From Tropicimonas marinistellae (GTDB taxonomy: Bacteria > Pseudomonadota > Alphaproteobacteria > Rhodobacterales > Rhodobacteraceae), in NCBI RefSeq assembly GCF_001509585.1, contig NZ_LNCI01000008.1, forward strand, positions 62,001-126,000: a DNA stretch of 64,000 bases. Direction: 5' to 3'. Below, piece by piece: positions 1-64,000 of this stretch; within the stretch, counting starts at the first letter, position 1, and each line of letters starts with the position of its first letter. The position numbers and the translations under genes were made by a program. A model generated the notes under the pieces. The model made no database searches. It was not told the origin of the DNA and saw only the letters and a program-made list of their open reading frames with translations.

Positions 1-141
1 TGTTAACCTCCAGTTTCCGCACGGACGCAATTAGTGAGGACGCCCGCGCCCCAAATAGTACCTCGTGATCAATTCCTTGCAGAGACTCTGGCATTTGGCA
101 ATTGTTCACAGAGACGCCCCATCGCCGCCGCGTCAATGTCG

Positions 142-744
142 TCAAATAAGCAACACCTGCGTGCCCGAAGTTGTCAGAGAAAAAAGCTCGGCAATATGCT
201 CATTGTAGAGGCCGATACAGCCGTTCGACGATGGCCGTCCGATCTTGCGCGTATCGTGGGTTCCGTGGATCCGATAGTACTTCCAGCCCAAGTACAACGC
301 ATGGGTGCCGAGCGGGTTGTCGGGGCCCGGCGGCACGAAATCAGGCCATTCCGGATTTCGCTTCTTCATCGACGGCGTCGGCGCCCAGGACGGCCCCTCG
401 ACCTTGCGGATCACGCTCGTCCGGCCGCGCCGGGTCAGTTCCTCCGAGATCGGAACGCTCGTGGGATAGACCTTGTAGATTGTCTGATCCGACGACCAGA
501 AGTGCAACGCGCGGGAGTCGATATCCACAAGGATCGCGCCGTTCGCAGTGGACGAGAAATACGGCTGCCAATTCCTCGCCAGGAAACCGCCGATATTGCG
601 TCGCACCGACGCGTCGTTCTCCCGCACTGGCTCGAATACGGTCGTCTGTGCGTAGGCCGGTGCCGCGAGCATTCCAAGGGCTGACGCAGCTCCTGCCCGC
701 AAGAACCGGCGGCGGTTCAATGTCTGATTTGTCGAATCTCTCAT
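142..744 (-). CDS. L,D-transpeptidase (YkuD family), Tat-exported
   Basis: Probably cross-links peptidoglycan or attaches proteins to it in the periplasm. About 200 residues. The N-terminus carries a twin-arginine signal (RRRFLRAG near residue 11, then an Ala-rich stretch ending AYAQ near residue 33). The C-terminal half has the YkuD catalytic pattern: His160 in HGTH and Cys176 in SNGCIG. Asn replaces the more usual His before GC, a tolerated variation. I chose the ATG at 744 because GAGGAAGA lies just upstream and because longer starts would put about 50 unrelated residues ahead of the Tat signal. It is divergent from the CAP lipoprotein gene. The exact cross-link made cannot be read from sequence. 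Confidence 0.88.
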   Translation of the reverse strand: MRDSTNQTLNRRRFLRAGAASALGMLAAPAYAQTTVFEPVRENDASVRRNIGGFLARNWQPYFSSTANGAILVDIDSRALHFWSSDQTIYKVYPTSVPISEELTRRGRTSVIRKVEGPSWAPTPSMKKRNPEWPDFVPPGPDNPLGTHALYLGWKYYRIHGTHDTRKIGRPSSNGCIGLYNEHIAELFSLTTSGTQVLLI

Positions 745-912
745 TTCTTCCTCATAAGGGGCATCCGCCATCCTCGGTCGGCGGGATTGTATTGCGCGAA
801 TGCCCCGGTCGCAATTCAAAGCGTCGGGAGGTTGCGACGGCTGCGCGAAGTGTTTGAACCATCGCCGGCTTGCAGCTAGACGAAAGGGAACCAAAACCTC
901 ACGGCCAAATTC

Positions 913-1404
913 ATGACCCGAACCACCCTCCTGTCCGTTCTACTTGGTATTCTGCTAGCGGCCTGTAGCCCGACGCCTTCCAGTGTCGACGGACAGAAGA
1001 TCTATCGGATTTCTGCCGGTGACACCGCTGAAATCCAGTATCGAATGCTGGATTCAGTCAACAGCCTCCGGACCGCGGCGGGGATTCCCTCCGTTCAGCT
1101 GGACTCGCAGCTCAATGCCGCCGCGGCGACACATGCACGGGACATGTCGCTGCAGAATCGTCCCTGGAACTTCGGATCGGACGGCTCTTCCCCCATCACC
1201 CGCGTCGCCCGCACCGGGTATCCCGGTTCGTTCCGTGGCCAGGCCTTTGCCGAGAGTTACGAGAGCGAACTCGAGACGTTGTCGGCCTGGATGGATTCTC
1301 CATGGAGCACGATCATCATGGATCCAGACGCGCGCGATCTCGGCTTCTCCTGGTATCAGGAGCGGAACGGCAAGATCTGGTGGGTTCTCGTGACCGGCGC
1401 CTGA
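913..1404 (+). CDS. CAP/SCP-domain lipoprotein
   Basis: 163 residues. A short hydrophobic signal peptide ends in lipobox LLAAC with Cys18, so it should be a lipid-anchored envelope protein. The rest resembles the bacterial CAP (SCP/PR1-like) domain: NSLRTAAGI, then THARDMS, then a GQAFAES segment and a C-terminal region rich in Trp. Bacterial members of this family have been linked to cell-wall binding or hydrolysis, but the function here is unknown. It is flanked by two L,D-transpeptidase genes, which suggests a role at the cell wall. The family call rests on pattern recognition only. Confidence 0.75.
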   Translation: MTRTTLLSVLLGILLAACSPTPSSVDGQKIYRISAGDTAEIQYRMLDSVNSLRTAAGIPSVQLDSQLNAAAATHARDMSLQNRPWNFGSDGSSPITRVARTGYPGSFRGQAFAESYESELETLSAWMDSPWSTIIMDPDARDLGFSWYQERNGKIWWVLVTGA

Positions 1405-1457
1405 CGGCGTGAACAAAAACCGTTCTCATCCATGAAACGGAAACTGGACGTCAGGCG
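1398..1457. repeat. 9-bp inverted repeat across two convergent stop codons
   Basis: CGCCTGACG at 1398-1406 is the exact reverse complement of CGTCAGGCG at 1449-1457. Each arm contains the stop codon of one of the two converging genes. A shorter CCGTT/AACGG pairing is possible in the loop. It could act as a shared transcription stop, but there is no U-tract, and it may simply reflect both genes ending in the codons GCC TGA. Confidence 0.35.
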
Positions 1458-1945
1458 TAGATGTCGATTGGCGTTCCGTTGCGGACCATGGCGTAGATAC
1501 TCTCCATTTCTCGATCCTTTACTGCGATGCAGCCGGCGGTCCAATCCCGGCCACGCGGGTCTTCCGGTCGCCGATCGCCATGGATGAAAATATCGCCGCC
1601 CGGGTCGCGCCCGAGCGCGGAGGCGTAGGCGACGTCCTCCGCATTGGGATAGGAAATACCCAACGACAGGTGAAACGAGCTGTTCGGGTTGCGCCGATCG
1701 ATCAGATAGGTTCCCTCCGGCGTCTTTCCATCGCCACGAAACCGTTTCGGACCATCGGCGTCACCCAGATGAACCTGGTAATCCGCCAGGAGAATCCGGC
1801 CGTGGAACAGGTAAAGCTTGCGCCGCTGCTTCACAACCTGGACGCGCGTCACCTGTGGTCCGTCGTATCGTTTGAACTTGCTCGAACAGCCTGCGAGCGC
1901 AAATGCGGCGCCACCGGCCAGAAGTGCCCGTCTCGGAACGTACAT
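1451..1945 (-). CDS. L,D-transpeptidase (YkuD family) lipoprotein
   Basis: 164 residues, one of the smallest YkuD-type enzymes. The signal peptide ends in lipobox ALAGC, so the protein should be lipid-anchored facing the periplasm. After about 20 linker residues a single YkuD domain fills the protein. It has a KTPEGTY segment, His122 in IHGD and the nucleophile Cys139 in WTAGCIAV. It converges on the CAP lipoprotein gene. The two transpeptidases here differ in targeting (Tat versus lipoprotein) and are not close copies, so they may work on different substrates or at different sites. Confidence 0.88.
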   Translation of the reverse strand: MYVPRRALLAGGAAFALAGCSSKFKRYDGPQVTRVQVVKQRRKLYLFHGRILLADYQVHLGDADGPKRFRGDGKTPEGTYLIDRRNPNSSFHLSLGISYPNAEDVAYASALGRDPGGDIFIHGDRRPEDPRGRDWTAGCIAVKDREMESIYAMVRNGTPIDIYA

Positions 1946-2030
1946 GCCTGCCTTGTCCCTTTGTTTGTTTTGCCGCGAACTATAGCAGATTCCGGCAAAT
2001 GGTGAAGGGAACGAATGGCGCGGTACGTGT

Positions 2031-2849
2031 TCACATTTTGCCCGATCCCGCCTTTTCGGACGGAGCTACACCCGGTTCGACCTGACCCGCCGCCTGCAAC
2101 CGACGCTCGATTGATTCCAGCCGGGCCAGAACCTCGTCGCGGTAGGCATCGGTCTGCGCAGTGTCCTCCTCGTGATGCGCATCCTGCATGGAGTTCACGA
2201 TCAGACCCACGAGCAGGTTCACCACCGCGAAGGTCGTCATCAAAATGAAGGGCACGAAGAAAACCCAGGCGCGCGGATGCACCTCCATCACGGGCCGGAC
2301 GATACCCATCGACCAGGATTCCAGCGTCATGATCTGGAAGAGCGAATAGGCCGAGCGCCCAAGAGACCCGAACCATTCCGGAAAGTCGGCGCCGAAGAGC
2401 TTCGTCGCCATCACCGATCCAATGTAGAACACCAGCGCCATCAGCAGGAAGACCGACCCCATCCCGGGCAACGCAGAAATGAACCCCTCTACCACCCGGC
2501 GCAGCCTTGGCAGCGCGGAGATGACACGCAGCACCCGGAGAATTCGCAGTGCTCGCAAGACCGACAGGGTATGTGCGCCCGGGATCAGCGAGATTCCGAC
2601 GATGGCAAAATCGAAGAGGTTCCATCCGTTTCGGAAGAAGTTCCAGCGGTAGGCCACGAGCTTGGCAGCGATCTCCGCCACAAAGATCGACAGGCACAGA
2701 TTATCCAGAAAGATTATCAGCCCGCCGGCGCGATCCATCACCGCTGGATAGGTTTCAAGCCCCAGCAGTATGGCGTTGAAAATTATTACGCCGATCACGA
2801 AATTTCGGATGCTCTGGCGCTCCAGCCAGGCCGTCAGGGTATCACGCAT
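2031..2849 (-). CDS. Voltage-gated sodium channel (NaChBac/NavAb family)
   Basis: 272 residues, the usual size of single-domain bacterial sodium channels that work as homotetramers in the inner membrane. Six hydrophobic segments are visible. S4 carries arginines at every third position (R99, R102, R105, R108). The pore loop has TLESWSM at 175-181, the sodium-selective filter type with Glu177. After S6 the tail is charged and ends in a likely coiled coil (ARLESIERRLQ), as in family members that tetramerise through the C-terminus. The start at 2849 is preferred because AAGGAA lies 8 bases upstream; a longer in-frame ATG at 2876 abuts the previous stop. It follows an rRNA methyltransferase gene on the same strand. 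Confidence 0.93.
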   Translation of the reverse strand: MRDTLTAWLERQSIRNFVIGVIIFNAILLGLETYPAVMDRAGGLIIFLDNLCLSIFVAEIAAKLVAYRWNFFRNGWNLFDFAIVGISLIPGAHTLSVLRALRILRVLRVISALPRLRRVVEGFISALPGMGSVFLLMALVFYIGSVMATKLFGADFPEWFGSLGRSAYSLFQIMTLESWSMGIVRPVMEVHPRAWVFFVPFILMTTFAVVNLLVGLIVNSMQDAHHEEDTAQTDAYRDEVLARLESIERRLQAAGQVEPGVAPSEKAGSGKM

Positions 2850-2876
2850 ACAATTTCCTTCGGGGCGCGTTGCCAT

Positions 2877-4109
2877 TCAGGCGCCGATATGGCCTCGCGA
2901 TAGTCGCGCCGCAAGTTCCACGTGCACCGACCAGCGAAACTGGTCCACGACCCGCACCCAATCGAGGCGGAATCCTGCGCGGATGAGCGCGGCAGCGTCA
3001 CGCGCGAACGTGACAGGATTGCAGGAAACCGCCGCAACAACAGGCACGTTCGACGCAGCAATCTGATCGATCTGCGCGGCGGCCCCGGCGCGGGGCGGGT
3101 CGATCACAACGGCATCGAACCGGTTGAGTTCCTCGGCCAGGAGAGGTCGGCGGAACAGATCACGCACGTCTGCGCTCACCGGTTTGAGACCGTCCGCCCG
3201 GCGCCAACCCTCTGTCAGCGCCTCTGTAAGCGGAACGAGGCCTTCAACGGCGTGAACCTCCGCCCCGCGTGCAAGCGGCAGCGCAAAAGTGCCGCATCCG
3301 GCGAACAGATCCGCGATCCGCGCCGCGTTGCCCACCGCTTCACGGACGGACGCCCGCAGTGCGGCTTCTCCATCCACGGTTGCCTGCAGAAATGCGCCGG
3401 GAGGCGGCGACACGGTGATTCCGTCGAAATCCACCGTCGGCGCGGTCCGCATCGCCACCAGTTCGGTGTCCCACGTCAGCCGAGAAAGAGAGTGCCGGCC
3501 AACGATTGCGCCCAGTTCGGCCCGCAGCGCCATGTCGAGCGGTTTACCCCCCGTGACGAAAACGTCCGGCCCCTCCGAGGCGGCCGTCACGGTGAGATCA
3601 AGTTCGCCCTTGCGCGAGCTTCCGATGCGGACGATGTCCTCGAGCGCCGGTCGGACCCGCAGCAATTCAGGGTCCAGCAACGTACACTCGGGTACATTCG
3701 TCACGGCGTTCGAGGCGCGCGCGTGAAACCCGACCAGAACTCCCTTTTTCGTGCGGCGGCCAGAGAAAACAGCGCGCCTGCGGGACTGCGGCGGGGATGT
3801 ATGCATCGGGCGGAACTCTGCATCGAGCCCCTGCGCGGCGAGAGCGGTGTGTACAATCTCTTGCTTCCATTTGGCGACAAACCCGTCGTCGGCATGTTGG
3901 ACCGAACAACCGCCGCACGCGCTGTAGTGCGGACATGGCGGTCTAACGCGGTGAGGAGACGGGCGCAGGATGCGCGGATCGAGCATCTGCCCATTCACGA
4001 CGGCCCCCTGCACGGCCTCGCCCGGCAAGGTACGTGGAACGTAGATCGGGCCGGGTGCGATTCCGTCGCCACGATGGCCAAGGCGTTCGATTTCGACATC
4101 GTGGTTCAT
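2877..4109 (-). CDS. rlmD: TrmA/RlmC/RlmD-type 23S rRNA (uracil-C5)-methyltransferase
   Basis: 410 residues. S-adenosylmethionine-dependent methyltransferase of the RNA m5U family. The N-terminal part looks like a TRAM-type RNA-binding segment. The iron-sulfur cluster ligands are C59, C65 and C68 in CPHYSACGGC, with a fourth Cys expected in PECTLLD. The SAM site is DLFAGCGTFALPLA; then come the DPPRAG motif and the catalytic Cys363 in SCNP. The family contains RlmC, RlmD and TrmA, and which uracil is modified cannot be decided here; rlmD is the usual alphaproteobacterial label. I start at 4109, since the ATG three codons further upstream lacks a ribosome-binding site. Confidence 0.82.
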   Translation of the reverse strand: MNHDVEIERLGHRGDGIAPGPIYVPRTLPGEAVQGAVVNGQMLDPRILRPSPHRVRPPCPHYSACGGCSVQHADDGFVAKWKQEIVHTALAAQGLDAEFRPMHTSPPQSRRRAVFSGRRTKKGVLVGFHARASNAVTNVPECTLLDPELLRVRPALEDIVRIGSSRKGELDLTVTAASEGPDVFVTGGKPLDMALRAELGAIVGRHSLSRLTWDTELVAMRTAPTVDFDGITVSPPPGAFLQATVDGEAALRASVREAVGNAARIADLFAGCGTFALPLARGAEVHAVEGLVPLTEALTEGWRRADGLKPVSADVRDLFRRPLLAEELNRFDAVVIDPPRAGAAAQIDQIAASNVPVVAAVSCNPVTFARDAAALIRAGFRLDWVRVVDQFRWSVHVELAARLSRGHIGA

Positions 4110-4171
4110 TGAGCGCATCCGATACAGCGTTGTTCACCCGCAGGAAAATGCAGCGTTCCCATTTAGCCTGC

Positions 4172-4197
4172 GCGAGCGGTGCTGACCAGCGGCTCGC
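4172..4197 (-). terminator. Possible hairpin terminator after the ABC exporter operon
   Basis: On the minus strand, GCGAGC at one end pairs with GCTCGC at the other, and inside them GCTG pairs with CAGC, giving a nested GC-rich stem 20 bases past the stop codon of the second ABC gene. No U-run follows, so termination is unproven. Confidence 0.3.
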
Positions 4198-4216
4198 ACC
4201 CACCACGCGGTTGGAT

Positions 4217-6049
4217 TCACTCCGCTGCGTCTGCGATGTTGAGAAACCCGCCTGATTGCCGCTGCCAGAAACGTGCGTAGAGCCCGCCCAAGGCCAGTAG
4301 TTCTGCGTGCGTGCCCTCCTCGGCAATCCGCCCGTGGTCGAGCACAACGATCCGATCCATGCGCGCGATGGTGGAGAGCCGGTGTGCAATGGCGAGTACG
4401 GTCTTGCCCTCCATCAGCCGCTCCAGCGCGGCTTGAATTTGCGCCTCGACCTCCGAGTCGAGCGCGGAGGTCGCTTCGTCCAGCACGAGAATGGGCGCAT
4501 CCTTGAGGATTGCGCGGGCCAGGGCAATCCGCTGGCGCTGGCCACCGGAGAGGCGGACGCCACGCTCGCCGAGATGCGCGTCATACCCCTCTCGACCGCG
4601 GTAGTCCTGCAGATCGAGGATGAAGTCGTGTGCCTCAGCCCTTTGCGCGGCACTCACCATTTCCACTTCGCTGGCTTCGGGCCGGCCGTAGAGCAGGTTG
4701 TCGCGCGCAGAGCGATTGAACATCTCCGTTTCCTGCGTGACCATGCCGATCTGGCGGCGCATGCTGTCCTGCGTAACATGGCGAATGTCGTGCCCGTCGA
4801 TCAGCACGGATCCCTCTTCGGGGTCGTGCAACCGCAACAGCAGCGAAACGAGCGTCGATTTACCCGCGCCGGACGCCCCGACAAGCCCGACCTTTTCGCC
4901 GGGCCTGAGCGTCAGCGACAGCCCGTCGATACCGCCCACCTCCCGGCCATAGGTAAAGCGCACGTTATCAAAGGTGACTTCGCCCTTGACGGGCGGCAGT
5001 TCCACGGCTCCGACCGTGTCGACCAGATCGTGCGGCGGAGTGAGGGTGCGGATACCGTCCTCAACCTCGCCGACATTGGCGTAGATGCCCATCATCGCGA
5101 AACTCACCCAGCCCGTCATCTGGGCAATGCGTATGGCGATCGTACCCGCAGCAGTGATGTCGCCCGCGGTCGCCGCGCCCTGCGACCAGAGATAGAGCGA
5201 GCCGCCGATGAGCAGCACCGGGAGCAACCCCGCGAGCGCCATGAGCATCGTGCGGAACTGAGTCGCCATCACGCCGAAATGTATCGCCATCTCGCGGAAG
5301 CTGCCCATCGCATCCAGCGCTTCGCTATCCTCCCGGCCAACATGGGCAAAAAGCTTGACCGTCTTGATGTTGGTGATCGTGTCCACGACCTGCCCCGAGA
5401 CCATCGCCCGCGCTGCCGCCCGTTCCTTGGACCTTCCGCGAACGCGCGGCAGGAACCAGGAGATCAACAACAGGTAGAGCGCAAGCCAGATCGACAGCGC
5501 CATGGCCACCCGCCAGTCGATGGACGTCAACAGCAGCGCCGAGCCAATCAGGGACGCCAGGGCGAAGAAGATGACGTTAATGACTTCCGAGACGACATCC
5601 GTCACAGCGCGCGCAGTCTGCATCTGCTTCTGCGCGATCCGACCCGCGAAATCGTTGTCGAAGAAGGTGACCGACTGCCCCATGGTCCAGCGGTGCAGTC
5701 GCGAGAGCACAAGCGGCATCACGTTCGGCTGTACGACCATCGCGTTTGCCGCTGCCGAAGCGCCGAAGGCAACAGGGCGAAACAGAACGAAGAAAGCGAC
5801 GGCAGCAATCAGCAGCGGCAGATTTCCGGAAAAGAAATCCGCCGGGCCTGTCTCCAGCGCCGTGTCTATGATCCGCCCAAGCAACAGCGCACTGAAAACC
5901 TCCATCGTACCCACGATGGAAGACAGGAGCCCCGCCGCCAGCATCACTGGCAAGCTCCCCCGCAGGCACCAGAACATAAACGGCAGCAATCGGCGCGGCG
6001 GCGGGCCGTCGGCGCGCGCGAAGGCGTCGATAAGATCGGGGAGTTTCAT
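4217..6049 (-). CDS. ABC exporter half-transporter (second of a pair)
   Basis: 610 residues. An N-terminal six-helix membrane domain (about residues 30-330) is fused to a nucleotide-binding domain with Walker A GLVGASGAGKST, signature LSGGQRQR, Walker B ILVLDEATSALD and an H-loop His in AIAHRLST. All catalytic residues are present. Its ATG overlaps the stop of the upstream ABC gene as ATGA, so the two are probably translationally coupled and may form a heterodimer. Family resemblance is to type I exporters of lipids, peptides or drugs; the substrate is unknown. An in-frame ATG further upstream would run 60 bases into the neighbour and is less likely. Confidence 0.9.
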   Translation of the reverse strand: MKLPDLIDAFARADGPPPRRLLPFMFWCLRGSLPVMLAAGLLSSIVGTMEVFSALLLGRIIDTALETGPADFFSGNLPLLIAAVAFFVLFRPVAFGASAAANAMVVQPNVMPLVLSRLHRWTMGQSVTFFDNDFAGRIAQKQMQTARAVTDVVSEVINVIFFALASLIGSALLLTSIDWRVAMALSIWLALYLLLISWFLPRVRGRSKERAAARAMVSGQVVDTITNIKTVKLFAHVGREDSEALDAMGSFREMAIHFGVMATQFRTMLMALAGLLPVLLIGGSLYLWSQGAATAGDITAAGTIAIRIAQMTGWVSFAMMGIYANVGEVEDGIRTLTPPHDLVDTVGAVELPPVKGEVTFDNVRFTYGREVGGIDGLSLTLRPGEKVGLVGASGAGKSTLVSLLLRLHDPEEGSVLIDGHDIRHVTQDSMRRQIGMVTQETEMFNRSARDNLLYGRPEASEVEMVSAAQRAEAHDFILDLQDYRGREGYDAHLGERGVRLSGGQRQRIALARAILKDAPILVLDEATSALDSEVEAQIQAALERLMEGKTVLAIAHRLSTIARMDRIVVLDHGRIAEEGTHAELLALGGLYARFWQRQSGGFLNIADAAE

Positions 6050-7902
6050 TCGGCCGCCTCCGGCTTGTCTGGCACCATGCCAATGAACCCACCCGACTGG
6101 CGCTCCCAAAAACGCGCGTAGAGCCCACCTCGCGCCAGAAGTGCCGCGTGGGTGCCCTGCTCGACGATGTGACCCCCATCGAGGACGAGAATCCGATCCA
6201 TCCGGGCAATGGTTGACAGTCGGTGCGCAATGGCGATCACCGTCTTGCCTTCCATGACGCCGTACAGCGTATCCTGAATGGCTGCTTCGACTTCGGAATC
6301 CAGAGCCGACGTGGCTTCGTCGAGCACAAGAATCGGCGCATCTTTGAGGATCACACGCGCCAGCGCGATCCGTTGCCGTTGCCCGCCGGAAAGCTTCACA
6401 CCGCGTTCGCCAACCCGCGCAAGGTAACCGGAATTGCCCTCCATATCCGTCAATTCATGGATGAACTCATCGGCCGCCGCCCTCTTCGCCGCGGCGATCA
6501 TCTCGGCCTCGCTCGCCTCGGGTCGGCCGTAGAGAATGTTCTCGGCGATGGACCGGTGCAGCAAAGCGGTGTCCTGCTGCACCATACCAACCTGTCGGCG
6601 CAGGCTCTCCTGACTCACCTGGGTCACATCCTGTCCGTCAACGAGTATCCGCCCGCTTTCGGGGTCGTAGAACCGCAGAAGCAGCTTCACCAGCGTGGAC
6701 TTTCCGGCGCCCGACCGGCCGATCAAACCAACCTTTTCGCCAGGTTCGATGTTCAGCGACAGGCGGTCCAGACCGCCCGCGCCGCGACCGTAGTGATGGC
6801 TGACCTCCTCGAAAGCGATCCGCCCCTCGCCAAGTACGAGCGCCGGCGCGCCCGGAACATCCGTTAGCCCGATGGGTTGAGCAATCGTCTCCATCCCCTC
6901 GGCCACCACGCCCAGGTTGCGGAAAAAGGACGACACCGCCCACATGATCCAGCCGGTCATCGCGTTCAACCGGAGTGTCAGCGCCGTCGCCGCCGCCACC
7001 ACGCCAACGCTGGCTGCGCCCTGCATCCACAGCGCGACACACCAGCCAACGACCCCGACGATCAGCCAGCCGTTCAGAACCGTCAGAGAGATGTCCATGA
7101 CCGTGTAGATCCGCATCTCCTTGCGGAAGGTCCGACGGGTCTCTTCGATCGCTTCCTTGGCATAGTCCAGTTCGCGGTCGTGATGCGCGAACATCTTGAC
7201 CGAGTGGATGTTGGTATAGCTGTCGACGACCCGGCCCGTAACCTCGCTGCGGGCATCCGATGCCGCCTTTGATGCCGGACCGACGCGGGTGATGGTCCAG
7301 TGTAGAAGCACGCCGTAGAGCGCAAACCATGCCAGCAACGGCAGCACCAACCGCCCGTCTGCGTCCGCCAGCAGCACGGCAGCACCCACCAGATAGGCGA
7401 GCGCGAACGTCATCGCGTCGAAGATCTGGAACATCGACTCGTTGGCGGCCGGAGGTGTCTGCATGATCCGGTTGGCGATACGGCCGGCGAAATCGTTCTC
7501 GAACCAGCCGACCGACTGGCGCAACACGTGGCGGTGCGCCCGCCACCGGATGAGCGTGCCGAAGTTCGGCATCAGCCCGTTGTTGAGCACCAGCACATCA
7601 AGTGCCTGGAGGACCGGACGCAGCACAAGGATAAAGAGCGCGATCCCAATCAGCTCCCAGCGATGCGCCGACCAGACATCCGCAGGGGTGTTGCGGGAAA
7701 GGATGTCGACGATCCGACCCATGTAGTGAATGAGCCCAATCTCCACCGCCGCCACGAGAACCGAGAGCACCGCTGCAAGTGCAAACCATCTCTTGAACGG
7801 CTGCGCATACGCCCAGAGAAAGGGCCACAGCCGCTGTGGCGGAGTGTCGGTCTCCTCATAGGGCGTATAAGGGTCGACGATGTTTTCGAAGCGTCGAAAC
7901 AT
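6046..7902 (-). CDS. ABC exporter half-transporter (first of a pair)
   Basis: 618 residues with the same layout as its downstream partner: a membrane domain to about residue 340, then an ATPase domain with Walker A GLIGRSGAGKST, LSGGQRQR, ILVLDEATSALD and IAIAHRLST. Both halves have intact catalytic Glu and His, so nothing suggests the asymmetric dead site seen in some heterodimers. The start at 7902 is preceded by AAGGAA at good spacing; an ATG 26 codons upstream lacks this. It lies 46 bases downstream of a LysE-type gene on the same strand and could be part of that transcript. Substrate unknown. Confidence 0.9.
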   Translation of the reverse strand: MFRRFENIVDPYTPYEETDTPPQRLWPFLWAYAQPFKRWFALAAVLSVLVAAVEIGLIHYMGRIVDILSRNTPADVWSAHRWELIGIALFILVLRPVLQALDVLVLNNGLMPNFGTLIRWRAHRHVLRQSVGWFENDFAGRIANRIMQTPPAANESMFQIFDAMTFALAYLVGAAVLLADADGRLVLPLLAWFALYGVLLHWTITRVGPASKAASDARSEVTGRVVDSYTNIHSVKMFAHHDRELDYAKEAIEETRRTFRKEMRIYTVMDISLTVLNGWLIVGVVGWCVALWMQGAASVGVVAAATALTLRLNAMTGWIMWAVSSFFRNLGVVAEGMETIAQPIGLTDVPGAPALVLGEGRIAFEEVSHHYGRGAGGLDRLSLNIEPGEKVGLIGRSGAGKSTLVKLLLRFYDPESGRILVDGQDVTQVSQESLRRQVGMVQQDTALLHRSIAENILYGRPEASEAEMIAAAKRAAADEFIHELTDMEGNSGYLARVGERGVKLSGGQRQRIALARVILKDAPILVLDEATSALDSEVEAAIQDTLYGVMEGKTVIAIAHRLSTIARMDRILVLDGGHIVEQGTHAALLARGGLYARFWERQSGGFIGMVPDKPEAAE

Positions 7903-7948
7903 CGGGGTTTCCTTGGGGAACGATGGGGCGGTGTCTAGAAACCCCCTG

Positions 7949-8542
7949 TTACAGGAAAACCATTGCAGCGGAAAGCGCAAGCGCCGCTGCCATCGCGGAA
8001 TTGAACAGCGAGAATGCGCGCGGTGTGGTGAGCAGAAACGTCAGCAGCGACCCGGCAAAGGTCCAGAAAAGGCAGACGAAGAGATTGATTCCGGAAAAGG
8101 CGGAAGCCATGCGCGCGGCTTCGCCAATCGGTGACAAACCGCCCGGGAAACCTGCTGATGCCGCAACCGCGAGCGCCCAGATCTTCGGGTTCACCCACTG
8201 GAACAGCACCGCTTCTACGAAGGTGAAGGGCCGGTCACTCTCCGAGAGCGCCTGACGTCGCGCGGCGTTGAAGAGCGTCCATGCCATCCACAGAATCCAG
8301 CCGGCCGCAACGAGTTTCAAGACAAGCTCAAGCGCTGGAAGGCGCTGTAGCAACGCCCCCAACCCGAATGCGGTCAGTCCGCTGGTAACACCGACGCCCG
8401 CAGCGACGCCCAGCACGTGCGGGAGTGTGCGCCGGAACCCGAAGCGTGCGCCGGACGCAGTCAGCAGGATGATATTGGGCCCCGGAGAAAAGAGCCCTGC
8501 GAACACGAATGCGTAAAGCGGATCGACAGGAAAATCAGTCAA
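7949..8542 (-). CDS. LysE/RhtB-family exporter (second of tandem pair), TTG start
   Basis: 197 residues with about six membrane segments. LysE-family proteins export amino acids or small metabolites. The hallmark SPGPNIILLTASG lies in the first helix, and FQWVNPKIWALA in the middle is the second family motif. No ATG or GTG is well placed. The natural start is TTG at 8542 inside TTGACTGA, which overlaps the previous gene's stop by 8 bases and gives the usual family N-terminus. The neighbour upstream is a paralogue, so this is probably a tandem duplication that has since diverged. Substrate unknown. Confidence 0.85.
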   Translation of the reverse strand: MTDFPVDPLYAFVFAGLFSPGPNIILLTASGARFGFRRTLPHVLGVAAGVGVTSGLTAFGLGALLQRLPALELVLKLVAAGWILWMAWTLFNAARRQALSESDRPFTFVEAVLFQWVNPKIWALAVAASAGFPGGLSPIGEAARMASAFSGINLFVCLFWTFAGSLLTFLLTTPRAFSLFNSAMAAALALSAAMVFL

Positions 8543-9131
8543 GAAACAACAGCACCACGCAGCCGGCGATGACTGCGCCCATCGCGATATTGAACCACCG
8601 CAGCCGATGCGCGGTGTTGACCCAGCGGGTGATCGCTTGGCCAAGAACGGCCCACGTCGTTGCACTGCCGAGACCCACGACGAGGAAGACAGCACCGACT
8701 ATGAAAGCCGATTCAAGGGGCGATGCGGGATCAACGAACTGGCTGGTAAGCGCCACGGCGAAAGCCCAACCCTTGGGGTTGATCCACTGAAAGGCTGCTG
8801 CTTCCAGAAACGTGAAAGGCCGCGGTTCTCTTCCCGGGGTACTGATCCCGCCGGATGTTGCGATCTTCCAGGCAATCCAGATCAAAACCACTGCACCCAA
8901 CCAGCGCAATCCCTCACGGAGCAATGGCGATGCCTGGAACAGCCCTCCCAGGAAGAAACCCACGAGAAAGACCATCAGAGGAAAGCCAAGGCCGATACCG
9001 AACACATGCGGCCAGGTGCGCCGCAGACCGAACGTCGCGCCGGAATTGGCGACAAGCGCGTTGTTCGGGCCCGGTGTCCATGCGGCAACCGTTGCAAGTG
9101 CGAGCAGCGCAAACAGGGTATCGGCCGTCAT
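8535..9131 (-). CDS. LysE/RhtB-family exporter (first of tandem pair)
   Basis: 198 residues, about six hydrophobic segments. It has TPGPNNALVANSG in helix 1 and FQWINPKGWAFA in the middle, both typical of LysE-family efflux proteins. GGGAG stands upstream of the ATG at 9131. It overlaps the next LysE-type gene by 8 bases, so the pair is probably translated together and might function as a pair or as two exporters of different specificity. The exported substrate cannot be predicted. Confidence 0.9.
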   Translation of the reverse strand: MTADTLFALLALATVAAWTPGPNNALVANSGATFGLRRTWPHVFGIGLGFPLMVFLVGFFLGGLFQASPLLREGLRWLGAVVLIWIAWKIATSGGISTPGREPRPFTFLEAAAFQWINPKGWAFAVALTSQFVDPASPLESAFIVGAVFLVVGLGSATTWAVLGQAITRWVNTAHRLRWFNIAMGAVIAGCVVLLFLD

Positions 9132-9180
9132 ACTGTTCTCCCTTGGAAGGCCGGATCAATGGCGGGCCGGGTCGTAGGCG

Positions 9181-10329
9181 TCAAGCCAGCAGGTCTTCGC
9201 GGGACAGAGAGAACCCGGAGTCGATCCACCGCCGTTCGCGCGCCTTCATCTCCTCTCCAAGGTGCCGGCCTGCGAAGCGTGGCATCAGATCGCGCGCGGA
9301 TATGGGAAACACGGCACGCGCACCACGTGCAACATCCTCCAACGCGGCGGGTGGGGTCGAGACACCGACGAAGGCTGAATGCAAGAGCACCGCTGCCGTG
9401 CCATCCTCCGCGCCATTTCGGTATCCGAGCTCCGCCGCTCCCTGACCGGACCGCGCTGCCTGACCGATCGCGGACAGGCGACGCGCCTCTGCCTTGCTTA
9501 GGCGCAAGCGATCCGCCGCCCCCTGCCCCCCAATTGCGGCCAGCCGAAGTACAGGGTCGGGTGCCCGGCCGGCCTGCATCTCCAGATGCACGAGGATCGG
9601 CAATGCTGTCATGTCCGCCCCTGGCAAGATCGCTCCAAGCACACCCGTGGTCTGCATCACGGCAACCGCCTGGCTGGGATCGGGCGCCGCGAGCAGTTTT
9701 CGCATCTCGCCCCCGATCCTTTCCGCAGAGATTCTGTCGAGCCCGTCCAAATGCGCGGCACAGGCCGCAAGCGCCTCGGGATCCATTCCCTGGTCGGGAT
9801 CGGCATACCAGGCTGAAAAACGGAAGAACCGCAGTATGCGCAGGTAATCCTCCTGAACGCGCTCGGCCGCCTGACCAACGAAGCGGAGGCGCCGCGCACG
9901 AAGATCAATGATGCCGCCGAGCGGGTCGACGATGTCTCCCCGCCGGTCACAGTAGATCGCGTTCATCGTGAAATCGCGGCGCCGCGCATCTTCGATGACA
10001 TCCGTTGCAAAATGCACCACCGCCCGTCGCCCGTCCGTCTCAATATCGTGTCGAAACGTGGTGATCTCGAAAGGTTCGCCGCCGGCAATGACCGTGACCG
10101 TGCCGTGATCAATACCAGTGGGGATCACCTTAAGCGCGGCATCCTCCATGATGGCGATGACTGAATCCGGGCGTGCGTCCGTGGAAAGGTCGTGATCCGC
10201 GACCGGGAAGCCCAGCAGCGTGTTGCGCACGCAGCCACCGACGTAAAGCGCTTGGTACCCGGCCGCCTCCAACAGTGCACAAACCTGTTGCACAGCGGGG
10301 TTGTCGAGCCAGGAGGCCTCGATCCGCAT
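9181..10329 (-). CDS. cca: CCA tRNA nucleotidyltransferase / poly(A) polymerase family
   Basis: 382 residues. Adds or repairs the 3' CCA end of tRNAs. The class II nucleotidyltransferase head is clear: YVGGCVRNTLLG followed by metal-binding D45 and D47 in DHDLSTDA, then the RRDFTMNAIYCD and RILRFFRF motifs. Poly(A) polymerases share this head, so the alternative is not excluded, but length and context favour the CCA enzyme. The ATG at 10329 overlaps the stop of the Nudix gene as TGATG, so it is the last gene of an hslO-Nudix-cca operon. A longer in-frame start would sit deep inside the Nudix gene. Confidence 0.9.
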   Translation of the reverse strand: MRIEASWLDNPAVQQVCALLEAAGYQALYVGGCVRNTLLGFPVADHDLSTDARPDSVIAIMEDAALKVIPTGIDHGTVTVIAGGEPFEITTFRHDIETDGRRAVVHFATDVIEDARRRDFTMNAIYCDRRGDIVDPLGGIIDLRARRLRFVGQAAERVQEDYLRILRFFRFSAWYADPDQGMDPEALAACAAHLDGLDRISAERIGGEMRKLLAAPDPSQAVAVMQTTGVLGAILPGADMTALPILVHLEMQAGRAPDPVLRLAAIGGQGAADRLRLSKAEARRLSAIGQAARSGQGAAELGYRNGAEDGTAAVLLHSAFVGVSTPPAALEDVARGARAVFPISARDLMPRFAGRHLGEEMKARERRWIDSGFSLSREDLLA

Positions 10330-10934
10330 CAGCTTGGCATCCGGTCTGCCAGAGCGCGCAACACGCGCGCCGTCGCACCCCAGATATAGTAGGGACCGTG
10401 CGGCACAGTGTAGAAGCTGCGCCACTGACCACGCCATCGGCGTCGTTCGATCGAAAACCGGGCCGGTGTCGTGACCAGCTCCAACGGAACGGTGAAGATC
10501 TCCTCCACCTCGCCGGGCTCGGGAACGGGATCGAAACCGTGCCGCAGCAATCCAACAACCGGGGTCACATCGAAACCGGTGACCGTTTCATGGCTCGGCA
10601 AGGTTCCAAGGATCTCGACCGCATCGGGCGGAAGTGCGATTTCCTCCTGTGCCTCCCGCAATGCAGCCGCAGCCGCGTCGGTGTCGGCCTCGTCAAGCTT
10701 GCCGCCGGGAAAGGCGACCTGACCGGGATGATGCTTCAGACGTGACGACCGTTTGGTGAGATAGAGCCGCACACCACGCGGCTCAATCGCCACAGGCACC
10801 AAGACCGCCGCCGCACGCAGACGCCGGCCTTGCGGCAATACGACATCCGGATTCAGGTCGTAGTCGGACGAGGGCTGTCCAGGTGCCGCAATAGCGCTCT
10901 GAAGTCGCCCGCGGAGTGCGTCACGCGTCGTCAC
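10329..10934 (-). CDS. Nudix hydrolase, CoA pyrophosphatase type
   Basis: 201 residues. The Nudix signature lies at about residues 78-100, with REAQEE at 93-98. Just before it stands LKHHPGQVAFPGGK, the pattern typical of NudL/YeaB coenzyme A pyrophosphatases, so the likely reaction is hydrolysis of CoA or a CoA derivative. The GTG at 10934 is chosen as start because AGGAGG lies six bases upstream, inside the end of hslO; the overlap with hslO is 14 bases. The ATGs further upstream have no such signal. Middle gene of the hslO-Nudix-cca operon. Confidence 0.88.
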   Translation of the reverse strand: MTTRDALRGRLQSAIAAPGQPSSDYDLNPDVVLPQGRRLRAAAVLVPVAIEPRGVRLYLTKRSSRLKHHPGQVAFPGGKLDEADTDAAAAALREAQEEIALPPDAVEILGTLPSHETVTGFDVTPVVGLLRHGFDPVPEPGEVEEIFTVPLELVTTPARFSIERRRWRGQWRSFYTVPHGPYYIWGATARVLRALADRMPS

Positions 10935-11916
10935 CCGGAGCCTCCTCGGCCTCGAACCCCAATGTCTTTGGGTCGAACTCATAATGCGCACCGCAAAACT
11001 GGCAATCGGCCGTCACGATACCCTCGGGTGTCGTCATGTGCGCAATATCCCGCGCCGAATAGATCGACATCGATTGACGGACCTTGTCCGGCGAGCAGGT
11101 ACAACCAAACTCCACCGGCTGCGCGTCGAAAACGCGCGGGCCTTCTTCGTGGAAGAGCCGCACCAGCAGTTCGGTCGGTTGGACCCGCGGCCCGACGAGC
11201 TCCATGTCCTCGACGGTGTCGAGCAGCACGTTCGCGCGTTCCCAATGCTCTTCCTCTTCGCCCGACAGGATGTCGTGCGCCGTCATCAGCCGTTGCTCGG
11301 TCTCGTTGTTTTCGGGAGCGACGAAGGGCGAGGCCTTTGGCATCGACTGGAGCATTACACCGCCGCCACGCCACCCGCCGTGGCCAGGGTGGTTCGATTT
11401 GCCAAATCCCAGTGCGAAACGCGTCGGCAGCTGCTCGGACTGCGCGAAGTATGTCTCTGCACAATGAGCCAGACTGCCCCCGGCGATCGGCGTGATGCCC
11501 TGATAGGGTGTCATTCCCTTGCCCTGATCTATCAGGATTGCGAAATACCCCTTGCCGATCAGATCGAACGGCTTGCCATCGAGCGAACGCTCGGCATCGT
11601 AGCTGGCGTAGGCGCGCAACTGAGCTGGTGCACCCGCTTCGGTCGGGCCGTAGTAATCGGTCGCGATCAAGCGCGCGGGCCCATCGCCGCGCACCTGCAA
11701 GGAGAGTTTCCATCTGAGCTTTATCGTCTGGCCGACGAGAGCGGTCAGCAGTGCCATCTCCGCCACCAGCGCTTCAATCGCCGGCGGGTAGTTGTGCTGA
11801 GACAGCACATTGTCGAGGACGGAATCCAAGCGGGTTATGCGACCACGGATATCCGAGCGATCGAGTTGGAAAGGCAGGACGGTGTCGTCCCACGCGATTC
11901 TTGAGCCGAGTGTCAT
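10921..11916 (-). CDS. hslO: Redox-regulated chaperone Hsp33
   Basis: 331 residues. Hsp33 holds unfolding proteins during oxidative stress; zinc-binding cysteines form disulfides and switch it on. The C-terminal cysteines are C272 and C274 (CTC) and C305 and C308 (CQFC), the CxC and CxxC pattern. The length is a little above that of E. coli Hsp33 because of an N-terminal extension typical of alphaproteobacteria. The ATG at 11916 has AAGGAA upstream. It is the first gene of a three-gene operon and divergent from a second Nudix gene, with 77 bases between them. Confidence 0.95.
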   Translation of the reverse strand: MTLGSRIAWDDTVLPFQLDRSDIRGRITRLDSVLDNVLSQHNYPPAIEALVAEMALLTALVGQTIKLRWKLSLQVRGDGPARLIATDYYGPTEAGAPAQLRAYASYDAERSLDGKPFDLIGKGYFAILIDQGKGMTPYQGITPIAGGSLAHCAETYFAQSEQLPTRFALGFGKSNHPGHGGWRGGGVMLQSMPKASPFVAPENNETEQRLMTAHDILSGEEEEHWERANVLLDTVEDMELVGPRVQPTELLVRLFHEEGPRVFDAQPVEFGCTCSPDKVRQSMSIYSARDIAHMTTPEGIVTADCQFCGAHYEFDPKTLGFEAEEAPGDDA

Positions 11917-11993
11917 GGGGTTTCCTTGCGCGCCTGTCGCTGGCATACCGCAGCCATGTAGGCGCCGCAATGCGCCGTGAAAAGGGGGCGGCC

Positions 11994-12428
11994 ATGATCC
12001 GACGCGTGGGAGAACCGGTTGAGCCCGGACGCCGCTACATTCTCAGACCCGGCGCCTATGCGATCCTGCGGCGCGGCGGGCTGGTGCTCCTGACGCATCA
12101 GGCGGAACCCATCCCCGAGCTGCAGCTTCCTGGTGGCGGGGTCGACCCCGGCGAACAGCCGGTCGCGGCATTGCACCGCGAGGTCTACGAAGAGACGGGC
12201 TGGACGATGCAGCTTGAGCGTCGCCTTGGTGCGTTTCGCCGTTTCACGTTCATGCCGGAGTACGACATCTGGGCGGAGAAACTCTGCACAGTCTATCTCG
12301 CGAAACCCGGACGTCGGCTCGGGCCGCCGACGGAGGAGTTGCATTTACCGATATGGCTGCCAATCCGGGAAGCTGCCGAAACCCTCGGTAACGCCGGAGA
12401 TCGTCACTTTCTTCGGTCAATCAGCTAG
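11994..12428 (+). CDS. Small Nudix hydrolase
   Basis: 144 residues filled by a single Nudix fold. The signature runs from about residue 47 (LPGGGVDPGE) to 69, with the metal-binding REVYEE at 62-67. It lacks the motif of CoA pyrophosphatases, so its substrate (a nucleotide, sugar nucleotide or other nucleoside diphosphate) is open. AAGGGGG precedes the ATG at 11994; another in-frame ATG eight codons earlier is possible. It converges on the REC-PP2C gene with only 11 bases between stop codons. Confidence 0.85.
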   Translation: MIRRVGEPVEPGRRYILRPGAYAILRRGGLVLLTHQAEPIPELQLPGGGVDPGEQPVAALHREVYEETGWTMQLERRLGAFRRFTFMPEYDIWAEKLCTVYLAKPGRRLGPPTEELHLPIWLPIREAAETLGNAGDRHFLRSIS

Positions 12429-12439
12429 TGGGTCCCACA

Positions 12440-13735
12440 TTAGTCGGCGTTCCGTTTCGGCGCTCCGAACTCGAACAGAACGGCTGAAACGTCGTCGGAG
12501 AACTCGCGGTCACCGCTGTATCGCGCCAAATCCCAGGTCAGGGCTTCCATGAAGTCCTGTCCGGTCAACGACCGGTTGCCCCGCAACAGCTCTTCGAGAC
12601 CGGCGGTATCGAGCATTTTGCCGTCCGCGGTCTCGCATTCGGTCACACCGTCGGACGAAATGAAGATCCGATCCCCGGGCGCGAGCCGCGTGACAACGGG
12701 GGTATAATCTGCATCCGGGATAAGCCCCACCGGCAGTCCACCGTCGCCAAGAAACTCGATCCGGCCGTCAGCGCGCTGCACCGCGGGATGCGGGTGGCCG
12801 GCCTGAACCATGCGCACGTCTCCGCTCACCAGGTCAATATCGGCAAAGAGAAGCGTGAAATAGGTTTCGGTTTCGAGTTCCGTCAGGGTCAGGTGATTGA
12901 GTTGCGCCGCAACCTCCTCGGGCGGGTGAGCGTCGTAGATCCCGAACTCCCCTTCGTAGAGCGCGACGTTCTGCTCTGGCGAACTGCCCGATAGAAAACC
13001 CGCAAGTCGCGCCGTCATCAGCGCCGAGGCAACACCGTGGCCTGACACGTCGATCGCAAACACCGCCACGCGGCGGGCGTTGATCGGGAAAAAGCCCACC
13101 AGATCGCCACCGACATGTCCGCTCGGTCGCAGCAGTAGCGAAATCTGCGACCCGCCGAAGTCGCGGAACCGCTCCCGCACGAGGGATTGCTGGAGTTTCC
13201 GGGCCTCGACGAGGTCGCTGTCGAGTGAATCGTAAAGCGTTTGCAACTCGGTCAGGGTGCAACTGAGCAGGTCGTTCTTTTCGACAAGCTCCTGTTCCAT
13301 CCGGAGTATTCGCTCGCCTGCATTGAGCCGCGCCCTGAGTTCGTCACCCGAAACCGGTTTGGTCAGAAAATCGTCGGCGCCGGCATCCAGTCCCTGAACG
13401 ACTTCCACCGACTCCGACTTGGAGGTGAGAAGAATGAAGTACCCATAGTTCCGGCGGTCCATCCTCCTGAACGCCTGACAAAACTCCGGTCCGTTCATTT
13501 CCGGCATCATCCAGTCGCTGATGATGATGTCGGGAGGATCCACAATGCACTTCTTGAGCGCCTCGGGACCGGAAGACGCCTCTTGGACCTCGTACCCCCA
13601 CCGGCGGAGCGACGCGCAGAGGATGCGCCGTTGCAGGCGGCTATCATCCACGATCAGCACGCGGCGCACCGGCTCGGTTGACGCCACCGACGCATTTTCG
13701 GGTCTCTCTTCGGCTGATGGCAAGTTCAGGCCCAT
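12440..13735 (-). CDS. Response regulator with PP2C (SpoIIE-type) phosphatase output, RbaY-like
   Basis: 431 residues. REC domain at about 24-145: acidic pocket D30/D31, phospho-acceptor D74 in SDWMMPEM, and Lys in FLTKPVSG. A coiled linker (about 150-190) joins it to a SpoIIE/PP2C domain (about 200-425) with GGDLVGFF, DVSGHG and ISSDGVTEC metal-binding Asp residues. Such proteins dephosphorylate an anti-anti-sigma factor in partner-switching systems when their REC domain is phosphorylated. From memory, a Rhodobacter protein called RbaY has this design. An Hpt protein gene lies divergently beside it and is a natural phosphate donor. No anti-sigma or STAS partner is in this window. Start uncertain: ATG at 13768 is also possible. 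Confidence 0.88.
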   Translation of the reverse strand: MGLNLPSAEERPENASVASTEPVRRVLIVDDSRLQRRILCASLRRWGYEVQEASSGPEALKKCIVDPPDIIISDWMMPEMNGPEFCQAFRRMDRRNYGYFILLTSKSESVEVVQGLDAGADDFLTKPVSGDELRARLNAGERILRMEQELVEKNDLLSCTLTELQTLYDSLDSDLVEARKLQQSLVRERFRDFGGSQISLLLRPSGHVGGDLVGFFPINARRVAVFAIDVSGHGVASALMTARLAGFLSGSSPEQNVALYEGEFGIYDAHPPEEVAAQLNHLTLTELETETYFTLLFADIDLVSGDVRMVQAGHPHPAVQRADGRIEFLGDGGLPVGLIPDADYTPVVTRLAPGDRIFISSDGVTECETADGKMLDTAGLEELLRGNRSLTGQDFMEALTWDLARYSGDREFSDDVSAVLFEFGAPKRNAD

Positions 13736-13775
13736 GGTCGCATATCTGGTCCACCGACTTCGTGACACATCGCCA

Positions 13776-13790
13776 TTAACGAGCGGTGAA
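13776..13790. promoter_or_regulatory. Near-consensus CtrA box between REC-PP2C and Hpt genes
   Basis: TTAA at 13776-13779, seven bases, then TGAA at 13787-13790. The CtrA consensus is TTAA-N7-TTAA, so there is one mismatch. It lies about 40 bases upstream of the preferred REC-PP2C start, but would overlap or crowd the alternative start at 13768. Weak evidence taken alone. Confidence 0.3.
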
Positions 13791-13890
13791 GCGAATTCGG
13801 AAATGCGTCTCTGCCGACATCAAGGGATTCTTAAACTTGCAGGCGTAGGTCGGACATGTGGAGAGCTCGAAAGTCGAGAGAGGATTTCGA

Positions 13891-14223
13891 ATGATCGACT
13901 GGAAGCGCGTATCGGAGTTGCGGTCGGAGATCGGCGCGCCCGAATTCGATGAAGTCGTGGAACTTTTCCTGGACGAGGTCGAATGCCTTCTCGACCGGAT
14001 GCGCACTACTCCCAAGCCGGAACTCATTGAGGAAGACCTTCATTTCCTGAAGGGATGCGCCGTCAATCTCGGTTTTTCCGACTTCGCGACCCTGTGCCTG
14101 CAAGGCGAGACGATGTCGGCCGCAGGAAAACCGGAGTCTGTTGACCTGGAACAGGTTTTTGCGTCCTACGAGAGTTCCCGTACGGTGTTCCTGGCCGGCG
14201 TTGCCGCTGGTCTTGCTGCCTGA
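13891..14223 (+). CDS. Histidine phosphotransfer (Hpt) domain protein
   Basis: 110 residues forming a free-standing Hpt domain, a relay that carries phosphate between a hybrid kinase and a response regulator. The phospho-accepting histidine is H51 in HFLKGCAVNLGF, which matches the Hpt pattern HxxKGxxxxxG. GAGAGG lies upstream of the ATG at 13891. The gene is divergent from the REC-PP2C gene with 155 bases between them, so the two are likely regulated together and may form one phosphorelay. The kinase that feeds it is not in this window. Confidence 0.88.
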   Translation: MIDWKRVSELRSEIGAPEFDEVVELFLDEVECLLDRMRTTPKPELIEEDLHFLKGCAVNLGFSDFATLCLQGETMSAAGKPESVDLEQVFASYESSRTVFLAGVAAGLAA

Positions 14224-14298
14224 TCTGGCAGGCACCATTGCCCGACATCTTCGCGCGCTCGGCGGTTGCAAGCAACGTCACACTCTTGCGAACAGCGC

Positions 14299-14314
14299 GC
14301 CCGGCATCCCGGGC
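14299..14314. terminator. Possible hairpin between Hpt and ilvA genes
   Basis: GCCCGG and CCGGGC with a 4-base loop form a 6-bp all-GC stem in the 101-bp gap between two converging genes. No U-tract on either side. A bidirectional stop is plausible but not shown. Confidence 0.3.
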
Positions 14315-14324
14315 ACTGCCAGCG

Positions 14325-15569
14325 TCAGATTACGAATTCCGCGAGAATCTCATCGCTCGTGATGTCGTTGTAGACGAAACCGTGCGCGTCGAGACGCGCG
14401 AAGAGCGCGGTGAAATTCGCCGCGTGCGATGTCTCGATCCCAAGAAGGACCGACCCGAAATTCCTGGCAGATTTCTTCATGTATTCGAAGCGCGCGATGT
14501 CGTCTTCCGGCCCAAGCAAATCCAGAAAGTCGCGCAATGCGCCCGGGCGCTGCGGCAGCCGCAGGATGATGTATTTCTTCACACCCGAATGGCGCTGCGC
14601 CCGCTCCTTTACCTCCGGGAGCCGCTCGAAGTCGAAATTGCCGCCCGAAGTGACGCAGACAACACGACGCCCACGGATCTGGTTGGACAAGTCCGGTAAC
14701 ACGTCCACTGCAAGTGCCCCGGCCGGTTCCAGGACGATACCCTCAACATTCAGCATTTCGAGTATGGTCGTGCAGATTCGATCCTCCGGCGCGCGCAGCA
14801 CATCCGCCGGGGCAACGCCGGCAAGCGCGTCGAATGGCAGATCTCCGATTCGAGCGACAGCCGCCCCGTCGACGAAGGAATTGACGCTTGGCAATGTCAC
14901 CGGATGACCGGCAGCCACCGCTGCGGTCAGGCTCGCGCCGCCTTCAGGCTCCACATAGCGCAGACCGACCAGCGGCGCGGTATCCGCAAGGTATCTCGTC
15001 ACCCCTCCCGAAAGCCCGCCACCGCCGACCGGAAGAATGACCATGTCGGGCGGGTCGATCTCGTCGAGCACCTCGACAATGACCGACGCCTGGCCCTCGA
15101 TCACGTCCGCATCGTCGAACGGCGCCAGGAAGTATCCGGATTCGGCCGCACACCACCGCTGCGCCTCGGCAAGCGTGTCGTCGAAATAGTCGCCGACAAG
15201 CCGAATCTCCACGGCGTCACCGCCGAAAATCTGCGTCTTCTGGATTTTCTGCTGCGGCGTCGTAACGGGCATGAATACCACGCCCCGCACACCGAAATGA
15301 CGGCAAACATAAGCCACACCCTGCGCGTGGTTTCCGGCGCTGGCGCAAACGAACAGCGATTGCTCCGGACGTTCCGCCAAAACCTTCCGCATCGCGTTGA
15401 ACGCTCCGCGCAGCTTGTAAGAGCGCACCGGCGCCAGATCTTCGCGCTTGAGGAAGATCTCCGCACCGAAGCGGTCGGACAGATGATCGTTACGTTGCAG
15501 GGGTGTCGGTGGAAACAACGCACGCAAGGCCGCGGTGGCGCCACGGGCATTTTCGGAAAAATCGCTCAT
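14325..15569 (-). CDS. ilvA: Threonine ammonia-lyase (threonine dehydratase)
   Basis: 414 residues. Pyridoxal-phosphate enzyme that deaminates threonine to 2-oxobutanoate, the first step towards isoleucine. PLP lysine K52 is in RSYKLRGA; the phosphate-binding loop is the GGGGLSGG motif; SAGNHAQG is the usual asparagine motif. The last 80 or so residues (from [15 protein letters not shown]) look like one ACT-like regulatory domain, matching the shorter biosynthetic form that carries a single regulatory unit. I start at 15569 ([10 protein letters not shown]); an in-frame ATG at 15692 would overlap the divergent argG start. Isoleucine feedback is likely from the domain, not shown. Confidence 0.92.
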
Positions 15570-15678
15570 GGAGGCGGCGTTAGCAAAGATACCGACCGTT
15601 CGCCACGGGAATCCGCCTTGTGGCGCAGGCGCTTCCCGTCTAAACGGCACCGTCGTACGACAAGCGACGGAGCGAGAG

Positions 15679-16902
15679 ATGACCCAGCCCAAGAAAGTGG
15701 TGCTTGCCTACTCGGGCGGCCTCGACACCTCGATCATCCTCAAGTGGCTACAGGTGGAATACGGCTGCGAGGTCGTGACCTTTACCGCCGATCTCGGCCA
15801 GGGTGAAGAACTCGAACCTGCACGCAAAAAGGCTGAGATGCTCGGGATCAAGCCCGAGAACATTTTCATCGAGGACCTTCGCGAAGAGTTCGTTCGCGAT
15901 TTCGTTTTCCCGATGTTCCGCGCCAACGCGCAATACGAGGGTCTTTACCTGCTCGGTACCTCGATCGCCAGACCACTGATTTCAAAACGACTGGTGGAGA
16001 TCGCCGCAGAGACAGGCGCCGACGCGGTCTCCCACGGTGCCACCGGCAAGGGCAACGATCAGGTACGCTTCGAGCTTTCCGCCTATGCGCTGAACCCCGA
16101 GATCAAGGTGATCGCGCCCTGGCGCGAATGGGACCTCGGCAGCCGGACCAAGCTTCTGGAATTTGCCGAAGCCCACCAGATCCCCATTGCCAAGGACAAG
16201 CGTGGCGAAGCGCCATTCTCGGTCGACGCGAACCTTTTGCACACCTCCTCGGAGGGCAAGGTGCTGGAAGACCCGGCCGAAGAGGCGCCGGATTATGTCT
16301 ACCAGCGCACGGTGCATCCGGAGGACGCGCCGGACACACCGGAATACATCGAGATCGAATTCGAGAACGGTGATGCGGTAGGGATTAACGGAGAGCGTCT
16401 GAGCCCGGCCACTATCCTGACGCAACTCAACGACTACGGGCGCAAGCACGGTATCGGGCGGCTCGACCTTGTCGAGGGGCGGTTCGTCGGCATGAAATCC
16501 CGCGGCATCTACGAGACGCCCGGCGGCACCATTCTGCTCGACGCGCACCGGGGAATCGAGTCGATCACCATGGACCGCATGGCGATCCACCTGAAGGACG
16601 AGCTGATGCCGCGCTATGCGGAGCTTATCTATAACGGCTTCTGGTACAGCCCGGAGCGCGAAATGCTCCAGGCACTGATCGACAAGAGCCAGGAGCATGT
16701 AACCGGTACCGTCCGAATGAAGCTTTACAAGGGTCTCGCCCGCGTGGTCGCGCGGTGGTCGGAGCACTCGCTCTACTCCGAGGAGCAAGTGACCTTCGAG
16801 GAAGATATGGGCGCCTACGACCAGACAGACGCCCAGGGCTTCATCCAACTTCAAGGTCTGCGGCTAAGGCTACTCGCGAACAGGAACCGGAAGTTCCGGT
16901 AG
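15679..16902 (+). CDS. argG: Argininosuccinate synthase
   Basis: 407 residues, the standard length. Joins citrulline and aspartate using ATP in arginine biosynthesis. The N-terminal PP-loop is [14 protein letters not shown]; later motifs include [22 protein letters not shown] and the SPEREM segment. The ATG at 15679 begins [14 protein letters not shown] as in homologues and follows GCGAGAG. It is divergent from ilvA with 109 bases between start codons, so both promoters must lie in that gap. It converges on the sulfotransferase-like gene with 31 bases between stops. Confidence 0.97.
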
Positions 16903-16933
16903 TCGCGAAGCGGCGGGCGTGCGCCTCGGTGCG

Positions 16934-17644
16934 TCACCCCGCCGGTGGCAGTGCATTCGCCGTCAGGGACTCGTAGTACGGCATCGCTGCCGTCAGCACT
17001 CCGCGCAGGTCTTCCGGCACGTCGGGCAACGGTCCCTCCTTGCCCGCGAATCCGGTGCTTTTCCACACCGCGCCGTACCAATGCGGCGCCCAGACACCGT
17101 CGCACGCATGTCCGCCCTCGGGCCAGCGCAGCATGGCCGGATCGAAGTCGAGACCGATCTCGGCGCAGAGCGCCCGCAACATGCCCTCCGGATCGTCCCG
17201 AATATCGTGGCTGTCGATCACCACGCCGCCAAGCTGTGCGTAGAGCTCCGCCTGTTGCCAGAATCCGATGTCGTCCAGCGTCGGGTTCTCCCGCTTCGCT
17301 CCGTAGCTCGCGATCACCCGAGCCGGATGCCGGATCAGAAACACGTTGACCACATCTTCAAGCCACTCGCGCGGCACAACGGGCAGCATGTGCTGTGTCA
17401 TCAGTTTCATGTAGAGGTTCGGCTTACCCTCTGGAGCTGAGCCCGTCAGCTGCGAAATCACCTCCTCGGCATCCTGCGGTTGCGCTGCCAGGATTTCTGC
17501 ACGCATCGGATGGTTCAGTCCCGTCGCAGCCAGATAGGCCGCGTAGAAGGGCTCATCCACGGCGGCGAAATCCGCGCGATTGGCGAAGGCATACATCATG
17601 GCCGTGGAAAGATTCCGCGGTCCGGACCACATGGCGATTTTCAA
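16934..17644 (-). CDS. Sulfotransferase-like P-loop protein, TTG start
   Basis: 236 residues. The N-terminal KIAMWSGPRNLSTAMMYAF resembles the phosphosulfate-binding loop of sulfotransferases, and FLIRHPARVIASY resembles their second nucleotide motif. I know no defined substrate for this subfamily. The start is TTG at 17644, sharing TTGA with the stop of the aminotransferase gene; the first in-frame ATG is four codons later and would cut off the conserved first residues. The two genes are evidently co-translated. Plant proteins annotated as branched-chain-aminotransferase-like carry the same two modules fused in one chain, which suggests the two products act together. Confidence 0.75.
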   Translation of the reverse strand: MKIAMWSGPRNLSTAMMYAFANRADFAAVDEPFYAAYLAATGLNHPMRAEILAAQPQDAEEVISQLTGSAPEGKPNLYMKLMTQHMLPVVPREWLEDVVNVFLIRHPARVIASYGAKRENPTLDDIGFWQQAELYAQLGGVVIDSHDIRDDPEGMLRALCAEIGLDFDPAMLRWPEGGHACDGVWAPHWYGAVWKSTGFAGKEGPLPDVPEDLRGVLTAAMPYYESLTANALPPAG

Positions 17645-18561
17645 TGCTGGCTCTCCTGAACAACCAGTTCCTTGTAGAGCGCGCGGAGTCGTTCCGTCAT
17701 TGGGCCAATCCGGCCCGAGCCGATCCGCCGCCCGTCGATCTCTCCCACCGGGGTTTGCGCGCCAAATGTGCCCGTAAGGAAGGCTTCGTCCGCGCCATAT
17801 GTATCGACCAGCGAGTAATTGCGCTCGAAGATCGGAATCCCGTTGGCACGACACAGCTGAATGACCTTTGCCCGGGTGATACCGTTCATGCAGTAGTCTC
17901 CGGTGGAGGTCCAAACCTCTCCCTTGCGCACGATGAAGAAGTTGCAGGCATTCGTCGTGTTCACGAAACCGTTTACATCAAGCATCAGTGCTTCGTCGGC
18001 CCCTGCTTTTTCGGCCGCGATACAGGCGAGGATACAGTTCAGTTTTGAATGCGAATTGAGTTTAGGATCCTGGCTCATCGGCAGACCACGAACATGCGGC
18101 ACCGTGGCCAATCGGATAGGGCGCGGCAGTGCGGGTGTCGAATGCTCCATGATGATCGTGACGGTCGGCCCCTGCTGCGACAAAGACGGGTGTTGGAAGG
18201 GTCGTGATTTGACGCCGCGCGTCACCATGAGTCGCGCGTGGGCATCGGTCTCCATCCCATTGGCAAGCCGTGTCGCTTCCAGAGCTTCGACAACTCCGGC
18301 GCGATCGAGGCCGATATCCATGTCCACGGCGAGAGCGGCCTCGAAAAGCCTGTCCAGATGATCATCGAGAAAGGCCCAGCGACCGTCGTACAGACGCAGC
18401 CCCTCCCAGATCCCGTCGCCAAGCATGAAGCCGCTGTCATAGACCGAAACCAACGCCTCCGATTTCGGTACGATACGTCCATTGAGGTAGATCAGGATTG
18501 AGTCGTTACGGGCGTCGTCTGCCGCCTGATGTGTAGAAATCTTGTCGTCTGTCTTACGCAT
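17641..18561 (-). CDS. Class IV aminotransferase (branched-chain/D-amino-acid type)
   Basis: 306 residues. PLP-dependent fold-type IV transaminase. The PLP lysine is K173 in LNSHSKLNCI; SGFMLGDGIWEGLR near the N-terminus and TTNACNFFIV in the second half are typical. The family covers branched-chain aminotransferases, D-amino-acid transaminases and aminodeoxychorismate lyases; I cannot decide between them. It is directly coupled to a sulfotransferase-like gene through a 4-base overlap, unusual for a housekeeping ilvE, so the real substrate may be something else. Start 18561 is chosen by homologous length; an ATG 18 codons earlier is possible. Confidence 0.85.
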   Translation of the reverse strand: MRKTDDKISTHQAADDARNDSILIYLNGRIVPKSEALVSVYDSGFMLGDGIWEGLRLYDGRWAFLDDHLDRLFEAALAVDMDIGLDRAGVVEALEATRLANGMETDAHARLMVTRGVKSRPFQHPSLSQQGPTVTIIMEHSTPALPRPIRLATVPHVRGLPMSQDPKLNSHSKLNCILACIAAEKAGADEALMLDVNGFVNTTNACNFFIVRKGEVWTSTGDYCMNGITRAKVIQLCRANGIPIFERNYSLVDTYGADEAFLTGTFGAQTPVGEIDGRRIGSGRIGPMTERLRALYKELVVQESQH

Positions 18562-18707
18562 GCGGGCGACCCTATGGCGAGGAGACGAGGAGGAAAAGCC
18601 TGAAACCTGCGTCACCTGTACGTGATGTCACCCGCGCGTGAATTGCAGGTGACAAACGGCAGGCGCCACTATCGATCTGTCCCTTTGACGCATCCGAGGT
18701 TCGCCCG

Positions 18708-19370
18708 ATGAATTCAGCCGTCGAAACACTCAAGCCTCTCGCGCTCGCCGTAGCTATCGCTGTCGGGTTCGCGCTTCATTGCTCCCAGGCGCAAAGTGCG
18801 GAGGCGAAAACGGCAGTGTTCGCTGGCGGCTGCTTCTGGTGTGTCGAGGCCGATTTCGAGTCCGTTGACGGCGTGCTCGAGGCCGTATCCGGCTTCACCG
18901 GCGGGACGGTCGCCAAGCCCAGCTACAAACAAGTAACGAAGGGTGGTACCGGGCACTACGAAGCGGTCGAGATTTCCTATGATCCCGACCGCATCTCCTA
19001 TGAAAATCTGGTCTACCTGTTCTTCCGGTCGGTCGACCCGACGGACGCGGGCGGGCAGTTCTGCGACAGGGGCGAAAGCTATCGCACAGCTGTTTTCGCA
19101 GCACCCGAACAGGAAGCCGCCGCCATTGCTGGAAAACAGGATGCCGCACAAGAACTTGGGCGCGGAATCGTGACGCCGATCCTTCCGACTCAACCGTTCT
19201 ACCCGGCGGATTCCTACCACCAGGACTACTACAAGAAGGGAGACCTGATCCTGACCCGTTTCGGGCCGCGTTCGAAAGCGGAAGCCTACAAGCTCTATCG
19301 AAAGGCTTGCGGCCGCGATGCGCGCGTCAAGGAATTGTGGGGCAACGCAGCGATATTCGCAGGCGAGTGA
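18708..19370 (+). CDS. msrA: Peptide methionine sulfoxide reductase A, probably exported
   Basis: 220 residues. Reduces methionine-S-sulfoxide in proteins. The catalytic motif GGCFWCVE places the nucleophile at C42; YRTAVF and the YHQDYYKK segment are also typical of MsrA. Residues 1-32 form a hydrophobic N-terminus ending SAEA, which looks like a signal peptide, so this copy probably works in the periplasm, unlike the cytosolic E. coli enzyme. It stands alone between the aminotransferase gene (divergent) and the PfkB kinase gene (convergent, 24 bases away). Confidence 0.92.
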
Positions 19371-19394
19371 CCAGACGCGGTACGCTTTCGGCTT

Positions 19395-20288
19395 TTAGCC
19401 CGGTGCGGCCACGTCTTCGAGAAAGCTGCGCACCTCGTCGATGGGCGGTATCGCCTCGGCCGTGCCTTCCCGTGTGACTTTCAGAGCCGCCGCGCCCACA
19501 GCGAGTTCCAGGCATTCCGCAATTGGCAGGCCCGCGTCGCGACCGGCGCAGAAATACCCGATGAACGTGTCGCCCGCTCCAGTTGTGTCTACCGCGACGA
19601 CCTTTGGTGCTGGAACGTTCAGGGTCTCACCGGAGGCCAGATCGTACCACGTGGCACCGCGAGCCCCATGCGTCACCAGCAGTTGTGAAACCGGCAACTC
19701 GGTGATCGATACGCCCAGCGCGGTGGCCACCTGGTCTGCCTCAACTTCGTTGACAACGAGAAGATCAACGTAGGGCAAGACCTCCTGCACGGCGCTCACA
19801 TCAAATGGAGCGGCAGAGTAGACCACCTGCATACCGCGGGTGCGTGCCCGCCGCGCAGCGTATTCCTGTCCATTTGTCTCGTTCTGCATCACCAGCATGT
19901 CGCCGGGCTGTGCCTTGGCCAATGCGGCCTTGATATCCGCATCCTCGATCATCCGGTTTGTACCGGCGAAGATCACGATGCGGTTCTCGCCATCCGGATT
20001 CACGAATATCAGCGCGTGGCCCGTGGGCGCGGCAATGTCGATGGAGACATGGGTCACATCGACCCCCACGGATTTCATGAGTTCGGCTGCCCACACCCCT
20101 TCTCCGCCGATGGCGCCGATGTGGTGCACATCGCCTCCCGCCCGTGCGATTGCGACGGATTGGTTGGCGCCCTTGCCACCAAGACCGCTCTTGCAGCCCG
20201 AGGCGGCCAGCGTCTCCCCGTCCACGGGAAACCGCGGCACCCTGTAAAACCAGTCTGCGTTGATGGACCCGAGATTGTAGACAGTCAT
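19395..20288 (-). CDS. PfkB-family sugar kinase (ribokinase-like)
   Basis: 297 residues. Phosphorylates a sugar or nucleoside with ATP. The two PfkB signatures are visible: GLGGKGANQSVAIA (about 36-49) and DTTGAGDTFIGYF (about 237-249), which holds the catalytic Asp. Ribokinase is the closest overall match (NADWFYRVPRFPVDGET), but no ribose transport or rbs genes are nearby, so the substrate is unsure. It starts 4 bases after the stop of the malic enzyme gene, so the two are probably one transcript, although their functions have no obvious link. Confidence 0.85.
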   Translation of the reverse strand: MTVYNLGSINADWFYRVPRFPVDGETLAASGCKSGLGGKGANQSVAIARAGGDVHHIGAIGGEGVWAAELMKSVGVDVTHVSIDIAAPTGHALIFVNPDGENRIVIFAGTNRMIEDADIKAALAKAQPGDMLVMQNETNGQEYAARRARTRGMQVVYSAAPFDVSAVQEVLPYVDLLVVNEVEADQVATALGVSITELPVSQLLVTHGARGATWYDLASGETLNVPAPKVVAVDTTGAGDTFIGYFCAGRDAGLPIAECLELAVGAAALKVTREGTAEAIPPIDEVRSFLEDVAAPG

Positions 20289-20292
20289 TGCT

Positions 20293-22548
20293 TCACCCGA
20301 TCTTGCAGGCCGCGATTGCGGCCATGTGGAGTATATCGTTCACGGTCGCACCGGTGTGGCAGATTTGGATCTGAGCACCGACACCGGCCAGGATGGGGCC
20401 GATCACCGTGGCACCGGCCATCTCCTGCAACAATTTGACCGAGATGGATGCGGAATGCCGGGCGGGGACAACGAGGATGTTTGCCGGGCCAGACAGGCGA
20501 CAAAACGGATAAGCCTTCATCTGTTCCCTGTTCAGGGCAACATCCACGGTCATTTCACCATCGTACTCGAAATCCACGCCGCGCGCGTCCAGCACGCTGG
20601 ACGCCCGGTGCATCTTCGTTGCACGTTCCGAGACCGGGTATCCGAATGTCGAGAAACTGGCAAAAGCAACGCGCGGCTCCAAACCGAGGCTCCGGGCAAC
20701 GCGGGCGGCCGCAATGGCGATATCCGCCAAATCTTCCTCGTCTGGCCATTCATGGACAAGCGTGTCGGAAATGAGAACCACACGGCCCTTGTAGAGCAAC
20801 GCGGTCACGCCCACCGCCTCGTCCTCTGCCGAAACGGGGAACACGCGGTTCATTTGGTGCAGCACATGGGCCGCCTTCCGCGTCACCCCCGTCACCAACC
20901 CGTCGCCGTGGCCATGCGCAAGCATCAATGCCGAAAAGACGTGCCGGTCCCGCGCCGCCATGCGGAAAATGTCAGAGCGGTCAAAACCCTTGCGCTGGAG
21001 TTTCTCGTAGAGATAGGCGGTATAGGTCTCCAGGTGCCGGGAGTTTGCGGCATTCACGACTGTCAACTCGCGATATGCGTCACCCAGTCCCGCCGCCTCC
21101 AGCTTTTCCTTAACATCAGGTTCCCGACCGACGACAAGCGCTTTACCGAAGCCTTGCCGCTGGTAGGCAACGGCCGCCCGCAACACGCTCGGATCGTCGC
21201 CTTCTGCAAATATCATCCGGGCCTGCGCAGCCTTCGCACGTGCTGAGATAGACGACAGGATTGACGCCGTCGGATCCAACCGTTCCAGCAACCGCTGCTC
21301 GTAGGCATCCATGTCGACAATCGGACGGCGCGCAACACCGGTTTCGATGCCAGCCCGCGCAACTGCGGGTGGAATTGTGTGGATGAGGCGCGGGTCGAAC
21401 GGCGTGGGGATGATATAGTCACGTCCAAAGGCCAGCTTCCGGCCATAGGCCATGGCGACCTCGTCGGGAACGTCTTCGCGCGCAAGCTTGGCCAGCGCAT
21501 CAGCGCAGGCAATCTTCATCTCGTCATTGATCGCCTTGGCCTGGATATCCAGTGCGCCTCGAAACAAATAGGGAAATCCGAGCACATTGTTGACTTGGTT
21601 GGGATAATCCGAACGCCCGGTAGCCACGATCGCATCCCTGCGAACCTCGTGTGCCTCTTCCGGTGTTATCTCGGGATCGGGGTTCGCCATGGCGAAAATG
21701 ACCGGATTGTCGGCCATCGAGGCCACCATTTCCGAGGTTACGGCTCCCTTTGCCGATACGCCCAGGAATACATCCGCCCCGCGCATCGCATCCTCCAGCG
21801 TTCGGTCCTCGGTCTTCGCGGCGTGGGCCGACTTCCACTGGTTCATCCGCTCCGTCCGGCCGTCGTAGATCACGCCCTTCGTATCGCAGACGATGCAATT
21901 ATCATGCTTGGCCCCCATCGCCTTGACCAATTCGATGCACGCGATGCCAGCCGCACCGGCCCCGTTGAGGACGATCTTGCAGTCCTCGATCTTTTTGCCT
22001 GTCAGGTGCAACGCATTGATCAGCCCCGCCGCGCAGATGACGGCGGTTCCGTGCTGGTCATCATGGAACACCGGAATGTCCATGATCTCCTTCAGGCGCT
22101 GCTCGATGATGAAGCACTCAGGCGCCTTGATATCTTCGAGATTGATGCCGCCAAACGCTGGACCCATCAGTCGAACAGCGTTGATGAATTCGTCAGGATC
22201 TTCGGTGTCAAGTTCGATATCGATGGAGTTCACATCGGCAAACCGCTTGAAGAGTACCGCCTTACCTTCCATCACAGGCTTGGCGGCCAGGGCACCGAGA
22301 TTCCCCAGCCCCAAGATTGCGGATCCATTGGAAATCACCGCGACGGTGTTTCCCTTGGTCGTGAAGTCGTAAGCGGCTTCCGGCCTCTCCGCGATCGCTT
22401 CCACGGGCACCGCTACGCCCGGCGAATAGGCAAGGCTCAGGTCGCGCTGCGTGGTCATTGGCTTTGTTGCGACCACCTCGAACTTCCCGGGTTGCGGATC
22501 CTGATGATAGTGGAGCGCTTCATCCGCGGTTATCTTGTTCTTTGCCAT
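20293..22548 (-). CDS. maeB: NADP-dependent malic enzyme with phosphotransacetylase-like domain
   Basis: 751 residues. Converts malate to pyruvate and CO2 with reduction of NAD(P). The malic enzyme part (about 1-420) shows SPGVAVP, VFHDDQHGTA and GAGAAGIA for the dinucleotide. From about 430 to the end the protein resembles phosphotransacetylase (ARMIFAEGDDPSVLRA, RHSASISVKLLQ). This long MaeB form is normal in proteobacteria; the second domain is usually regulatory and binds acetyl-CoA rather than being active. The start at 22548 has GGGGGAG upstream. It is the first gene of a pair with the PfkB kinase and divergent from mutS. Confidence 0.95.
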   Translation of the reverse strand: MAKNKITADEALHYHQDPQPGKFEVVATKPMTTQRDLSLAYSPGVAVPVEAIAERPEAAYDFTTKGNTVAVISNGSAILGLGNLGALAAKPVMEGKAVLFKRFADVNSIDIELDTEDPDEFINAVRLMGPAFGGINLEDIKAPECFIIEQRLKEIMDIPVFHDDQHGTAVICAAGLINALHLTGKKIEDCKIVLNGAGAAGIACIELVKAMGAKHDNCIVCDTKGVIYDGRTERMNQWKSAHAAKTEDRTLEDAMRGADVFLGVSAKGAVTSEMVASMADNPVIFAMANPDPEITPEEAHEVRRDAIVATGRSDYPNQVNNVLGFPYLFRGALDIQAKAINDEMKIACADALAKLAREDVPDEVAMAYGRKLAFGRDYIIPTPFDPRLIHTIPPAVARAGIETGVARRPIVDMDAYEQRLLERLDPTASILSSISARAKAAQARMIFAEGDDPSVLRAAVAYQRQGFGKALVVGREPDVKEKLEAAGLGDAYRELTVVNAANSRHLETYTAYLYEKLQRKGFDRSDIFRMAARDRHVFSALMLAHGHGDGLVTGVTRKAAHVLHQMNRVFPVSAEDEAVGVTALLYKGRVVLISDTLVHEWPDEEDLADIAIAAARVARSLGLEPRVAFASFSTFGYPVSERATKMHRASSVLDARGVDFEYDGEMTVDVALNREQMKAYPFCRLSGPANILVVPARHSASISVKLLQEMAGATVIGPILAGVGAQIQICHTGATVNDILHMAAIAACKIG

Positions 22549-22612
22549 TTCGTGGCTCCCCCGGCTTCGTCGTGTCATTGGGGCATATCTGCCCTTCGGC
22601 GGAAAAGCGAAC

Positions 22613-22645
22613 CCACCGATTGACGCGGTTCTGTTTCATCGGTGG
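22613..22645. promoter_or_regulatory. 8-bp inverted repeat in the maeB-mutS divergent region
   Basis: CCACCGAT at 22613-22620 and ATCGGTGG at 22638-22645 are perfect arms 17 bases apart, in the 242-bp gap between two divergent starts. It may be an operator for maeB or a leader hairpin. I see no convincing promoter elements on either strand and nothing else in this gap. Confidence 0.3.
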
Positions 22646-22790
22646 CGATGTGAACCAAATCCGGTCATCCGAATCCCAATGATCATCACACGATTGCCCT
22701 GCGGCCTGACGTCTTGGTTATTGCGAAACCGGCCTTCAATGCACGTGCGCGCTCGCCTATTGTCTTCAAACAATCGAGCAGGGGGAAACC

Positions 22791-25430
22791 GTGACCGTCA
22801 CACCGATGATGGCGCAGTATCTGGAGATCAAGGCAGACCATCCTGAGGCACTGCTTTTCTACCGGATGGGCGATTTTTACGAAATGTTCTTCGATGACGC
22901 CGTCGCAGCAGCAGAGGCGCTGGATATTGCATTGACCAAGCGTGGGAAGCACGAGGGTAACGATATTCCCATGTGCGGCGTGCCGGTACATGCCGCCGAA
23001 GGCTACCTTCTCACGCTGATCCGAAAGGGGTTTCGGGTTGCCGTCTGCGAGCAAATGGAGAACCCGGCCGAGGCGAAGAAACGAGGATCCAAAGCCGTGG
23101 TCAAGCGGGAGGTGGTGCGCCTCGTCACCCCCGGCACACTAACTGAAGACACCCTATTGGATGCGCGGCGGAATAACTTTCTCTGCGCTTTTGCTCGGGT
23201 TCGAAACACCAGTGCACTTGCGACGGTCGATATCTCCACAGGGGAGTTGCGCGTCGGTGCCTGCCCCCTTGTCAAACTCGGACCGGAACTCGCCCGTCTT
23301 GCCCCGCGCGAGATCCTGGTTGCGGAGGTAGACGAAACAGATCTTCGTACTGTTGCCGTCGAAATGGGCGCAGCACTCACCCCCTTGCCCCGCACCAGTT
23401 TCGATAGCACCAATGCCGAAGCCCGGTTGTGCAAGGTCTATGGCGTCTCTGGACTGGAAGGCTTCGGTGCCTTCGACCGGTCCGAACTGGCGGCGCTCGG
23501 CGCAATTGTCTCCTACTTGGAAGTAACCCAAAAAGGCAAACTGCCCCTCCTGCGCCCGCCACGTCGCGAAGCGGCAGGCCAGGCAATGCAAATAGACGCT
23601 GCAACGCGGCGGAACCTGGAACTGACGACAAGCCTGTCCGGCGGGCGTGATGGCTCACTTCTTTCTGCGATCGACCGCACCGCGACCGCTACAGGCGGGA
23701 GATTGCTCGCGCAAAGGATATCCAGCCCGTCCTGCACCATTGCCGAGATCTCTGAGCGACTCGACACGGTACACTTCTTTGTCGAGGAAATTGCGACCTG
23801 CGAGTCCATGCGCGAACTGCTCCGCAAGGTCCCGGACATGGACCGTGCGCTTTCCCGCCTCGCGCTCGACCGTGGCGGTCCACGCGACCTCGCCGCGGTT
23901 CGCGCCGGTCTCACTCAGGCGGATTGCATCGCGGCACGTCTGCATGCGCCCGCGGAATTGGAATCGCTCCTGTCGCTGACATCGGACCTTGTTGGGTACG
24001 ACAGGCTGATCGACCTCCTCGACGAGGCGCTTGTGGCAGAGCCTCCACTCCTCGCGCGGGATGGCGGATTCATTGCCCCCGGTTTCGACAGCGAACTGGA
24101 CGAAGCGCGCACACTCAGGGACGAGGGTCGCAGCGTCATAGCGTCCCTGCAGGCACGCTACGCGGAAACGACCGGCATACCATCGTTAAAAGTAAAACAT
24201 AACAATGTCTTAGGGTACTTCGTCGAATGCACCGCAACACATGCGCAGAAGATGCTCTCGGCACCGCTCAGTGAGAGCTTCATCCACCGGCAGACGACCG
24301 CAAACGCGGTTCGATTCACGACGGTCGAGCTGTCGGAACTGGAAACCAAGATCCTGAACGCCGGCAATCGGGCGCTCGAAATCGAGAAACGTCTGTTCGA
24401 GGCACTCCGCTCGGACGTGCTCGCCGCGGCTGCGGAGATTGGCCAGGCTGCCCGCGCCCTGGCATCTATTGATGTGGCCACGGCACTTGCCGATCTCGCC
24501 CGAAGCGAGAACTGGTGTCGCCCGACCGTGGATGAAAGCCGCGATTTCCAGATCGAAAACGGGCGCCACCCGGTGGTCGAACGGGCACTGAAACGCGATG
24601 GGCAGACATTCATTTCCAACGATTGTGCCCTGACCGCGGAAAAGGAGGCCGCCCATATCCGGCTGCTGACGGGCCCCAACATGGCTGGCAAGTCGACCTA
24701 CCTGCGTCAGAACGCTCTCATCGCTCTCCTGGCGCAGTCCGGCAGTTTCGTGCCGGCCGCAACCGCGAAGATCGGACTGGTCTCCAGCCTCTTCAGCCGT
24801 GTCGGCGCGTCTGACGACCTTGCCCGCGGCCGATCGACCTTCATGGTCGAGATGGTGGAAACCGCCACGATCCTAAATCAGGCCGACGCGCGCAGCCTGG
24901 TAATCCTCGACGAAATCGGACGCGGCACCGCCACCTACGACGGACTCTCCATCGCCTGGGCCACCCTGGAACACCTACATGGCGTCAATTGCTGCCGAGC
25001 GCTCTTCGCAACGCACTACCACGAACTGACAACACTCGCGGCAAAGCTGGACGGCGTGGAAAACGCCACCGTTGCGGTCAAGGAGTGGGAGGGAGAGGTC
25101 ATATTCCTGCACGAAGTACGCGATGGCGCCGCGGACCGCTCCTACGGGGTCCAGGTCGCCCGCCTCGCCGGCCTTCCGGCGTCCGTTGTCGAGCGGGCAC
25201 GCGTGATACTGGACCAGCTCGAAAAGGGAGACAGAGAAGGCGGAAAACGACAAATGGCGCTGATTGACGATCTGCCGCTCTTTTCCGCTGTCCCCCAGGC
25301 GCCAGACCCATCGCCGATTCCCTCGGCCCTGTCGGAGCGGCTTGCCGAAATCCTGCCGGACGACCTCTCTCCCCGCGAGGCGCTCTCGCTTGTCTACGAG
25401 TTGAAACAGCTCGCCGGTCAGCGGGCCTGA
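22791..25430 (+). CDS. mutS: DNA mismatch repair ATPase MutS
   Basis: 879 residues, full length. Recognises mismatched bases after replication. The mismatch-binding wedge is near the N-terminus ([11 protein letters not shown], with the Phe-x-Glu). The ATPase has Walker [14 protein letters not shown] at about 624 and Walker [17 protein letters not shown]; the C-terminal region ends in the short segment that MutS uses for higher-order assembly. The start is GTG at 22791 with AGGGGG upstream, giving [10 protein letters not shown]; an ATG five codons later is a weaker choice. Divergent from maeB, convergent with grpE. Confidence 0.97.
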
Positions 25431-25452
25431 TCAGCCCATTTCTTCTGTCGAT

Positions 25453-25471
25453 AAATATCCCCGCCGGAGGC
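25453..25471 (-). other. Possible conserved intergenic 3' element between mutS and grpE
   Basis: Read on the minus strand this is GCCTCCGGCGGGGATATTT, downstream of grpE. Very similar strings recur after genes in Rhodobacteraceae as I remember them; I cannot check that here. Next to it, GCCGC-TGGC-GCGGC can form a small stem. Together they could end the converging mutS and grpE transcripts, which have only 64 bases between stops. Confidence 0.35.
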
Positions 25472-25494
25472 GCGCCGCGCCAGCGGCGTCCCGA

Positions 25495-26073
25495 TCAGGA
25501 TGCCGGCGTGGAAGATACGCCAACCTGCGCCGGACGCAGAAGTCGCTCGTGCAGCATGAAGCCTTCCGTCATGACCTGAATGATATCACCCGCGACAGTG
25601 TTCGGCACCGGCGCTTCGAACATCGCCTGGTGCACCTGTGGGTCGAACTTGTCACCAACCGCAGGCTTCACCAGCACGATTCCGTGTTTCTCGAACACGT
25701 TCAACAACTCGCGCATGGTCAGTTCCACACCCTCGATCAGCGGGCCGGCCTGTTCGCGCTGATCGTCAGTGACGGCTTCCAATGCGCGGTTGAGGTTATC
25801 GTACACCGGCAGCATGTCGCGCGCGAGTTTCGAACCTCCGTATTGTTCTGCCTCGCGCCGGTCGCGCTCGCCGCGTTTCCGCGCATTCTCGGCATCGGCC
25901 AGTGCCCGCATGAACCGGTCGCGGAAATCGTCCCGCTCGACGCGAAGGGATTCCATCTCGTCGCCCTCGGCGAGCGGATCAGTCATGAATTCCTCGGCGT
26001 CCTCAGCCAGGCCCTCGATCGCAATATCCTCGAGGGAGGCTTCCTGTTGCTCGTCTTTTTTCGCTTCCGCCAT
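25495..26073 (-). CDS. grpE: Nucleotide exchange factor GrpE
   Basis: 192 residues. Releases ADP from DnaK and so drives the chaperone cycle. An acidic, disordered N-terminus (1-50) is followed by the long helix (about 50-100, MESLRVERDDFRDRFMRALADAENARKR) and a C-terminal beta domain containing the conserved VLVKPAVGDKFDPQVHQAM. It starts 8 bases after hrcA ends, so hrcA-grpE form an operon, a common alphaproteobacterial arrangement. dnaK and dnaJ are not in the window. Confidence 0.96.
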   Translation of the reverse strand: MAEAKKDEQQEASLEDIAIEGLAEDAEEFMTDPLAEGDEMESLRVERDDFRDRFMRALADAENARKRGERDRREAEQYGGSKLARDMLPVYDNLNRALEAVTDDQREQAGPLIEGVELTMRELLNVFEKHGIVLVKPAVGDKFDPQVHQAMFEAPVPNTVAGDIIQVMTEGFMLHERLLRPAQVGVSSTPAS

Positions 26074-26081
26074 CGTCGCTT

Positions 26082-27146
26082 CTAGCTCCGGTCCGATATC
26101 ATCCTGCCCACAAGCTGCGCGGTGTAGTCCACGATGGGCACGATGCGTCCATAATTCAGTCGCGTGGGGCCGATCACACCGACCGCGCCCACAATCTTAC
26201 GATCCGCGTTCATATATGGAGAAACCACCAGAGAGGAACCCGAAAGTGAGAAAAGCTTGTTCTCTGACCCGATAAAAATGCGCACACCCTCGCCCTCGTC
26301 GGTCAGTTCCAAAAACTCGGCAATGTCCCGCTTGCGTTCAAGGTCGTCGAACAGAGTTCTGATGCGCTCCAGATCGGCCGCTTGCGTGCCCGCTTCAAGG
26401 AGATTGGCTCGGCCGCGTACTATCAGGCGTTCCGTTGATTCTCCTTCGTTCTCCCAGATCGCCATGCCGCTTTCGACAAGGTCGCGTGCCAGTGTGTCGA
26501 TTTCCTGTCGTCGCGTTGCGATTTCGCGCTCGATTGCCTGCCGCAACTCACCCACTGTTCGGCCGCCGGCAAGAGCGTTGAGAAAATTGGCCGCTTCGCG
26601 CATCGACGATGGTGTCTGGCCGGGCGGCGGCGTGAAGACCCGGTTTTCGACCTGGCCGTCGGCAAAGACCAGCACAACGAGGGCCCGATCCGGCGCCAGT
26701 TGAACGAATTCCACATGCCGGATCGCTGCCTCGTGCTTCGGGGCAAGGACCAGGCTCGCAACTTGCGTTGCCCCCGAGAGCGCGGCACCGACCTTGTCCA
26801 TAAGAACGCCAATGTCCGCATCAGAGCCGTCCACGGTGGCGTCAATCCGTTCGCGGTCTTGGGCATCGAGATCGCGCACCTCCAAGAGCCCGTCCACGAA
26901 CATGCGCAATCCCTGCTGTGTCGGGACGCGGCCCGCGGAAACGTGCGGCGAATCCAGCAGGCCAAGATACTCCAGATCCTGCATCACATTGCGGATGGTC
27001 GCCGCCGAAACTTTCTCCGACATCGCGCGGGTCAGCGTGCGGGAACCAACCGGATCGCCGGTGCTCAGATACCCCTCGACAACGCGCCGGAAAACCTCCC
27101 GCGAGCGGTCGTTCATCTGCTCCATGATCCGTGCGCTGTCGTTCAT
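26082..27146 (-). CDS. hrcA: Heat-inducible transcription repressor HrcA
   Basis: 354 residues. HrcA represses heat-shock operons by binding CIRCE operators. The N-terminal winged helix is visible (VEGYLSTGDPVGSRTLTR, SAATIRNVMQDLEYLGLL) and the long C-terminal regulatory domain ends in DYTAQLVGRMI. Start at 27146 (MNDSARIMEQ) has GGTGGGAT upstream; three codons longer is also possible. No CIRCE element (TTAGCACTC-N9-GAGTGCTAA) occurs upstream of hrcA, so it does not appear to autoregulate through that site and its targets, such as groESL, must lie elsewhere. Confidence 0.95.
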   Translation of the reverse strand: MNDSARIMEQMNDRSREVFRRVVEGYLSTGDPVGSRTLTRAMSEKVSAATIRNVMQDLEYLGLLDSPHVSAGRVPTQQGLRMFVDGLLEVRDLDAQDRERIDATVDGSDADIGVLMDKVGAALSGATQVASLVLAPKHEAAIRHVEFVQLAPDRALVVLVFADGQVENRVFTPPPGQTPSSMREAANFLNALAGGRTVGELRQAIEREIATRRQEIDTLARDLVESGMAIWENEGESTERLIVRGRANLLEAGTQAADLERIRTLFDDLERKRDIAEFLELTDEGEGVRIFIGSENKLFSLSGSSLVVSPYMNADRKIVGAVGVIGPTRLNYGRIVPIVDYTAQLVGRMISDRS

Positions 27147-27183
27147 GTATCCCACCGGTTAGGCAAGCTGTCGTCGATACTGG

Positions 27184-27222
27184 ATTTAGGTGCGCAACCC
27201 CGGCGGGGTCAATCGGGGTTGC
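27184..27222 (-). promoter_or_regulatory. Candidate hrcA promoter overlapped by an inverted repeat
   Basis: On the minus strand TTGACC (27207-27212) and CTAAAT (27184-27189) are 17 bases apart, a fair -35 and a poor -10. GCAACCCC (27194-27201) and GGGGTTGC (27215-27222) form an 8-bp inverted repeat that spans the -35. A second stem, ACCCC/GGGGT (27197-27209), uses the same bases, so only one can form at a time. Could be an operator, or alternative hairpins in an rph leader on the other strand. Confidence 0.3.
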
Positions 27223-27275
27223 ATCACGGCGGCTTGAACGCCTAGAGGAAGACACCACCACTCAGGGAGACTGCC

Positions 27276-27989
27276 ATGCGACCCTCCGGCCGCAAAACCG
27301 ATGAAATGCGCCCGATCTCGATCGAAACCGGCGTGACAAGACACGCTGAAGGGTCGTGCCTGATCCGTTGCGGCGATACGCATGTTCTGTGTACTGCAAG
27401 CGTCGACGAGCGTGTGCCACCGTTCTTGAAAAATTCCGGGCTGGGCTGGGTAACGGCGGAGTACGGCATGCTTCCGCGCGCAACGCACAGCCGGATGAAC
27501 CGCGAGGCAAAACGTGGGCAATCTGGAAGAACGCAAGAAATTCAACGACTTATAGGACGTTCTCTGCGGGCGGGTATTGACCGTGTGGCCTTGGGAGAGC
27601 GCCAGATCGTGGTCGATTGCGACGTGATTCAAGCCGATGGCGGTACGCGTTGCGCCTCGATCACAGGCGGGTGGGTTGCACTGCGACTGGCGGTCAACAA
27701 GCTGATGAAAGCCGGCGATGTGATCAGCGACCCGATCACCGATCACGTTGCCGCGGTTTCCTGCGGTGTCTATGCCGGGCAACCGGTCGTGGACCTCGAC
27801 TATCCGGAGGACAGCGAGGCGGGAACGGATGCGAATTTCGTGATGACAGGCGGCGGCCGTCTGATCGAGGTGCAGGCCTCCGCCGAGGGTGCGACTTTCG
27901 GGCGGGACGAACTCACGACACTCATGGACCTCGCGGACAGCGGCGTTGCCACGCTCGTCGCTGCGCAGAAGAGCGCGGTGGAGGGCTGA
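27276..27989 (+). CDS. rph: Ribonuclease PH
   Basis: 237 residues, standard length. Phosphate-dependent 3'-to-5' exonuclease that trims tRNA precursors and ribosomal RNA. Characteristic segments are [65 protein letters not shown] and [19 protein letters not shown] precedes the ATG. It leads a run rph-rdgB-hemW that is common in alphaproteobacteria, and is divergent from hrcA with 129 bases between the starts. Confidence 0.97.
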
Positions 27990-27991
27990 GG

Positions 27992-28603
27992 ATGCGGCAA
28001 TTCGACGGCAAGGAGCTGATCATCGCTTCGCACAATGCCGGGAAGGTCCGCGAGATCGGGCGCTTGCTCGAGCCCTTTGGCGTCGAAGTGAAATCTGCCG
28101 GGGACATGGGGCTGGTCGAACCCGAGGAGACTGAATCCACATTCGCCGGCAACGCCCGGATCAAGGCCCATGCCGCCGCGAAGGCGACCGGTCTGCCTGC
28201 GCTTTCCGACGACAGCGGGCTCAGCGTGGATGCGCTGGACGGCGCGCCGGGAGTCTATACCGCCGATTGGGCGGAAACACCGGACGGTCGCGACTTCAAG
28301 ATGGCAATGAAGAAAGTCTGGACCCGCTGCGAGAAAATCGGGGCGCCCGAGCCCCGCATCGCACGCTTTCACTGCCTGCTGTGCCTTGCCTGGCCGGACG
28401 GCCACGACGAGGTATTCGACGGCATTGTCGAGGGACATCTGGTATGGCCGATCCGCGGGGAGAACGGCTTCGGTTTCGACCCGATGTTCCAGCCGCTTGA
28501 TGAGACCGAAACCTTCGGCGAGATGGAACCGGAGCGCAAACACGGCATGAGCCATCGCGCCGATGCTTTCGCCAAGCTGGTGGCAGGCTGCTTTGGCGGC
28601 TGA
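27992..28603 (+). CDS. rdgB: dITP/XTP pyrophosphatase (RdgB/HAM1)
   Basis: 203 residues. Removes non-canonical purine nucleotides such as dITP and XTP before they enter DNA or RNA. The N-terminal [13 protein letters not shown] is the substrate-binding motif; [25 protein letters not shown] holds the catalytic Asp, and FGFDPMFQP and MSHRADAF follow. The ATG at 27992 is only two bases after the rph stop, with GGAGGG upstream. Its end overlaps hemW, so it is the middle of the three-gene run. Confidence 0.96.
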
Positions 28604-29756
28604 GGATTGGCAGAAATCCGGATTCGGGCTCTATGTCCATTGGCCGTTCTGCCAATCCAAATGTCCCTATTGCGATTTCAACTCCCATGTCGCGGACCGG
28701 ATCGACCAGACACGGTGGGCGCGCGCCCTGTGCCGTGAAGTGGAGCGAGCCGGTGAGCTGACCGGACGCCGCCGGCTCGATACCGTTTTTTTCGGTGGCG
28801 GAACACCAAGCCTGATGGCACCTGAAACGGTGGCCGCGGTACTCGACACGGTTCGGGCAACCTGGCCGCTTGCCAATGATTGGGAGGTGACGCTGGAGGC
28901 GAATCCGACTTCGGTCGAGGCCGGCCGCTTCGCGGGTTACCGGCAGGCGGGTGTCAACCGCGTCTCGCTCGGCGTGCAATCGCTGAACGACACGGATCTG
29001 AAACGCCTTGGCCGCTTGCATAGCGCCGCTGATGCGCGTGCAGCTTACGACATCGCGCGCAACACATTCGACCGCGTGTCCTTCGACCTCATATATGCGC
29101 GCCAGCATCAATCCCTCGAATCCTGGACGGAAGAGCTGGACCGCGCGCTGGACATGGCGATCGATCATCTGTCGCTCTACCAACTAACGATCGAACCCGA
29201 AACGGCCTTCGGAATGCGGGCGGCCAAAGGCGGATTGACGGGTCTCCCCGATGAGGACCTGTCTGCGGACATGTACGATATGACCGTTGACGCGTGCGCA
29301 CGTGCCGGGTTGGGCGCATATGAAGTATCGAACTTCGCTCGTCCAGGAGCGGAAAGCAGACACAATATGTTGTATTGGTCAGCTGGCGACTACGCAGGTA
29401 TTGGGCCTGGTGCGCATGGCCGATTGACCATGGCCGGGCAGCGGTACGCGACAGCATCATGGTCAGCGCCCGGAACCTGGTTGGACGCGGTGGAGTCGGA
29501 TGCGCCGGTGTTCGAGGTTTACACGGCGCTCACGCCAAAGGACGTTGCCGAGGAATACCTGATGATGGGATTGCGCGTCACACAGGGAATCTCACTCTCA
29601 CGCCTTATATACATGGGAGCTGATCCGCACATGCCGCAGCGACTGGAAGATCTGAGGGCGAATGGCTTGCTGAAGCGCGACGGCGACCGAGTTTTCACGA
29701 CGCGGCGTGGCCGCAACCTTTTAAACGCTGTGATTAGAGAACTGATCGTGGAGTAG
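28593..29756 (+). CDS. hemW: Radical SAM protein HemW (coproporphyrinogen III oxidase-like)
   Basis: 387 residues. The iron-sulfur cluster Cys are C20, C24 and C27 in CQSKCPYC, preceded by the family motif YVHWPF. HemW is a haem chaperone; older annotations call it oxygen-independent coproporphyrinogen oxidase, but HemN proper usually has an extra N-terminal segment that is absent here. The likely start is TTG at 28593, overlapping the rdgB stop by 11 bases and giving [18 protein letters not shown]. An ATG at 28563 would overlap by 41 bases and is the alternative. Confidence 0.92.
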
Positions 29757-29759
29757 TAG

Positions 29760-30119
29760 ATGCGCGTCTTGTGGGCCATAGGTGGAGTTTCGTCCCTCGG
29801 TCTTGGAACATTGGGTGCGGTGCTTCCGCTTCTGCCAACTGTGCCGTTTGTCCTTTTGGCGGCCTATTGCTTCTCCCGCTCGTCCGACCGGATGCACGAC
29901 TGGCTCTTGGACCACAACATCTTTGGTCCCATGATTCACAATTGGCGGGAGAGCGGTGCCATTGGCCTGCGCGCCAAACGGCTCGCAACCGTGACCGTTG
30001 CAGCCGTGTTCGGTCTTTCGATCCTGATGGGCGTGCGTCCAATCCTGCTGGCCATTCAGGCGGCAGTATTGGGTGCGGTCCTCATTTTCATATGGTCTCG
30101 TCCAACGGGCTCGCGGTGA
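29760..30119 (+). CDS. YbaN-family (DUF454) inner-membrane protein
   Basis: 119 residues with three or so hydrophobic segments and the DUF454 signature: GTLGAVLPLLPTVPFVLLAAYCFSRSSDR followed by HNIFGPMIHNWRESGAI (split by a few residues). Function unknown; some members have been linked to haem or inner-membrane traits, but nothing here decides that. It starts three bases after hemW with GGAG upstream and so likely belongs to that transcript. Its last 32 bases overlap the end of parB on the opposite strand. Confidence 0.88.
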   Translation: MRVLWAIGGVSSLGLGTLGAVLPLLPTVPFVLLAAYCFSRSSDRMHDWLLDHNIFGPMIHNWRESGAIGLRAKRLATVTVAAVFGLSILMGVRPILLAIQAAVLGAVLIFIWSRPTGSR

Positions 30120-31008
30120 GCACCTGACACAGGGCATCCAGTTGATCGAGCGAGCGATAGCGAATGGTCAGTTGGCCGGAGCCATCCACATCCAGATGCT
30201 CGATTGTGACCTTCATTCTCAGATTTGCCGAGAGGTCTTGCTCAAGCGCCCGCGTATCGGCGTCTTTTTCCGGCTTCTTTCCGCTGGATTTCTCTCGGCT
30301 GGTATCGGGTGCGATTGCTTTCCTTACCAGCGCCTCTGTTTCCCGCACGGACAAACCGCGTGTCACGACTTGTCGCGCCAATTCCGCAGGATGCTCGGCT
30401 GTGATGAGCGCCCGCGCATGACCGGCTGACAGCTTCCCGTCACGCAGAAGGCGTTGAACCTCTTCCGGCAATTGCAGGAGCCGCATGACGTTGGCGATAT
30501 GACTTCGGCTCTTCCCGAGTGCCTGGGCGAGTTGCTCCTGTGTGTGGCCGAACCTGTCAATCAGCTGGCGGTACCCGAGCGCCTCTTCCACCGCATTGAG
30601 ATCCGCCCGCTGGATATTCTCAATGATCGCGATTTCCAGAACTTCGGTATCGTCTAGATTTCGCTGAATAACAGGTACTTCGTGCAACTGCGCGATCTGC
30701 GCGGCGCGCCATCTGCGTTCCCCAGCAACGATTTCGAACATCGCCGGATTTCGCGGGCTGGGGCGCACGATCAAGGGTTGAAGGATGCCCTTCGTCCGGA
30801 TCGACTCCGCCAGTTCCTGTAGTGGTTCCCGGGCGAAGTCCTTTCGCGGCTGGTCCGGGTTTGCCTCAAGGGATTCGATCGGCAACACCCGCTCCGGCGA
30901 CAATTGTGCTGCTGGTGCCTCATTGCCAGGTGTGTCGAGCGCGACATCGGCCATTAATGCCGACAGTCCTCGCCCCAATCCTCGCGCCTTTTTCGGTTTC
31001 TTATCCAT
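30088..31008 (-). CDS. parB: Chromosome partitioning protein ParB
   Basis: 306 residues. CTP-dependent clamp that loads at parS and spreads to form the partition complex. N-terminal KKARGLGRGLSALM is the ParA-interacting peptide; the CTP-binding region holds GERRWRAAQ and ENIQRADLNAVEEA; the helix-turn-helix is HTQEQLAQALGKSRSHI; the C-terminal domain dimerises. The ATG at 31008 has GAGAGG upstream and lies 10 bases after parA. Two perfect parS sites are 1.4 and 3.3 kb away. It ends by overlapping the YbaN-family gene. Confidence 0.97.
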   Translation of the reverse strand: MDKKPKKARGLGRGLSALMADVALDTPGNEAPAAQLSPERVLPIESLEANPDQPRKDFAREPLQELAESIRTKGILQPLIVRPSPRNPAMFEIVAGERRWRAAQIAQLHEVPVIQRNLDDTEVLEIAIIENIQRADLNAVEEALGYRQLIDRFGHTQEQLAQALGKSRSHIANVMRLLQLPEEVQRLLRDGKLSAGHARALITAEHPAELARQVVTRGLSVRETEALVRKAIAPDTSREKSSGKKPEKDADTRALEQDLSANLRMKVTIEHLDVDGSGQLTIRYRSLDQLDALCQVLTASPLDETI

Positions 31009-31018
31009 CTTGACCTCT

Positions 31019-31828
31019 CTACGCGGTGAGGGCGACGCCGCGTTCAAGCATTTCGCGTGCCAGTGCCCGATAGGCGTTGCTCCCTTTTGACGCCGTATCG
31101 TACTCGAGCACCGGTTGCGCAAAGCTCGGGGCTTCCGAAATCCGCACGTTCCGCGGTACGCGGGTCTGGAACACGAGATCGCCGAGTGCATCGCGTGCAT
31201 CTTCTTCAACCTGCGTGGAGAGGTTGTTGCGGACATCAAACATGGTGAGCACCACGCCCTCGATCCTGAGACCCGGATTTGCGGTCTGACGGACTTCCCT
31301 CAAAGTGAGCATGAGTTGTGACAGCCCCTCGAGCGCAAAGAACTCGCTCTGCAGCGGAACTAGCACGGAATGTGCGGCGACCATGGCGTTCACGGTTAGC
31401 AAGTTGAGGGAGGGCGGACAATCGATCAATACATGATCAAACCCATATGTTGTAATCTCCGGCCGTCGCAACGCATCATGCAGCAGTGAACTACGCCGCT
31501 CATTGCCAACCAGTTCAATATCGGCAGAACTCAGATCGGTTGTCGCAGGCGCGATCCACAAGTGTTCCACGTCGGTTTCACGAACGACATCAGCCAGCGG
31601 CGCGTCGTCTAGAAGCAGATCGTACGTAGATTTCTCTCTGTCAGCTACATTGACGCCGAGCCCGGTAGAGGCGTTTCCCTGTGGATCCAGATCAACGACC
31701 AGTACCTCCCTGCCCTCCTCGGCGAGGGCTGCTCCGAGATTGATTGCCGTTGTTGTCTTCCCTACCCCGCCCTTTTGGTTGGCGATCGCGATGATTTTCG
31801 GCCCATTGGACCGTGGCGATTCAGACAC
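31019..31828 (-). CDS. parA: Chromosome partitioning ATPase ParA
   Basis: 269 residues. Walker-type ATPase that coats the nucleoid and moves ParB-parS complexes. The deviant Walker A is IANQKGGVGKTTTAINL; VVDLDPQGNASTGLG and DHVLIDCPPSLN are the other ATPase motifs. The start is GTG at 31828 in GTGTCTGA, overlapping the rsmG stop by 8 bases, with GGAG nine bases upstream. It belongs to the leftward run hemJ-rho-mnmE-mnmG-rsmG-parA-parB beside the origin. Confidence 0.97.
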   Translation of the reverse strand: MSESPRSNGPKIIAIANQKGGVGKTTTAINLGAALAEEGREVLVVDLDPQGNASTGLGVNVADREKSTYDLLLDDAPLADVVRETDVEHLWIAPATTDLSSADIELVGNERRSSLLHDALRRPEITTYGFDHVLIDCPPSLNLLTVNAMVAAHSVLVPLQSEFFALEGLSQLMLTLREVRQTANPGLRIEGVVLTMFDVRNNLSTQVEEDARDALGDLVFQTRVPRNVRISEAPSFAQPVLEYDTASKGSNAYRALAREMLERGVALTA

Positions 31829-32453
31829 GCTCGATTTCTCCAAGAACAAGGATGACCGCATTCGAGTCGGTTATACTCGGCCTGCGTTCGAGCTTGAAGC
31901 GGAAGTACGCGCGTGCGGCATCAATCTCGTCGTCCACCCGCGCACCTTTTGGGAAAAGGCAGACGCCGCCAGGTGCAAGGTGCGGGGCAGCGTAGTTGAG
32001 AAGCTCCGGGAGTGCGGCGACGGCGCGTGCTGAAACCACATCGGCGTTGCGTGGTTGCAGAGATTCAATTCGCTCCGCTAGAACCGTTCCCGAAACTCCG
32101 GTTTCCCGGAGAACCGTTGACAGGAAAGCGCACTTCCGTTTGTCGCTTTCCACAAACGTGAATTTCACATGCGGAGACAACTCAGCGGCAAGTATCGCGC
32201 ACACTACGCCTGGGAACCCTCCTCCCGTTCCGAAATCCAGCCAACTCCGAGCCTGCGTTGGCATGGCGGCAAAAACCTGGGCTGAATCAACGATGTGGCG
32301 GGACCAGCTTTCGTCGATTGTGGATGGCGCGACAAGATTGATCGCCGGATTCCATTTCTTGAGAAGCGTTCGGTGGCATTCGAGTCGGTCACATGTTTCA
32401 CGTGAAACATCCTGGCCGACTGCTTGGAGCAAACCGGGCCCGGTCTCAGGCAC
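31821..32453 (-). CDS. rsmG: 16S rRNA (guanine-N7) methyltransferase RsmG
   Basis: 210 residues. Methylates G527 (E. coli numbering) in 16S rRNA; loss gives low-level streptomycin resistance in other bacteria. SAM site: [21 protein letters not shown] and [12 protein letters not shown] are also typical. The start is GTG at 32453 in GTGCCTGA, an 8-base overlap with mnmG, with GGAG upstream. The peptide DVSRET near residue 15 is encoded by a perfect parS site, so this stretch of protein is constrained by partitioning as well as by its own function. Confidence 0.96.
32394..32409. other. parS partition site 1 (inside rsmG)
   Basis: The 16-bp palindrome TGTTTCACGTGAAACA is a perfect match to the bacterial parS consensus. 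It encodes part of DVSRET in RsmG. It should be bound by the ParB encoded 1.4 kb away and lies 5.1 kb from the putative origin. Confidence 0.95.
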
Positions 32454-34317
32454 GCTGCTTCTCCATGCGCCTGAGATGCGACAGTATCAGTGTGAGTGCC
32501 GCCGGAGTCATACCATCTATCCGGCCCGCCTGCGCCAGCGTCCGTGGACGAACGCGCTCCAGCTTCGACCGGATTTCCGTAGAAAGACCATTGAGTTGTC
32601 CGTAGGAAAAGCCCTCGGGAATCTCCCAGGACTCGTCCTTCTTCAGTGCCGCCACGTCTTTCTGCTGCCGCTCAATGTAGTTCGCATAGAGTGCGTCGCG
32701 CGAAATCTGTTCCAGGATGTGAGGCGCTATGCCACGCAATTCCGGCACCGCATGCTCCAGATTCGGTACAGCCGCGCCGGGAAGTGCCAAGGCTTCTAGC
32801 GCCGTTCGCTTGGGACCGTCCACATTCACGCGAACCCCGGCGGCATTCAACGTTCGGGACGAGACAACGACGCCGCCCAATGCGCGCCGACCTACGTCTA
32901 TCGCCTCGATCTTTTGCTCGAACTGCACCTGACGGTCGGACGACGCAATGCCAAGTTCAATTGCCAACGGCGTCAATCTCTGGTCGGCATTGTCCGCACG
33001 AAGCGCAAGCCGGTACTCTGCACGTGACGTAAACATGCGATATGGCTCCATCACGCCTTGCGTAATCAGATCGTCAATCATGACGCCGATGTAGCTGTTC
33101 TCGCGTCCGAACCGCACTGCCTCTTTCCCGAAAACACCAAGCGCGGCATTCAAGCCCGCGACAAGACCTTGTGCCGCGGCTTCTTCGTACCCTGTCGTTC
33201 CGTTGATCTGGCCGGCAAGATACAGACCCCTCAAGGACTTCAGCTGCAGCGTGTCGTCAAGGCTGCGAGGATCGACATAATCGTACTCGATAGCATAACC
33301 CGGCTGGAGAATGTCGACGGCCTCAAGACCATCAATTGATCGAACATAGTCGTACTGCACATCTTTAGGGAGGGACGTCGAAATCCCGTTCGGATAGACC
33401 GTGTGATCATCGAGTCCTTCGGGCTCAAGGAAGATCTGATGCGAGTCCTTATCGGCAAACCGTACGATCTTGTCCTCAATCGACGGACAGTACCTGGGCC
33501 CGACCCCTTCGATATGACCACCGTACATTGCCGACCGTTCCAAGTTCCGCCGAATGATGTCGTGGGTCCGCGAATTGGTGTGGGTAATCCCGCAGGATAT
33601 CTGCGGTACCACGGGTTTCCTCGACAGGAACGAGAACATTGTCGCCACGTCGTCACCGGGCTGAAGACCCAAGCGACTCCAGTCGATTGTACGGCCATCC
33701 AACCGCGGTGGCGTTCCAGTCTTCAGGCGGCCAAGGTCGACTCCAAGCGTCCTAATCTGCGAAGCGAGCTTTTTCGACGGACGATCACCAATCCGACCGC
33801 CTGATCGGGTCACATCCCCAATGTGTATCACGCCATTCAGAAACGTCCCCGTCGTCAGGACGATCGCGCCGGCTCGAATTTCGGCCTCGTCTGCAAGACG
33901 AAGTCCGACAACTCTGTTGTTCTCCGTAACAAGCTCGCAGGCTTCGCCCGTTACAACCGTCAGATTTTTCTGCGCCGAAATCGCGGCCTGCATTGCCGCC
34001 TTGTATAGTTTCCGATCCGCTTGAGCGCGCGGACCTTGCACGGCCGGGCCCTTCTTCCGATTCAGCAGTCGGAATTGAATGCCCGCCTCGTCAGCGACCC
34101 GGCCCATCAAGCCGTCGAGCGCATCCACTTCGCGAACGAGATGCCCTTTTCCAAGTCCTCCGATAGCCGGATTGCAAGACATCACGCCAAGATCATCGGG
34201 TTTCAGGGTAAGCAGAGCCGTTCGCGCACCGGCGCGGGCAGACGCGGAAGCAGCCTCGCAACCTGCGTGACCGCCCCCAACTACGATAACGTCAAAATCG
34301 TGTTTCACGTGAAACAT
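32446..34317 (-). CDS. mnmG: tRNA uridine-5-carboxymethylaminomethyl modification enzyme MnmG (GidA)
   Basis: 623 residues. FAD-dependent partner of MnmE that modifies the wobble uridine of several tRNAs. FAD-binding [12 protein letters not shown] is near the N-terminus; [13 protein letters not shown] and the C-terminal helical region for MnmE contact are as in homologues. Two starts are possible, GTG at 34323 or ATG at 34317; I prefer the latter because GGGAAG is well spaced. The first residues MFHVKH are encoded by a perfect parS site. mnmE precedes it directly and rsmG follows with an 8-base overlap. Confidence 0.97.
34301..34316. other. parS partition site 2 (at the start of mnmG)
   Basis: TGTTTCACGTGAAACA again, identical to the copy at 32394. 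On the minus strand it supplies codons 2-6 of MnmG (FHVKH plus flanks). It is 3.2 kb from the putative origin. Two identical sites 1.9 kb apart should nucleate one ParB complex. Confidence 0.95.
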
Positions 34318-34319
34318 CC

Positions 34320-35600
34320 TCACTTCCCAATGCAGAAGCTACTGAAGATTTCGCCCAGGACATCCTCTACCCCGATCCGCCCCACCATGGAATCCAATGC
34401 ACGGACGGCACGGCGCAGATCTTCGGCGCAAAGCTCGGCGTTCGACGCATCCGGATAGAGCAGCACCCGAGCATCTTCCAAAGCACGCGACGCAGCCGAC
34501 AAGACCTCCCGATGCCGTACTCGTGTTGCCGTCCCGGCCAGATTGACCCTTTCTCTCAATGCACTCTCTATCCTGGCGAGCAACTCTTCAATACCCTGCC
34601 CCGTCATACCAGACACTGGAAGGCCCGGCCCTTCGGTTCCAAGATCACATTTCCCAACGACGCGGACGTCACCATCTCGTGATGATACGCCAAGATCTTC
34701 TCCGCCCATAAAGATACGCAAATCCGCATCTTCCGCCCGCGAACGTGCACGTCCGATCCCGATCGCCTCAACCTCGTCTTCGGATTCTCGAAGTCCTGCC
34801 GTATCCAGAATTGTCACCGGTATTCCACCGACATCCATGCGTACTTCGATAACGTCACGCGTAGTCCCTGCCCGGTCTGACGTTATCGCCGCATCACGAC
34901 CTGCCAGGCGATTCAATAACGTGGACTTTCCCGCATTCGGTGGTCCGACAATCGCGACCTCAAACCCGTGCCGGACTTGTTCAGCTATCGATACACCTTC
35001 AATTTCCCGACCGAACTCACGGATCAAACGATCGACGATTTCCAAAACCTCGGGCCCGACATCGACCGGAACCTCTTCATCTGCGAAATCGATAGTCGCC
35101 TCTACGAGCGCGATCGCCCGCAACAATGCAGTCCGCCACTCCTCCGTCCGGCGCGCCATCTCACCGGTGAAACCACGCATGGCCTGTTGTCGCTGTGCCT
35201 CGGTTTCCGCATCAATCAAATCGGATAGCCCCTCGACACGCGCGAGGTCCAATCGTTCGTTCTCGAGTGCGCGACGCGTGAACTCCCCCGCCTCGGCAAC
35301 GCGCAACCCGTCCAAAGCGGACAATGCGATGAGGAGCCGCGCAACCACTGCCGAACTGCCGTGTGTCTGAAACTCGACCACGGCTTCTCCGGTGAAGCTT
35401 GACCCTGGCTCGAAGACGATCACCAGGGCCTCATCGATCAGGTCACCTCGGTCCCGCAAACTCCGAAGAGACGCATATCGCGCTGGCGGAACGTCCCCGC
35501 ACAGGTGGGCACATGCCGAAATCGCCTGTGGTCCGGACACGCGTACCACCGCCACCCCGGCACGGCCGGGCGCCGTTGCCAGGGCGTATATCGTGTCCAT
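34320..35600 (-). CDS. mnmE: tRNA modification GTPase MnmE (TrmE)
   Basis: 426 residues. Works with MnmG. An N-terminal formyl-tetrahydrofolate-binding domain ([19 protein letters not shown]) and a central helical region hold an inserted G domain with P-loop [13 protein letters not shown]2 AGTTRD and G3 DTAGLRE. The C-terminal CIGK motif with its essential Cys (C423) is intact. About 25 residues shorter than the E. coli protein, as usual in this group. It follows rho by 25 bases and ends three bases before the mnmG ATG. Confidence 0.97.
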
Positions 35601-35625
35601 GTCCGTCCTCTTCGTGAAAGCCCGG

Positions 35626-36897
35626 TCAGGCGTTCATCGAGTCGAAAAACTCGGAGTTGCTCTTGGTCTGTTTGAGTTTGGAAATCAGGAACTCGATTGC
35701 GTCCGTCGTCCCCATCGGATTCAGGATCCGGCGCAGCACGAACGTCTTCTGCAAATCGCCCTTGTCGACCAGCAGGTCTTCCTTCCGCGTCCCGGATTTC
35801 AGGATGTCCATCGCAGGGAAAACGCGCTTGTCGGCCACCTTCCTGTCGAGGACGATTTCCGAGTTGCCGGTGCCCTTGAATTCTTCAAAGATCACCTCGT
35901 CCATCCGGCTGCCGGTATCAATCAGCGCCGTCGCAATAATCGTCAGCGACCCACCTTCTTCGATGTTCCGTGCCGCACCAAAGAACCGCTTCGGTCGCTG
36001 CAGTGCATTCGCGTCCACACCACCGGTCAGCACCTTCCCCGACGACGGGACGACCGTGTTGAAGGCCCTACCAAGTCTTGTGATAGAGTCCAGCAAAATC
36101 ACAACATCTCGTTTGTGCTCAACCAGACGCTTGGCTTTCTCGATCACCATTTCCGACACCGCAACGTGCCGCGACGCCGGCTCGTCGAAGGTCGAGGAGA
36201 TAACCTCCCCCTTCACGCTCCGCTGCATGTCCGTCACTTCTTCCGGCCGTTCATCGATCAGCAGAACGATCAGGTAGCACTCCGGATGGTTCTGCTCGAT
36301 CGAATGGGCGATGTTCTGAAGCAGGACCGTTTTACCTGTCCGCGGCGGCGCAACGATCAGGCTTCGCTGACCCTTCCCGATCGGTGCAACGAGGTCGATA
36401 ATGCGGGCCGAGCGATCCTTGATCGTCGGATCGTCGATCTCCATCTTGAGCCGTTCGTCCGGGTAGAGCGGCGTCAGGTTGTCAAAGTTGATCTTGTGCC
36501 GCGCTTTCTCCGGTACTTCGAAGTTGATCTGCGTCACCTTCGTCATGCCGAAATACCGCTCGTTTTCCCGCGGGGCATGGATCACGCCATCCACCGTATC
36601 CCCGGTCCGAAGCGAATACTGCCGGATCATGTCAGGAGAGACATAAATATCATCCGGACCGGGCAGGTAGTTCGCTTCCGGAGACCTCAGGAATCCGAAA
36701 CCGTCCTGCATCACTTCCAGAACGCCATCGCCCGAGATTTCCCAGCCGTCCTCGGCGCGCTCCTTCAGAATGGCGAACATCATGTCGCCCTTCCGCATGG
36801 TGGAAGCGTTGTCGATCTCCAGTTCCTCGGCCATCGCCAACAGGTCGGCGGGGCTCTTTACCTTGAGTTCGGACAGTGTGAGAGAGTTCTCGGCCAT
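35626..36897 (-). CDS. rho: Transcription termination factor Rho
   Basis: 423 residues. RNA-dependent ATPase that ends transcription at untranslated, C-rich RNA. The N-terminal RNA-binding domain includes [22 protein letters not shown]; the ATPase has P-loop [11 protein letters not shown] and Walker [18 protein letters not shown]. Two starts are possible: the ATG at 36897 gives the usual length ([12 protein letters not shown]) and is used here; the ATG at 36921 adds eight residues and has no clear ribosome-binding site either. The 134-bp leader between hemJ and rho shows nothing I can name, though rho is often autoregulated there. Confidence 0.97.
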
Positions 36898-37031
36898 AAA
36901 CGTGCTTTCTTCGGCCGTCATGCAGCCGCGACATCGGTGTTGAATGGAAAAGACCTGGCAGGACAGCCATTGGCGGGCGATCTAAGCGCTCACACCCGCA
37001 ATGTCAATTGTCTTGCGCCTCTCGGGGTCTT

Positions 37032-37484
37032 TCAGAAGCGCAGAATGACCGAAAAGACAATGACGATCATCAGGACGGTCGGCAGTTCGTTCATTATCCG
37101 GTAGGTGCGTCCCGACAGCCGGAAGTCCCCGGCAACGAAATCCTTCCGTCGCGCGGCCAGCCACATGTGGAACCAGGTCATCGCAATCACCGATGCGCCT
37201 TTGGTGTAGGGCCATACGGACGTCCAGTCGATGATCCCCGGCGTGAAGACAAGCATCAGACCGAAGAGCCATGTCGCAATCAACGAGGGGTTCATGATCA
37301 GCTTCAGAAGCTTCCGCTCCATCATCTGGAACACACCGTCCATCTCGGTACCTGCGGTCGTCTGCTCCGTGTGGTGCACGTACAACCGTGGAAGATAGAA
37401 CAGCCCCGCCATCCAGGCGATAACCGAGATCACATGCAGGGACTTCGTCCAAAGATAGATATCGGCAAGCCAGTCAGCGATCAT
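37032..37484 (-). CDS. hemJ: Protoporphyrinogen IX oxidase HemJ
   Basis: 150 residues, four hydrophobic segments. HemJ oxidises protoporphyrinogen IX to protoporphyrin IX in haem (and bacteriochlorophyll) synthesis. The N-terminal LWTKSLHVISVIAWMAGLFYLPRLYVHH holds His17 and the Arg/His residues that are conserved in the family. First gene of the leftward run from the putative origin; the ATG at 37484 borders the gene-free region. In relatives hemE is usually next to hemJ; it is not here. Confidence 0.93.
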   Translation of the reverse strand: MIADWLADIYLWTKSLHVISVIAWMAGLFYLPRLYVHHTEQTTAGTEMDGVFQMMERKLLKLIMNPSLIATWLFGLMLVFTPGIIDWTSVWPYTKGASVIAMTWFHMWLAARRKDFVAGDFRLSGRTYRIMNELPTVLMIVIVFSVILRF

Positions 37485-37577
37485 TCGGTACAGTCTCCAA
37501 CGAGCAACGTCCCTCCCATCCTTAAATAGAAAAGAAGAAAGAAAGAAAAGATGGTGTAGTTGTAGGGTCTGTGCAGA

Positions 37578-37586
37578 TGTGGATTA
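37578..37586 (-). other. DnaA box candidate in the origin region
   Basis: TGTGGATTA on the plus strand, i.e. TAATCCACA on the minus, one mismatch from TTATCCACA. It lies between the two AT-rich blocks. Confidence 0.5.
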
Positions 37587-37879
37587 GTGAGTCATCCCCA
37601 GACCGATGAACACCGCGATGATCGGCGTTCACCTTTTCTACATCGTGGTATGAAGAAACTTTAATACTAATTTTCAATGTGTTACGTGAATCTCACTTGC
37701 GGACGACTCTGTGAGTATCTTCAGAATGCCTGTGCAGGACTCACGTTTTCCAACGCCATCGGATTGATGTTGCCCATAGAGGATGAATTCAGACATCGCC
37801 GTGGGCGACACGGCGCTCTGGCCGAACTTGGAAAAGATGTCCAGATATGCACACACGGCGTCCAACCCTTCCCCCCGGC

Positions 37880-37888
37880 TTGTCCACA
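37880..37888 (+). other. DnaA box candidate just upstream of maf
   Basis: TTGTCCACA, one mismatch from the TTATCCACA consensus, 11 bases before the maf start codon and overlapping its ribosome-binding region (AAGGAG at 37888-37893). Binding of DnaA here could also affect maf expression. Confidence 0.45.
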
Positions 37889-37899
37889 AGGAGATCCAC

Positions 37900-38511
37900 A
37901 TGAGCGCTTCCTCGGTTCCGGAGCTGCTTCTCGCATCACGTTCGGAAATTCGCGCTGCCCTCCTCCGCAATGCCGGTGTTCCCTTCTCTGTCCTTACGGC
38001 GCCGGTCGATGAAGAGGCCCTGCGCCTGGGGCTGGAAGCCGAAGGAGCGACTCCACGCGAAATGGCCGACCATCTGGCAGAATTCAAAGCGGCCAAGGTC
38101 GCTCGGAAAAACCCCGACAAGCTCGTGCTTGGCTGCGATCAGGTACTGGATTTCGATGGACGGGCGCTCGCCAAACCGCGGGATCCGCAGGAGGCCTCTC
38201 GTCAGATCTCTCTCATGTCCGGCAAACGCCACGATCTTTATTCGGCCACCGTGCTGTTCCACGAGGGTCGGCCGGTTTGGCGCCACATCGGTCATGTACG
38301 CATGACGATGCGCCATCTCTCTGCGGGATACATAGACGATTACGTGACCCGCAATTGGGACGAGATTCGGCATTGTGTCGGTGGCTACCAGTTGGAATCC
38401 GAGGGCGCTCGCCTCTTTGCATCGGTCGAAGGGGACTTCTTCACCGTTCTCGGTCTTCCCTTGTTGCCTCTTCTGGATCATCTTGTCGCGAGGGGGATCT
38501 TGGAAACATGA
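37900..38511 (+). CDS. Maf-family nucleotide pyrophosphatase
   Basis: 203 residues. Maf proteins hydrolyse modified or canonical nucleoside triphosphates (house-cleaning) and were first known for septum inhibition. The LLASRSEIRAALLRNAGVPF start, the CDQVLDFDG metal site and YQLESEGARLF are typical. AAGGAG is perfectly placed before the ATG at 37900. First gene rightward from the putative origin; aroE overlaps it as ATGA. Which of the Maf subtypes it is cannot be settled. Confidence 0.9.
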   Translation: MSASSVPELLLASRSEIRAALLRNAGVPFSVLTAPVDEEALRLGLEAEGATPREMADHLAEFKAAKVARKNPDKLVLGCDQVLDFDGRALAKPRDPQEASRQISLMSGKRHDLYSATVLFHEGRPVWRHIGHVRMTMRHLSAGYIDDYVTRNWDEIRHCVGGYQLESEGARLFASVEGDFFTVLGLPLLPLLDHLVARGILET

Positions 38512-39341
38512 GCGAACGGATACCATTGGCCGGGGTGATCGGTTCCCCGGTGGCGCATTCGCTGTCACCGCGGCTTCATGGCCATTGGCTCAGATCATAC
38601 GGTCTGAAGGGCCATTATGTTCCCCTCGAAGTCGATCCGTCGAATCTCCAGGACGTCCTGCGTATTCTACCCAACATGGGATTTGTCGGGGTCAACGTGA
38701 CGATCCCTCACAAGGAGATGGCGCTCGAACTGGCGAACCTCGTAACAGATCGTGCGGCACTCATCGGAGCTGCCAACACCCTGATATTCTACGAGGACGG
38801 CCGGATTCATGCCGACAACACGGATGGCTACGGATTCCTTGCGAACATTCGGCAGAATATACCGGAGTGGGATGCGTCCTGGGGCCCCGCAGCAGTATTC
38901 GGCGCCGGCGGCGCGTCGCGCGCGATTATCACTGCCCTGCTCGATGCGGGGGCTCCGGAAATAAGGCTAGCCAATCGTACCCGTACCCGCGCCGAAGCGT
39001 TGCGTCTGGAATTCGGTCCACGGATTGTCGTGCATGATTGGGCGCTTTCGGCGCAAATGCTCGATGGCGCCGCAACCGTGGTGAATACGAGCTCGCTCGG
39101 AATGGAGGGTCAGCCGGAATTCAGGATCTCGCTCGACAAACTAGACCCCTCCGCCGTGGTAACAGACATCGTTTACGTCCCACTCAGAACTCCATTCCTC
39201 GAAGCCGCCGCTGCGCGCGGTTGCCGGACTGTCGATGGGTTGGGCATGTTGCTGCACCAAGCTGTTCCCGGCTTCGAACGCTGGTTCGGTCATCGTCCGA
39301 GCGTTGACGACACGCTCCGCCAGGCAGTTCTCGCGCCATGA
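38508..39341 (+). CDS. aroE: Shikimate dehydrogenase
   Basis: 277 residues. NADPH-dependent reduction of 3-dehydroshikimate in aromatic amino acid synthesis. Substrate-binding AHSLSP (16-21), catalytic K69 in [12 protein letters not shown], and the dinucleotide motif [11 protein letters not shown] are present. It overlaps both neighbours by four bases (ATGA), so maf-aroE-coaE-dnaQ are a tight operon of unrelated functions, a long-conserved origin-side arrangement in alphaproteobacteria. Confidence 0.96.
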
Positions 39342-39931
39342 CCAGACCGTTTCTCATTGGCCTGACTGGCTCTATCGGAATGGGCAAATCGACCACCGCG
39401 GCGATGTTTGCCGACGAAGGTGTCGTTGTCTGGGACGCCGATGCCGCGGTTCACCGAGTCTACGCACCGGGCGGGGCAGCTGTGGAACCGATGCGGAGGC
39501 TGCGACCGCAGGCAATAATCGAGGATTCGGTCAGTCGTCATGCACTCAAGTCGTGGATTGCGGAGGATCCAGCCGCCCTCTCCCGTATCGAAGCGGTGGT
39601 ACACCCGCTCGTCGCCGCGGATCGCGCGCAGTTCATTGAAGAAACGGACGCGCCATACGCGCTTTTCGATATTCCGTTGATGTTTGAAACTGGTATCGAT
39701 GCGCAAATGGACCTGACAGTGGTGGTGTCGGCGCTACCCGCTGAACAACGCCGCCGTGTGCTCGACCGGCCAGGCATGACACCGGAACAGTTCCAGAGGA
39801 TTCTGGCCAAACAGATGCCCGATGCGGAGAAGCGCGCTCGCGCCGATGTGGTGATCGACACATCCACCCTGGATGGAGCACGCGCCCAAGTACGAGACCT
39901 GATGAAGGAGTTGAGAGCCCGCCATGCGTGA
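39338..39931 (+). CDS. coaE: Dephospho-CoA kinase
   Basis: 197 residues. Last step of coenzyme A synthesis, phosphorylating the ribose 3'-OH. P-loop [12 protein letters not shown] with K17; [18 protein letters not shown] is the substrate region, and [12 protein letters not shown] follows. It starts inside the last codons of aroE (ATGA) and overlaps dnaQ by 8 bases (ATGCGTGA). Confidence 0.95.
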
Positions 39932-40616
39932 AATCGTTATGGACACGGAAACCACCGGACTTGATCCGTTCGACGGGCACCGCATCGTGGAGATCGGTGG
40001 GGTCGAGCTGGAAAATCACGTTCCGACCGGGCGCACCTATCACCAATACATCAATCCGCGACGGGATATGCCGACCGAAGCCTTCGAGGTGCACGGGATA
40101 TCCGAGGAGTTCCTTGCCGACAAACCGCCCTTCGAGGCAGTTGCACAGGCGTTCGTGGATTTCGTCGGTGACGCGGTGCTTGTGATCCACAATGCGCCGT
40201 TCGACATGAAGTTTCTTAACGCCGAACTGGATTGGGCCGGCTTGCCCAAGCTACCGCTATCCCAGGCGCTCGATACGCTTGCAATGGCGCGAAAGCGGTT
40301 CCCCGGGTCCCCATCCTCGCTCGACGCGCTTTGCCGTCGTTTCGGGATCGACAATTCAAACCGGACGTTGCACGGCGCGCTGCTCGACTCCGAGATTTTG
40401 GCCGATGTGTATCTGGAGCTGATTGGTGGGCGCCAACCCGATTTCGCCTTGGCAACGAATGCGGCGAATGCGTCCGGATCGTCCGGCGCAGAATGGCGTC
40501 CGTCTCCGCGCCGCACGCCCTTGCCTCCGCGCCTGACTGAAGAGGAGCGCGTGGCGCATGCGAAACTTGTTGAAAGCCTGGGAGACGACGCTCTCTGGAA
40601 CAGCTCCCGCCGTTAG
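39924..40616 (+). CDS. dnaQ: DNA polymerase III epsilon subunit (proofreading exonuclease)
   Basis: 230 residues. DEDDh 3'-to-5' exonuclease: D7 and E9 in MDTETTGL, then [10 protein letters not shown] with Asp, and the final HGALLDSE motif. After the exonuclease core (to about 180) a basic, proline-rich tail ([13 protein letters not shown]) leads to the C-terminal segment that would contact the alpha subunit. Last gene of the rightward maf-aroE-coaE-dnaQ operon; it converges with secB, 73 bases apart. Confidence 0.95.
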
Positions 40617-40657
40617 GTCGACGCTTCCACCGGAATAGCGCTCGCGAAGGCGGCGCA

Positions 40658-40677
40658 CGGGGCGGTTGCCCGCCCCG
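40658..40677. terminator. Bidirectional hairpin between dnaQ and secB
   Basis: CGGGGCGG and CCGCCCCG form a perfect 8-bp stem with a TTGC/GCAA tetraloop (a GNRA-type loop on the secB transcript), midway between two converging stop codons. There is no U-tract, so it may work with Rho or as an RNA 3'-end stabiliser. Confidence 0.5.
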
Positions 40678-40689
40678 GCGCGCGTTCAA

Positions 40690-41220
40690 TCAGGCGTCCG
40701 CTTGTGCCTTCGCGGCCTGTTCGGCCTGCGCGCGACGGATAAGCTCCTGGCGGTAGAGCGCCACGAAATCGACGTTGTCGAGGTTCAGCGGCGGGAATCC
40801 ACCATCACGGGTGATGTCTGACACGATCCGCCGCACAAAGGGGAACAGCATCCGCGGGCACTCGATCAGCAGGAACGGGTGCAGCTGGGCTTCCGGAACG
40901 TTTTCAATGTGGAAGATCCCGCCGTATTCCAGCTCCATGAGGAAGAGCGGCGCGTCGCCGTCCTTGCTTTTGGATTCGATTTTGAACTTCGTGAGCACCT
41001 CGTATTGGTTCTCGGCAGAGCGCTTCTTGGCGTCGAGGTTCACCTGCACCTGTACGTCCGGTTGGACTTCGCCGCCCACGCCCTTCTGAACAACGATGTT
41101 TTCGAACGAGAGGTCCCGGATAAACTGCCCCAGAACCCGCATCGCGGGCGGTTTTTGTTGTTGCGCTTCGCTTCCGTCGCCCGTTTGGGGCGCAGCGCTC
41201 TCGTTGGGTTGATCCGACAT
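40690..41220 (-). CDS. secB: Protein-export chaperone SecB
   Basis: 176 residues. Tetrameric chaperone that keeps precursors unfolded and delivers them to SecA. An acidic, Gln-rich N-terminus (1-25) is followed by the core (VLGQFIRDLSFEN, VQVNLDAKK, ELEYGGIF, IECPRMLFPFVRRIVSDITRDGGFPPLNLDNVDF split by short gaps). GGGAGAG precedes the ATG. It is the second gene after fxsA, 61 bases away on the same strand. Confidence 0.96.
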   Translation of the reverse strand: MSDQPNESAAPQTGDGSEAQQQKPPAMRVLGQFIRDLSFENIVVQKGVGGEVQPDVQVQVNLDAKKRSAENQYEVLTKFKIESKSKDGDAPLFLMELEYGGIFHIENVPEAQLHPFLLIECPRMLFPFVRRIVSDITRDGGFPPLNLDNVDFVALYRQELIRRAQAEQAAKAQADA

Positions 41221-41281
41221 CTTACTCTCCCGAAATCTGTCTTTAGGCTTGCAGCGGCTCTATCAAAACAGCGTGAAGGTC

Positions 41282-41767
41282 TCAATCCCGAGTCCAGCCG
41301 GAGGGGCCTTGATGCCGCCTAGGCTCCGGTTCGATCTCGGAAAACTCACCGTCTATCACGTCGTCCGGCCGGGTCTGGCCAGACTGATAGGTCCGTCCTT
41401 GAAACGTCGCCGTGCCCTGGACGACCACGCGTGAACGTACCCAGCGAAAGACCCGCTCCCGGACGGACGGGACCAGCAGCGAAAACCCGACGGCATCAGT
41501 GAAAAACCCAGGAGTCAGCAAAAGTGCGCCAGAAAACAGGATCATTGCGCCATGCGCCAAAGGTTCGGTTGGGTCGTTCAGCGTGTTGAAGGAACTCTGC
41601 ACTTGCCGCAACACGTCGCGTCCCTGCTGTTTGACGAGCCAGGTACCGAGAATGGCCGTCACAACCACGATAAGAAGCGTCCATCCGAGCCCCAGAAACG
41701 AGCCGACGCGAATAAAAAGCGCAATTTCGATCAGTGGCACGGCGATGAATAGCAGCAACAAGGGCAT
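41282..41767 (-). CDS. fxsA: FxsA-family membrane protein
   Basis: 161 residues. Polytopic membrane protein; E. coli FxsA overproduction relieves exclusion of phage T7 by the F plasmid, but the normal role is unknown. The core LLFIAVPLIEIALFIRVG, GTWLVKQQGRDVL and GALLLTPGFFTDAVGF is typical; a variable charged tail follows residue 110. GGAGGA lies upstream of the ATG. Divergent from timA with 107 bases between the starts. Confidence 0.92.
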   Translation of the reverse strand: MPLLLLFIAVPLIEIALFIRVGSFLGLGWTLLIVVVTAILGTWLVKQQGRDVLRQVQSSFNTLNDPTEPLAHGAMILFSGALLLTPGFFTDAVGFSLLVPSVRERVFRWVRSRVVVQGTATFQGRTYQSGQTRPDDVIDGEFSEIEPEPRRHQGPSGWTRD

Positions 41768-41874
41768 TGGCTTCCTCCGCGATGGGTTACGTTTGTGGAC
41801 TTGTTATCCCCGACCGCTTACATAAGTGCCGGGTGGGCGATATACCAACCCGGCGATTAGAAAAGAGGACCTCG

Positions 41875-42543
41875 ATGAGTGCTGCCGTGATCCAGCTCCT
41901 GGTTTTGGCCGGGATCGCGATTTTCCTGATCCTACGATTGCGGTCTGTCCTCGGAACGCGCGAAGGGTTTGAAAAACCGCCGCTTTCGGCGAGCGAAGCG
42001 AAACAGGGGAAGGTTTCGGACCGGCCGGACCTTGAGGTGATCGAAGGCGGACCCGACCGCGACATCACCGATCACGTGCCGGAAGGGAGTTCTGCGGCGC
42101 TTGCCCTGGCGCAGATGAAGCGTGTGGAACCCTCTTTCAGCGTGCATGAATTCCTGCAAGGGGCCCGTGGCGCCTACGAAATGATCCTTATGGCTTTCGA
42201 AAATGGCGAGTTGGAGCGCATTGAACCCTATCTGGATTCCGACGTTCGGGATGCCTTTGCCGAGGTGATCTCGCAGCGCGAGGCGCAGGGCATCACGGTT
42301 GACTCGAATTTCGTCGGAGTGCGGGAGCTGACCCTGACCGGGGCCGAACTCGATGCCGGCTCAAATCTCGCCGAGATCACTGTGCGTTTCGTTGGCGAGA
42401 TGACTCACATCGTGCGCGACGCAAACGGAACGGTGCTGGAAGGCAGCGAGACCGAGATCAAGCGCCAGCGCGATGTCTGGACGTTCGCTCGCAAGATGGG
42501 CACCGGCGACCCGAATTGGCAGCTCGTCGCGACTGGCGAATGA
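41875..42543 (+). CDS. timA: Tim44/TimA-family putative adaptor protein
   Basis: 222 residues. One N-terminal membrane helix (about 4-20, VIQLLVLAGIAIFLILRL), a variable linker, then a Tim44-like domain (about 85-220) with FLQGARGAYEMILMAFENGELE and a beta-sheet region. It resembles the mitochondrial import motor subunit Tim44; the bacterial role is an inner-membrane protein of unknown partner. AAGAGG precedes the ATG at 41875. Its position between fxsA and smr near the origin is conserved in alphaproteobacteria. Confidence 0.88.
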   Translation: MSAAVIQLLVLAGIAIFLILRLRSVLGTREGFEKPPLSASEAKQGKVSDRPDLEVIEGGPDRDITDHVPEGSSAALALAQMKRVEPSFSVHEFLQGARGAYEMILMAFENGELERIEPYLDSDVRDAFAEVISQREAQGITVDSNFVGVRELTLTGAELDAGSNLAEITVRFVGEMTHIVRDANGTVLEGSETEIKRQRDVWTFARKMGTGDPNWQLVATGE

Positions 42544-42671
42544 TTTCCCAGCGACGATCCCTGAGAAATTGCGCTGACTGATGTTCCTGGACGGCGTCGA
42601 TCACGGCGCCGCTGCGCCTCCGGGCCATTTCGCCGGTCGTGCTCTCGTGTTTCTACGGGAGTGATTGCGCA

Positions 42672-43283
42672 ATGTCTCGCAAACGCCAACCCCGCCGGCT
42701 TAGCAACGACGATCTCGCCATCTGGCGCCGGGTAACCGGCACCGCCAATCCGCTGCATCCCGCCACAAAGACCCACACACGCGAAGAACCGCAAGAGCAA
42801 CGACCCGCGCCCGCCTCGGAAGCGGTTTCCGACCCCGTTCCACGGTTTCGGATCGGGCAGCATGTCAGCTACGATCATTCGAAAGGCCACAACCTGACGC
42901 CGACTCTGGAGGCGCGTCTGGCTACGCAGCCTGTCCGCATGGATCGCAAGACGTTTGGGAAGATGAAGCGTGGCAAGCTTCGTCCCGAACGCAAGATCGA
43001 CTTGCATGGGATGACCTTGGCACAGGCCCATCCGGCGCTCAGCCGCTTCCTCATTTCCGCCCATGCTGACGGGTGCCGTTTGGTACTCGTGGTGACGGGA
43101 AAGGGCAGCAGGAATCATGATGACGGCGGTCCGATTCCGATGCCGCGGGGTGTTCTGCGCAACCAGGTGCCGCAGTGGCTCCGCATGGCTCCGCTCGCTT
43201 CCCTTGTTCTGCAAGTTTCAGATGCGCACCAGAGCCACGGCGGGTCAGGCGCGTATTACGTCTACCTCTCCCGTCGGCGCTAA
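42672..43283 (+). CDS. Smr-domain DNA/RNA-binding nuclease-like protein
   Basis: 203 residues. A basic N-terminal half, then an Smr domain (about 110-200) with KIDLHGMTLAQAH and VVTGKGSR. Smr domains are related to the C-terminal MutS2 domain and can nick DNA or RNA. GGGAG is upstream of the ATG at 42672. The last 39 bases overlap the end of the MFS gene on the other strand. In relatives mltA often sits between timA and smr; only 128 bases separate them here and no mltA is present. Confidence 0.88.
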   Translation: MSRKRQPRRLSNDDLAIWRRVTGTANPLHPATKTHTREEPQEQRPAPASEAVSDPVPRFRIGQHVSYDHSKGHNLTPTLEARLATQPVRMDRKTFGKMKRGKLRPERKIDLHGMTLAQAHPALSRFLISAHADGCRLVLVVTGKGSRNHDDGGPIPMPRGVLRNQVPQWLRMAPLASLVLQVSDAHQSHGGSGAYYVYLSRRR

Positions 43284-44483
43284 CCGTCGTGCGCCCTGCC
43301 GCAATGCTACCGCTGCGAGCACCGTCGCGGCGAGGCAGTAGATCGCGATGAATTTCATCTGGCTGTCAAACTCGAAACCGGCATCGATGGCCAAGCCAGT
43401 CACCACCGGCCCGACGGCGCTTCCGAATACCAGAACGGCAGATGCCATGGCTTTGATCGAGCCCAAGTGCCGCGTGCCGTAGAACTCCGCCCAGAAGGCA
43501 TTCGGTAGCGTCGAGTTTGCGCCCGACGTCATTCCCACCGCGGCCATCCCCAAGGCAATCCCGGTGGCACCGCCCGCCCCGGCGAGCACGAGAAAGCCCA
43601 CTGAGATCGGCAGCAGCAAGAACGGCAGCAATCGCGCAGTGCCCAACCAATCCAATGCGATGCCACTGACGACCATCGTCGCGACGGCACAAGCGGTGTA
43701 GACCGGAAACATGGCCACGAGCGTCAAATGGCTGATCTGTTTGATCTCCGCCAGGTGAACCTGATGGAAAAACAACGCGGTAACGAATGTCGCGGGCGCC
43801 AGCATCAGCGGCAGCACGCACCAGAAGACGCCGTTCCGCAGCACCGACCTGCGATCCCACTGGCGCCCGTCCATGCCGACTGCCGAACTCGCCTCGATAT
43901 CCGCCTGTGGTGTGCGTTCGTGGCGCAACAGGGAAAGGAGCAGCGGAACTACCATCAGGATAAGCAGCGCCGCCAGACCCCAAAGGCTCCGCCATGAAAA
44001 AACACCGAGCAGTGCCACGAAGCCGATCGGTGCAAGGGATTCACCCAGGGTAACGCCCAGCGTGGCAACCGACAGCGCCTTGCCGCGGCTCGCGACGAAC
44101 CAGCGGCCCATGGCAACGATGGCAATGTGGATTGTCATCCCCTGCCCGGCCAATCTCAGTGCGAAGATGACCACCGGCAGCGCCCAGGCACCGGGAACCG
44201 CCGCCATGGCAAGGCAGGCCGCGGCGAAAAACGGTAGCACCACCAGTACCAACTCCCGCACGCGGAAGCGGTCGGTCAGGGTACCGGCCCAGACCATGAC
44301 GATCGCCGAGGCCAGCGTTCCGGCCGAGTAGATCGCACCCCATGCGCCGTGGCTCAGGCCAAATGCGGCGCGAATCTCCCCGGCGAAGATCGAGATAAAG
44401 AACGTCTGCCCAAAACTGGACGTGAGTGTGAGAAAAAAGCCTGCTGCAAGCCACGTCGCGTTCTGGCGAAGAAATCCCAGCAT
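43245..44483 (-). CDS. Major facilitator superfamily transporter
   Basis: 412 residues with about 12 membrane helices. The loop between helices 2 and 3 carries GTLTDRFRVRELVLV, a version of the MFS motif A. No sequence feature points to a substrate; fold and helix number suggest an organic-acid or nitrate/oxalate-type transporter, with low confidence. It starts four bases after the DUF900 hydrolase gene and is probably co-transcribed with it. It overlaps smr by 39 bases at the 3' ends. Confidence 0.88.
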   Translation of the reverse strand: MLGFLRQNATWLAAGFFLTLTSSFGQTFFISIFAGEIRAAFGLSHGAWGAIYSAGTLASAIVMVWAGTLTDRFRVRELVLVVLPFFAAACLAMAAVPGAWALPVVIFALRLAGQGMTIHIAIVAMGRWFVASRGKALSVATLGVTLGESLAPIGFVALLGVFSWRSLWGLAALLILMVVPLLLSLLRHERTPQADIEASSAVGMDGRQWDRRSVLRNGVFWCVLPLMLAPATFVTALFFHQVHLAEIKQISHLTLVAMFPVYTACAVATMVVSGIALDWLGTARLLPFLLLPISVGFLVLAGAGGATGIALGMAAVGMTSGANSTLPNAFWAEFYGTRHLGSIKAMASAVLVFGSAVGPVVTGLAIDAGFEFDSQMKFIAIYCLAATVLAAVALRQGARRLAPTGEVDVIRA

Positions 44484-44487
44484 CCGG

Positions 44488-45609
44488 TCAGTTCACCGTT
44501 TCCGAAATCGCTGTGACGGGTTCCATGATGATTTCTGTCGCGTTCTGCACTGTGAGGACGGTACCGGAAATCAAACCGGCACGCCCTGAATCGGCAGCCT
44601 GAAAGGCATCGTTCATCGATTCGACATTCTGCATGATGCTGAGGAACGTCGGAGACGTCACGACACCCATGTGGGAATTGTCGACATCCACGAGTTGCGT
44701 TGCATTCACCACTGTCACGTTCAGGTCAGACACGGGATCCGCCGTCGGGATATTGCCCAGCCGCGAGGTCTGGCCGGTAAGCCGTGCCGACAGCTTCAAC
44801 GCGCGGTCGCGCGATGACGTGGTTATCACGAACCGTTCGGGCAGCGTGCCGACATCCGCAACCTGGGCGCGGAAAACATCCACGTCTATGTCGGGGGACA
44901 TCAGCGCGATGCCGCCAATCCTGTCCCAGACCGGGCCTTTGCCTTCGAGAGCCATTTGCCGAAGGGTCTCCATAGTCAATTGCGACCCCATCGAATGTGC
45001 CACGAGGATTATCGTCGTTGCGCCCGCGCGCGTGATTTCTTCCAGGAGGTTCTTGAGCCCGTCCCGCGCGAAAAGTGCGCTGTCCCGGTCGTAGGCATAC
45101 CGCAGCGGATGGCCACGCGACGGCCAGGAATAGCTCACGGGAACGGCGGTGAACCCGATATCGTTGGCCATTTGTGCCGTGCGAAAGACGCTGTCGCCGA
45201 AAGTGTTGTTGAAACCGTGAATGAAGACGACGACCTCGCCTTGTGCCTCGGGCGTCGAGCGAAGACGGTCTGCCAGCGCGTGGCGGAAACTCTGGTGGTT
45301 GGCATAATGATCGATGCGGGTCACGGCGAATTCCCGGGCCGGGTCGCGCCCGCCGCGCGCGATTTCCACCAGTCCGGGTTCGTGGGAAAGCGGAACGGAG
45401 ACGTCGAACCGTGCAAAACTCAATTCACCGCGTTCAGACGGGTGAAAGAGGCCGTCCGGTGTTTTCGCGCGCGTCGTACCCGCCAGTATTTCGATTCTTT
45501 CGCCGTCGTCGCTCCGGGCCGCGACGGGCGTAATATCCGCTCGCGGCGTACAGGCCGCGAAGGTCACGCCACAAAGCGCGGCAACGCACAGTGATCTTCG
45601 ACGATTCAT
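44488..45609 (-). CDS. DUF900-family alpha/beta hydrolase, lipoprotein
   Basis: 373 residues. Signal peptide with lipobox TFAAC (Cys20), so a lipid-anchored envelope protein. The alpha/beta hydrolase core has VVVFIHGFNNTFGD (oxyanion region) and the nucleophile elbow AHSMGSQ with its Ser; His and Asp of the triad are expected near VDVDNSHMGV. The DUF900 family has no settled substrate. Upstream of an MFS gene by four bases; its own upstream neighbour is hslU, 56 bases away on the same strand. Confidence 0.86.
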   Translation of the reverse strand: MNRRRSLCVAALCGVTFAACTPRADITPVAARSDDGERIEILAGTTRAKTPDGLFHPSERGELSFARFDVSVPLSHEPGLVEIARGGRDPAREFAVTRIDHYANHQSFRHALADRLRSTPEAQGEVVVFIHGFNNTFGDSVFRTAQMANDIGFTAVPVSYSWPSRGHPLRYAYDRDSALFARDGLKNLLEEITRAGATTIILVAHSMGSQLTMETLRQMALEGKGPVWDRIGGIALMSPDIDVDVFRAQVADVGTLPERFVITTSSRDRALKLSARLTGQTSRLGNIPTADPVSDLNVTVVNATQLVDVDNSHMGVVTSPTFLSIMQNVESMNDAFQAADSGRAGLISGTVLTVQNATEIIMEPVTAISETVN

Positions 45610-45665
45610 ACCGCCTGCCTAGCCCAGCGGCGTGGCGTGATCCATGCTATTCGCGACGGCCGGCG

Positions 45666-46973
45666 CTACAGAACGTACCGGCTCAGATCGGCTGAACGCG
45701 CAAGTTCGCCAAGGTTTTCCTCGACGAAGGCAGTATCGACCGAAACGGTTTGTCCCATACGGTCGGGTGCCGCGAAGCTCAGCTCCTCGAAGACCCGTTC
45801 CATCACCGTGTACAGCCGTCGCGCACCGATATTCTCGACGGACTCGTTTACCTCGGCCGCGATCCGCGCCAGGGCCGCGATCCCGTCGTCGGTGAAGCTC
45901 ACCGTCACCTCTTCCGTCTGCATCAGCGCCGTGTACTGCCGGGTCAGCGCATTGTCGGTTTCGGTCAGGATGCGCACGAAATCGGCCTCGGTCAGCGCGC
46001 GCAACTCCACCCGGATCGGCAACCGGCCCTGCAATTCGGGCAAAAGGTCCGACGGTTTTGCAATGTGGAACGCCCCGGACGCGATGAACAGGATGTGGTC
46101 GGTCTTCACCGGCCCGTGCTTGGTACTCACTGTGGTACCTTCGATGAGCGGCAGCAGGTCCCGCTGCACGCCCTCTCGGCTGACGTCGCCGCCGCGTGCT
46201 TCCTGACGGGCACAGACCTTGTCGATCTCATCGATGAAGACGATGCCGTTCTCCTGCACCGATTCCAGCGCGACCTTGGTCACGGTTTCGTCGTCGAGGA
46301 GTTTGTCCGCTTCTTCCGAGATCAACACCTCGTAGCTGTCGGCCACGGTCAGCCGCCGTTTCACCGTGCGCCCGCCGAACGCTTTGCCGAAGATTGATCC
46401 GAGGTCCATCGCGCCCATATTGGCGCCTGGCTGGCCCGGAATCTCGAACATCGGCATCGATGGGCCGGATTCAGCGACCTCCAATTCGATCACCGTGTCA
46501 TCCAACTCGCCGCGCTTCAGCTTGCCCCGGAACATCTCCCGTGTCTGCTCACGGGCGTCGGTCCCTGCAATTGCCTCCAGCACGCGATCCTCGGCGTTCT
46601 GGTGCGCTTTTGCCTTCACCTCGTCGCGCATGAACTCGCGGGTCTGCTGGATTGCCGCGTCCACCAGATCGCGAATGATCTGTTCGACATCGCGTCCGAC
46701 GTACCCCACTTCGGTGAACTTCGTCGCCTCAACCTTGATGAAAGGCGCGCGTGCCAGCTTCGCCAGCCGCCGCGAAATCTCCGTCTTGCCGACGCCAGTG
46801 GGGCCGATCATCAGGATGTTTTTCGGGTACACTTCCTCGCGCAGATCGTCCGAAAGCTGTTTGCGCCGCCAGCGATTGCGCAGCGCGACCGCCACCGCCC
46901 GCTTGGCGTCTTTCTGTCCGATGATGAAACGATCGAGCTCGCTCACGATCTCACGGGGGGTCAGGTCGGTCAT
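45666..46973 (-). CDS. hslU: HslU ATPase of the HslUV protease
   Basis: 435 residues. Unfoldase partner of HslV. AAA+ domain with Walker [11 protein letters not shown], Walker [12 protein letters not shown] and sensor [11 protein letters not shown]; the N-terminal [17 protein letters not shown] is standard. The conserved C-terminal tail ends in RYVL, which docks into HslV. AGAGGAC precedes the ATG. The gene is 4.2 kb from hslV, separated by five other genes, which is unusual because the two normally form one operon. Confidence 0.97.
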
Positions 46974-47138
46974 GTCCTCTGCCTTCTCTTGTCCGGGCCT
47001 AGGTAATCATGTCCGGCGCAGACGCAAGCCCGCACGCTTGCAACCTGCCTATTTGGACTCTTGCCCGAACGGCTCATGCTGGGGCTAACTGGGACAAGGC
47101 AGCTCGAACAACAATTAACAACAGGCAGGGTTTCAGCC

Positions 47139-47921
47139 ATGCGAATGTCCCTCGCTCCAGCCCTTCTCACCTTATTCCTCGCGGCTTGCTCCGGAGGTGG
47201 CGACGTTGGGACGACCGCGGCGGCCGTCCGTCCGGTCGGGGTCGCATTCCCGCATTTCGACGACCGCGATCCGCACGACTGGCAAGCCCGACATCCGAAA
47301 TCCTATCCGGTCCATGGCATCGATGTCTCCCGGTGGCAGGGTGCGATCGACTGGCACCAAGCCCACGCGTCCGGCGTCTCCTTTGCCTTCATAAAGGCGA
47401 CCGAGGGCGTGGAGGAACTCGACCCGATGTTCGACAACCATTGGCGCGGGGCGAAATCGGCCGGCGTGCCTCGCGCGGCCTACCATTATTTCTACTTCTG
47501 TGCCCCCGCAGACGAACAGGCGCGCTGGTTCATCCGGAACGTCCCGCGCGCCCAATCCAGTCTGCCCCACGTGCTCGACATGGAATGGAACCATCGTTCG
47601 CCAACCTGCCGAAAGCGCCCCGACGGCGCGACTGTGCGCGCCGAGGCGCGGCGCTTCCTTGACATACTCGAGGCCCATTACGGCAGGCGCCCCATCCTTT
47701 ACACCACGGTTGATTTCTGGCGCGACACGGATATCGGCCGCCTGCCCGGCACAACTTTCTGGCTACGCTCCGTCGCTGACCACCCGCGCGAGACCTATCC
47801 CGGCGCGCGCTGGACGTTCTGGCAATACACGGGCACGGGCGACGTGCCGGGCGTCGATGGCCCCGTCGATATCAACGTCTTTGCAGGCTCCCGATCCGCC
47901 TGGCAAACCTGGGCGAGGTGA
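47139..47921 (+). CDS. GH25 lysozyme-like lipoprotein
   Basis: 260 residues. Lipobox FLAAC follows a short signal. The GH25 muramidase core begins with HGIDVSRWQGAIDW, then FAFIKATEG, YHYFYF, HVLDMEWNH with the acidic catalytic pair, and FWQYTGTGDVPGVDGPVDINVF at the end (family hallmarks). It should cut the glycan of peptidoglycan from the periplasmic side and may serve wall remodelling. ATG at 47139 has AGGG upstream. Followed 45 bases later by an rRNA methylase gene, probably independent. Confidence 0.88.
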   Translation: MRMSLAPALLTLFLAACSGGGDVGTTAAAVRPVGVAFPHFDDRDPHDWQARHPKSYPVHGIDVSRWQGAIDWHQAHASGVSFAFIKATEGVEELDPMFDNHWRGAKSAGVPRAAYHYFYFCAPADEQARWFIRNVPRAQSSLPHVLDMEWNHRSPTCRKRPDGATVRAEARRFLDILEAHYGRRPILYTTVDFWRDTDIGRLPGTTFWLRSVADHPRETYPGARWTFWQYTGTGDVPGVDGPVDINVFAGSRSAWQTWAR

Positions 47922-47966
47922 CGCCGCACCGTTGCCCTCGCTCGCCGCAGCCGCCATAGAAGCGCA

Positions 47967-49082
47967 ATGAGCGGCCAACATGATCTCGAAATATTCCTCG
48001 TCGCTGTGCCCGGCCTGGAGCAGTTCCTGTGCGCCGAAGCGCAGGAATGCGGATTTGCGGGCGCCAGGGCCGTTCCGGGCGGCGTCGAATGCCGCGGCCC
48101 ATGGGCCGAGGTCTGGCGCGCCAATCTGGTGTTGCGCGGCGCGACACGCGTGCTCGCGCGGATCGGCGCCTTCCGCGCGTTTCACCTCGCACAACTCGAC
48201 AAGCGGGCGCGCAAGTTTCCCTGGGCGGAGACGCTGCGCCCGGACGTTCCCGTCCGGGTGGAGGTCACCTGCAAACGGTCGAAAATCTATCATCAGGGCG
48301 CGGCGGCGCAGCGGATCGAACGCGCGATCGCCGAGACACTCGGCGCGCCGCTGGCAGAGGATGCGCCGGTACAGGTCAAGGTACGGATCGACGACAACCT
48401 CTGCACGTTCTCCGTGGATACGTCGGGCGAGTCCCTGCACAAGCGGGGACACAAGGAGGCTGTCGGCAAGGCACCGATGCGGGAAACCATGGCCGCACTT
48501 CTGTTGCGTGCCAGTGCGTACCGCGGGACCGAACCGGTGCTGGACCCGATGTGCGGCTCCGGCACCTTCGTCATCGAGGCGGCCGAAATGGCCGCCGGTC
48601 TGTTGCCGGGCCGCGACCGGAGCTTTGCATTCGAGCAGCTGGCGACCTTCGAAGCCGACACGTGGAAGGAGATGCGCGCTGAGAAAACGGCAAAGGCGCC
48701 GGCGCTCCGTTTCTACGGATCCGACAGGGATGCCGGTGCGGTGCGTATGAGTCAGGCGAACGCGGCGCGCGCCGGTGTCACGGAATTCACCCAGTTCGAC
48801 ACCCGCCCGGCCGGCGATCTGGTTCGCCCAGACGGTCCGCCCGGTCTTGTGATCGTCAATCCGCCCTACGGTGCCCGTGTCGGCAACCGCAAGCCGCTCT
48901 TTGCGCTCCACGACAGCCTTGGGCGCGTGTTGCAAGAGCGGTTTTCCGGCTGGCGCGTCGGTATCGTGACCTCGGACACCGGTCTGGCGAAGTCGACCGG
49001 CCTGCCCTTCCTGCCGCCGGGTCCACCGATCGCGCATGGGGGCCTGAAGGTGCGCCTCTTCCGGACGGACCCCCTGCCCTAG
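47967..49082 (+). CDS. THUMP-domain class I RNA methyltransferase (RlmK/RlmL type)
   Basis: 371 residues. THUMP-like RNA-binding region at 1-160, then a methyltransferase domain with DPMCGSGTFVIEA (SAM site) and the catalytic NPPYGARVG. This matches the RlmL N-terminal half (YcbY/YpsC type), which makes N2-methylguanosine in 23S rRNA; this protein has no RlmK half. The exact target is inferred from family only. Its last four bases overlap the end of ktrB on the other strand. Confidence 0.88.
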   Translation: MSGQHDLEIFLVAVPGLEQFLCAEAQECGFAGARAVPGGVECRGPWAEVWRANLVLRGATRVLARIGAFRAFHLAQLDKRARKFPWAETLRPDVPVRVEVTCKRSKIYHQGAAAQRIERAIAETLGAPLAEDAPVQVKVRIDDNLCTFSVDTSGESLHKRGHKEAVGKAPMRETMAALLLRASAYRGTEPVLDPMCGSGTFVIEAAEMAAGLLPGRDRSFAFEQLATFEADTWKEMRAEKTAKAPALRFYGSDRDAGAVRMSQANAARAGVTEFTQFDTRPAGDLVRPDGPPGLVIVNPPYGARVGNRKPLFALHDSLGRVLQERFSGWRVGIVTSDTGLAKSTGLPFLPPGPPIAHGGLKVRLFRTDPLP

Positions 49083-50410
49083 CCAAGATACACGCGACCT
49101 TCGGGGAACTTCACCCGCGACGCGCGCCGGGTTGCCAGAAGATACCCGAGCGTTAGCGGGCCGACCCTGCCCATGAACATCAGGAATATGATGATGGTCC
49201 GGCCAAGTGCGTCCAACTCGCTCGTTGCTCCCCGGCTCAACCCGACCGTCCCGAAGGCGGATGCAATCTCGAAGGCCAGGTCCAGAAAATCTCCGTCGTG
49301 GGAGATAGACACCAGAAAGAGCCCCGTCAGCATGGTCAGCATGGCGATTGTCGTCAGCGCCATGACCTTCATGACCTGTTCCTGCCCAATACGCCGCCCA
49401 AAGGCCCGCGGCGCCCGCTGTTTGAAGAAGGCGGCAGTCGCCAGCAGCGCGACCATCAGCGTCGTCACCTTGATCCCCCCGGAGGTGGAGGCACTGCCGC
49501 CGCCCACGAGCATAAGCGCGATCATTACGAGACAGGTGCTGTCATGCAGATGCGCCAGATCCACGGTGTTGAACCCCGCGGTGCGCGTTGTGACCGATTG
49601 AAACCAACTCGCCGTCAGTTTCGCGCCCACGGTGTCCAGCGTGCCGAGCGTGCCGGGATTGGTCCATTCCAGCAGCGCGAAGGTGATCATGCCGTAGACC
49701 GTCAAGCCCGCGGTTCCGACCAGCATCAATTTCGAGTGCAGGGTCAGGAGTCGCCAGCGTCTTTTCTCCAGAATGTCGCCGATCACCACGAAACCGAGGC
49801 CGCCGGTGATGAAGAGCGCGGGAATCGCCAGGTTGATGACCGGGTCAGCTACCCATTCCGAGAGTGAATCCGATCTCAGGCCGAAGCCCGCGTTGTTGAA
49901 CGCGGATACGGAGTGAAAAAGTGCGTACCAAAGGCCCTGCCCCGCTCCCATTTCCGGCACGAAGACCAGTGCGAGCACGGCGACGCCAATCGCTTCGACC
50001 ACGAGCGAGATTCGCAACACCGAGCCGACGAGATCCATGATGTCATGCGTCGTGCTCTGGCTCAGGTCCTCGCGCAGCACATGCCGCGACGGCGTGTTGA
50101 TCTGCAAGCCAAGCGAAGACAGCACCAGCACCGCAAAGGTCATCAGCCCGACGCCGCCGATCTGGATCAGGGTCAGCAACACGGCCTGCCCGAAGAAACT
50201 CAGGTCCGAACCGGTATCCACAACCGCGAGCCCGGTGACGGTGACCGCTGAGGTCGCTGTGAAGAAGGCGTCCGCGACGGAAATCGGCCGAGTCGTACTG
50301 ACTGGGAGGGACAACAGCGCCGTGCCGGTCAGGATCAGGGCCAGGTACAAACCGGCCAGCAGAACCGGAGGCGCAGGAAGCCTGGACCCGCGGAAGCGCC
50401 GATGCGCCAT
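49079..50410 (-). CDS. ktrB: Potassium uptake transporter subunit KtrB (TrkH family)
   Basis: 443 residues with about eight to ten membrane segments. The four pore loops carry the glycine filter: TVTGL, NNAGFG, TRTAGF and GTVGLS. Size (about 440) and the absence of a TrkH-type N-terminal extension favour KtrB over TrkH. It starts one base after ktrA, so the two are a transcriptional unit. Placed between hslV and hslU. Confidence 0.93.
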   Translation of the reverse strand: MAHRRFRGSRLPAPPVLLAGLYLALILTGTALLSLPVSTTRPISVADAFFTATSAVTVTGLAVVDTGSDLSFFGQAVLLTLIQIGGVGLMTFAVLVLSSLGLQINTPSRHVLREDLSQSTTHDIMDLVGSVLRISLVVEAIGVAVLALVFVPEMGAGQGLWYALFHSVSAFNNAGFGLRSDSLSEWVADPVINLAIPALFITGGLGFVVIGDILEKRRWRLLTLHSKLMLVGTAGLTVYGMITFALLEWTNPGTLGTLDTVGAKLTASWFQSVTTRTAGFNTVDLAHLHDSTCLVMIALMLVGGGSASTSGGIKVTTLMVALLATAAFFKQRAPRAFGRRIGQEQVMKVMALTTIAMLTMLTGLFLVSISHDGDFLDLAFEIASAFGTVGLSRGATSELDALGRTIIIFLMFMGRVGPLTLGYLLATRRASRVKFPEGRVYLG

Positions 50411-50411
50411 G

Positions 50412-51074
50412 TCAGAGGCTCGCCGCGAAATCGCGAAGGTCGTTGCGCCGGCCGAGCAGCATGAGCTTGTCCTCGACCTTCAGTTCTGGATCCTCTGCTT
50501 CCGCTCCGGCGAAATCGGTGCCGCGCATAACACCGAGTGTCCGCAGCTCAAAACGCGGGCCGAGCTCGAGTTCCGACAAACGCTTACCCGCAAGTTGTTC
50601 AGGTACGAGGAAGTTGACGACGTGAAACCCGTTTCCAAGGCTCAGGTAATTCCGCATCCGCGGGTTGTGCAGCACCTGCGCCACGTGCAGACCGACTTCT
50701 TCCTCTGGCAGGATGACCCGTTCCGCGCCAAGTTTGCTGAGGATGCGATGATGCGTGCGGTTGATCGCCTTGGCCCAGATGGTTTTCGCACCCACCATCT
50801 TTGCGTTGATGGTGGCCAGGACATTGGCTTCGAGATCCTCGCCGATGGCAATCAGCGCCACGTCGCAATCGCCGACTCCGGCTTCGCGCAACGCTGCCTC
50901 GTCCCGCGCGTCGGCGATAACGGCAAAGGAAATCAGGTCCGCCACCGTCGAAACGGCGCGTTCGCTGCAGTCGATCCCGGTGACGTAATTCCCGAAGCGG
51001 GCCAGTTCCTTGGCGACTGTGGAGCCGAACGTGCCGAGACCGATTATCGCGAATGTTCGGGGCGCGTCAGCCAT
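50412..51074 (-). CDS. ktrA: Potassium uptake regulatory subunit KtrA (RCK domains)
   Basis: 220 residues. N-terminal RCK_N Rossmann fold with IIGLGTFGSTVAKEL and an Asp at the end of strand 2 (TGIDCSE), binding NAD or ATP; C-terminal RCK_C domain from about residue 140. It gates KtrB. GAGAGG precedes the ATG at 51074. Separated from hslV by 82 bases on the same strand. Confidence 0.94.
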   Translation of the reverse strand: MADAPRTFAIIGLGTFGSTVAKELARFGNYVTGIDCSERAVSTVADLISFAVIADARDEAALREAGVGDCDVALIAIGEDLEANVLATINAKMVGAKTIWAKAINRTHHRILSKLGAERVILPEEEVGLHVAQVLHNPRMRNYLSLGNGFHVVNFLVPEQLAGKRLSELELGPRFELRTLGVMRGTDFAGAEAEDPELKVEDKLMLLGRRNDLRDFAASL

Positions 51075-51156
51075 GGAAAACCTCTCAGCGGAGCAATGGG
51101 CCCACTATTGCGGATTTCCGATCCGATTCAAGCGACCGGCGGCAAATGCCGATACG

Positions 51157-51714
51157 TCAGCCGGAGATGCGCTCCACCGTGAGATTGCCGTTGGTATACA
51201 CGCAGATGTCCGCCGCGATGGCCATTGCCTTCCGCGCCACCTCTTCGGCGCCGAGATCGCTCTCGATCATCCCGCGCGCGGCGGCCAGCGCGTAATTTCC
51301 CCCGGAGCCGATGGCGGCGATCCCGTGTTCGGGCTCCAGCACATCCCCTGCCCCGGTGATGATCAGAAGCTCCTTGCCGTCGGTGACGATCAGCATCGCT
51401 TCCAGCTTCTGGAGGTACTTGTCGGTCCGCCAGTCCTTGGCCAGTTCCACCGCCGCGCGCGCCAGTTGGCCCGGCGTCGCCTCCAGCTTCGTCTCCAGCC
51501 GCTCCAGCAGCGTGAAGGCGTCGGCGGTCGACCCCGCGAAGCCGCAGACCACGTCATGACCGCCGGGGCTCAGCCGCCGCACCTTCCGAGCGGTTCCCTT
51601 TATCACCGTCTGGCCCAGGCTCACCTGCCCGTCGCCAGCGACGACCACCTCGTCGCCCTTCCGCACCCCGATGATCGTCGTCCCGTGCCAGCCGGGAAAA
51701 TCGCTGTCGGCCAT
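51157..51714 (-). CDS. hslV: HslV peptidase of the HslUV protease
   Basis: 185 residues. Threonine-type peptidase, the bacterial relative of the proteasome beta subunit. The sequence [25 protein letters not shown] (interrupted quote from residue 10) places the catalytic Thr at T12, so an 11-residue propeptide must be removed, a normal alphaproteobacterial form. The DxG motif and [18 protein letters not shown] are intact. GGAGA precedes the ATG. It lies downstream of trxA with a terminator between and its hslU partner is 4.2 kb away. Confidence 0.96.
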
Positions 51715-51740
51715 ATCCGTCTCCGTCTTGGTCCGGCCCT

Positions 51741-51769
51741 ATATGGGCGCCACGCGCGGCAGCCACAAC
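51741..51769 (-). promoter_or_regulatory. Candidate RpoH-type promoter for hslV
   Basis: On the minus strand GTTGTGG (51763-51769), 14 bases, then GCCCATAT (51741-51748). The -10 fits the heat-shock consensus CCCCATNT in 7 of 8 places at the expected spacing; the -35 retains only the TTG core. It would start the transcript about 20 bases upstream of hslV. Confidence 0.35.
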
Positions 51770-51778
51770 CGGGCAAGG

Positions 51779-51799
51779 AAAAAGGGCGCCGAAGCGCCC
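51779..51799 (-). terminator. Intrinsic terminator of trxA
   Basis: On the minus strand GGGCGC-TTCG-GCGCCC followed by TTTTT: a 6-bp GC stem with a UUCG tetraloop and a U-run, 77 bases after the trxA stop. The clearest Rho-independent terminator I found in the window. It separates trxA from hslV. Confidence 0.8.
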
Positions 51800-51875
51800 C
51801 TCACCGGTGGTCTCGTCGTGTGTCGCTGAATTCCGGTCACTCGACACGGTCGAAATGGCCGGCAATCCGGTCAGA

Positions 51876-52196
51876 TCAAATCGACTCGTCGATCCAGGCC
51901 TTGAGCGCGGCCTTCGGTGCGGCGCCGATCTTGTTGGACACCACCTGGCCGTCCTTGAACAGGAACAGCGCCGGGATGCCGCGCACGCCCAGGGCCGCTG
52001 GCGAGTTGGGGTTCTCGTCGACATTCACCTTGGCGATCTTGATCTTGTCGCCGTACTCGGTCGCCAGCTCTTCCAGGGCCGGGCCGATCTGTTTACAGGG
52101 GCCACACCATTCGGCCCAGAAATCCACCACGACGGGGACTTCGGAGTTCTTTACGTCAGCATCGAAGCTGTCGTCGGTCACTGGGACGGTTGCCAT
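51876..52196 (-). CDS. trxA: Thioredoxin
   Basis: 106 residues, standard size. Active site WCGPC with C31 and C34; [14 protein letters not shown] and the cis-proline in [11 protein letters not shown] are intact. AGGAG precedes the ATG at 52196. It follows addA by 59 bases as the last gene of the long leftward run and is closed by an intrinsic terminator. Linking thioredoxin to addAB is common in alphaproteobacteria. Confidence 0.97.
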
Positions 52197-52255
52197 CTGA
52201 ATTCTCCTGGGCATCACGCGTTGGAGGCGGAAAGTAAGGAGCCGTCCCGGGAGCG

Positions 52256-55200
52256 TCAAGGCAATGCCGCTTTGCTCACCGCGTCGTGCACAAGCGTGCC
52301 GGGCAGGTAGGTCAGGCGCGGGACCCGCGTCCACAAGATCGCCGTTCGGACCTCTCTGTCCGGAAAAATCTGTTTCAAAGCAGCGGTATAGGCCCCCATT
52401 TGCCGAAGGAGTCCGTCCGGCGTCTGCCCCGCCTCCGCAGGTACGATGAGGTTCGTCTTGAAATCGACAGCAAGCACGTCGGACTCGCGAACGATAAGCC
52501 TGTCGATGGTGCCGTGAATGCGGCGGCCGCCCAATTCGGTGAGGTTCGCAGAGACCGGTACCTCGGCGAGCGTTCCCGGCGCGAACAGAAACGCAAGTTC
52601 CGGCGCCTCCAGCACCGAAAGCGCTTCGGCAAGGAGGTTTTCGCGCTCGCCGTTCGACACCTCTGTGCCAAGCAATCGTGCGGCCAGGTCCCGCTGCGTC
52701 TCGGGCGAATGGCCGGCAAGGTGTTCCAGCAACAGGTGAATTTGCGTGCCGCGAAGCTTCGCGGCTTCTGCGCCCAACCCAACAACACCTTCCGGTTCGC
52801 CGGGCATGACCTTCGCGCCACCGAGCTCGGACGGCGAGACCGTGGCTCCGGCACGGGCCGGGGCCTCCACCGGTTCGGTCAACCAACCGGGCGGCGAGAC
52901 CGCATCCGGTGCGTCCGTCGGCGATGGTGCAGGCCGGCTGCCGCCAGCCCAATGCGTCGATTCCAACCGCAGCCCCGGACCGCCGTCGAATGCATGCTCC
53001 GCAGCCCCCATGGAGCGCAACCCGGCATCGACCTGTTCGTACCAACTGTCCCCAGCGTTCCCGAGGTCGCCTGCCGCAGCCACGATCAGCCATTGCTCCG
53101 CCCGCGTCATTGCCACGTAGAGCAGCCTTTGCGCTTCCTCCAGCTGACGTCCGATTGCCTGCTGCTTCAGTTCCGACAGGCGTTCCGGGCTCTCTGCCTG
53201 TGGCATCGACCACAGCGGCGCGCCCTCGCCATTGCGCAGCAGGCGTCCCTTAAACTCCCGTGGAGTCTTGCGAAATCCGGTGTCGGGCAAGATCACGATG
53301 GGCGATTCCAACCCCTTTGCGCCATGCACCGTCATCACCCGGATCTTGCTTCCGCGCCCTTCGGCCCGGCGCTTTACCTTGACCTCTGCCCCTTCCATGT
53401 GCGCCACGAATCCGGTCAACGACAGCGGCCCGGATTGCTCTAGGTCCAGCGCCTGGGCAAGCAGGGAATCGATCCCGTCGGAGGCCTCCTCGCCCAGCCG
53501 CGCCACCAGTTTCCGGCGTCCGTCGTGACGAATGAGCAGCCGCTCGATCAGGTCGTAGGGTCGCAGGTAGTCCGCCTGATCGCGCAGGTCGCGCAGCACG
53601 GCGTGGGTCTCGGCAAACTCCTCTTGCCGCCGCCGCAGCGCCTGCCACAGGTATTCCTGCGGCCCCCGCTCGGTTGCGAGGTCATAGAGCGCGGCCTCCG
53701 ACCAGCCAAAGAGCGGCGAGCGCAGAGCGGCGGCCAGCGAAAGGTCGTCCTCCGGCGTGTCGAGAAAGGCCAGCGTCGCGCGGATGTCCCGCACCGCCAA
53801 TTCCTCGCCGAGTTTCAGCACATCGGCTCCGGCCACCTCCAGCCCCTCACTCTTGCAAGAGCGGATGATCTCGTGGAAGAGCGGCCCGCGGCTCTGCACC
53901 AGGATCAGCACATCGCCTTCGGTAACGGGGCGTTCGCGAAAACCGCCCGCGATTTCCTCCCACAGAAAGCCGCTCCCGACCATGTCCCGCACCTGCCGGG
54001 CGACGCGTCGCGCCAGGCGGACGGTATGATGCGCCTCGCTGACCTGATCCACCGGGTCGTACCAAAGGCGGTCGTCGTCCTCGGTGTCGCGTTTTTCCTC
54101 CAGCGGCCAGAGGTCCACGCGTCCGGGCATGGTGCTCTTGAAGGCGATATGGCTCACCGCATCGCCCATCCCGCGCAGGTCCCCTGTACCGAATGTGAAA
54201 TCCACCGCGCCGAGGATTTCCCCGGAAGACCGGAAAGAGTATTTCAATTCAAGCTGTTGAAGGCTCAGTCCAATGGTCGAAAGTCGCTCTGAGAAGGCTT
54301 CGCGCATGCGGGTGAACCCGCTCGGATCCGCGCCCTGGAACGAATAGATGGATTGCTTCAGGTCGCCCACGACGAAGATGGACCGTTCGCCCACCTCCGC
54401 GCTGCCCGTCCCGGCCGTGAACTCCCGCGTTAGATGTTCAATGACCTGCCATTGCAGCGGGCTGGTGTCCTGCGCCTCGTCCACAAGGATGTGATCGATC
54501 CCGCCGTCGAGCTTGTAGAGCACCCAGTCGGCCACGCCGGGCTGCGCCAGCAGCGCTTCGGCTCGCTCGATCTGGTCGTCGAAATCGAGCCAGCCGCCCG
54601 CCTCCTTCCGCCGGGCATATTCCGGCAGGAACGCCGCCGCAAAACGGTGCAGGGCGAGGGTCCGGCGCGTGGCTTCCAGTGCCAGCAGGCGCTGGCGGGT
54701 TCCCGCGAGCGCCTCGGCTATACCGTCGAAGTCATCGGCCAGCGGCCCGAGCGCCTCCCGTGCCTTCTTGGTCAGCGCGCTCGGCTTGGGCAGGCCCCGG
54801 TTGGCTCCGGACGCATAGAGACAGACTTTCGCGAGCGCCTCGAAGGCGGCTAGGTCAATTCCGGACTCACAGGTCTTCCGGAGTAAATCCTCCAATGTAA
54901 TCATCGTCTTGGATAATCCGCGCAGCCCATCGGCTATGTGCTCAAGGGTGCCGGTATCGATCGTTGACGCGAGATCAGCGATCGCTTCCGCATTGTCGTA
55001 GCCGGGCGGAAGGTCGTGGAAGGCAAGTACCGCGTCCCGATCCGGAGTGTTTGGAAAAAGTCTCCGGTTAGATGAAATCTCGGCCGCAAGCCCGGTCAGG
55101 TCGGCGTCTCCGATCAGCGCCGCAACCTCGGCGAAGATGCCGGGCTCCGACAGCGCGACCGCATCCAGCGCCTCGGTCTGCAACTCCGCCGTGGCGCGCT

Positions 55201-55654
55201 CGTCCAACTCGGTGAAGGCAGGGTTGACACCGGCCTCCAGCGGGAAACGTCTCAGGATGCCGGCACAGAAGGAGTGGATCGTCTGGATCTTCAACCCGCC
55301 CGGGGTTTCGATGGCCCGCGCAAAGAGCCGCCGCGCCTTGGAGAGTGTCTCGGTATCGAGCGCGGGGTCGACGCCCAGCCGTGAGAGCGCGTTCCGCAGA
55401 TCCGCATCCTCCCGCATCGCCCAGTCGCCCAGACGCTGGAACAGCCGGTTCTGCATCTCGGAGGCCGCCGCCTTGGTGTAGGTGAGACAGAGAATGTTCT
55501 GCGGCGGCACATCGTTGAGCAACAGCCGCGCCACGCGGTCCGTCAGCACCCGCGTCTTGCCCGAGCCGGCGTTCGCCGAAAGCCAGGTGGAGGCGCGCGG
55601 GTCCGCCGCCGTGATCTGCCGTTGGGTGGCATCGTCGAAGGCGGGTCGGTTCAT
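52256..55654 (-). CDS. addA: Double-strand-break repair helicase-nuclease AddA
   Basis: 1132 residues. UvrD-type helicase with a C-terminal nuclease, working with AddB to process DNA ends for RecA. Walker A is [12 protein letters not shown] (K33); [10 protein letters not shown] is the Walker B motif; [11 protein letters not shown] and [11 protein letters not shown] are later helicase motifs. The nuclease site is in LAVDFKTN near the C-terminus. It begins inside the addB stop (ATGA). Confidence 0.96.
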
Positions 55655-58641
55655 GAAGCATTTTCCTTCGCCGGTCCGACCGTTTCGGGGGTTGGAGCAT
55701 CGGTGAGGTCCCATTCGCCAAACCGTGCGAGATGGTCGAAATCCCCTGCGAAACTGGTGAGTTGCGCCGCCCGGATCGCGGTGTAGCCTTGCTGGCGCTT
55801 GCTGTAACGGCCGATCAGCCCGTGCAACCCTTCCCAGGTTACATCCGGCAAGCGGCCGGTATCATCCTCCATTGGCAGCATTCGGTCACCGCCGGCGGCG
55901 CCGAGCCCGATGTAGCCGAGGCCGTCGAGAACCTGCTTGCCCAAACCGGCGAAACCGTCGCGCTCCAGCATTGCGCCTTCCAGCGGTAGCTGCTTCTCGA
56001 AATGCTTCACTTCGGAGTCGCTCGGCGGTTTGCCCGATTTGTAGTCGTAGATCACGAACCGCCCGTCGTTCAGCCGATCGATCCGGTCCGGCCGTGCCGT
56101 GAGGCGGAAGTCGAGTCCCGCAAGGTCAACGCGGCCCCAATCCTCGATCAGGACCGGCGTGCCCGCGTCCAGCCGTGCAATCTCGCCGGCGACAATCCGG
56201 TCGGCCACGCTCATCAGCCGCGCGTGCCAGAGTGACTGCATGGAGGGCAGGGGGGTCGCCTCGCCGAGTACCTCCCACGCGATGTCCGACAATCGGGTGA
56301 GTGCAACCTCCATGTTGCCGTGCCACTCGGCCCGCGCCGCCAGAAACTCCTCCATGACACGATGCAGCGCCGTACCCCGAAGGCGGGCATCGGGGCTGGG
56401 CGCAACGGGGTCAAGCGGGCGTAGCCGCAGGATATGCCGCGCATAGATCGCATATGGGTCGCGGATAAGCTGAGTGATCCGGGTAACAGCCAGTTCACGC
56501 GGCCGCGCGGAAACAGGCGGGCGCGGCGAGGGGCGCGGGGCAGGGGGCACGCGCGCCTCCGGCCGGTCGAGATCGGCGGCGAGAGACAGCCAGCACTGCC
56601 CGCGCCCGCGCATCTCCGCCAACGCGGCCTTGCTTTCGGCGCCGATCCCGTCGAGCAGGTTGACCAGCCGGTTGAGCCAGCGCGAGGGCACGGTCTCCGC
56701 CTCCTCATTGCGCAGGGCGCGGCTCAGCACGACCTCCCGCGCCGCTGCGGCCATCTGGAAGTCATGCGCCGCCAGCCCGATCCGCCTGTCCGGCAGCAAA
56801 AGCCCCGCGGCCTCCCGCATCTGGCGGTTCAGCCAGGTGTCTGGGCCGGGCAGGTCCGGCCACGTTCCGTCGTTGAGCCCTGCGAGGATGGTCAAATCGG
56901 CGCTTTGAACCCGCGCTTCCAGCGTACCCCAGATCATTACGCCAGGATGGGGGCGGTTCGGGTCCTGCACCGGCACCGCACCGAGGTGGCTGCTCAGAAT
57001 ACTGGCGTAGTCGCGTGCCGCGAGCGCCCCGCCGCGTGCACCGGCGCCGGCAAGCTCCTCCATCGCTGCCCGCGCCGCCTCACCGGCCCGGCCGGACCAG
57101 AGCCGCCCGGCGCCGTCGCTCTCGCCTTCGCGCCCTCCTGGTCCCATGGCCAGCGCCTCGGCCAGCGCCAGATGCTCGGCGATATGGCTCCCGAGGTCGT
57201 TGGCCGTGCCGTGCGCGATACTGTCGAGCAGGTGCGCGAGCCATTCCGCCCAGCCTCGGCGGCCGTCATCAACGCGGGTCTTGGCCGCCCAGGCCAGGAA
57301 ATCCGCGCCGCCGGGCCGTGCGGTCGCGTGGCGGCGAAGGTACAACTCCAACTCTCGCGTCCAGCGCAAATGCGGGCCGCGTACCCCATCCGCGGAAGAC
57401 GTGATCGGGTGTTTGAGGAGCGCCAGCAGGGCGGGCAGGTCAGGGGGCGAAATCCGCAACTCGTTTGCTTGTCGCAGGAACCGGCCCGGTGCCGACTGGT
57501 GCAGCGGTTCACCGGCGCTATCATCCGGCTCGATTCCCCACCGCTGCAACGCGGCGGCCACACGTCGCGTCAGCACCCGGTCCGGCGTGATCAGCGCGGC
57601 TGTCTGACCGTCGGCCACCGCCTGCCGCAGGCGCAAGGCGACAGCGGCGGCTTCCATGCGCTGGCTTGGGGCCTCGATCAGTGTCGCGCCGGATGTCGCT
57701 TCGGCAACGCCGGTCAATGCGCGGCCTTCCCGGCGCCATTGGTCTGTGACGGGTGCGGGGCGAAGCGCGAGGGAAATCAGCCGGTTACGCTCAGGGGCAG
57801 GGGCTGGCATATCAGACCATTCTGCAATCTGTGCGGGGGTCAGCCCAAGGGCGCGCATCATCGGCCGGAACCGGTATTGCGGGTGGTCTTCGCCCTGCAT
57901 TGCCCCGTCGAGCGTGGACCAGACGTGGTGTGGCTGTTGGAAATCGTATCCGGGCAGAACCACGTATCCATGTGGAAGGCGCGCAACCGCCTCGATCAAC
58001 ATGCGAGACGGGCCGCGCGATCCCGTGGAACCGGCGATCACCACCGGATCCGCCGGCGGGTCGGTTTCCCAATGGCGTGTGAGCGTTTCAACCACCTGGC
58101 GCAAACGCGCCTCGGGGCCTGCGAGCCATTGCGGGTCCTTGCCGAAATGATCGAAAGCCGCTTCCACGATTGCGCGCCCCTGGCGCCAATGCTCGGCAAA
58201 GGCACCGACATCGAGCGCGGCCAGCGCTTCCACACCGACACCCTGTCCGTGCATCTCGTCGAGAAGATCGGCCAGTGTCTCGGCAAGGCCAAATGCGGCG
58301 GCGCGCGGGGCGAGGTCTGGAGACCGCTCAATCAGCGCAAGGATCAGCTCTGCCAGGTCCAGCCTGAGGTGCAGTTTTGGCAGGGCTGGCGGCACGTCTT
58401 CGAAGCCGGGATCCTGACCGAGATCACCGATGGTCCGCAGATGTGGCAGCAGGCGCGGCGGACCGGCGTCCAGCACCTCCCGAATCCGCCGCCGCATCCG
58501 TCCGCTGTTGGCGAAGATTGTCACGCGTGCCCAGGCGGTGGGATCTTCCGGCGGCAGGCGCCGCGCCAGACCGTCGACGAGTGCCTCGGCATACGGCACG
58601 CCAGGGGCGAGGCCGAAGAGGCGCGCCGCCGATTCAGGCAT
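55651..58641 (-). CDS. addB: Double-strand-break repair protein AddB (alphaproteobacterial type)
   Basis: 996 residues. Inactivated helicase-like subunit with an exonuclease domain at the C-terminus (FVIYDYKSGKPPSDSEV). The rest is poorly conserved but has the length and layout of alphaproteobacterial AddB, including a region at about 350-400 (TAALITPDRVLTRRVAAAL) like a helicase domain. The ATG at 58641 overlaps murU by 8 bases (ATGCCTGA). The classic AddB iron-sulfur cysteine set is not evident, as in other alphaproteobacteria. Confidence 0.93.
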   Translation of the reverse strand: MPESAARLFGLAPGVPYAEALVDGLARRLPPEDPTAWARVTIFANSGRMRRRIREVLDAGPPRLLPHLRTIGDLGQDPGFEDVPPALPKLHLRLDLAELILALIERSPDLAPRAAAFGLAETLADLLDEMHGQGVGVEALAALDVGAFAEHWRQGRAIVEAAFDHFGKDPQWLAGPEARLRQVVETLTRHWETDPPADPVVIAGSTGSRGPSRMLIEAVARLPHGYVVLPGYDFQQPHHVWSTLDGAMQGEDHPQYRFRPMMRALGLTPAQIAEWSDMPAPAPERNRLISLALRPAPVTDQWRREGRALTGVAEATSGATLIEAPSQRMEAAAVALRLRQAVADGQTAALITPDRVLTRRVAAALQRWGIEPDDSAGEPLHQSAPGRFLRQANELRISPPDLPALLALLKHPITSSADGVRGPHLRWTRELELYLRRHATARPGGADFLAWAAKTRVDDGRRGWAEWLAHLLDSIAHGTANDLGSHIAEHLALAEALAMGPGGREGESDGAGRLWSGRAGEAARAAMEELAGAGARGGALAARDYASILSSHLGAVPVQDPNRPHPGVMIWGTLEARVQSADLTILAGLNDGTWPDLPGPDTWLNRQMREAAGLLLPDRRIGLAAHDFQMAAAAREVVLSRALRNEEAETVPSRWLNRLVNLLDGIGAESKAALAEMRGRGQCWLSLAADLDRPEARVPPAPRPSPRPPVSARPRELAVTRITQLIRDPYAIYARHILRLRPLDPVAPSPDARLRGTALHRVMEEFLAARAEWHGNMEVALTRLSDIAWEVLGEATPLPSMQSLWHARLMSVADRIVAGEIARLDAGTPVLIEDWGRVDLAGLDFRLTARPDRIDRLNDGRFVIYDYKSGKPPSDSEVKHFEKQLPLEGAMLERDGFAGLGKQVLDGLGYIGLGAAGGDRMLPMEDDTGRLPDVTWEGLHGLIGRYSKRQQGYTAIRAAQLTSFAGDFDHLARFGEWDLTDAPTPETVGPAKENAS

Positions 58642-59332
58642 TGGCGGCCTCGGCCAGCATGGTTTCGGCTGTGGCAATCCCCTCCGGCGTGCCGACGTCG
58701 CACCACCCACCCGGATGCATGACGCCGAAGAGCCGGCCGCGCGCCATCAACCTGTCCCAGAGGACGTTGAGCGAAAAAGCAGCGTCGGGGATGGCCGCAA
58801 GTCCATCGGTTCGAAGGATCTGGGCTCCGGGGTAAACCGCACCGGGGCCGCGGCGCAGACGCCCCGCCTCGTCGCAGTGAAAGTCGCCTTTTCCTGCATG
58901 GCCGCGTGCCCGCTCCATTGGAACGAGGAGCAGCAGCCCGTCCATCGCTTCCGGGCGCCAGGCGGCGCGCAGTGTCTCCAGCGGGTTCGGGCCGGTCCAG
59001 ATTGCGTCGGTATTGAGAGTGAAGACGGGGCCGTCGCCGAGCATCGGCAGAGCCTGCCGCAATCCACCGCCAGTTTCCAGGATCCGGGGCGTCTCATGCG
59101 AGACCCTGACTTCGGGGCGATCCGCCAAATGCGCTGCGACCTGGTCGGCGTGGTAGTGTGTATTGACCACACACCGCGACACGCGGGCGCGGTCAACAAT
59201 ATCCAGTGCATGGTCGAGTAGCGGTCGCCCGGCCACGGGAAGAAGCGGCTTCGGCGTGTGCCGGGTCAACGTGCCCATGCGCGTGCCGAACCCGGCGGCA
59301 AAGAGCATCACGGCGTCGGGTATGTCGCGCAT
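58634..59332 (-). CDS. murU: N-acetylmuramate-1-phosphate uridylyltransferase-like MurU
   Basis: 232 residues. Nucleotidyltransferase with FAAGFGTRMGTLTRHTPKPLLPV (signature, start to end), VVNTHYHADQV and NTDAIW for the metal site. Together with the AmgK-type kinase next door it should recycle N-acetylmuramate to UDP-MurNAc, bypassing the fosfomycin-sensitive de novo route. Start uncertain: ATG at 59332 overlaps amgK by 25 bases; a second ATG at 59308 sits in TGATG and is also plausible. Confidence 0.86.
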   Translation of the reverse strand: MRDIPDAVMLFAAGFGTRMGTLTRHTPKPLLPVAGRPLLDHALDIVDRARVSRCVVNTHYHADQVAAHLADRPEVRVSHETPRILETGGGLRQALPMLGDGPVFTLNTDAIWTGPNPLETLRAAWRPEAMDGLLLLVPMERARGHAGKGDFHCDEAGRLRRGPGAVYPGAQILRTDGLAAIPDAAFSLNVLWDRLMARGRLFGVMHPGGWCDVGTPEGIATAETMLAEAANA

Positions 59333-60333
59333 AGGCGGCGGATCCTTTCGAGGCGGTCGCGGGTGGGCTCCGGCAGCGTGTCGGCAAGGAAGTCCGAAAG
59401 CCGTGTGAGCGACGGATGGGCGAGGTCCCCCTGCAGCAGGCGCCAGACGCGGGGAATGAACGCCACGTAATGCGGCTTTCCGTACTGCATCGACAGCCGT
59501 GCGAATATGCCGAGGATGCGGAGATTGCGTTGCGCCCCCAGGACGGCGCACGCCGTGCGGAAGGCAGCGGTGTCACAGCCGGCGCGCTCAATATAGTGGG
59601 CGATCATTGCGGCGCGGATGTCCGGAGGGACATCGCGCCGGGCATCCTCCAGAAGTGAAATGAGGTCATAGGCACGTGGGCCGGCGAAGGCGTCCTGAAA
59701 ATCCAAAAGTCCGACGCGCGCCGGACCCGTCCGTTCGGGCAGCCAGATGAGGTTTTCTGCGTGAAAGTCCCGAAGAGCCAAGACGGGCGTTTCCGCCGCC
59801 AGACCGACCAGCGCGTCCCGGACGATTTCCTTGCAGAGCTCGACCTCTTCCTGCGTGGCGTCGCGTCCGCAACCGGTTGCGTACCAAAGAAGAGCGAGAT
59901 CGGTGGCTTCGGCCATCTGCTCTGGACCCAGGGGCGGCAGCCCTTCAGGTGCCGGGTGCCGGTGCAGCTCCAGCAAGAGATCCGTGGCGGCGAGATAAAG
60001 CGTGGACTCCTGTGTTGGATCATCGTCCATCAGGCGCGCAAAAAGTGCATCCCCAAGGTCTTCGAGCAAGAGGTAGCCGGCCGTTTGGTCCGCCGCGAGC
60101 ACCTCGGGCGCGGACAGGCCCAGCGCGGACAGGTGTTTGGCAATCCGAAGAAATGGAGCGGTGTCATTGCCCAGGTCGGGCGGCGCATCCATGAGCACGA
60201 CGGAGTCACCGGAACCGGTCCGGGTGAGGCGTTCGTATCGCCGGCTAGAGGCATCGTCGACAAGCGGCACCGACGAGGCGCAGCTCCAGCCGGTCGAATC
60301 CAGCAGTTCCTGTCTGGCTTGAGCGCGCGTCAC
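59308..60333 (-). CDS. amgK: AmgK-type anomeric amino-sugar kinase (phosphotransferase family)
   Basis: 341 residues. Aminoglycoside-phosphotransferase fold: LLLEDLGD, the catalytic RDFHAENLIW (His/Asp/Asn) and LLDFQDAFAGPRAYDLISLL metal site. By context with murU it phosphorylates MurNAc/GlcNAc at C1 in wall recycling; family-based alternatives are antibiotic or choline kinases. The start is GTG at 60333, overlapping the tsaE stop as GTGA. Confidence 0.85.
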   Translation of the reverse strand: MTRAQARQELLDSTGWSCASSVPLVDDASSRRYERLTRTGSGDSVVLMDAPPDLGNDTAPFLRIAKHLSALGLSAPEVLAADQTAGYLLLEDLGDALFARLMDDDPTQESTLYLAATDLLLELHRHPAPEGLPPLGPEQMAEATDLALLWYATGCGRDATQEEVELCKEIVRDALVGLAAETPVLALRDFHAENLIWLPERTGPARVGLLDFQDAFAGPRAYDLISLLEDARRDVPPDIRAAMIAHYIERAGCDTAAFRTACAVLGAQRNLRILGIFARLSMQYGKPHYVAFIPRVWRLLQGDLAHPSLTRLSDFLADTLPEPTRDRLERIRRLCATYPTP

Positions 60334-60845
60334 GACGGGTTCCCAAGCTGTGTCAACTGGCGCTCAAGAGCGATCCAACGCGGATCGGTCGCCCGGATCG
60401 ACACACGTCGGCCGACTGTTTCGGGACTCAAGTCAAGTGAGACCGTCAGCGCGGCAGCAGGAGCGTCTTGACCAAGTCTGTCGGGCCACTCGACAAGGCA
60501 AATCTCCGTCTCGAAGGCGGAGTCGAGACCGAGTTCGAAAACGTCCTCTGCGCCATTCAGTCGATAAAGATCGGCGTGCCAGACCTCCACGTCGCCAAGG
60601 TCATAGACCTGCACGAGTGTGTAGGTAGGTGAGGGGACGTCTTCCCTGGGCAGATCACGACGCTGCTGGAGCGATTGAATGATCGCGCGGGCGAGATGGC
60701 TCTTACCGGCACCGATCTGTCCGGACAGAAGCAACGTGTCGCCCGGCCGCAGCACGCCGGCCAACGCGACGCCGAGCGCGTCTGTCTGTTTCGGCCCCGG
60801 GAGGGTCAGATCGAGATCAAGAGCAATGTCTGTGTCGGAACGCAT
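60330..60845 (-). CDS. tsaE: tRNA t6A-synthesis ATPase TsaE
   Basis: 171 residues. Needed with TsaB and TsaD to make N6-threonylcarbamoyl-adenosine in tRNA. P-loop LLSGQIGAGKSHLAR, then SPTYTLVQVY, HADLYRL and LVEWPDRL, all typical. Ser replaces the usual Thr after the P-loop Lys, an acceptable change. Start 60845 is chosen on homologous length; an ATG 14 codons earlier is possible and neither has a strong ribosome-binding site. Confidence 0.93.
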   Translation of the reverse strand: MRSDTDIALDLDLTLPGPKQTDALGVALAGVLRPGDTLLLSGQIGAGKSHLARAIIQSLQQRRDLPREDVPSPTYTLVQVYDLGDVEVWHADLYRLNGAEDVFELGLDSAFETEICLVEWPDRLGQDAPAAALTVSLDLSPETVGRRVSIRATDPRWIALERQLTQLGNPS

Positions 60846-60914
60846 GCGCGCAGAGTAGCGGCAAGCGATCTCCCCGCAAGCGGCCAATCGCGCACGACCC
60901 TCCTGAGTTTGCAG

Positions 60915-62507
60915 TCAGCGCTGGTGTGCCGGAGTCGCGGCCCAGACCTTCGAAGGAGCATCGACGCTGCGCCGCCCGGAAATCTTGGAGAAGCCCACAA
61001 GCGTGGCGTGGCGGGGCAGCGGTGCAAATCGGCAGTTGAGGAGGTTTCCGTCGGTTCGACGCACTTCTGCGTTCCACTCGGCGCGTTCATCCATTGAGCC
61101 AACAAAGTCTCGCAGATCGCCCCATGCGGGCGTGGGCAGGCATCGCGACTGCCAGAGCGCCGTTGCCTCCGTTACGCCGGTTTCGCCAAGCGTCGAGTCA
61201 GGATCGTGCTCCCACATTTCCCGATAGGCACGATTGGAAAGAAGCAAAACGCCGGAGGCGGAGAACACTGCAATTGCTTCGTCGACACTGTCCATGACGG
61301 ACTGGCCAAGCTCGAGTTCGGCCCGGAACCGCCTCGTGAGCGAAACCTCGTCGCTGATATCCTCGAAAAGGAACGCCACTGCCCCGTCCGGGTGAGGGCG
61401 CCCGGTCACGCGAAAGGTCTGACCGCTCGGCAGGTACCAGGTTTCCTGATAGGTGCCCGAAGCCGCGGCGCTTTCCAATTCGACGATCTGTTTTCGCCAT
61501 CCCTTGTAATTCTTCGGTTCCGGCATCCGCCGACGCTCCCGAAGCTGATCGAGGAACTCGAACAACGTTGGCCTTCCACTCAGAAACAACGGCTCAAGCC
61601 CCGAGAGGTCCGTCAGCGCGGGATTGAACAACGCAAGGCGCCGGTCCTTGTCGAATACGGCGAGCCCGGTGGGCAGATGGGCAAACGTTTTTGTGAGCGT
61701 CTGAACGAACTCGCGCAGTGACCCCTCTGCCCGCACCAGCTTGTCGGCAGGAAGTGCAAAGATGAGCGTCTCGCTCTCCTGAGCGTTGTCGTAGCTGTCG
61801 AACCAAAGTGGCTGGTCATCGTCCGGCACAGCAATCGAAAGGCGCCGCGGCGGTTCCGAAATATCCGGACCGAAAGGACGCTGATCGAAAATCCGGGGCA
61901 GGGGCCAACCAACCGTGTCTGGGTCGTCGGACACACGCCGCACCAGCTCAACATAGGCGGCATTCGCCCAGCGAACGGCCCCGGCCCCGTCCTCTTTCCA
62001 GATCAGAATCGGAGCGTCGTCGATGACATCGCGCAGCGTCTTCAACTCTCCGGTAAGCGCGGCCTGGCTGAAGCGATCGGGCAACCAGCCCTCCGCCTGC
62101 TTCGCGCTGCGCTTCTCGAAGATGGCGATGCGCGTCAAGCCACCGCGCCACTCGGCTTCAACGCGGTCGCCGGTCGCGGAATCCGTCAGCTCGATCTTCT
62201 GGAGATCGGCGAGATCGGTGATTTCCTCCCCGAAGTCGGGAAACCGCGATTCGATGACGGACAGCGTTCGCGACCAATCGTCGAGAAAGTCCGGCCCGGT
62301 GTTCAGCAGCGCGCGTGCGTCCGGAGTCGCGTCGACCATTTCCCGATCTCGGAAGAGGAACACGACGGGTTCGTCCATTTTGTCCAATGGGGTCCAGCTT
62401 ACACGGCGCGCAGGCAGGAAGTGGCCCATGAGATACAGTGCAACCGTTGCGGTACCAAACGAGGAAATCACCAGTACGAAGCCCAGTGACAGGTCGAAAA
62501 ACTGCAT
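60915..62507 (-). CDS. PAS-only membrane protein, probable DivL-like CtrA-pathway regulator
   Basis: 530 residues. One N-terminal membrane helix (about 8-31), then three or four PAS-like modules (about 45-130, 150-250, 275-370 and 385-500). The sequence ends 25 residues after the last module. No DHp, ATPase, GGDEF, EAL or other output domain is visible. A PAS protein named DivL acts on the CtrA phosphorelay and gene-transfer-agent production in Rhodobacter capsulatus; from memory it too lies near the reg genes, but I cannot verify that. It is 80 bases downstream of regB on the same strand and has a perfect CtrA box upstream. It could equally be a RegB-linked sensor. Confidence 0.75.
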   Translation of the reverse strand: MQFFDLSLGFVLVISSFGTATVALYLMGHFLPARRVSWTPLDKMDEPVVFLFRDREMVDATPDARALLNTGPDFLDDWSRTLSVIESRFPDFGEEITDLADLQKIELTDSATGDRVEAEWRGGLTRIAIFEKRSAKQAEGWLPDRFSQAALTGELKTLRDVIDDAPILIWKEDGAGAVRWANAAYVELVRRVSDDPDTVGWPLPRIFDQRPFGPDISEPPRRLSIAVPDDDQPLWFDSYDNAQESETLIFALPADKLVRAEGSLREFVQTLTKTFAHLPTGLAVFDKDRRLALFNPALTDLSGLEPLFLSGRPTLFEFLDQLRERRRMPEPKNYKGWRKQIVELESAAASGTYQETWYLPSGQTFRVTGRPHPDGAVAFLFEDISDEVSLTRRFRAELELGQSVMDSVDEAIAVFSASGVLLLSNRAYREMWEHDPDSTLGETGVTEATALWQSRCLPTPAWGDLRDFVGSMDERAEWNAEVRRTDGNLLNCRFAPLPRHATLVGFSKISGRRSVDAPSKVWAATPAHQR

Positions 62508-62519
62508 AATCGTCCGCGG

Positions 62520-62557
62520 CCCCCAAGCCGTGAGTTACGCTTCGGATCGTTTGGGGG
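62520..62557. repeat. 7-bp inverted repeat in the leader of the PAS gene
   Basis: CCCCCAA (62520-62526) and TTGGGGG (62551-62557) are perfect arms 24 bases apart, between the CtrA box and the PAS gene start on the minus strand. A leader hairpin or regulator site. Confidence 0.3.
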
Positions 62558-62562
62558 AATAG

Positions 62563-62577
62563 TTAACCTGGCGTTAA
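62563..62577. promoter_or_regulatory. Perfect CtrA box (TTAA-N7-TTAA)
   Basis: TTAA at 62563-62566, seven bases (CCTGGCG), TTAA at 62574-62577. Exact match to the consensus binding site of the cell-cycle regulator CtrA. It lies 56 bases upstream of the PAS gene start, in the gap after regB, and is part of a GTTAACC direct repeat at 11-base spacing. Such a match is expected less than once per 64 kb at this base composition. Confidence 0.6.
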
Positions 62578-62587
62578 CCGAGATGCC

Positions 62588-63988
62588 TCATCCAACCGGT
62601 ATTCGTAGGTTCTCGCCCAGACCTTCGCCTTTTGCGATATCTTCATCCGATATGTCGCTGCGTGGCCACACCACTTCGACAATCGCGCCGCTCCGGTCTG
62701 GGCGTTCTGATTCGGTCAGAAATGGATCCGCGCCGTTTGAAAACGTGAGCTCGCCGCCGGACCGTTCCAGCAATGTCTTGGCAATGAAGAGGCCAAGCCC
62801 CATTCCCTCGTACTCGGGCCGCCTTGACCGTTCGGCTTGCGACTTCCGGATACGAATGAACGGATCACCGATACGAGCAATTGCATGGGGCGGAAACCCG
62901 CGCCCGTCGTCGGCAATGCGAATGATAATCTGCGAGTCCGTCCATTTGGCGTCGACCCAGACATTCCCGACCGAAAAATCCACGGCGTTCTGCACGAGGT
63001 TCCGCAATCCGTGGATGATTTCCGGACGCCGTTGAATCGACGGTTGCCGGCTTCCGCCGCCAGCGGCGGGCGCCACATCGAAATGGATCTCCTTTCCACG
63101 GTCCTGATGCGGTTCCGCTGCCTCGCGAATGACCGTGTCGAGCGGCGCGCTCCGCATATGCAGATCGTCTTTTCCGGCCCGTCCCATCGAACGAAGAATG
63201 TCTCGACACCGGTCGGCCTGATCACGGATGAGTTGCGCGTCCTGGCGCAGATCCTCGTCGCCGTCCAATTCCTCGATCAGCTCCGAACTGACGAGCTTGA
63301 TCGTTGCCAGCGGCGTGCCCAATTCATGCGCGGCGGCCGCAACCACCCCCCCCAGATCGGTCAGTTTCTGCTCGCGCGCAAGTGCCATCTGTGTGGCTCC
63401 CAGCGCGTCAGACATGGAGTTGATCTCGCTCGCCACACGCCGCGCATAAAGAGCAAGAAACGCGATCCCGATAACGATCGCGACCCAAAAACCGAACCGG
63501 AAAATGTCCGGGATCTGCAACACGGCACCATCACTGGTTCGCAGGGGCAGAAAGAAGAAGCCAAGCAAGGTTGTCAGCAGCACGGCGACGCCGCTCAGTA
63601 TCAAAGTTGCGGGCAGGCGCAGTGCGGTTGCGGCGATCGTGACCGGGGCAAGAACCAAGAGGGCAAACGGGTTGTTCAAACCGCCGGTCAGGTACAGCAG
63701 GAACGCCAACAGCGACAGATCGAAAAGCAGAGTCAGGAGCGTCTCGTGCTCGGTAAGTCGCTTGTTCTGGGGATAGGCGAATATCGCGACCAGGTTGGCG
63801 ATAATCGCTATTCCAATCGCCATCAACGCGAGGCCGAGTTCAAGCTGGAGGTCGTAGAAAAAACTGACAACGACAATCGTTGCGAGCTGGCCGGTTATGG
63901 CAACCCAGCGCAGGACGATCATCGTGTGCAGGCGCACCCAATGGCTCCTCGACATTCCGTCAATTACGGGGAATGTAGTGTCAGCCAT
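62588..63988 (-). CDS. regB: Redox-sensing histidine kinase RegB/PrrB
   Basis: 466 residues. Master redox sensor that with RegA controls photosynthesis, respiration, CO2 and N2 fixation in relatives. Six membrane helices, the quinone-binding GGLNNPF at 102-108, phospho-accepting H221 in AAAAHELGTPL, and redox Cys261 in RCRDIL. The ATPase has QNAVDFSVG, DDGRGFPP, and the GMGLGLFIAKTLLE box. AGGAG precedes the ATG at 63988. senC and regA normally lie divergently upstream, just outside the window. Confidence 0.96.
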   Translation of the reverse strand: MADTTFPVIDGMSRSHWVRLHTMIVLRWVAITGQLATIVVVSFFYDLQLELGLALMAIGIAIIANLVAIFAYPQNKRLTEHETLLTLLFDLSLLAFLLYLTGGLNNPFALLVLAPVTIAATALRLPATLILSGVAVLLTTLLGFFFLPLRTSDGAVLQIPDIFRFGFWVAIVIGIAFLALYARRVASEINSMSDALGATQMALAREQKLTDLGGVVAAAAHELGTPLATIKLVSSELIEELDGDEDLRQDAQLIRDQADRCRDILRSMGRAGKDDLHMRSAPLDTVIREAAEPHQDRGKEIHFDVAPAAGGGSRQPSIQRRPEIIHGLRNLVQNAVDFSVGNVWVDAKWTDSQIIIRIADDGRGFPPHAIARIGDPFIRIRKSQAERSRRPEYEGMGLGLFIAKTLLERSGGELTFSNGADPFLTESERPDRSGAIVEVVWPRSDISDEDIAKGEGLGENLRIPVG

Positions 63989-64000
63989 GCGAGCTCCTGT

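What the first reader, a model, noticed from the sequence alone, without database searches (positions are those of the whole stretch)
37485..37899. Putative chromosomal replication origin between hemJ and maf
Seen: the only gene-free stretch above 300 bp in the window; AT-rich blocks at 37521-37560 and 37651-37690; DnaA-like boxes TGTGGATTA and TTGTCCACA (one mismatch each); four GANTC sites in about 155 bp; all adjacent genes on both sides read away from it. Known: alphaproteobacterial oriC lies among hem/maf/aroE/coaE/dnaQ/secB genes, next to mnmE-mnmG-rsmG-parAB. Inference: this is oriC.
Basis: partly seen in the sequence, partly recalled or inferred. Interest (0 to 1): 0.75.

Follow-up and report, generated by a model that had tools for sequence, protein, structure and literature searches.

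The report
Chromosome replication origin of a roseobacter
This 415-base gap is almost certainly where the chromosome of this alphaproteobacterium starts to copy itself; its location is of a known type, but the short repeat thought to be pried open first differs from the textbook motif.

Summary
The order parAB-rsmG-mnmG-mnmE-rho-hemJ | maf-aroE-coaE-dnaQ-secB is there. The gap holds the densest DnaA-box cluster of its 260 kb contig. The genome's only two parS sites lie 3.2 and 5.1 kb away. The gap (339-449 bp in 101 of 110 hemJ loci) carries a conserved core: AT block, purine tract, G-phased trinucleotides, spacer, tandem DnaA boxes, and about 100 bp on an IHF-like site. The core is unique in 5.42 Mb. 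The GC-skew minimum is 1.6 kb from the gap in one single-contig relative, but 18 kb off in another, +31 kb raw (+18 corrected) in the own contig, and 20 and 54 kb off in two congeners. By location this is an ordinary oriC.

The unexpected part is the trinucleotide tract: across Rhodobacteraceae and other Alphaproteobacteria it is phased on G, nearly C-free, and mostly lacks the middle adenine held to define a DnaA-trio. DnaA there mostly has Tyr where B. subtilis Asn187 reads that adenine. A causal link is hypothesis; the within-class test did not support it.

The parts
37485..37899 (.). putative oriC: intergenic gap hemJ-maf
37522..37528 (+). TTAAATA: distal end of the unwinding region; by eye similar AT motifs at the same place in many relatives
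37530..37549 (+). 20-nt all-purine tract between AT motif and trinucleotides
37548..37565 (+). six G-phased trinucleotides on + strand, 5'-AAG ATG GTG TAG TTG TAG-3' (3'->5': GAT GTT GAT GTG GTA GAA), DnaA-trio-like, middle base not constant A
37566..37569 (+). 4-nt spacer GGTC (GGCC-like in relatives)
37570..37577 (-). weak DnaA box 1 (TGTGCAGA here; mostly TGTGGA.. in relatives)
37578..37586 (-). DnaA box 2, TGTGGATTA, 1 mismatch
37592..37600 (+). weak DnaA box TCATCCCCA, 2 mismatches
37634..37642 (+). weak DnaA box TTTTCTACA, 2 mismatches
37672..37684 (+). IHF-like site TTTCAATGTGTTA (1 mismatch to WATCAANNNNTTR, consensus recalled) inside the second AT block
37845..37853 (+). weak DnaA box ATATGCACA, 2 mismatches
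37880..37888 (+). DnaA box TTGTCCACA, 1 mismatch, beside the maf ribosome-binding site
37589..37742 (.). four GANTC sites (candidate CcrM methylation sites)
32394..32409 (.). parS, perfect TGTTTCACGTGAAACA
34301..34316 (.). parS, perfect TGTTTCACGTGAAACA; with the former the only ones in the genome at up to 2 mismatches
37032..37484 (-). hemJ (PF03653)
37900..38511 (+). maf (PF02545), start taken at ATG 37900
30088..31239 (-). parB
31019..31861 (-). parA

Best explanation
The gap is the chromosomal replication origin. Inferred mechanism: DnaA binds the tandem boxes at 37570-37586. It is guided across the 4-bp spacer onto the + strand trinucleotide tract (37548-37565), where it forms an oligomer on single-stranded DNA. 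Melting then spreads left through the purine tract to TTAAATA, and helicase is loaded there. An IHF-type bend at 37672-37684 would bring the right-hand boxes (37845, 37880) to the complex, and GANTC methylation and ParB-parS would couple initiation to the cell cycle and segregation. Shown here: the sequence elements, their conservation and uniqueness, the gene context, the parS sites, and the skew switch in relatives. Inferred: every protein-DNA step.
For: Gene order. 101 of 110 hemJ loci keep a 339-449 bp gap to maf. Common core in 99 distinct gaps, 4 of which score below 8. Core pattern unique in the 5.42 Mb genome at up to 3 mismatches. DnaA-box density peak of the contig. Only two parS sites in the genome, 3-5 kb away. 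Single-contig relative G011: skew minimum of the 180 kb around its gap at 3,475,899, 1.6 kb from the gap; skew sign flips between 1.58 and 1.68 Mb, near the antipode at 1.70 Mb. Relative G020 (2 contigs): skew and KOPS-like motif flip within 20 kb of its gap, skew flips again between 3.32 and 3.50 Mb, antipode 3.35 Mb. IHF-like site within 1 mismatch in 58 of 97 gaps against 17% in shuffles. Literature: the hemE gene cluster is used to place oriC in alphaproteobacteria (PMC4741004 passages); oriC called in 101 of 109 Rhodobacteraceae strains with Ori-Finder, skew minimum and parAB as criteria (PMC6699656 passages).
Against: Raw skew minimum of the own contig is 31.5 kb right of the gap; corrected for gene strand, 18.2 kb right. 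In congeners: G005 20.1 kb raw, 17.7 corrected; G004 53.7 raw, 57.6 corrected. G020: 17.9 kb on the maf side. KOPS-like GGGNAGGG switches 18 kb right in the own contig, 40 sites in all, and in G011 it already points forward from about 3.24 Mb (18 forward, 8 reverse between 3.24 and 3.48 Mb in the stretches sampled), some 0.2-0.35 Mb left of the gap. No perfect DnaA box is present and only two lie within 1 mismatch. The genome is a 41-contig draft, so no genome-wide skew could be made.
Confidence: 0.95

Rival explanations
1. The real origin lies 18-31 kb to the right, near the skew minimum, and the gap is only a divergent promoter region with DnaA-regulated genes.
For: Skew minima to the right in G000, G005 and G004, and on the maf side in G020; KOPS-like switch 18 kb right.
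Against: No second DnaA-box cluster in the 260 kb contig; the core pattern is unique in the genome; G011 puts the minimum at the gap; parS sites are on the left side; the right flank holds more - strand coding length (13.8 against 5.9 kb in the first 20 kb), which biases skew, though correcting for it still leaves 18 kb.
Confidence: 0.03
2. The conserved core is a promoter or RNA leader of hemJ or maf rather than an origin.
For: It lies between divergent start codons, within about 100 bp of the hemJ start.
Against: Similar tracts and tandem boxes lie upstream of a different gene (PF03618) in other alphaproteobacterial families; no Rfam family reached its gathering score in the window.
Confidence: 0.02
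3. The gap is oriC, but the trinucleotide tract does not bind DnaA as trios; it is a low-melting, C-free strand whose G phase has another cause.
For: In the window the published trio rule fails (longest NAN run 1); it fails in 53 of 61 class origins and 51 of 97 Rhodobacteraceae gaps.
Against: Same order and orientation as in the B. subtilis system (box, GC-rich spacer, trinucleotides whose commonest first unit in Rhodobacteraceae is 3'-GAT-5') and strong period 3 in G.
Confidence: 0.3

Closest known systems
Alphaproteobacterial oriC of the hemE/RP001-maf gene cluster (Caulobacter, Rickettsia, Sphingomonadaceae; Rhodobacteraceae as predicted with Ori-Finder)
   Same: Gene cluster, dnaA elsewhere (contig C1), few strong DnaA boxes, IHF-like site, GANTC sites, parAB nearby.
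   Different: hemJ, not hemE, borders the gap, and maf faces it directly; PF03618 (RP001) has no match in the own genome. The hemJ-maf junction is shared by 101 of 110 hemJ loci examined.
Basal unwinding system (BUS) of B. subtilis: DnaA boxes, GC-rich spacer, DnaA-trios
   Same: Order and orientation of tandem boxes, spacer and trinucleotide tract; first trinucleotide 3'-GAT-5'.
   Different: Following trinucleotides keep the first G but mostly not the middle A (mostly T in Rhodobacteraceae; A, G or T in the class); the published rule of three or more NAN is not met in the window.

Membership tests
Alphaproteobacterial chromosomal oriC | Location in the conserved hem/maf/aroE/coaE/dnaQ cluster near parAB-rsmG-mnmG-mnmE | tested here: met
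Alphaproteobacterial chromosomal oriC | DnaA-box cluster above background | tested here: met
   densest spot of 260 kb, though only 2 boxes within 1 mismatch
Alphaproteobacterial chromosomal oriC | AT-rich unwinding region next to a box | tested here: met
Alphaproteobacterial chromosomal oriC | GC-skew minimum at the site | tested here: inconclusive
   1.6 kb off in G011, 18 kb in G020, 18-31 kb in the own contig, 18-20 kb in G005, 54-58 kb in G004
Alphaproteobacterial chromosomal oriC | parS sites nearby | tested here: met
Alphaproteobacterial chromosomal oriC | Replication starts here in cells | not testable with these tools
   needs marker frequency
BUS / DnaA-trio element | DnaA box within 16 bp of the trinucleotide tract | tested here: met
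   12 nt from the last TAG to TGTGGATTA, with box 1 between
BUS / DnaA-trio element | At least three 3'-NAN-5' trinucleotides (rule in PMC8287927, section read) | tested here: not met
   longest run in the window 1; met in 46 of 97 Rhodobacteraceae gaps and 8 of 61 class origins; my own simplified implementation, no positive control
BUS / DnaA-trio element | DnaA-dependent strand separation needing the tract | not testable with these tools
   biochemical

The most novel reading that the evidence does not exclude
Most Alphaproteobacteria open their origin at a deviant DnaA-trio: a nearly C-free strand of G-phased trinucleotides (mostly 3'-GTW-5' in Rhodobacteraceae, 3'-GNT-5' in the class) without the obligatory middle adenine, read by a DnaA in which the adenine-reading Asn is replaced, mostly by Tyr, and the guanine-reading Arg by Lys. 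Base capture would then rest on the first G. This would be the deviant trio without a middle adenine that Pelliciari et al. 2021 suspected.
Probability: 0.4. Interest if true: 0.65.

Novelty: new variant of a known kind. Interest (0 to 1): 0.4.

Why it matters
It fixes the start of replication in a draft genome whose skew alone would mislead by tens of kb. If the trio reading holds, the middle-adenine rule would not hold in Alphaproteobacteria, origin predictors that rely on it would miss many of these origins, and two DnaA pocket residues become testable specificity determinants.

Tried and rejected
Covariation inside the class between Asn at the Asn187 position and A in the middle of the trinucleotides: three Asn genomes (G096, G146, G232; the last two are one genus) give 4 A + 1 C of 12 middle bases against 55 A of 192 for Tyr genomes, which is no support. 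By eye the two same-genus Asn genomes begin GAT GAT GAA next to the spacer; the third does not, so I make no claim. Looking for more genomes in the family and order of G146 returned only the same two.

Control of the class motif search: the same EM on five Markov-resampled sets gave median scores of 12.9-14.3 against 24.6 real, 5.0-6.3 C per tract against 0.61, and G phase 3.4-4.2 against 4.84. But 59-62 of 70 resampled regions also passed the score of 10 that I used as a cut (real 61 of 70), so that cut does not by itself separate signal from noise, and part of the G phase is selection by the seed. On the reverse strand the EM settled on a different, stronger motif (median 36.6), not followed up. 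When 20 more class regions were added the per-column G phase became less sharp (61-76%, 42-60%). A first scan with the Rhodobacteraceae matrix found the class tracts only in part. KOPS-like motifs were sparse in the own contig and in G011 do not switch at the gap. The Rfam search was empty. One search was a wrong query (a 32-residue stretch) with no hit.

Rows dropped: of 110 hemJ loci (some genomes occur twice, fetched by two tools) L026, L030 and L031 have no gap next to hemJ; 99 distinct gaps remain; L027 and L121 (no motif) were dropped for the 97, while L068 and L098 (scores 7.8, 7.1) were kept. Of 70 class regions, 9 with score 10 or less were dropped for the 61; they come from the 133 of 192 class genomes with a PF03618 match. 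There is no positive control (such as B. subtilis oriC) for the NAN rule.

Print searches on trios: 39 papers, 20 listed; 16 papers with DnaA-trio and Caulobacter; passages seen in 4: PMC10225481, PMC10797057, PMC6727663, PMC5043019. None of the passages I saw describes alphaproteobacterial trios; the other 12 papers were seen as a listing only, and supplements could not be read. So 'not described' is a weak statement.

Full report
What is there. The window is 64 kb of contig C40 (260,240 bp) of a 5.42 Mb, 41-contig genome. The closest named relatives by HemJ are Tropicimonas and Aliiruegeria, Rhodobacteraceae. The gap 37485-37899 separates hemJ (-) from maf (+). To the left lie rho, mnmE, mnmG, rsmG, parA and parB; to the right aroE, coaE, dnaQ and secB. 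The one DnaA match of the genome is on contig C1.

Observation check. AT blocks, two one-mismatch DnaA boxes and four GANTC sites are present at the stated places and exceed background in the 260 kb contig. The gap is the only place with two boxes within one mismatch in 415 bp. With two mismatches it has 5 boxes, and the only 415-bp windows of the contig with five or six start at window 37466-37592.

Origin evidence. (a) Of 110 hemJ loci from two searches (some genomes occur twice), 101 have maf 339-449 bp away, 2 have it about 1.2 kb away with another reading frame between (by eye a PF03618-like protein), and 7 have no maf in reach, of which two records end about 0.5 kb away. (b) 99 distinct gaps were aligned on a core; 4 score below 8. 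(c) The core pattern GTAGGGNNTGTGNNNNTGTGGATT occurs once in the whole genome at up to 3 mismatches, none in the reversed control. (d) The genome has two parS sites at up to 2 mismatches, both perfect, at window 32394-32409 and 34301-34316. (e) Single-contig relative G011 (3.56 Mb), sampled in 40 stretches of 20 kb: GC skew and a KOPS-like motif change sign between 1.58 and 1.68 Mb; in the contiguous 3.36-3.54 Mb the skew minimum is at 3,475,899, 1.6 kb from its gap at 3,477,464; the KOPS-like motif, however, points forward already from about 3.24 Mb. Relative G020 (2 contigs, C1 4.33 Mb), 31 stretches: skew is negative in all 11 stretches from 0.1 to 1.18 Mb, positive in 14 of 16 from 1.18 to 3.32 Mb (the other two slightly below zero) and negative in all 4 from 3.5 Mb on; the minimum in the contiguous 1.08-1.28 Mb is 1,163,224, 18 kb from its gap at about 1,181,100-1,181,500; the KOPS-like motif flips in the same intervals. 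(f) In the own contig the raw minimum is +31.5 kb and the strand-corrected one +18.2 kb; G005 gives +20.1 and +17.7, G004 +53.7 and +57.6. I take skew as supporting the region, not the exact site.

Second AT block. In a 130-bp zone starting 30 bp past the box-1 hexamer, a 13-mer matching the IHF consensus WATCAANNNNTTR (recalled) with at most one mismatch is found in 58 of 97 gaps (17 perfect), against 17% (1.2% perfect) in Markov-resampled zones. 44 of the 58 are on the + strand, 80-119 bp past the hexamer. In the window it is TTTCAATGTGTTA at 37672-37684, one mismatch, 96 bp past the hexamer.

The trinucleotide tract. On the + strand, left of the boxes, the consensus Rhodobacteraceae form is AAAAG-ATG-ATG-WTG-WTG-TAG-GGCC-TGTGGA. 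Read 3' to 5' from the spacer this is GAT (middle A 75%, T 24%) followed by four GTW units: G first (60-93% per column), T in the middle (69-77%), A only 9-21%. Period 3 in G is strong in 97 gaps (z 20) and in 61 other alphaproteobacterial regions taken upstream of PF03618 genes (z 12); with sequences at 80% identity or more thinned out it stays (34 gaps, z 9.7; 49 regions, z 11.2). T is periodic too (z 10 and 7.6). Period 3 in A is weak (z 3.3) and absent (z 0.5) respectively. The tracts contain 0.5 and 1.2% C. These z values use shuffles within tracts that were picked by a G-phased seed; the resampled-region control shows that part of the phase is selection. With the best G frame the middle bases are 34% A, 55% T, 11% G in Rhodobacteraceae and 28% A, 36% T, 35% G in the class. 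The window reads GAT GTT GAT GTG GTA GAA. The frame is an assumption; in another frame of Rhodobacteraceae (3'-TAG-5') the middle A is 43-78%, so a reader may prefer that frame there, but no column from -22 to -4 before box 1 has a majority of A in the class.

Link to DnaA. Published work holds that the middle base of a trio must be adenine (PMC6727663 passage), that B. subtilis Asn187 contacts it and Arg202 and Glu228 contact the first guanine, and that changing A to T or G impairs the origin while C is tolerated (PMC10721633, passages and one section). Pelliciari et al. (PMC8287927, results and search-program sections read) found potential trios in 1755 of 2070 origins and suspected deviant trios without the middle adenine. 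Own DnaA aligned to the 8btg chain (positions counted by me, residues checked) has Tyr205 at Asn187, Lys220 at Arg202 and Glu246 at Glu228. In 90 further genomes (30 Rhodobacteraceae, 60 other) the Asn187 position is Tyr 71, Phe 8, His 3, Asn 3, Val 2, Ser 2, Arg 1; Lys at Arg202 in 90 of 90; Glu at Glu228 in 90 of 90. So the class differs from B. subtilis in both protein and DNA. Inside the class the two do not vary together in my small sample. The link is a hypothesis.

Verdict. oriC: 0.95. Ordinary by location: oriC was called in 101 of 109 Rhodobacteraceae strains by Kopejtka et al. 2019 (PMC6699656, passages; author name recalled), and the hemE gene cluster is used to identify oriC in alphaproteobacteria (PMC4741004, passages). 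The deviant trinucleotide tract is the part worth testing.

Noticed in passing
C40:117600-131000 (window 55600-69000); L165-L174; L347-L356: In three of five genomes examined the skew minimum (strand-corrected in G000 and G005, raw in G020) lies about 18 kb to the maf side of the gap; a shared cause, such as a run of - strand genes including an addAB-like pair, is possible but untested.
   Followed up: partly
L156-L164 (G011, 3.36-3.54 Mb): The KOPS-like motif GGGNAGGG changes direction 0.2-0.35 Mb before the skew minimum in G011, while in G020 both change in the same interval.
   Followed up: no
L021, L124: hemJ loci without maf in reach across the origin gap; in L021 aroE is the next gene found.
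   Followed up: no
L027 (G021): A Rhodobacteraceae genome whose hemJ-maf gap lacks the usual core (score -1.7), although its DnaA keeps Tyr at the Asn187 position.
   Followed up: no
reverse strand of the 70 class regions: The motif search on the reverse strand converged on a stronger, unidentified common motif (median score 36.6), perhaps coding sequence of a neighbouring gene.
   Followed up: no
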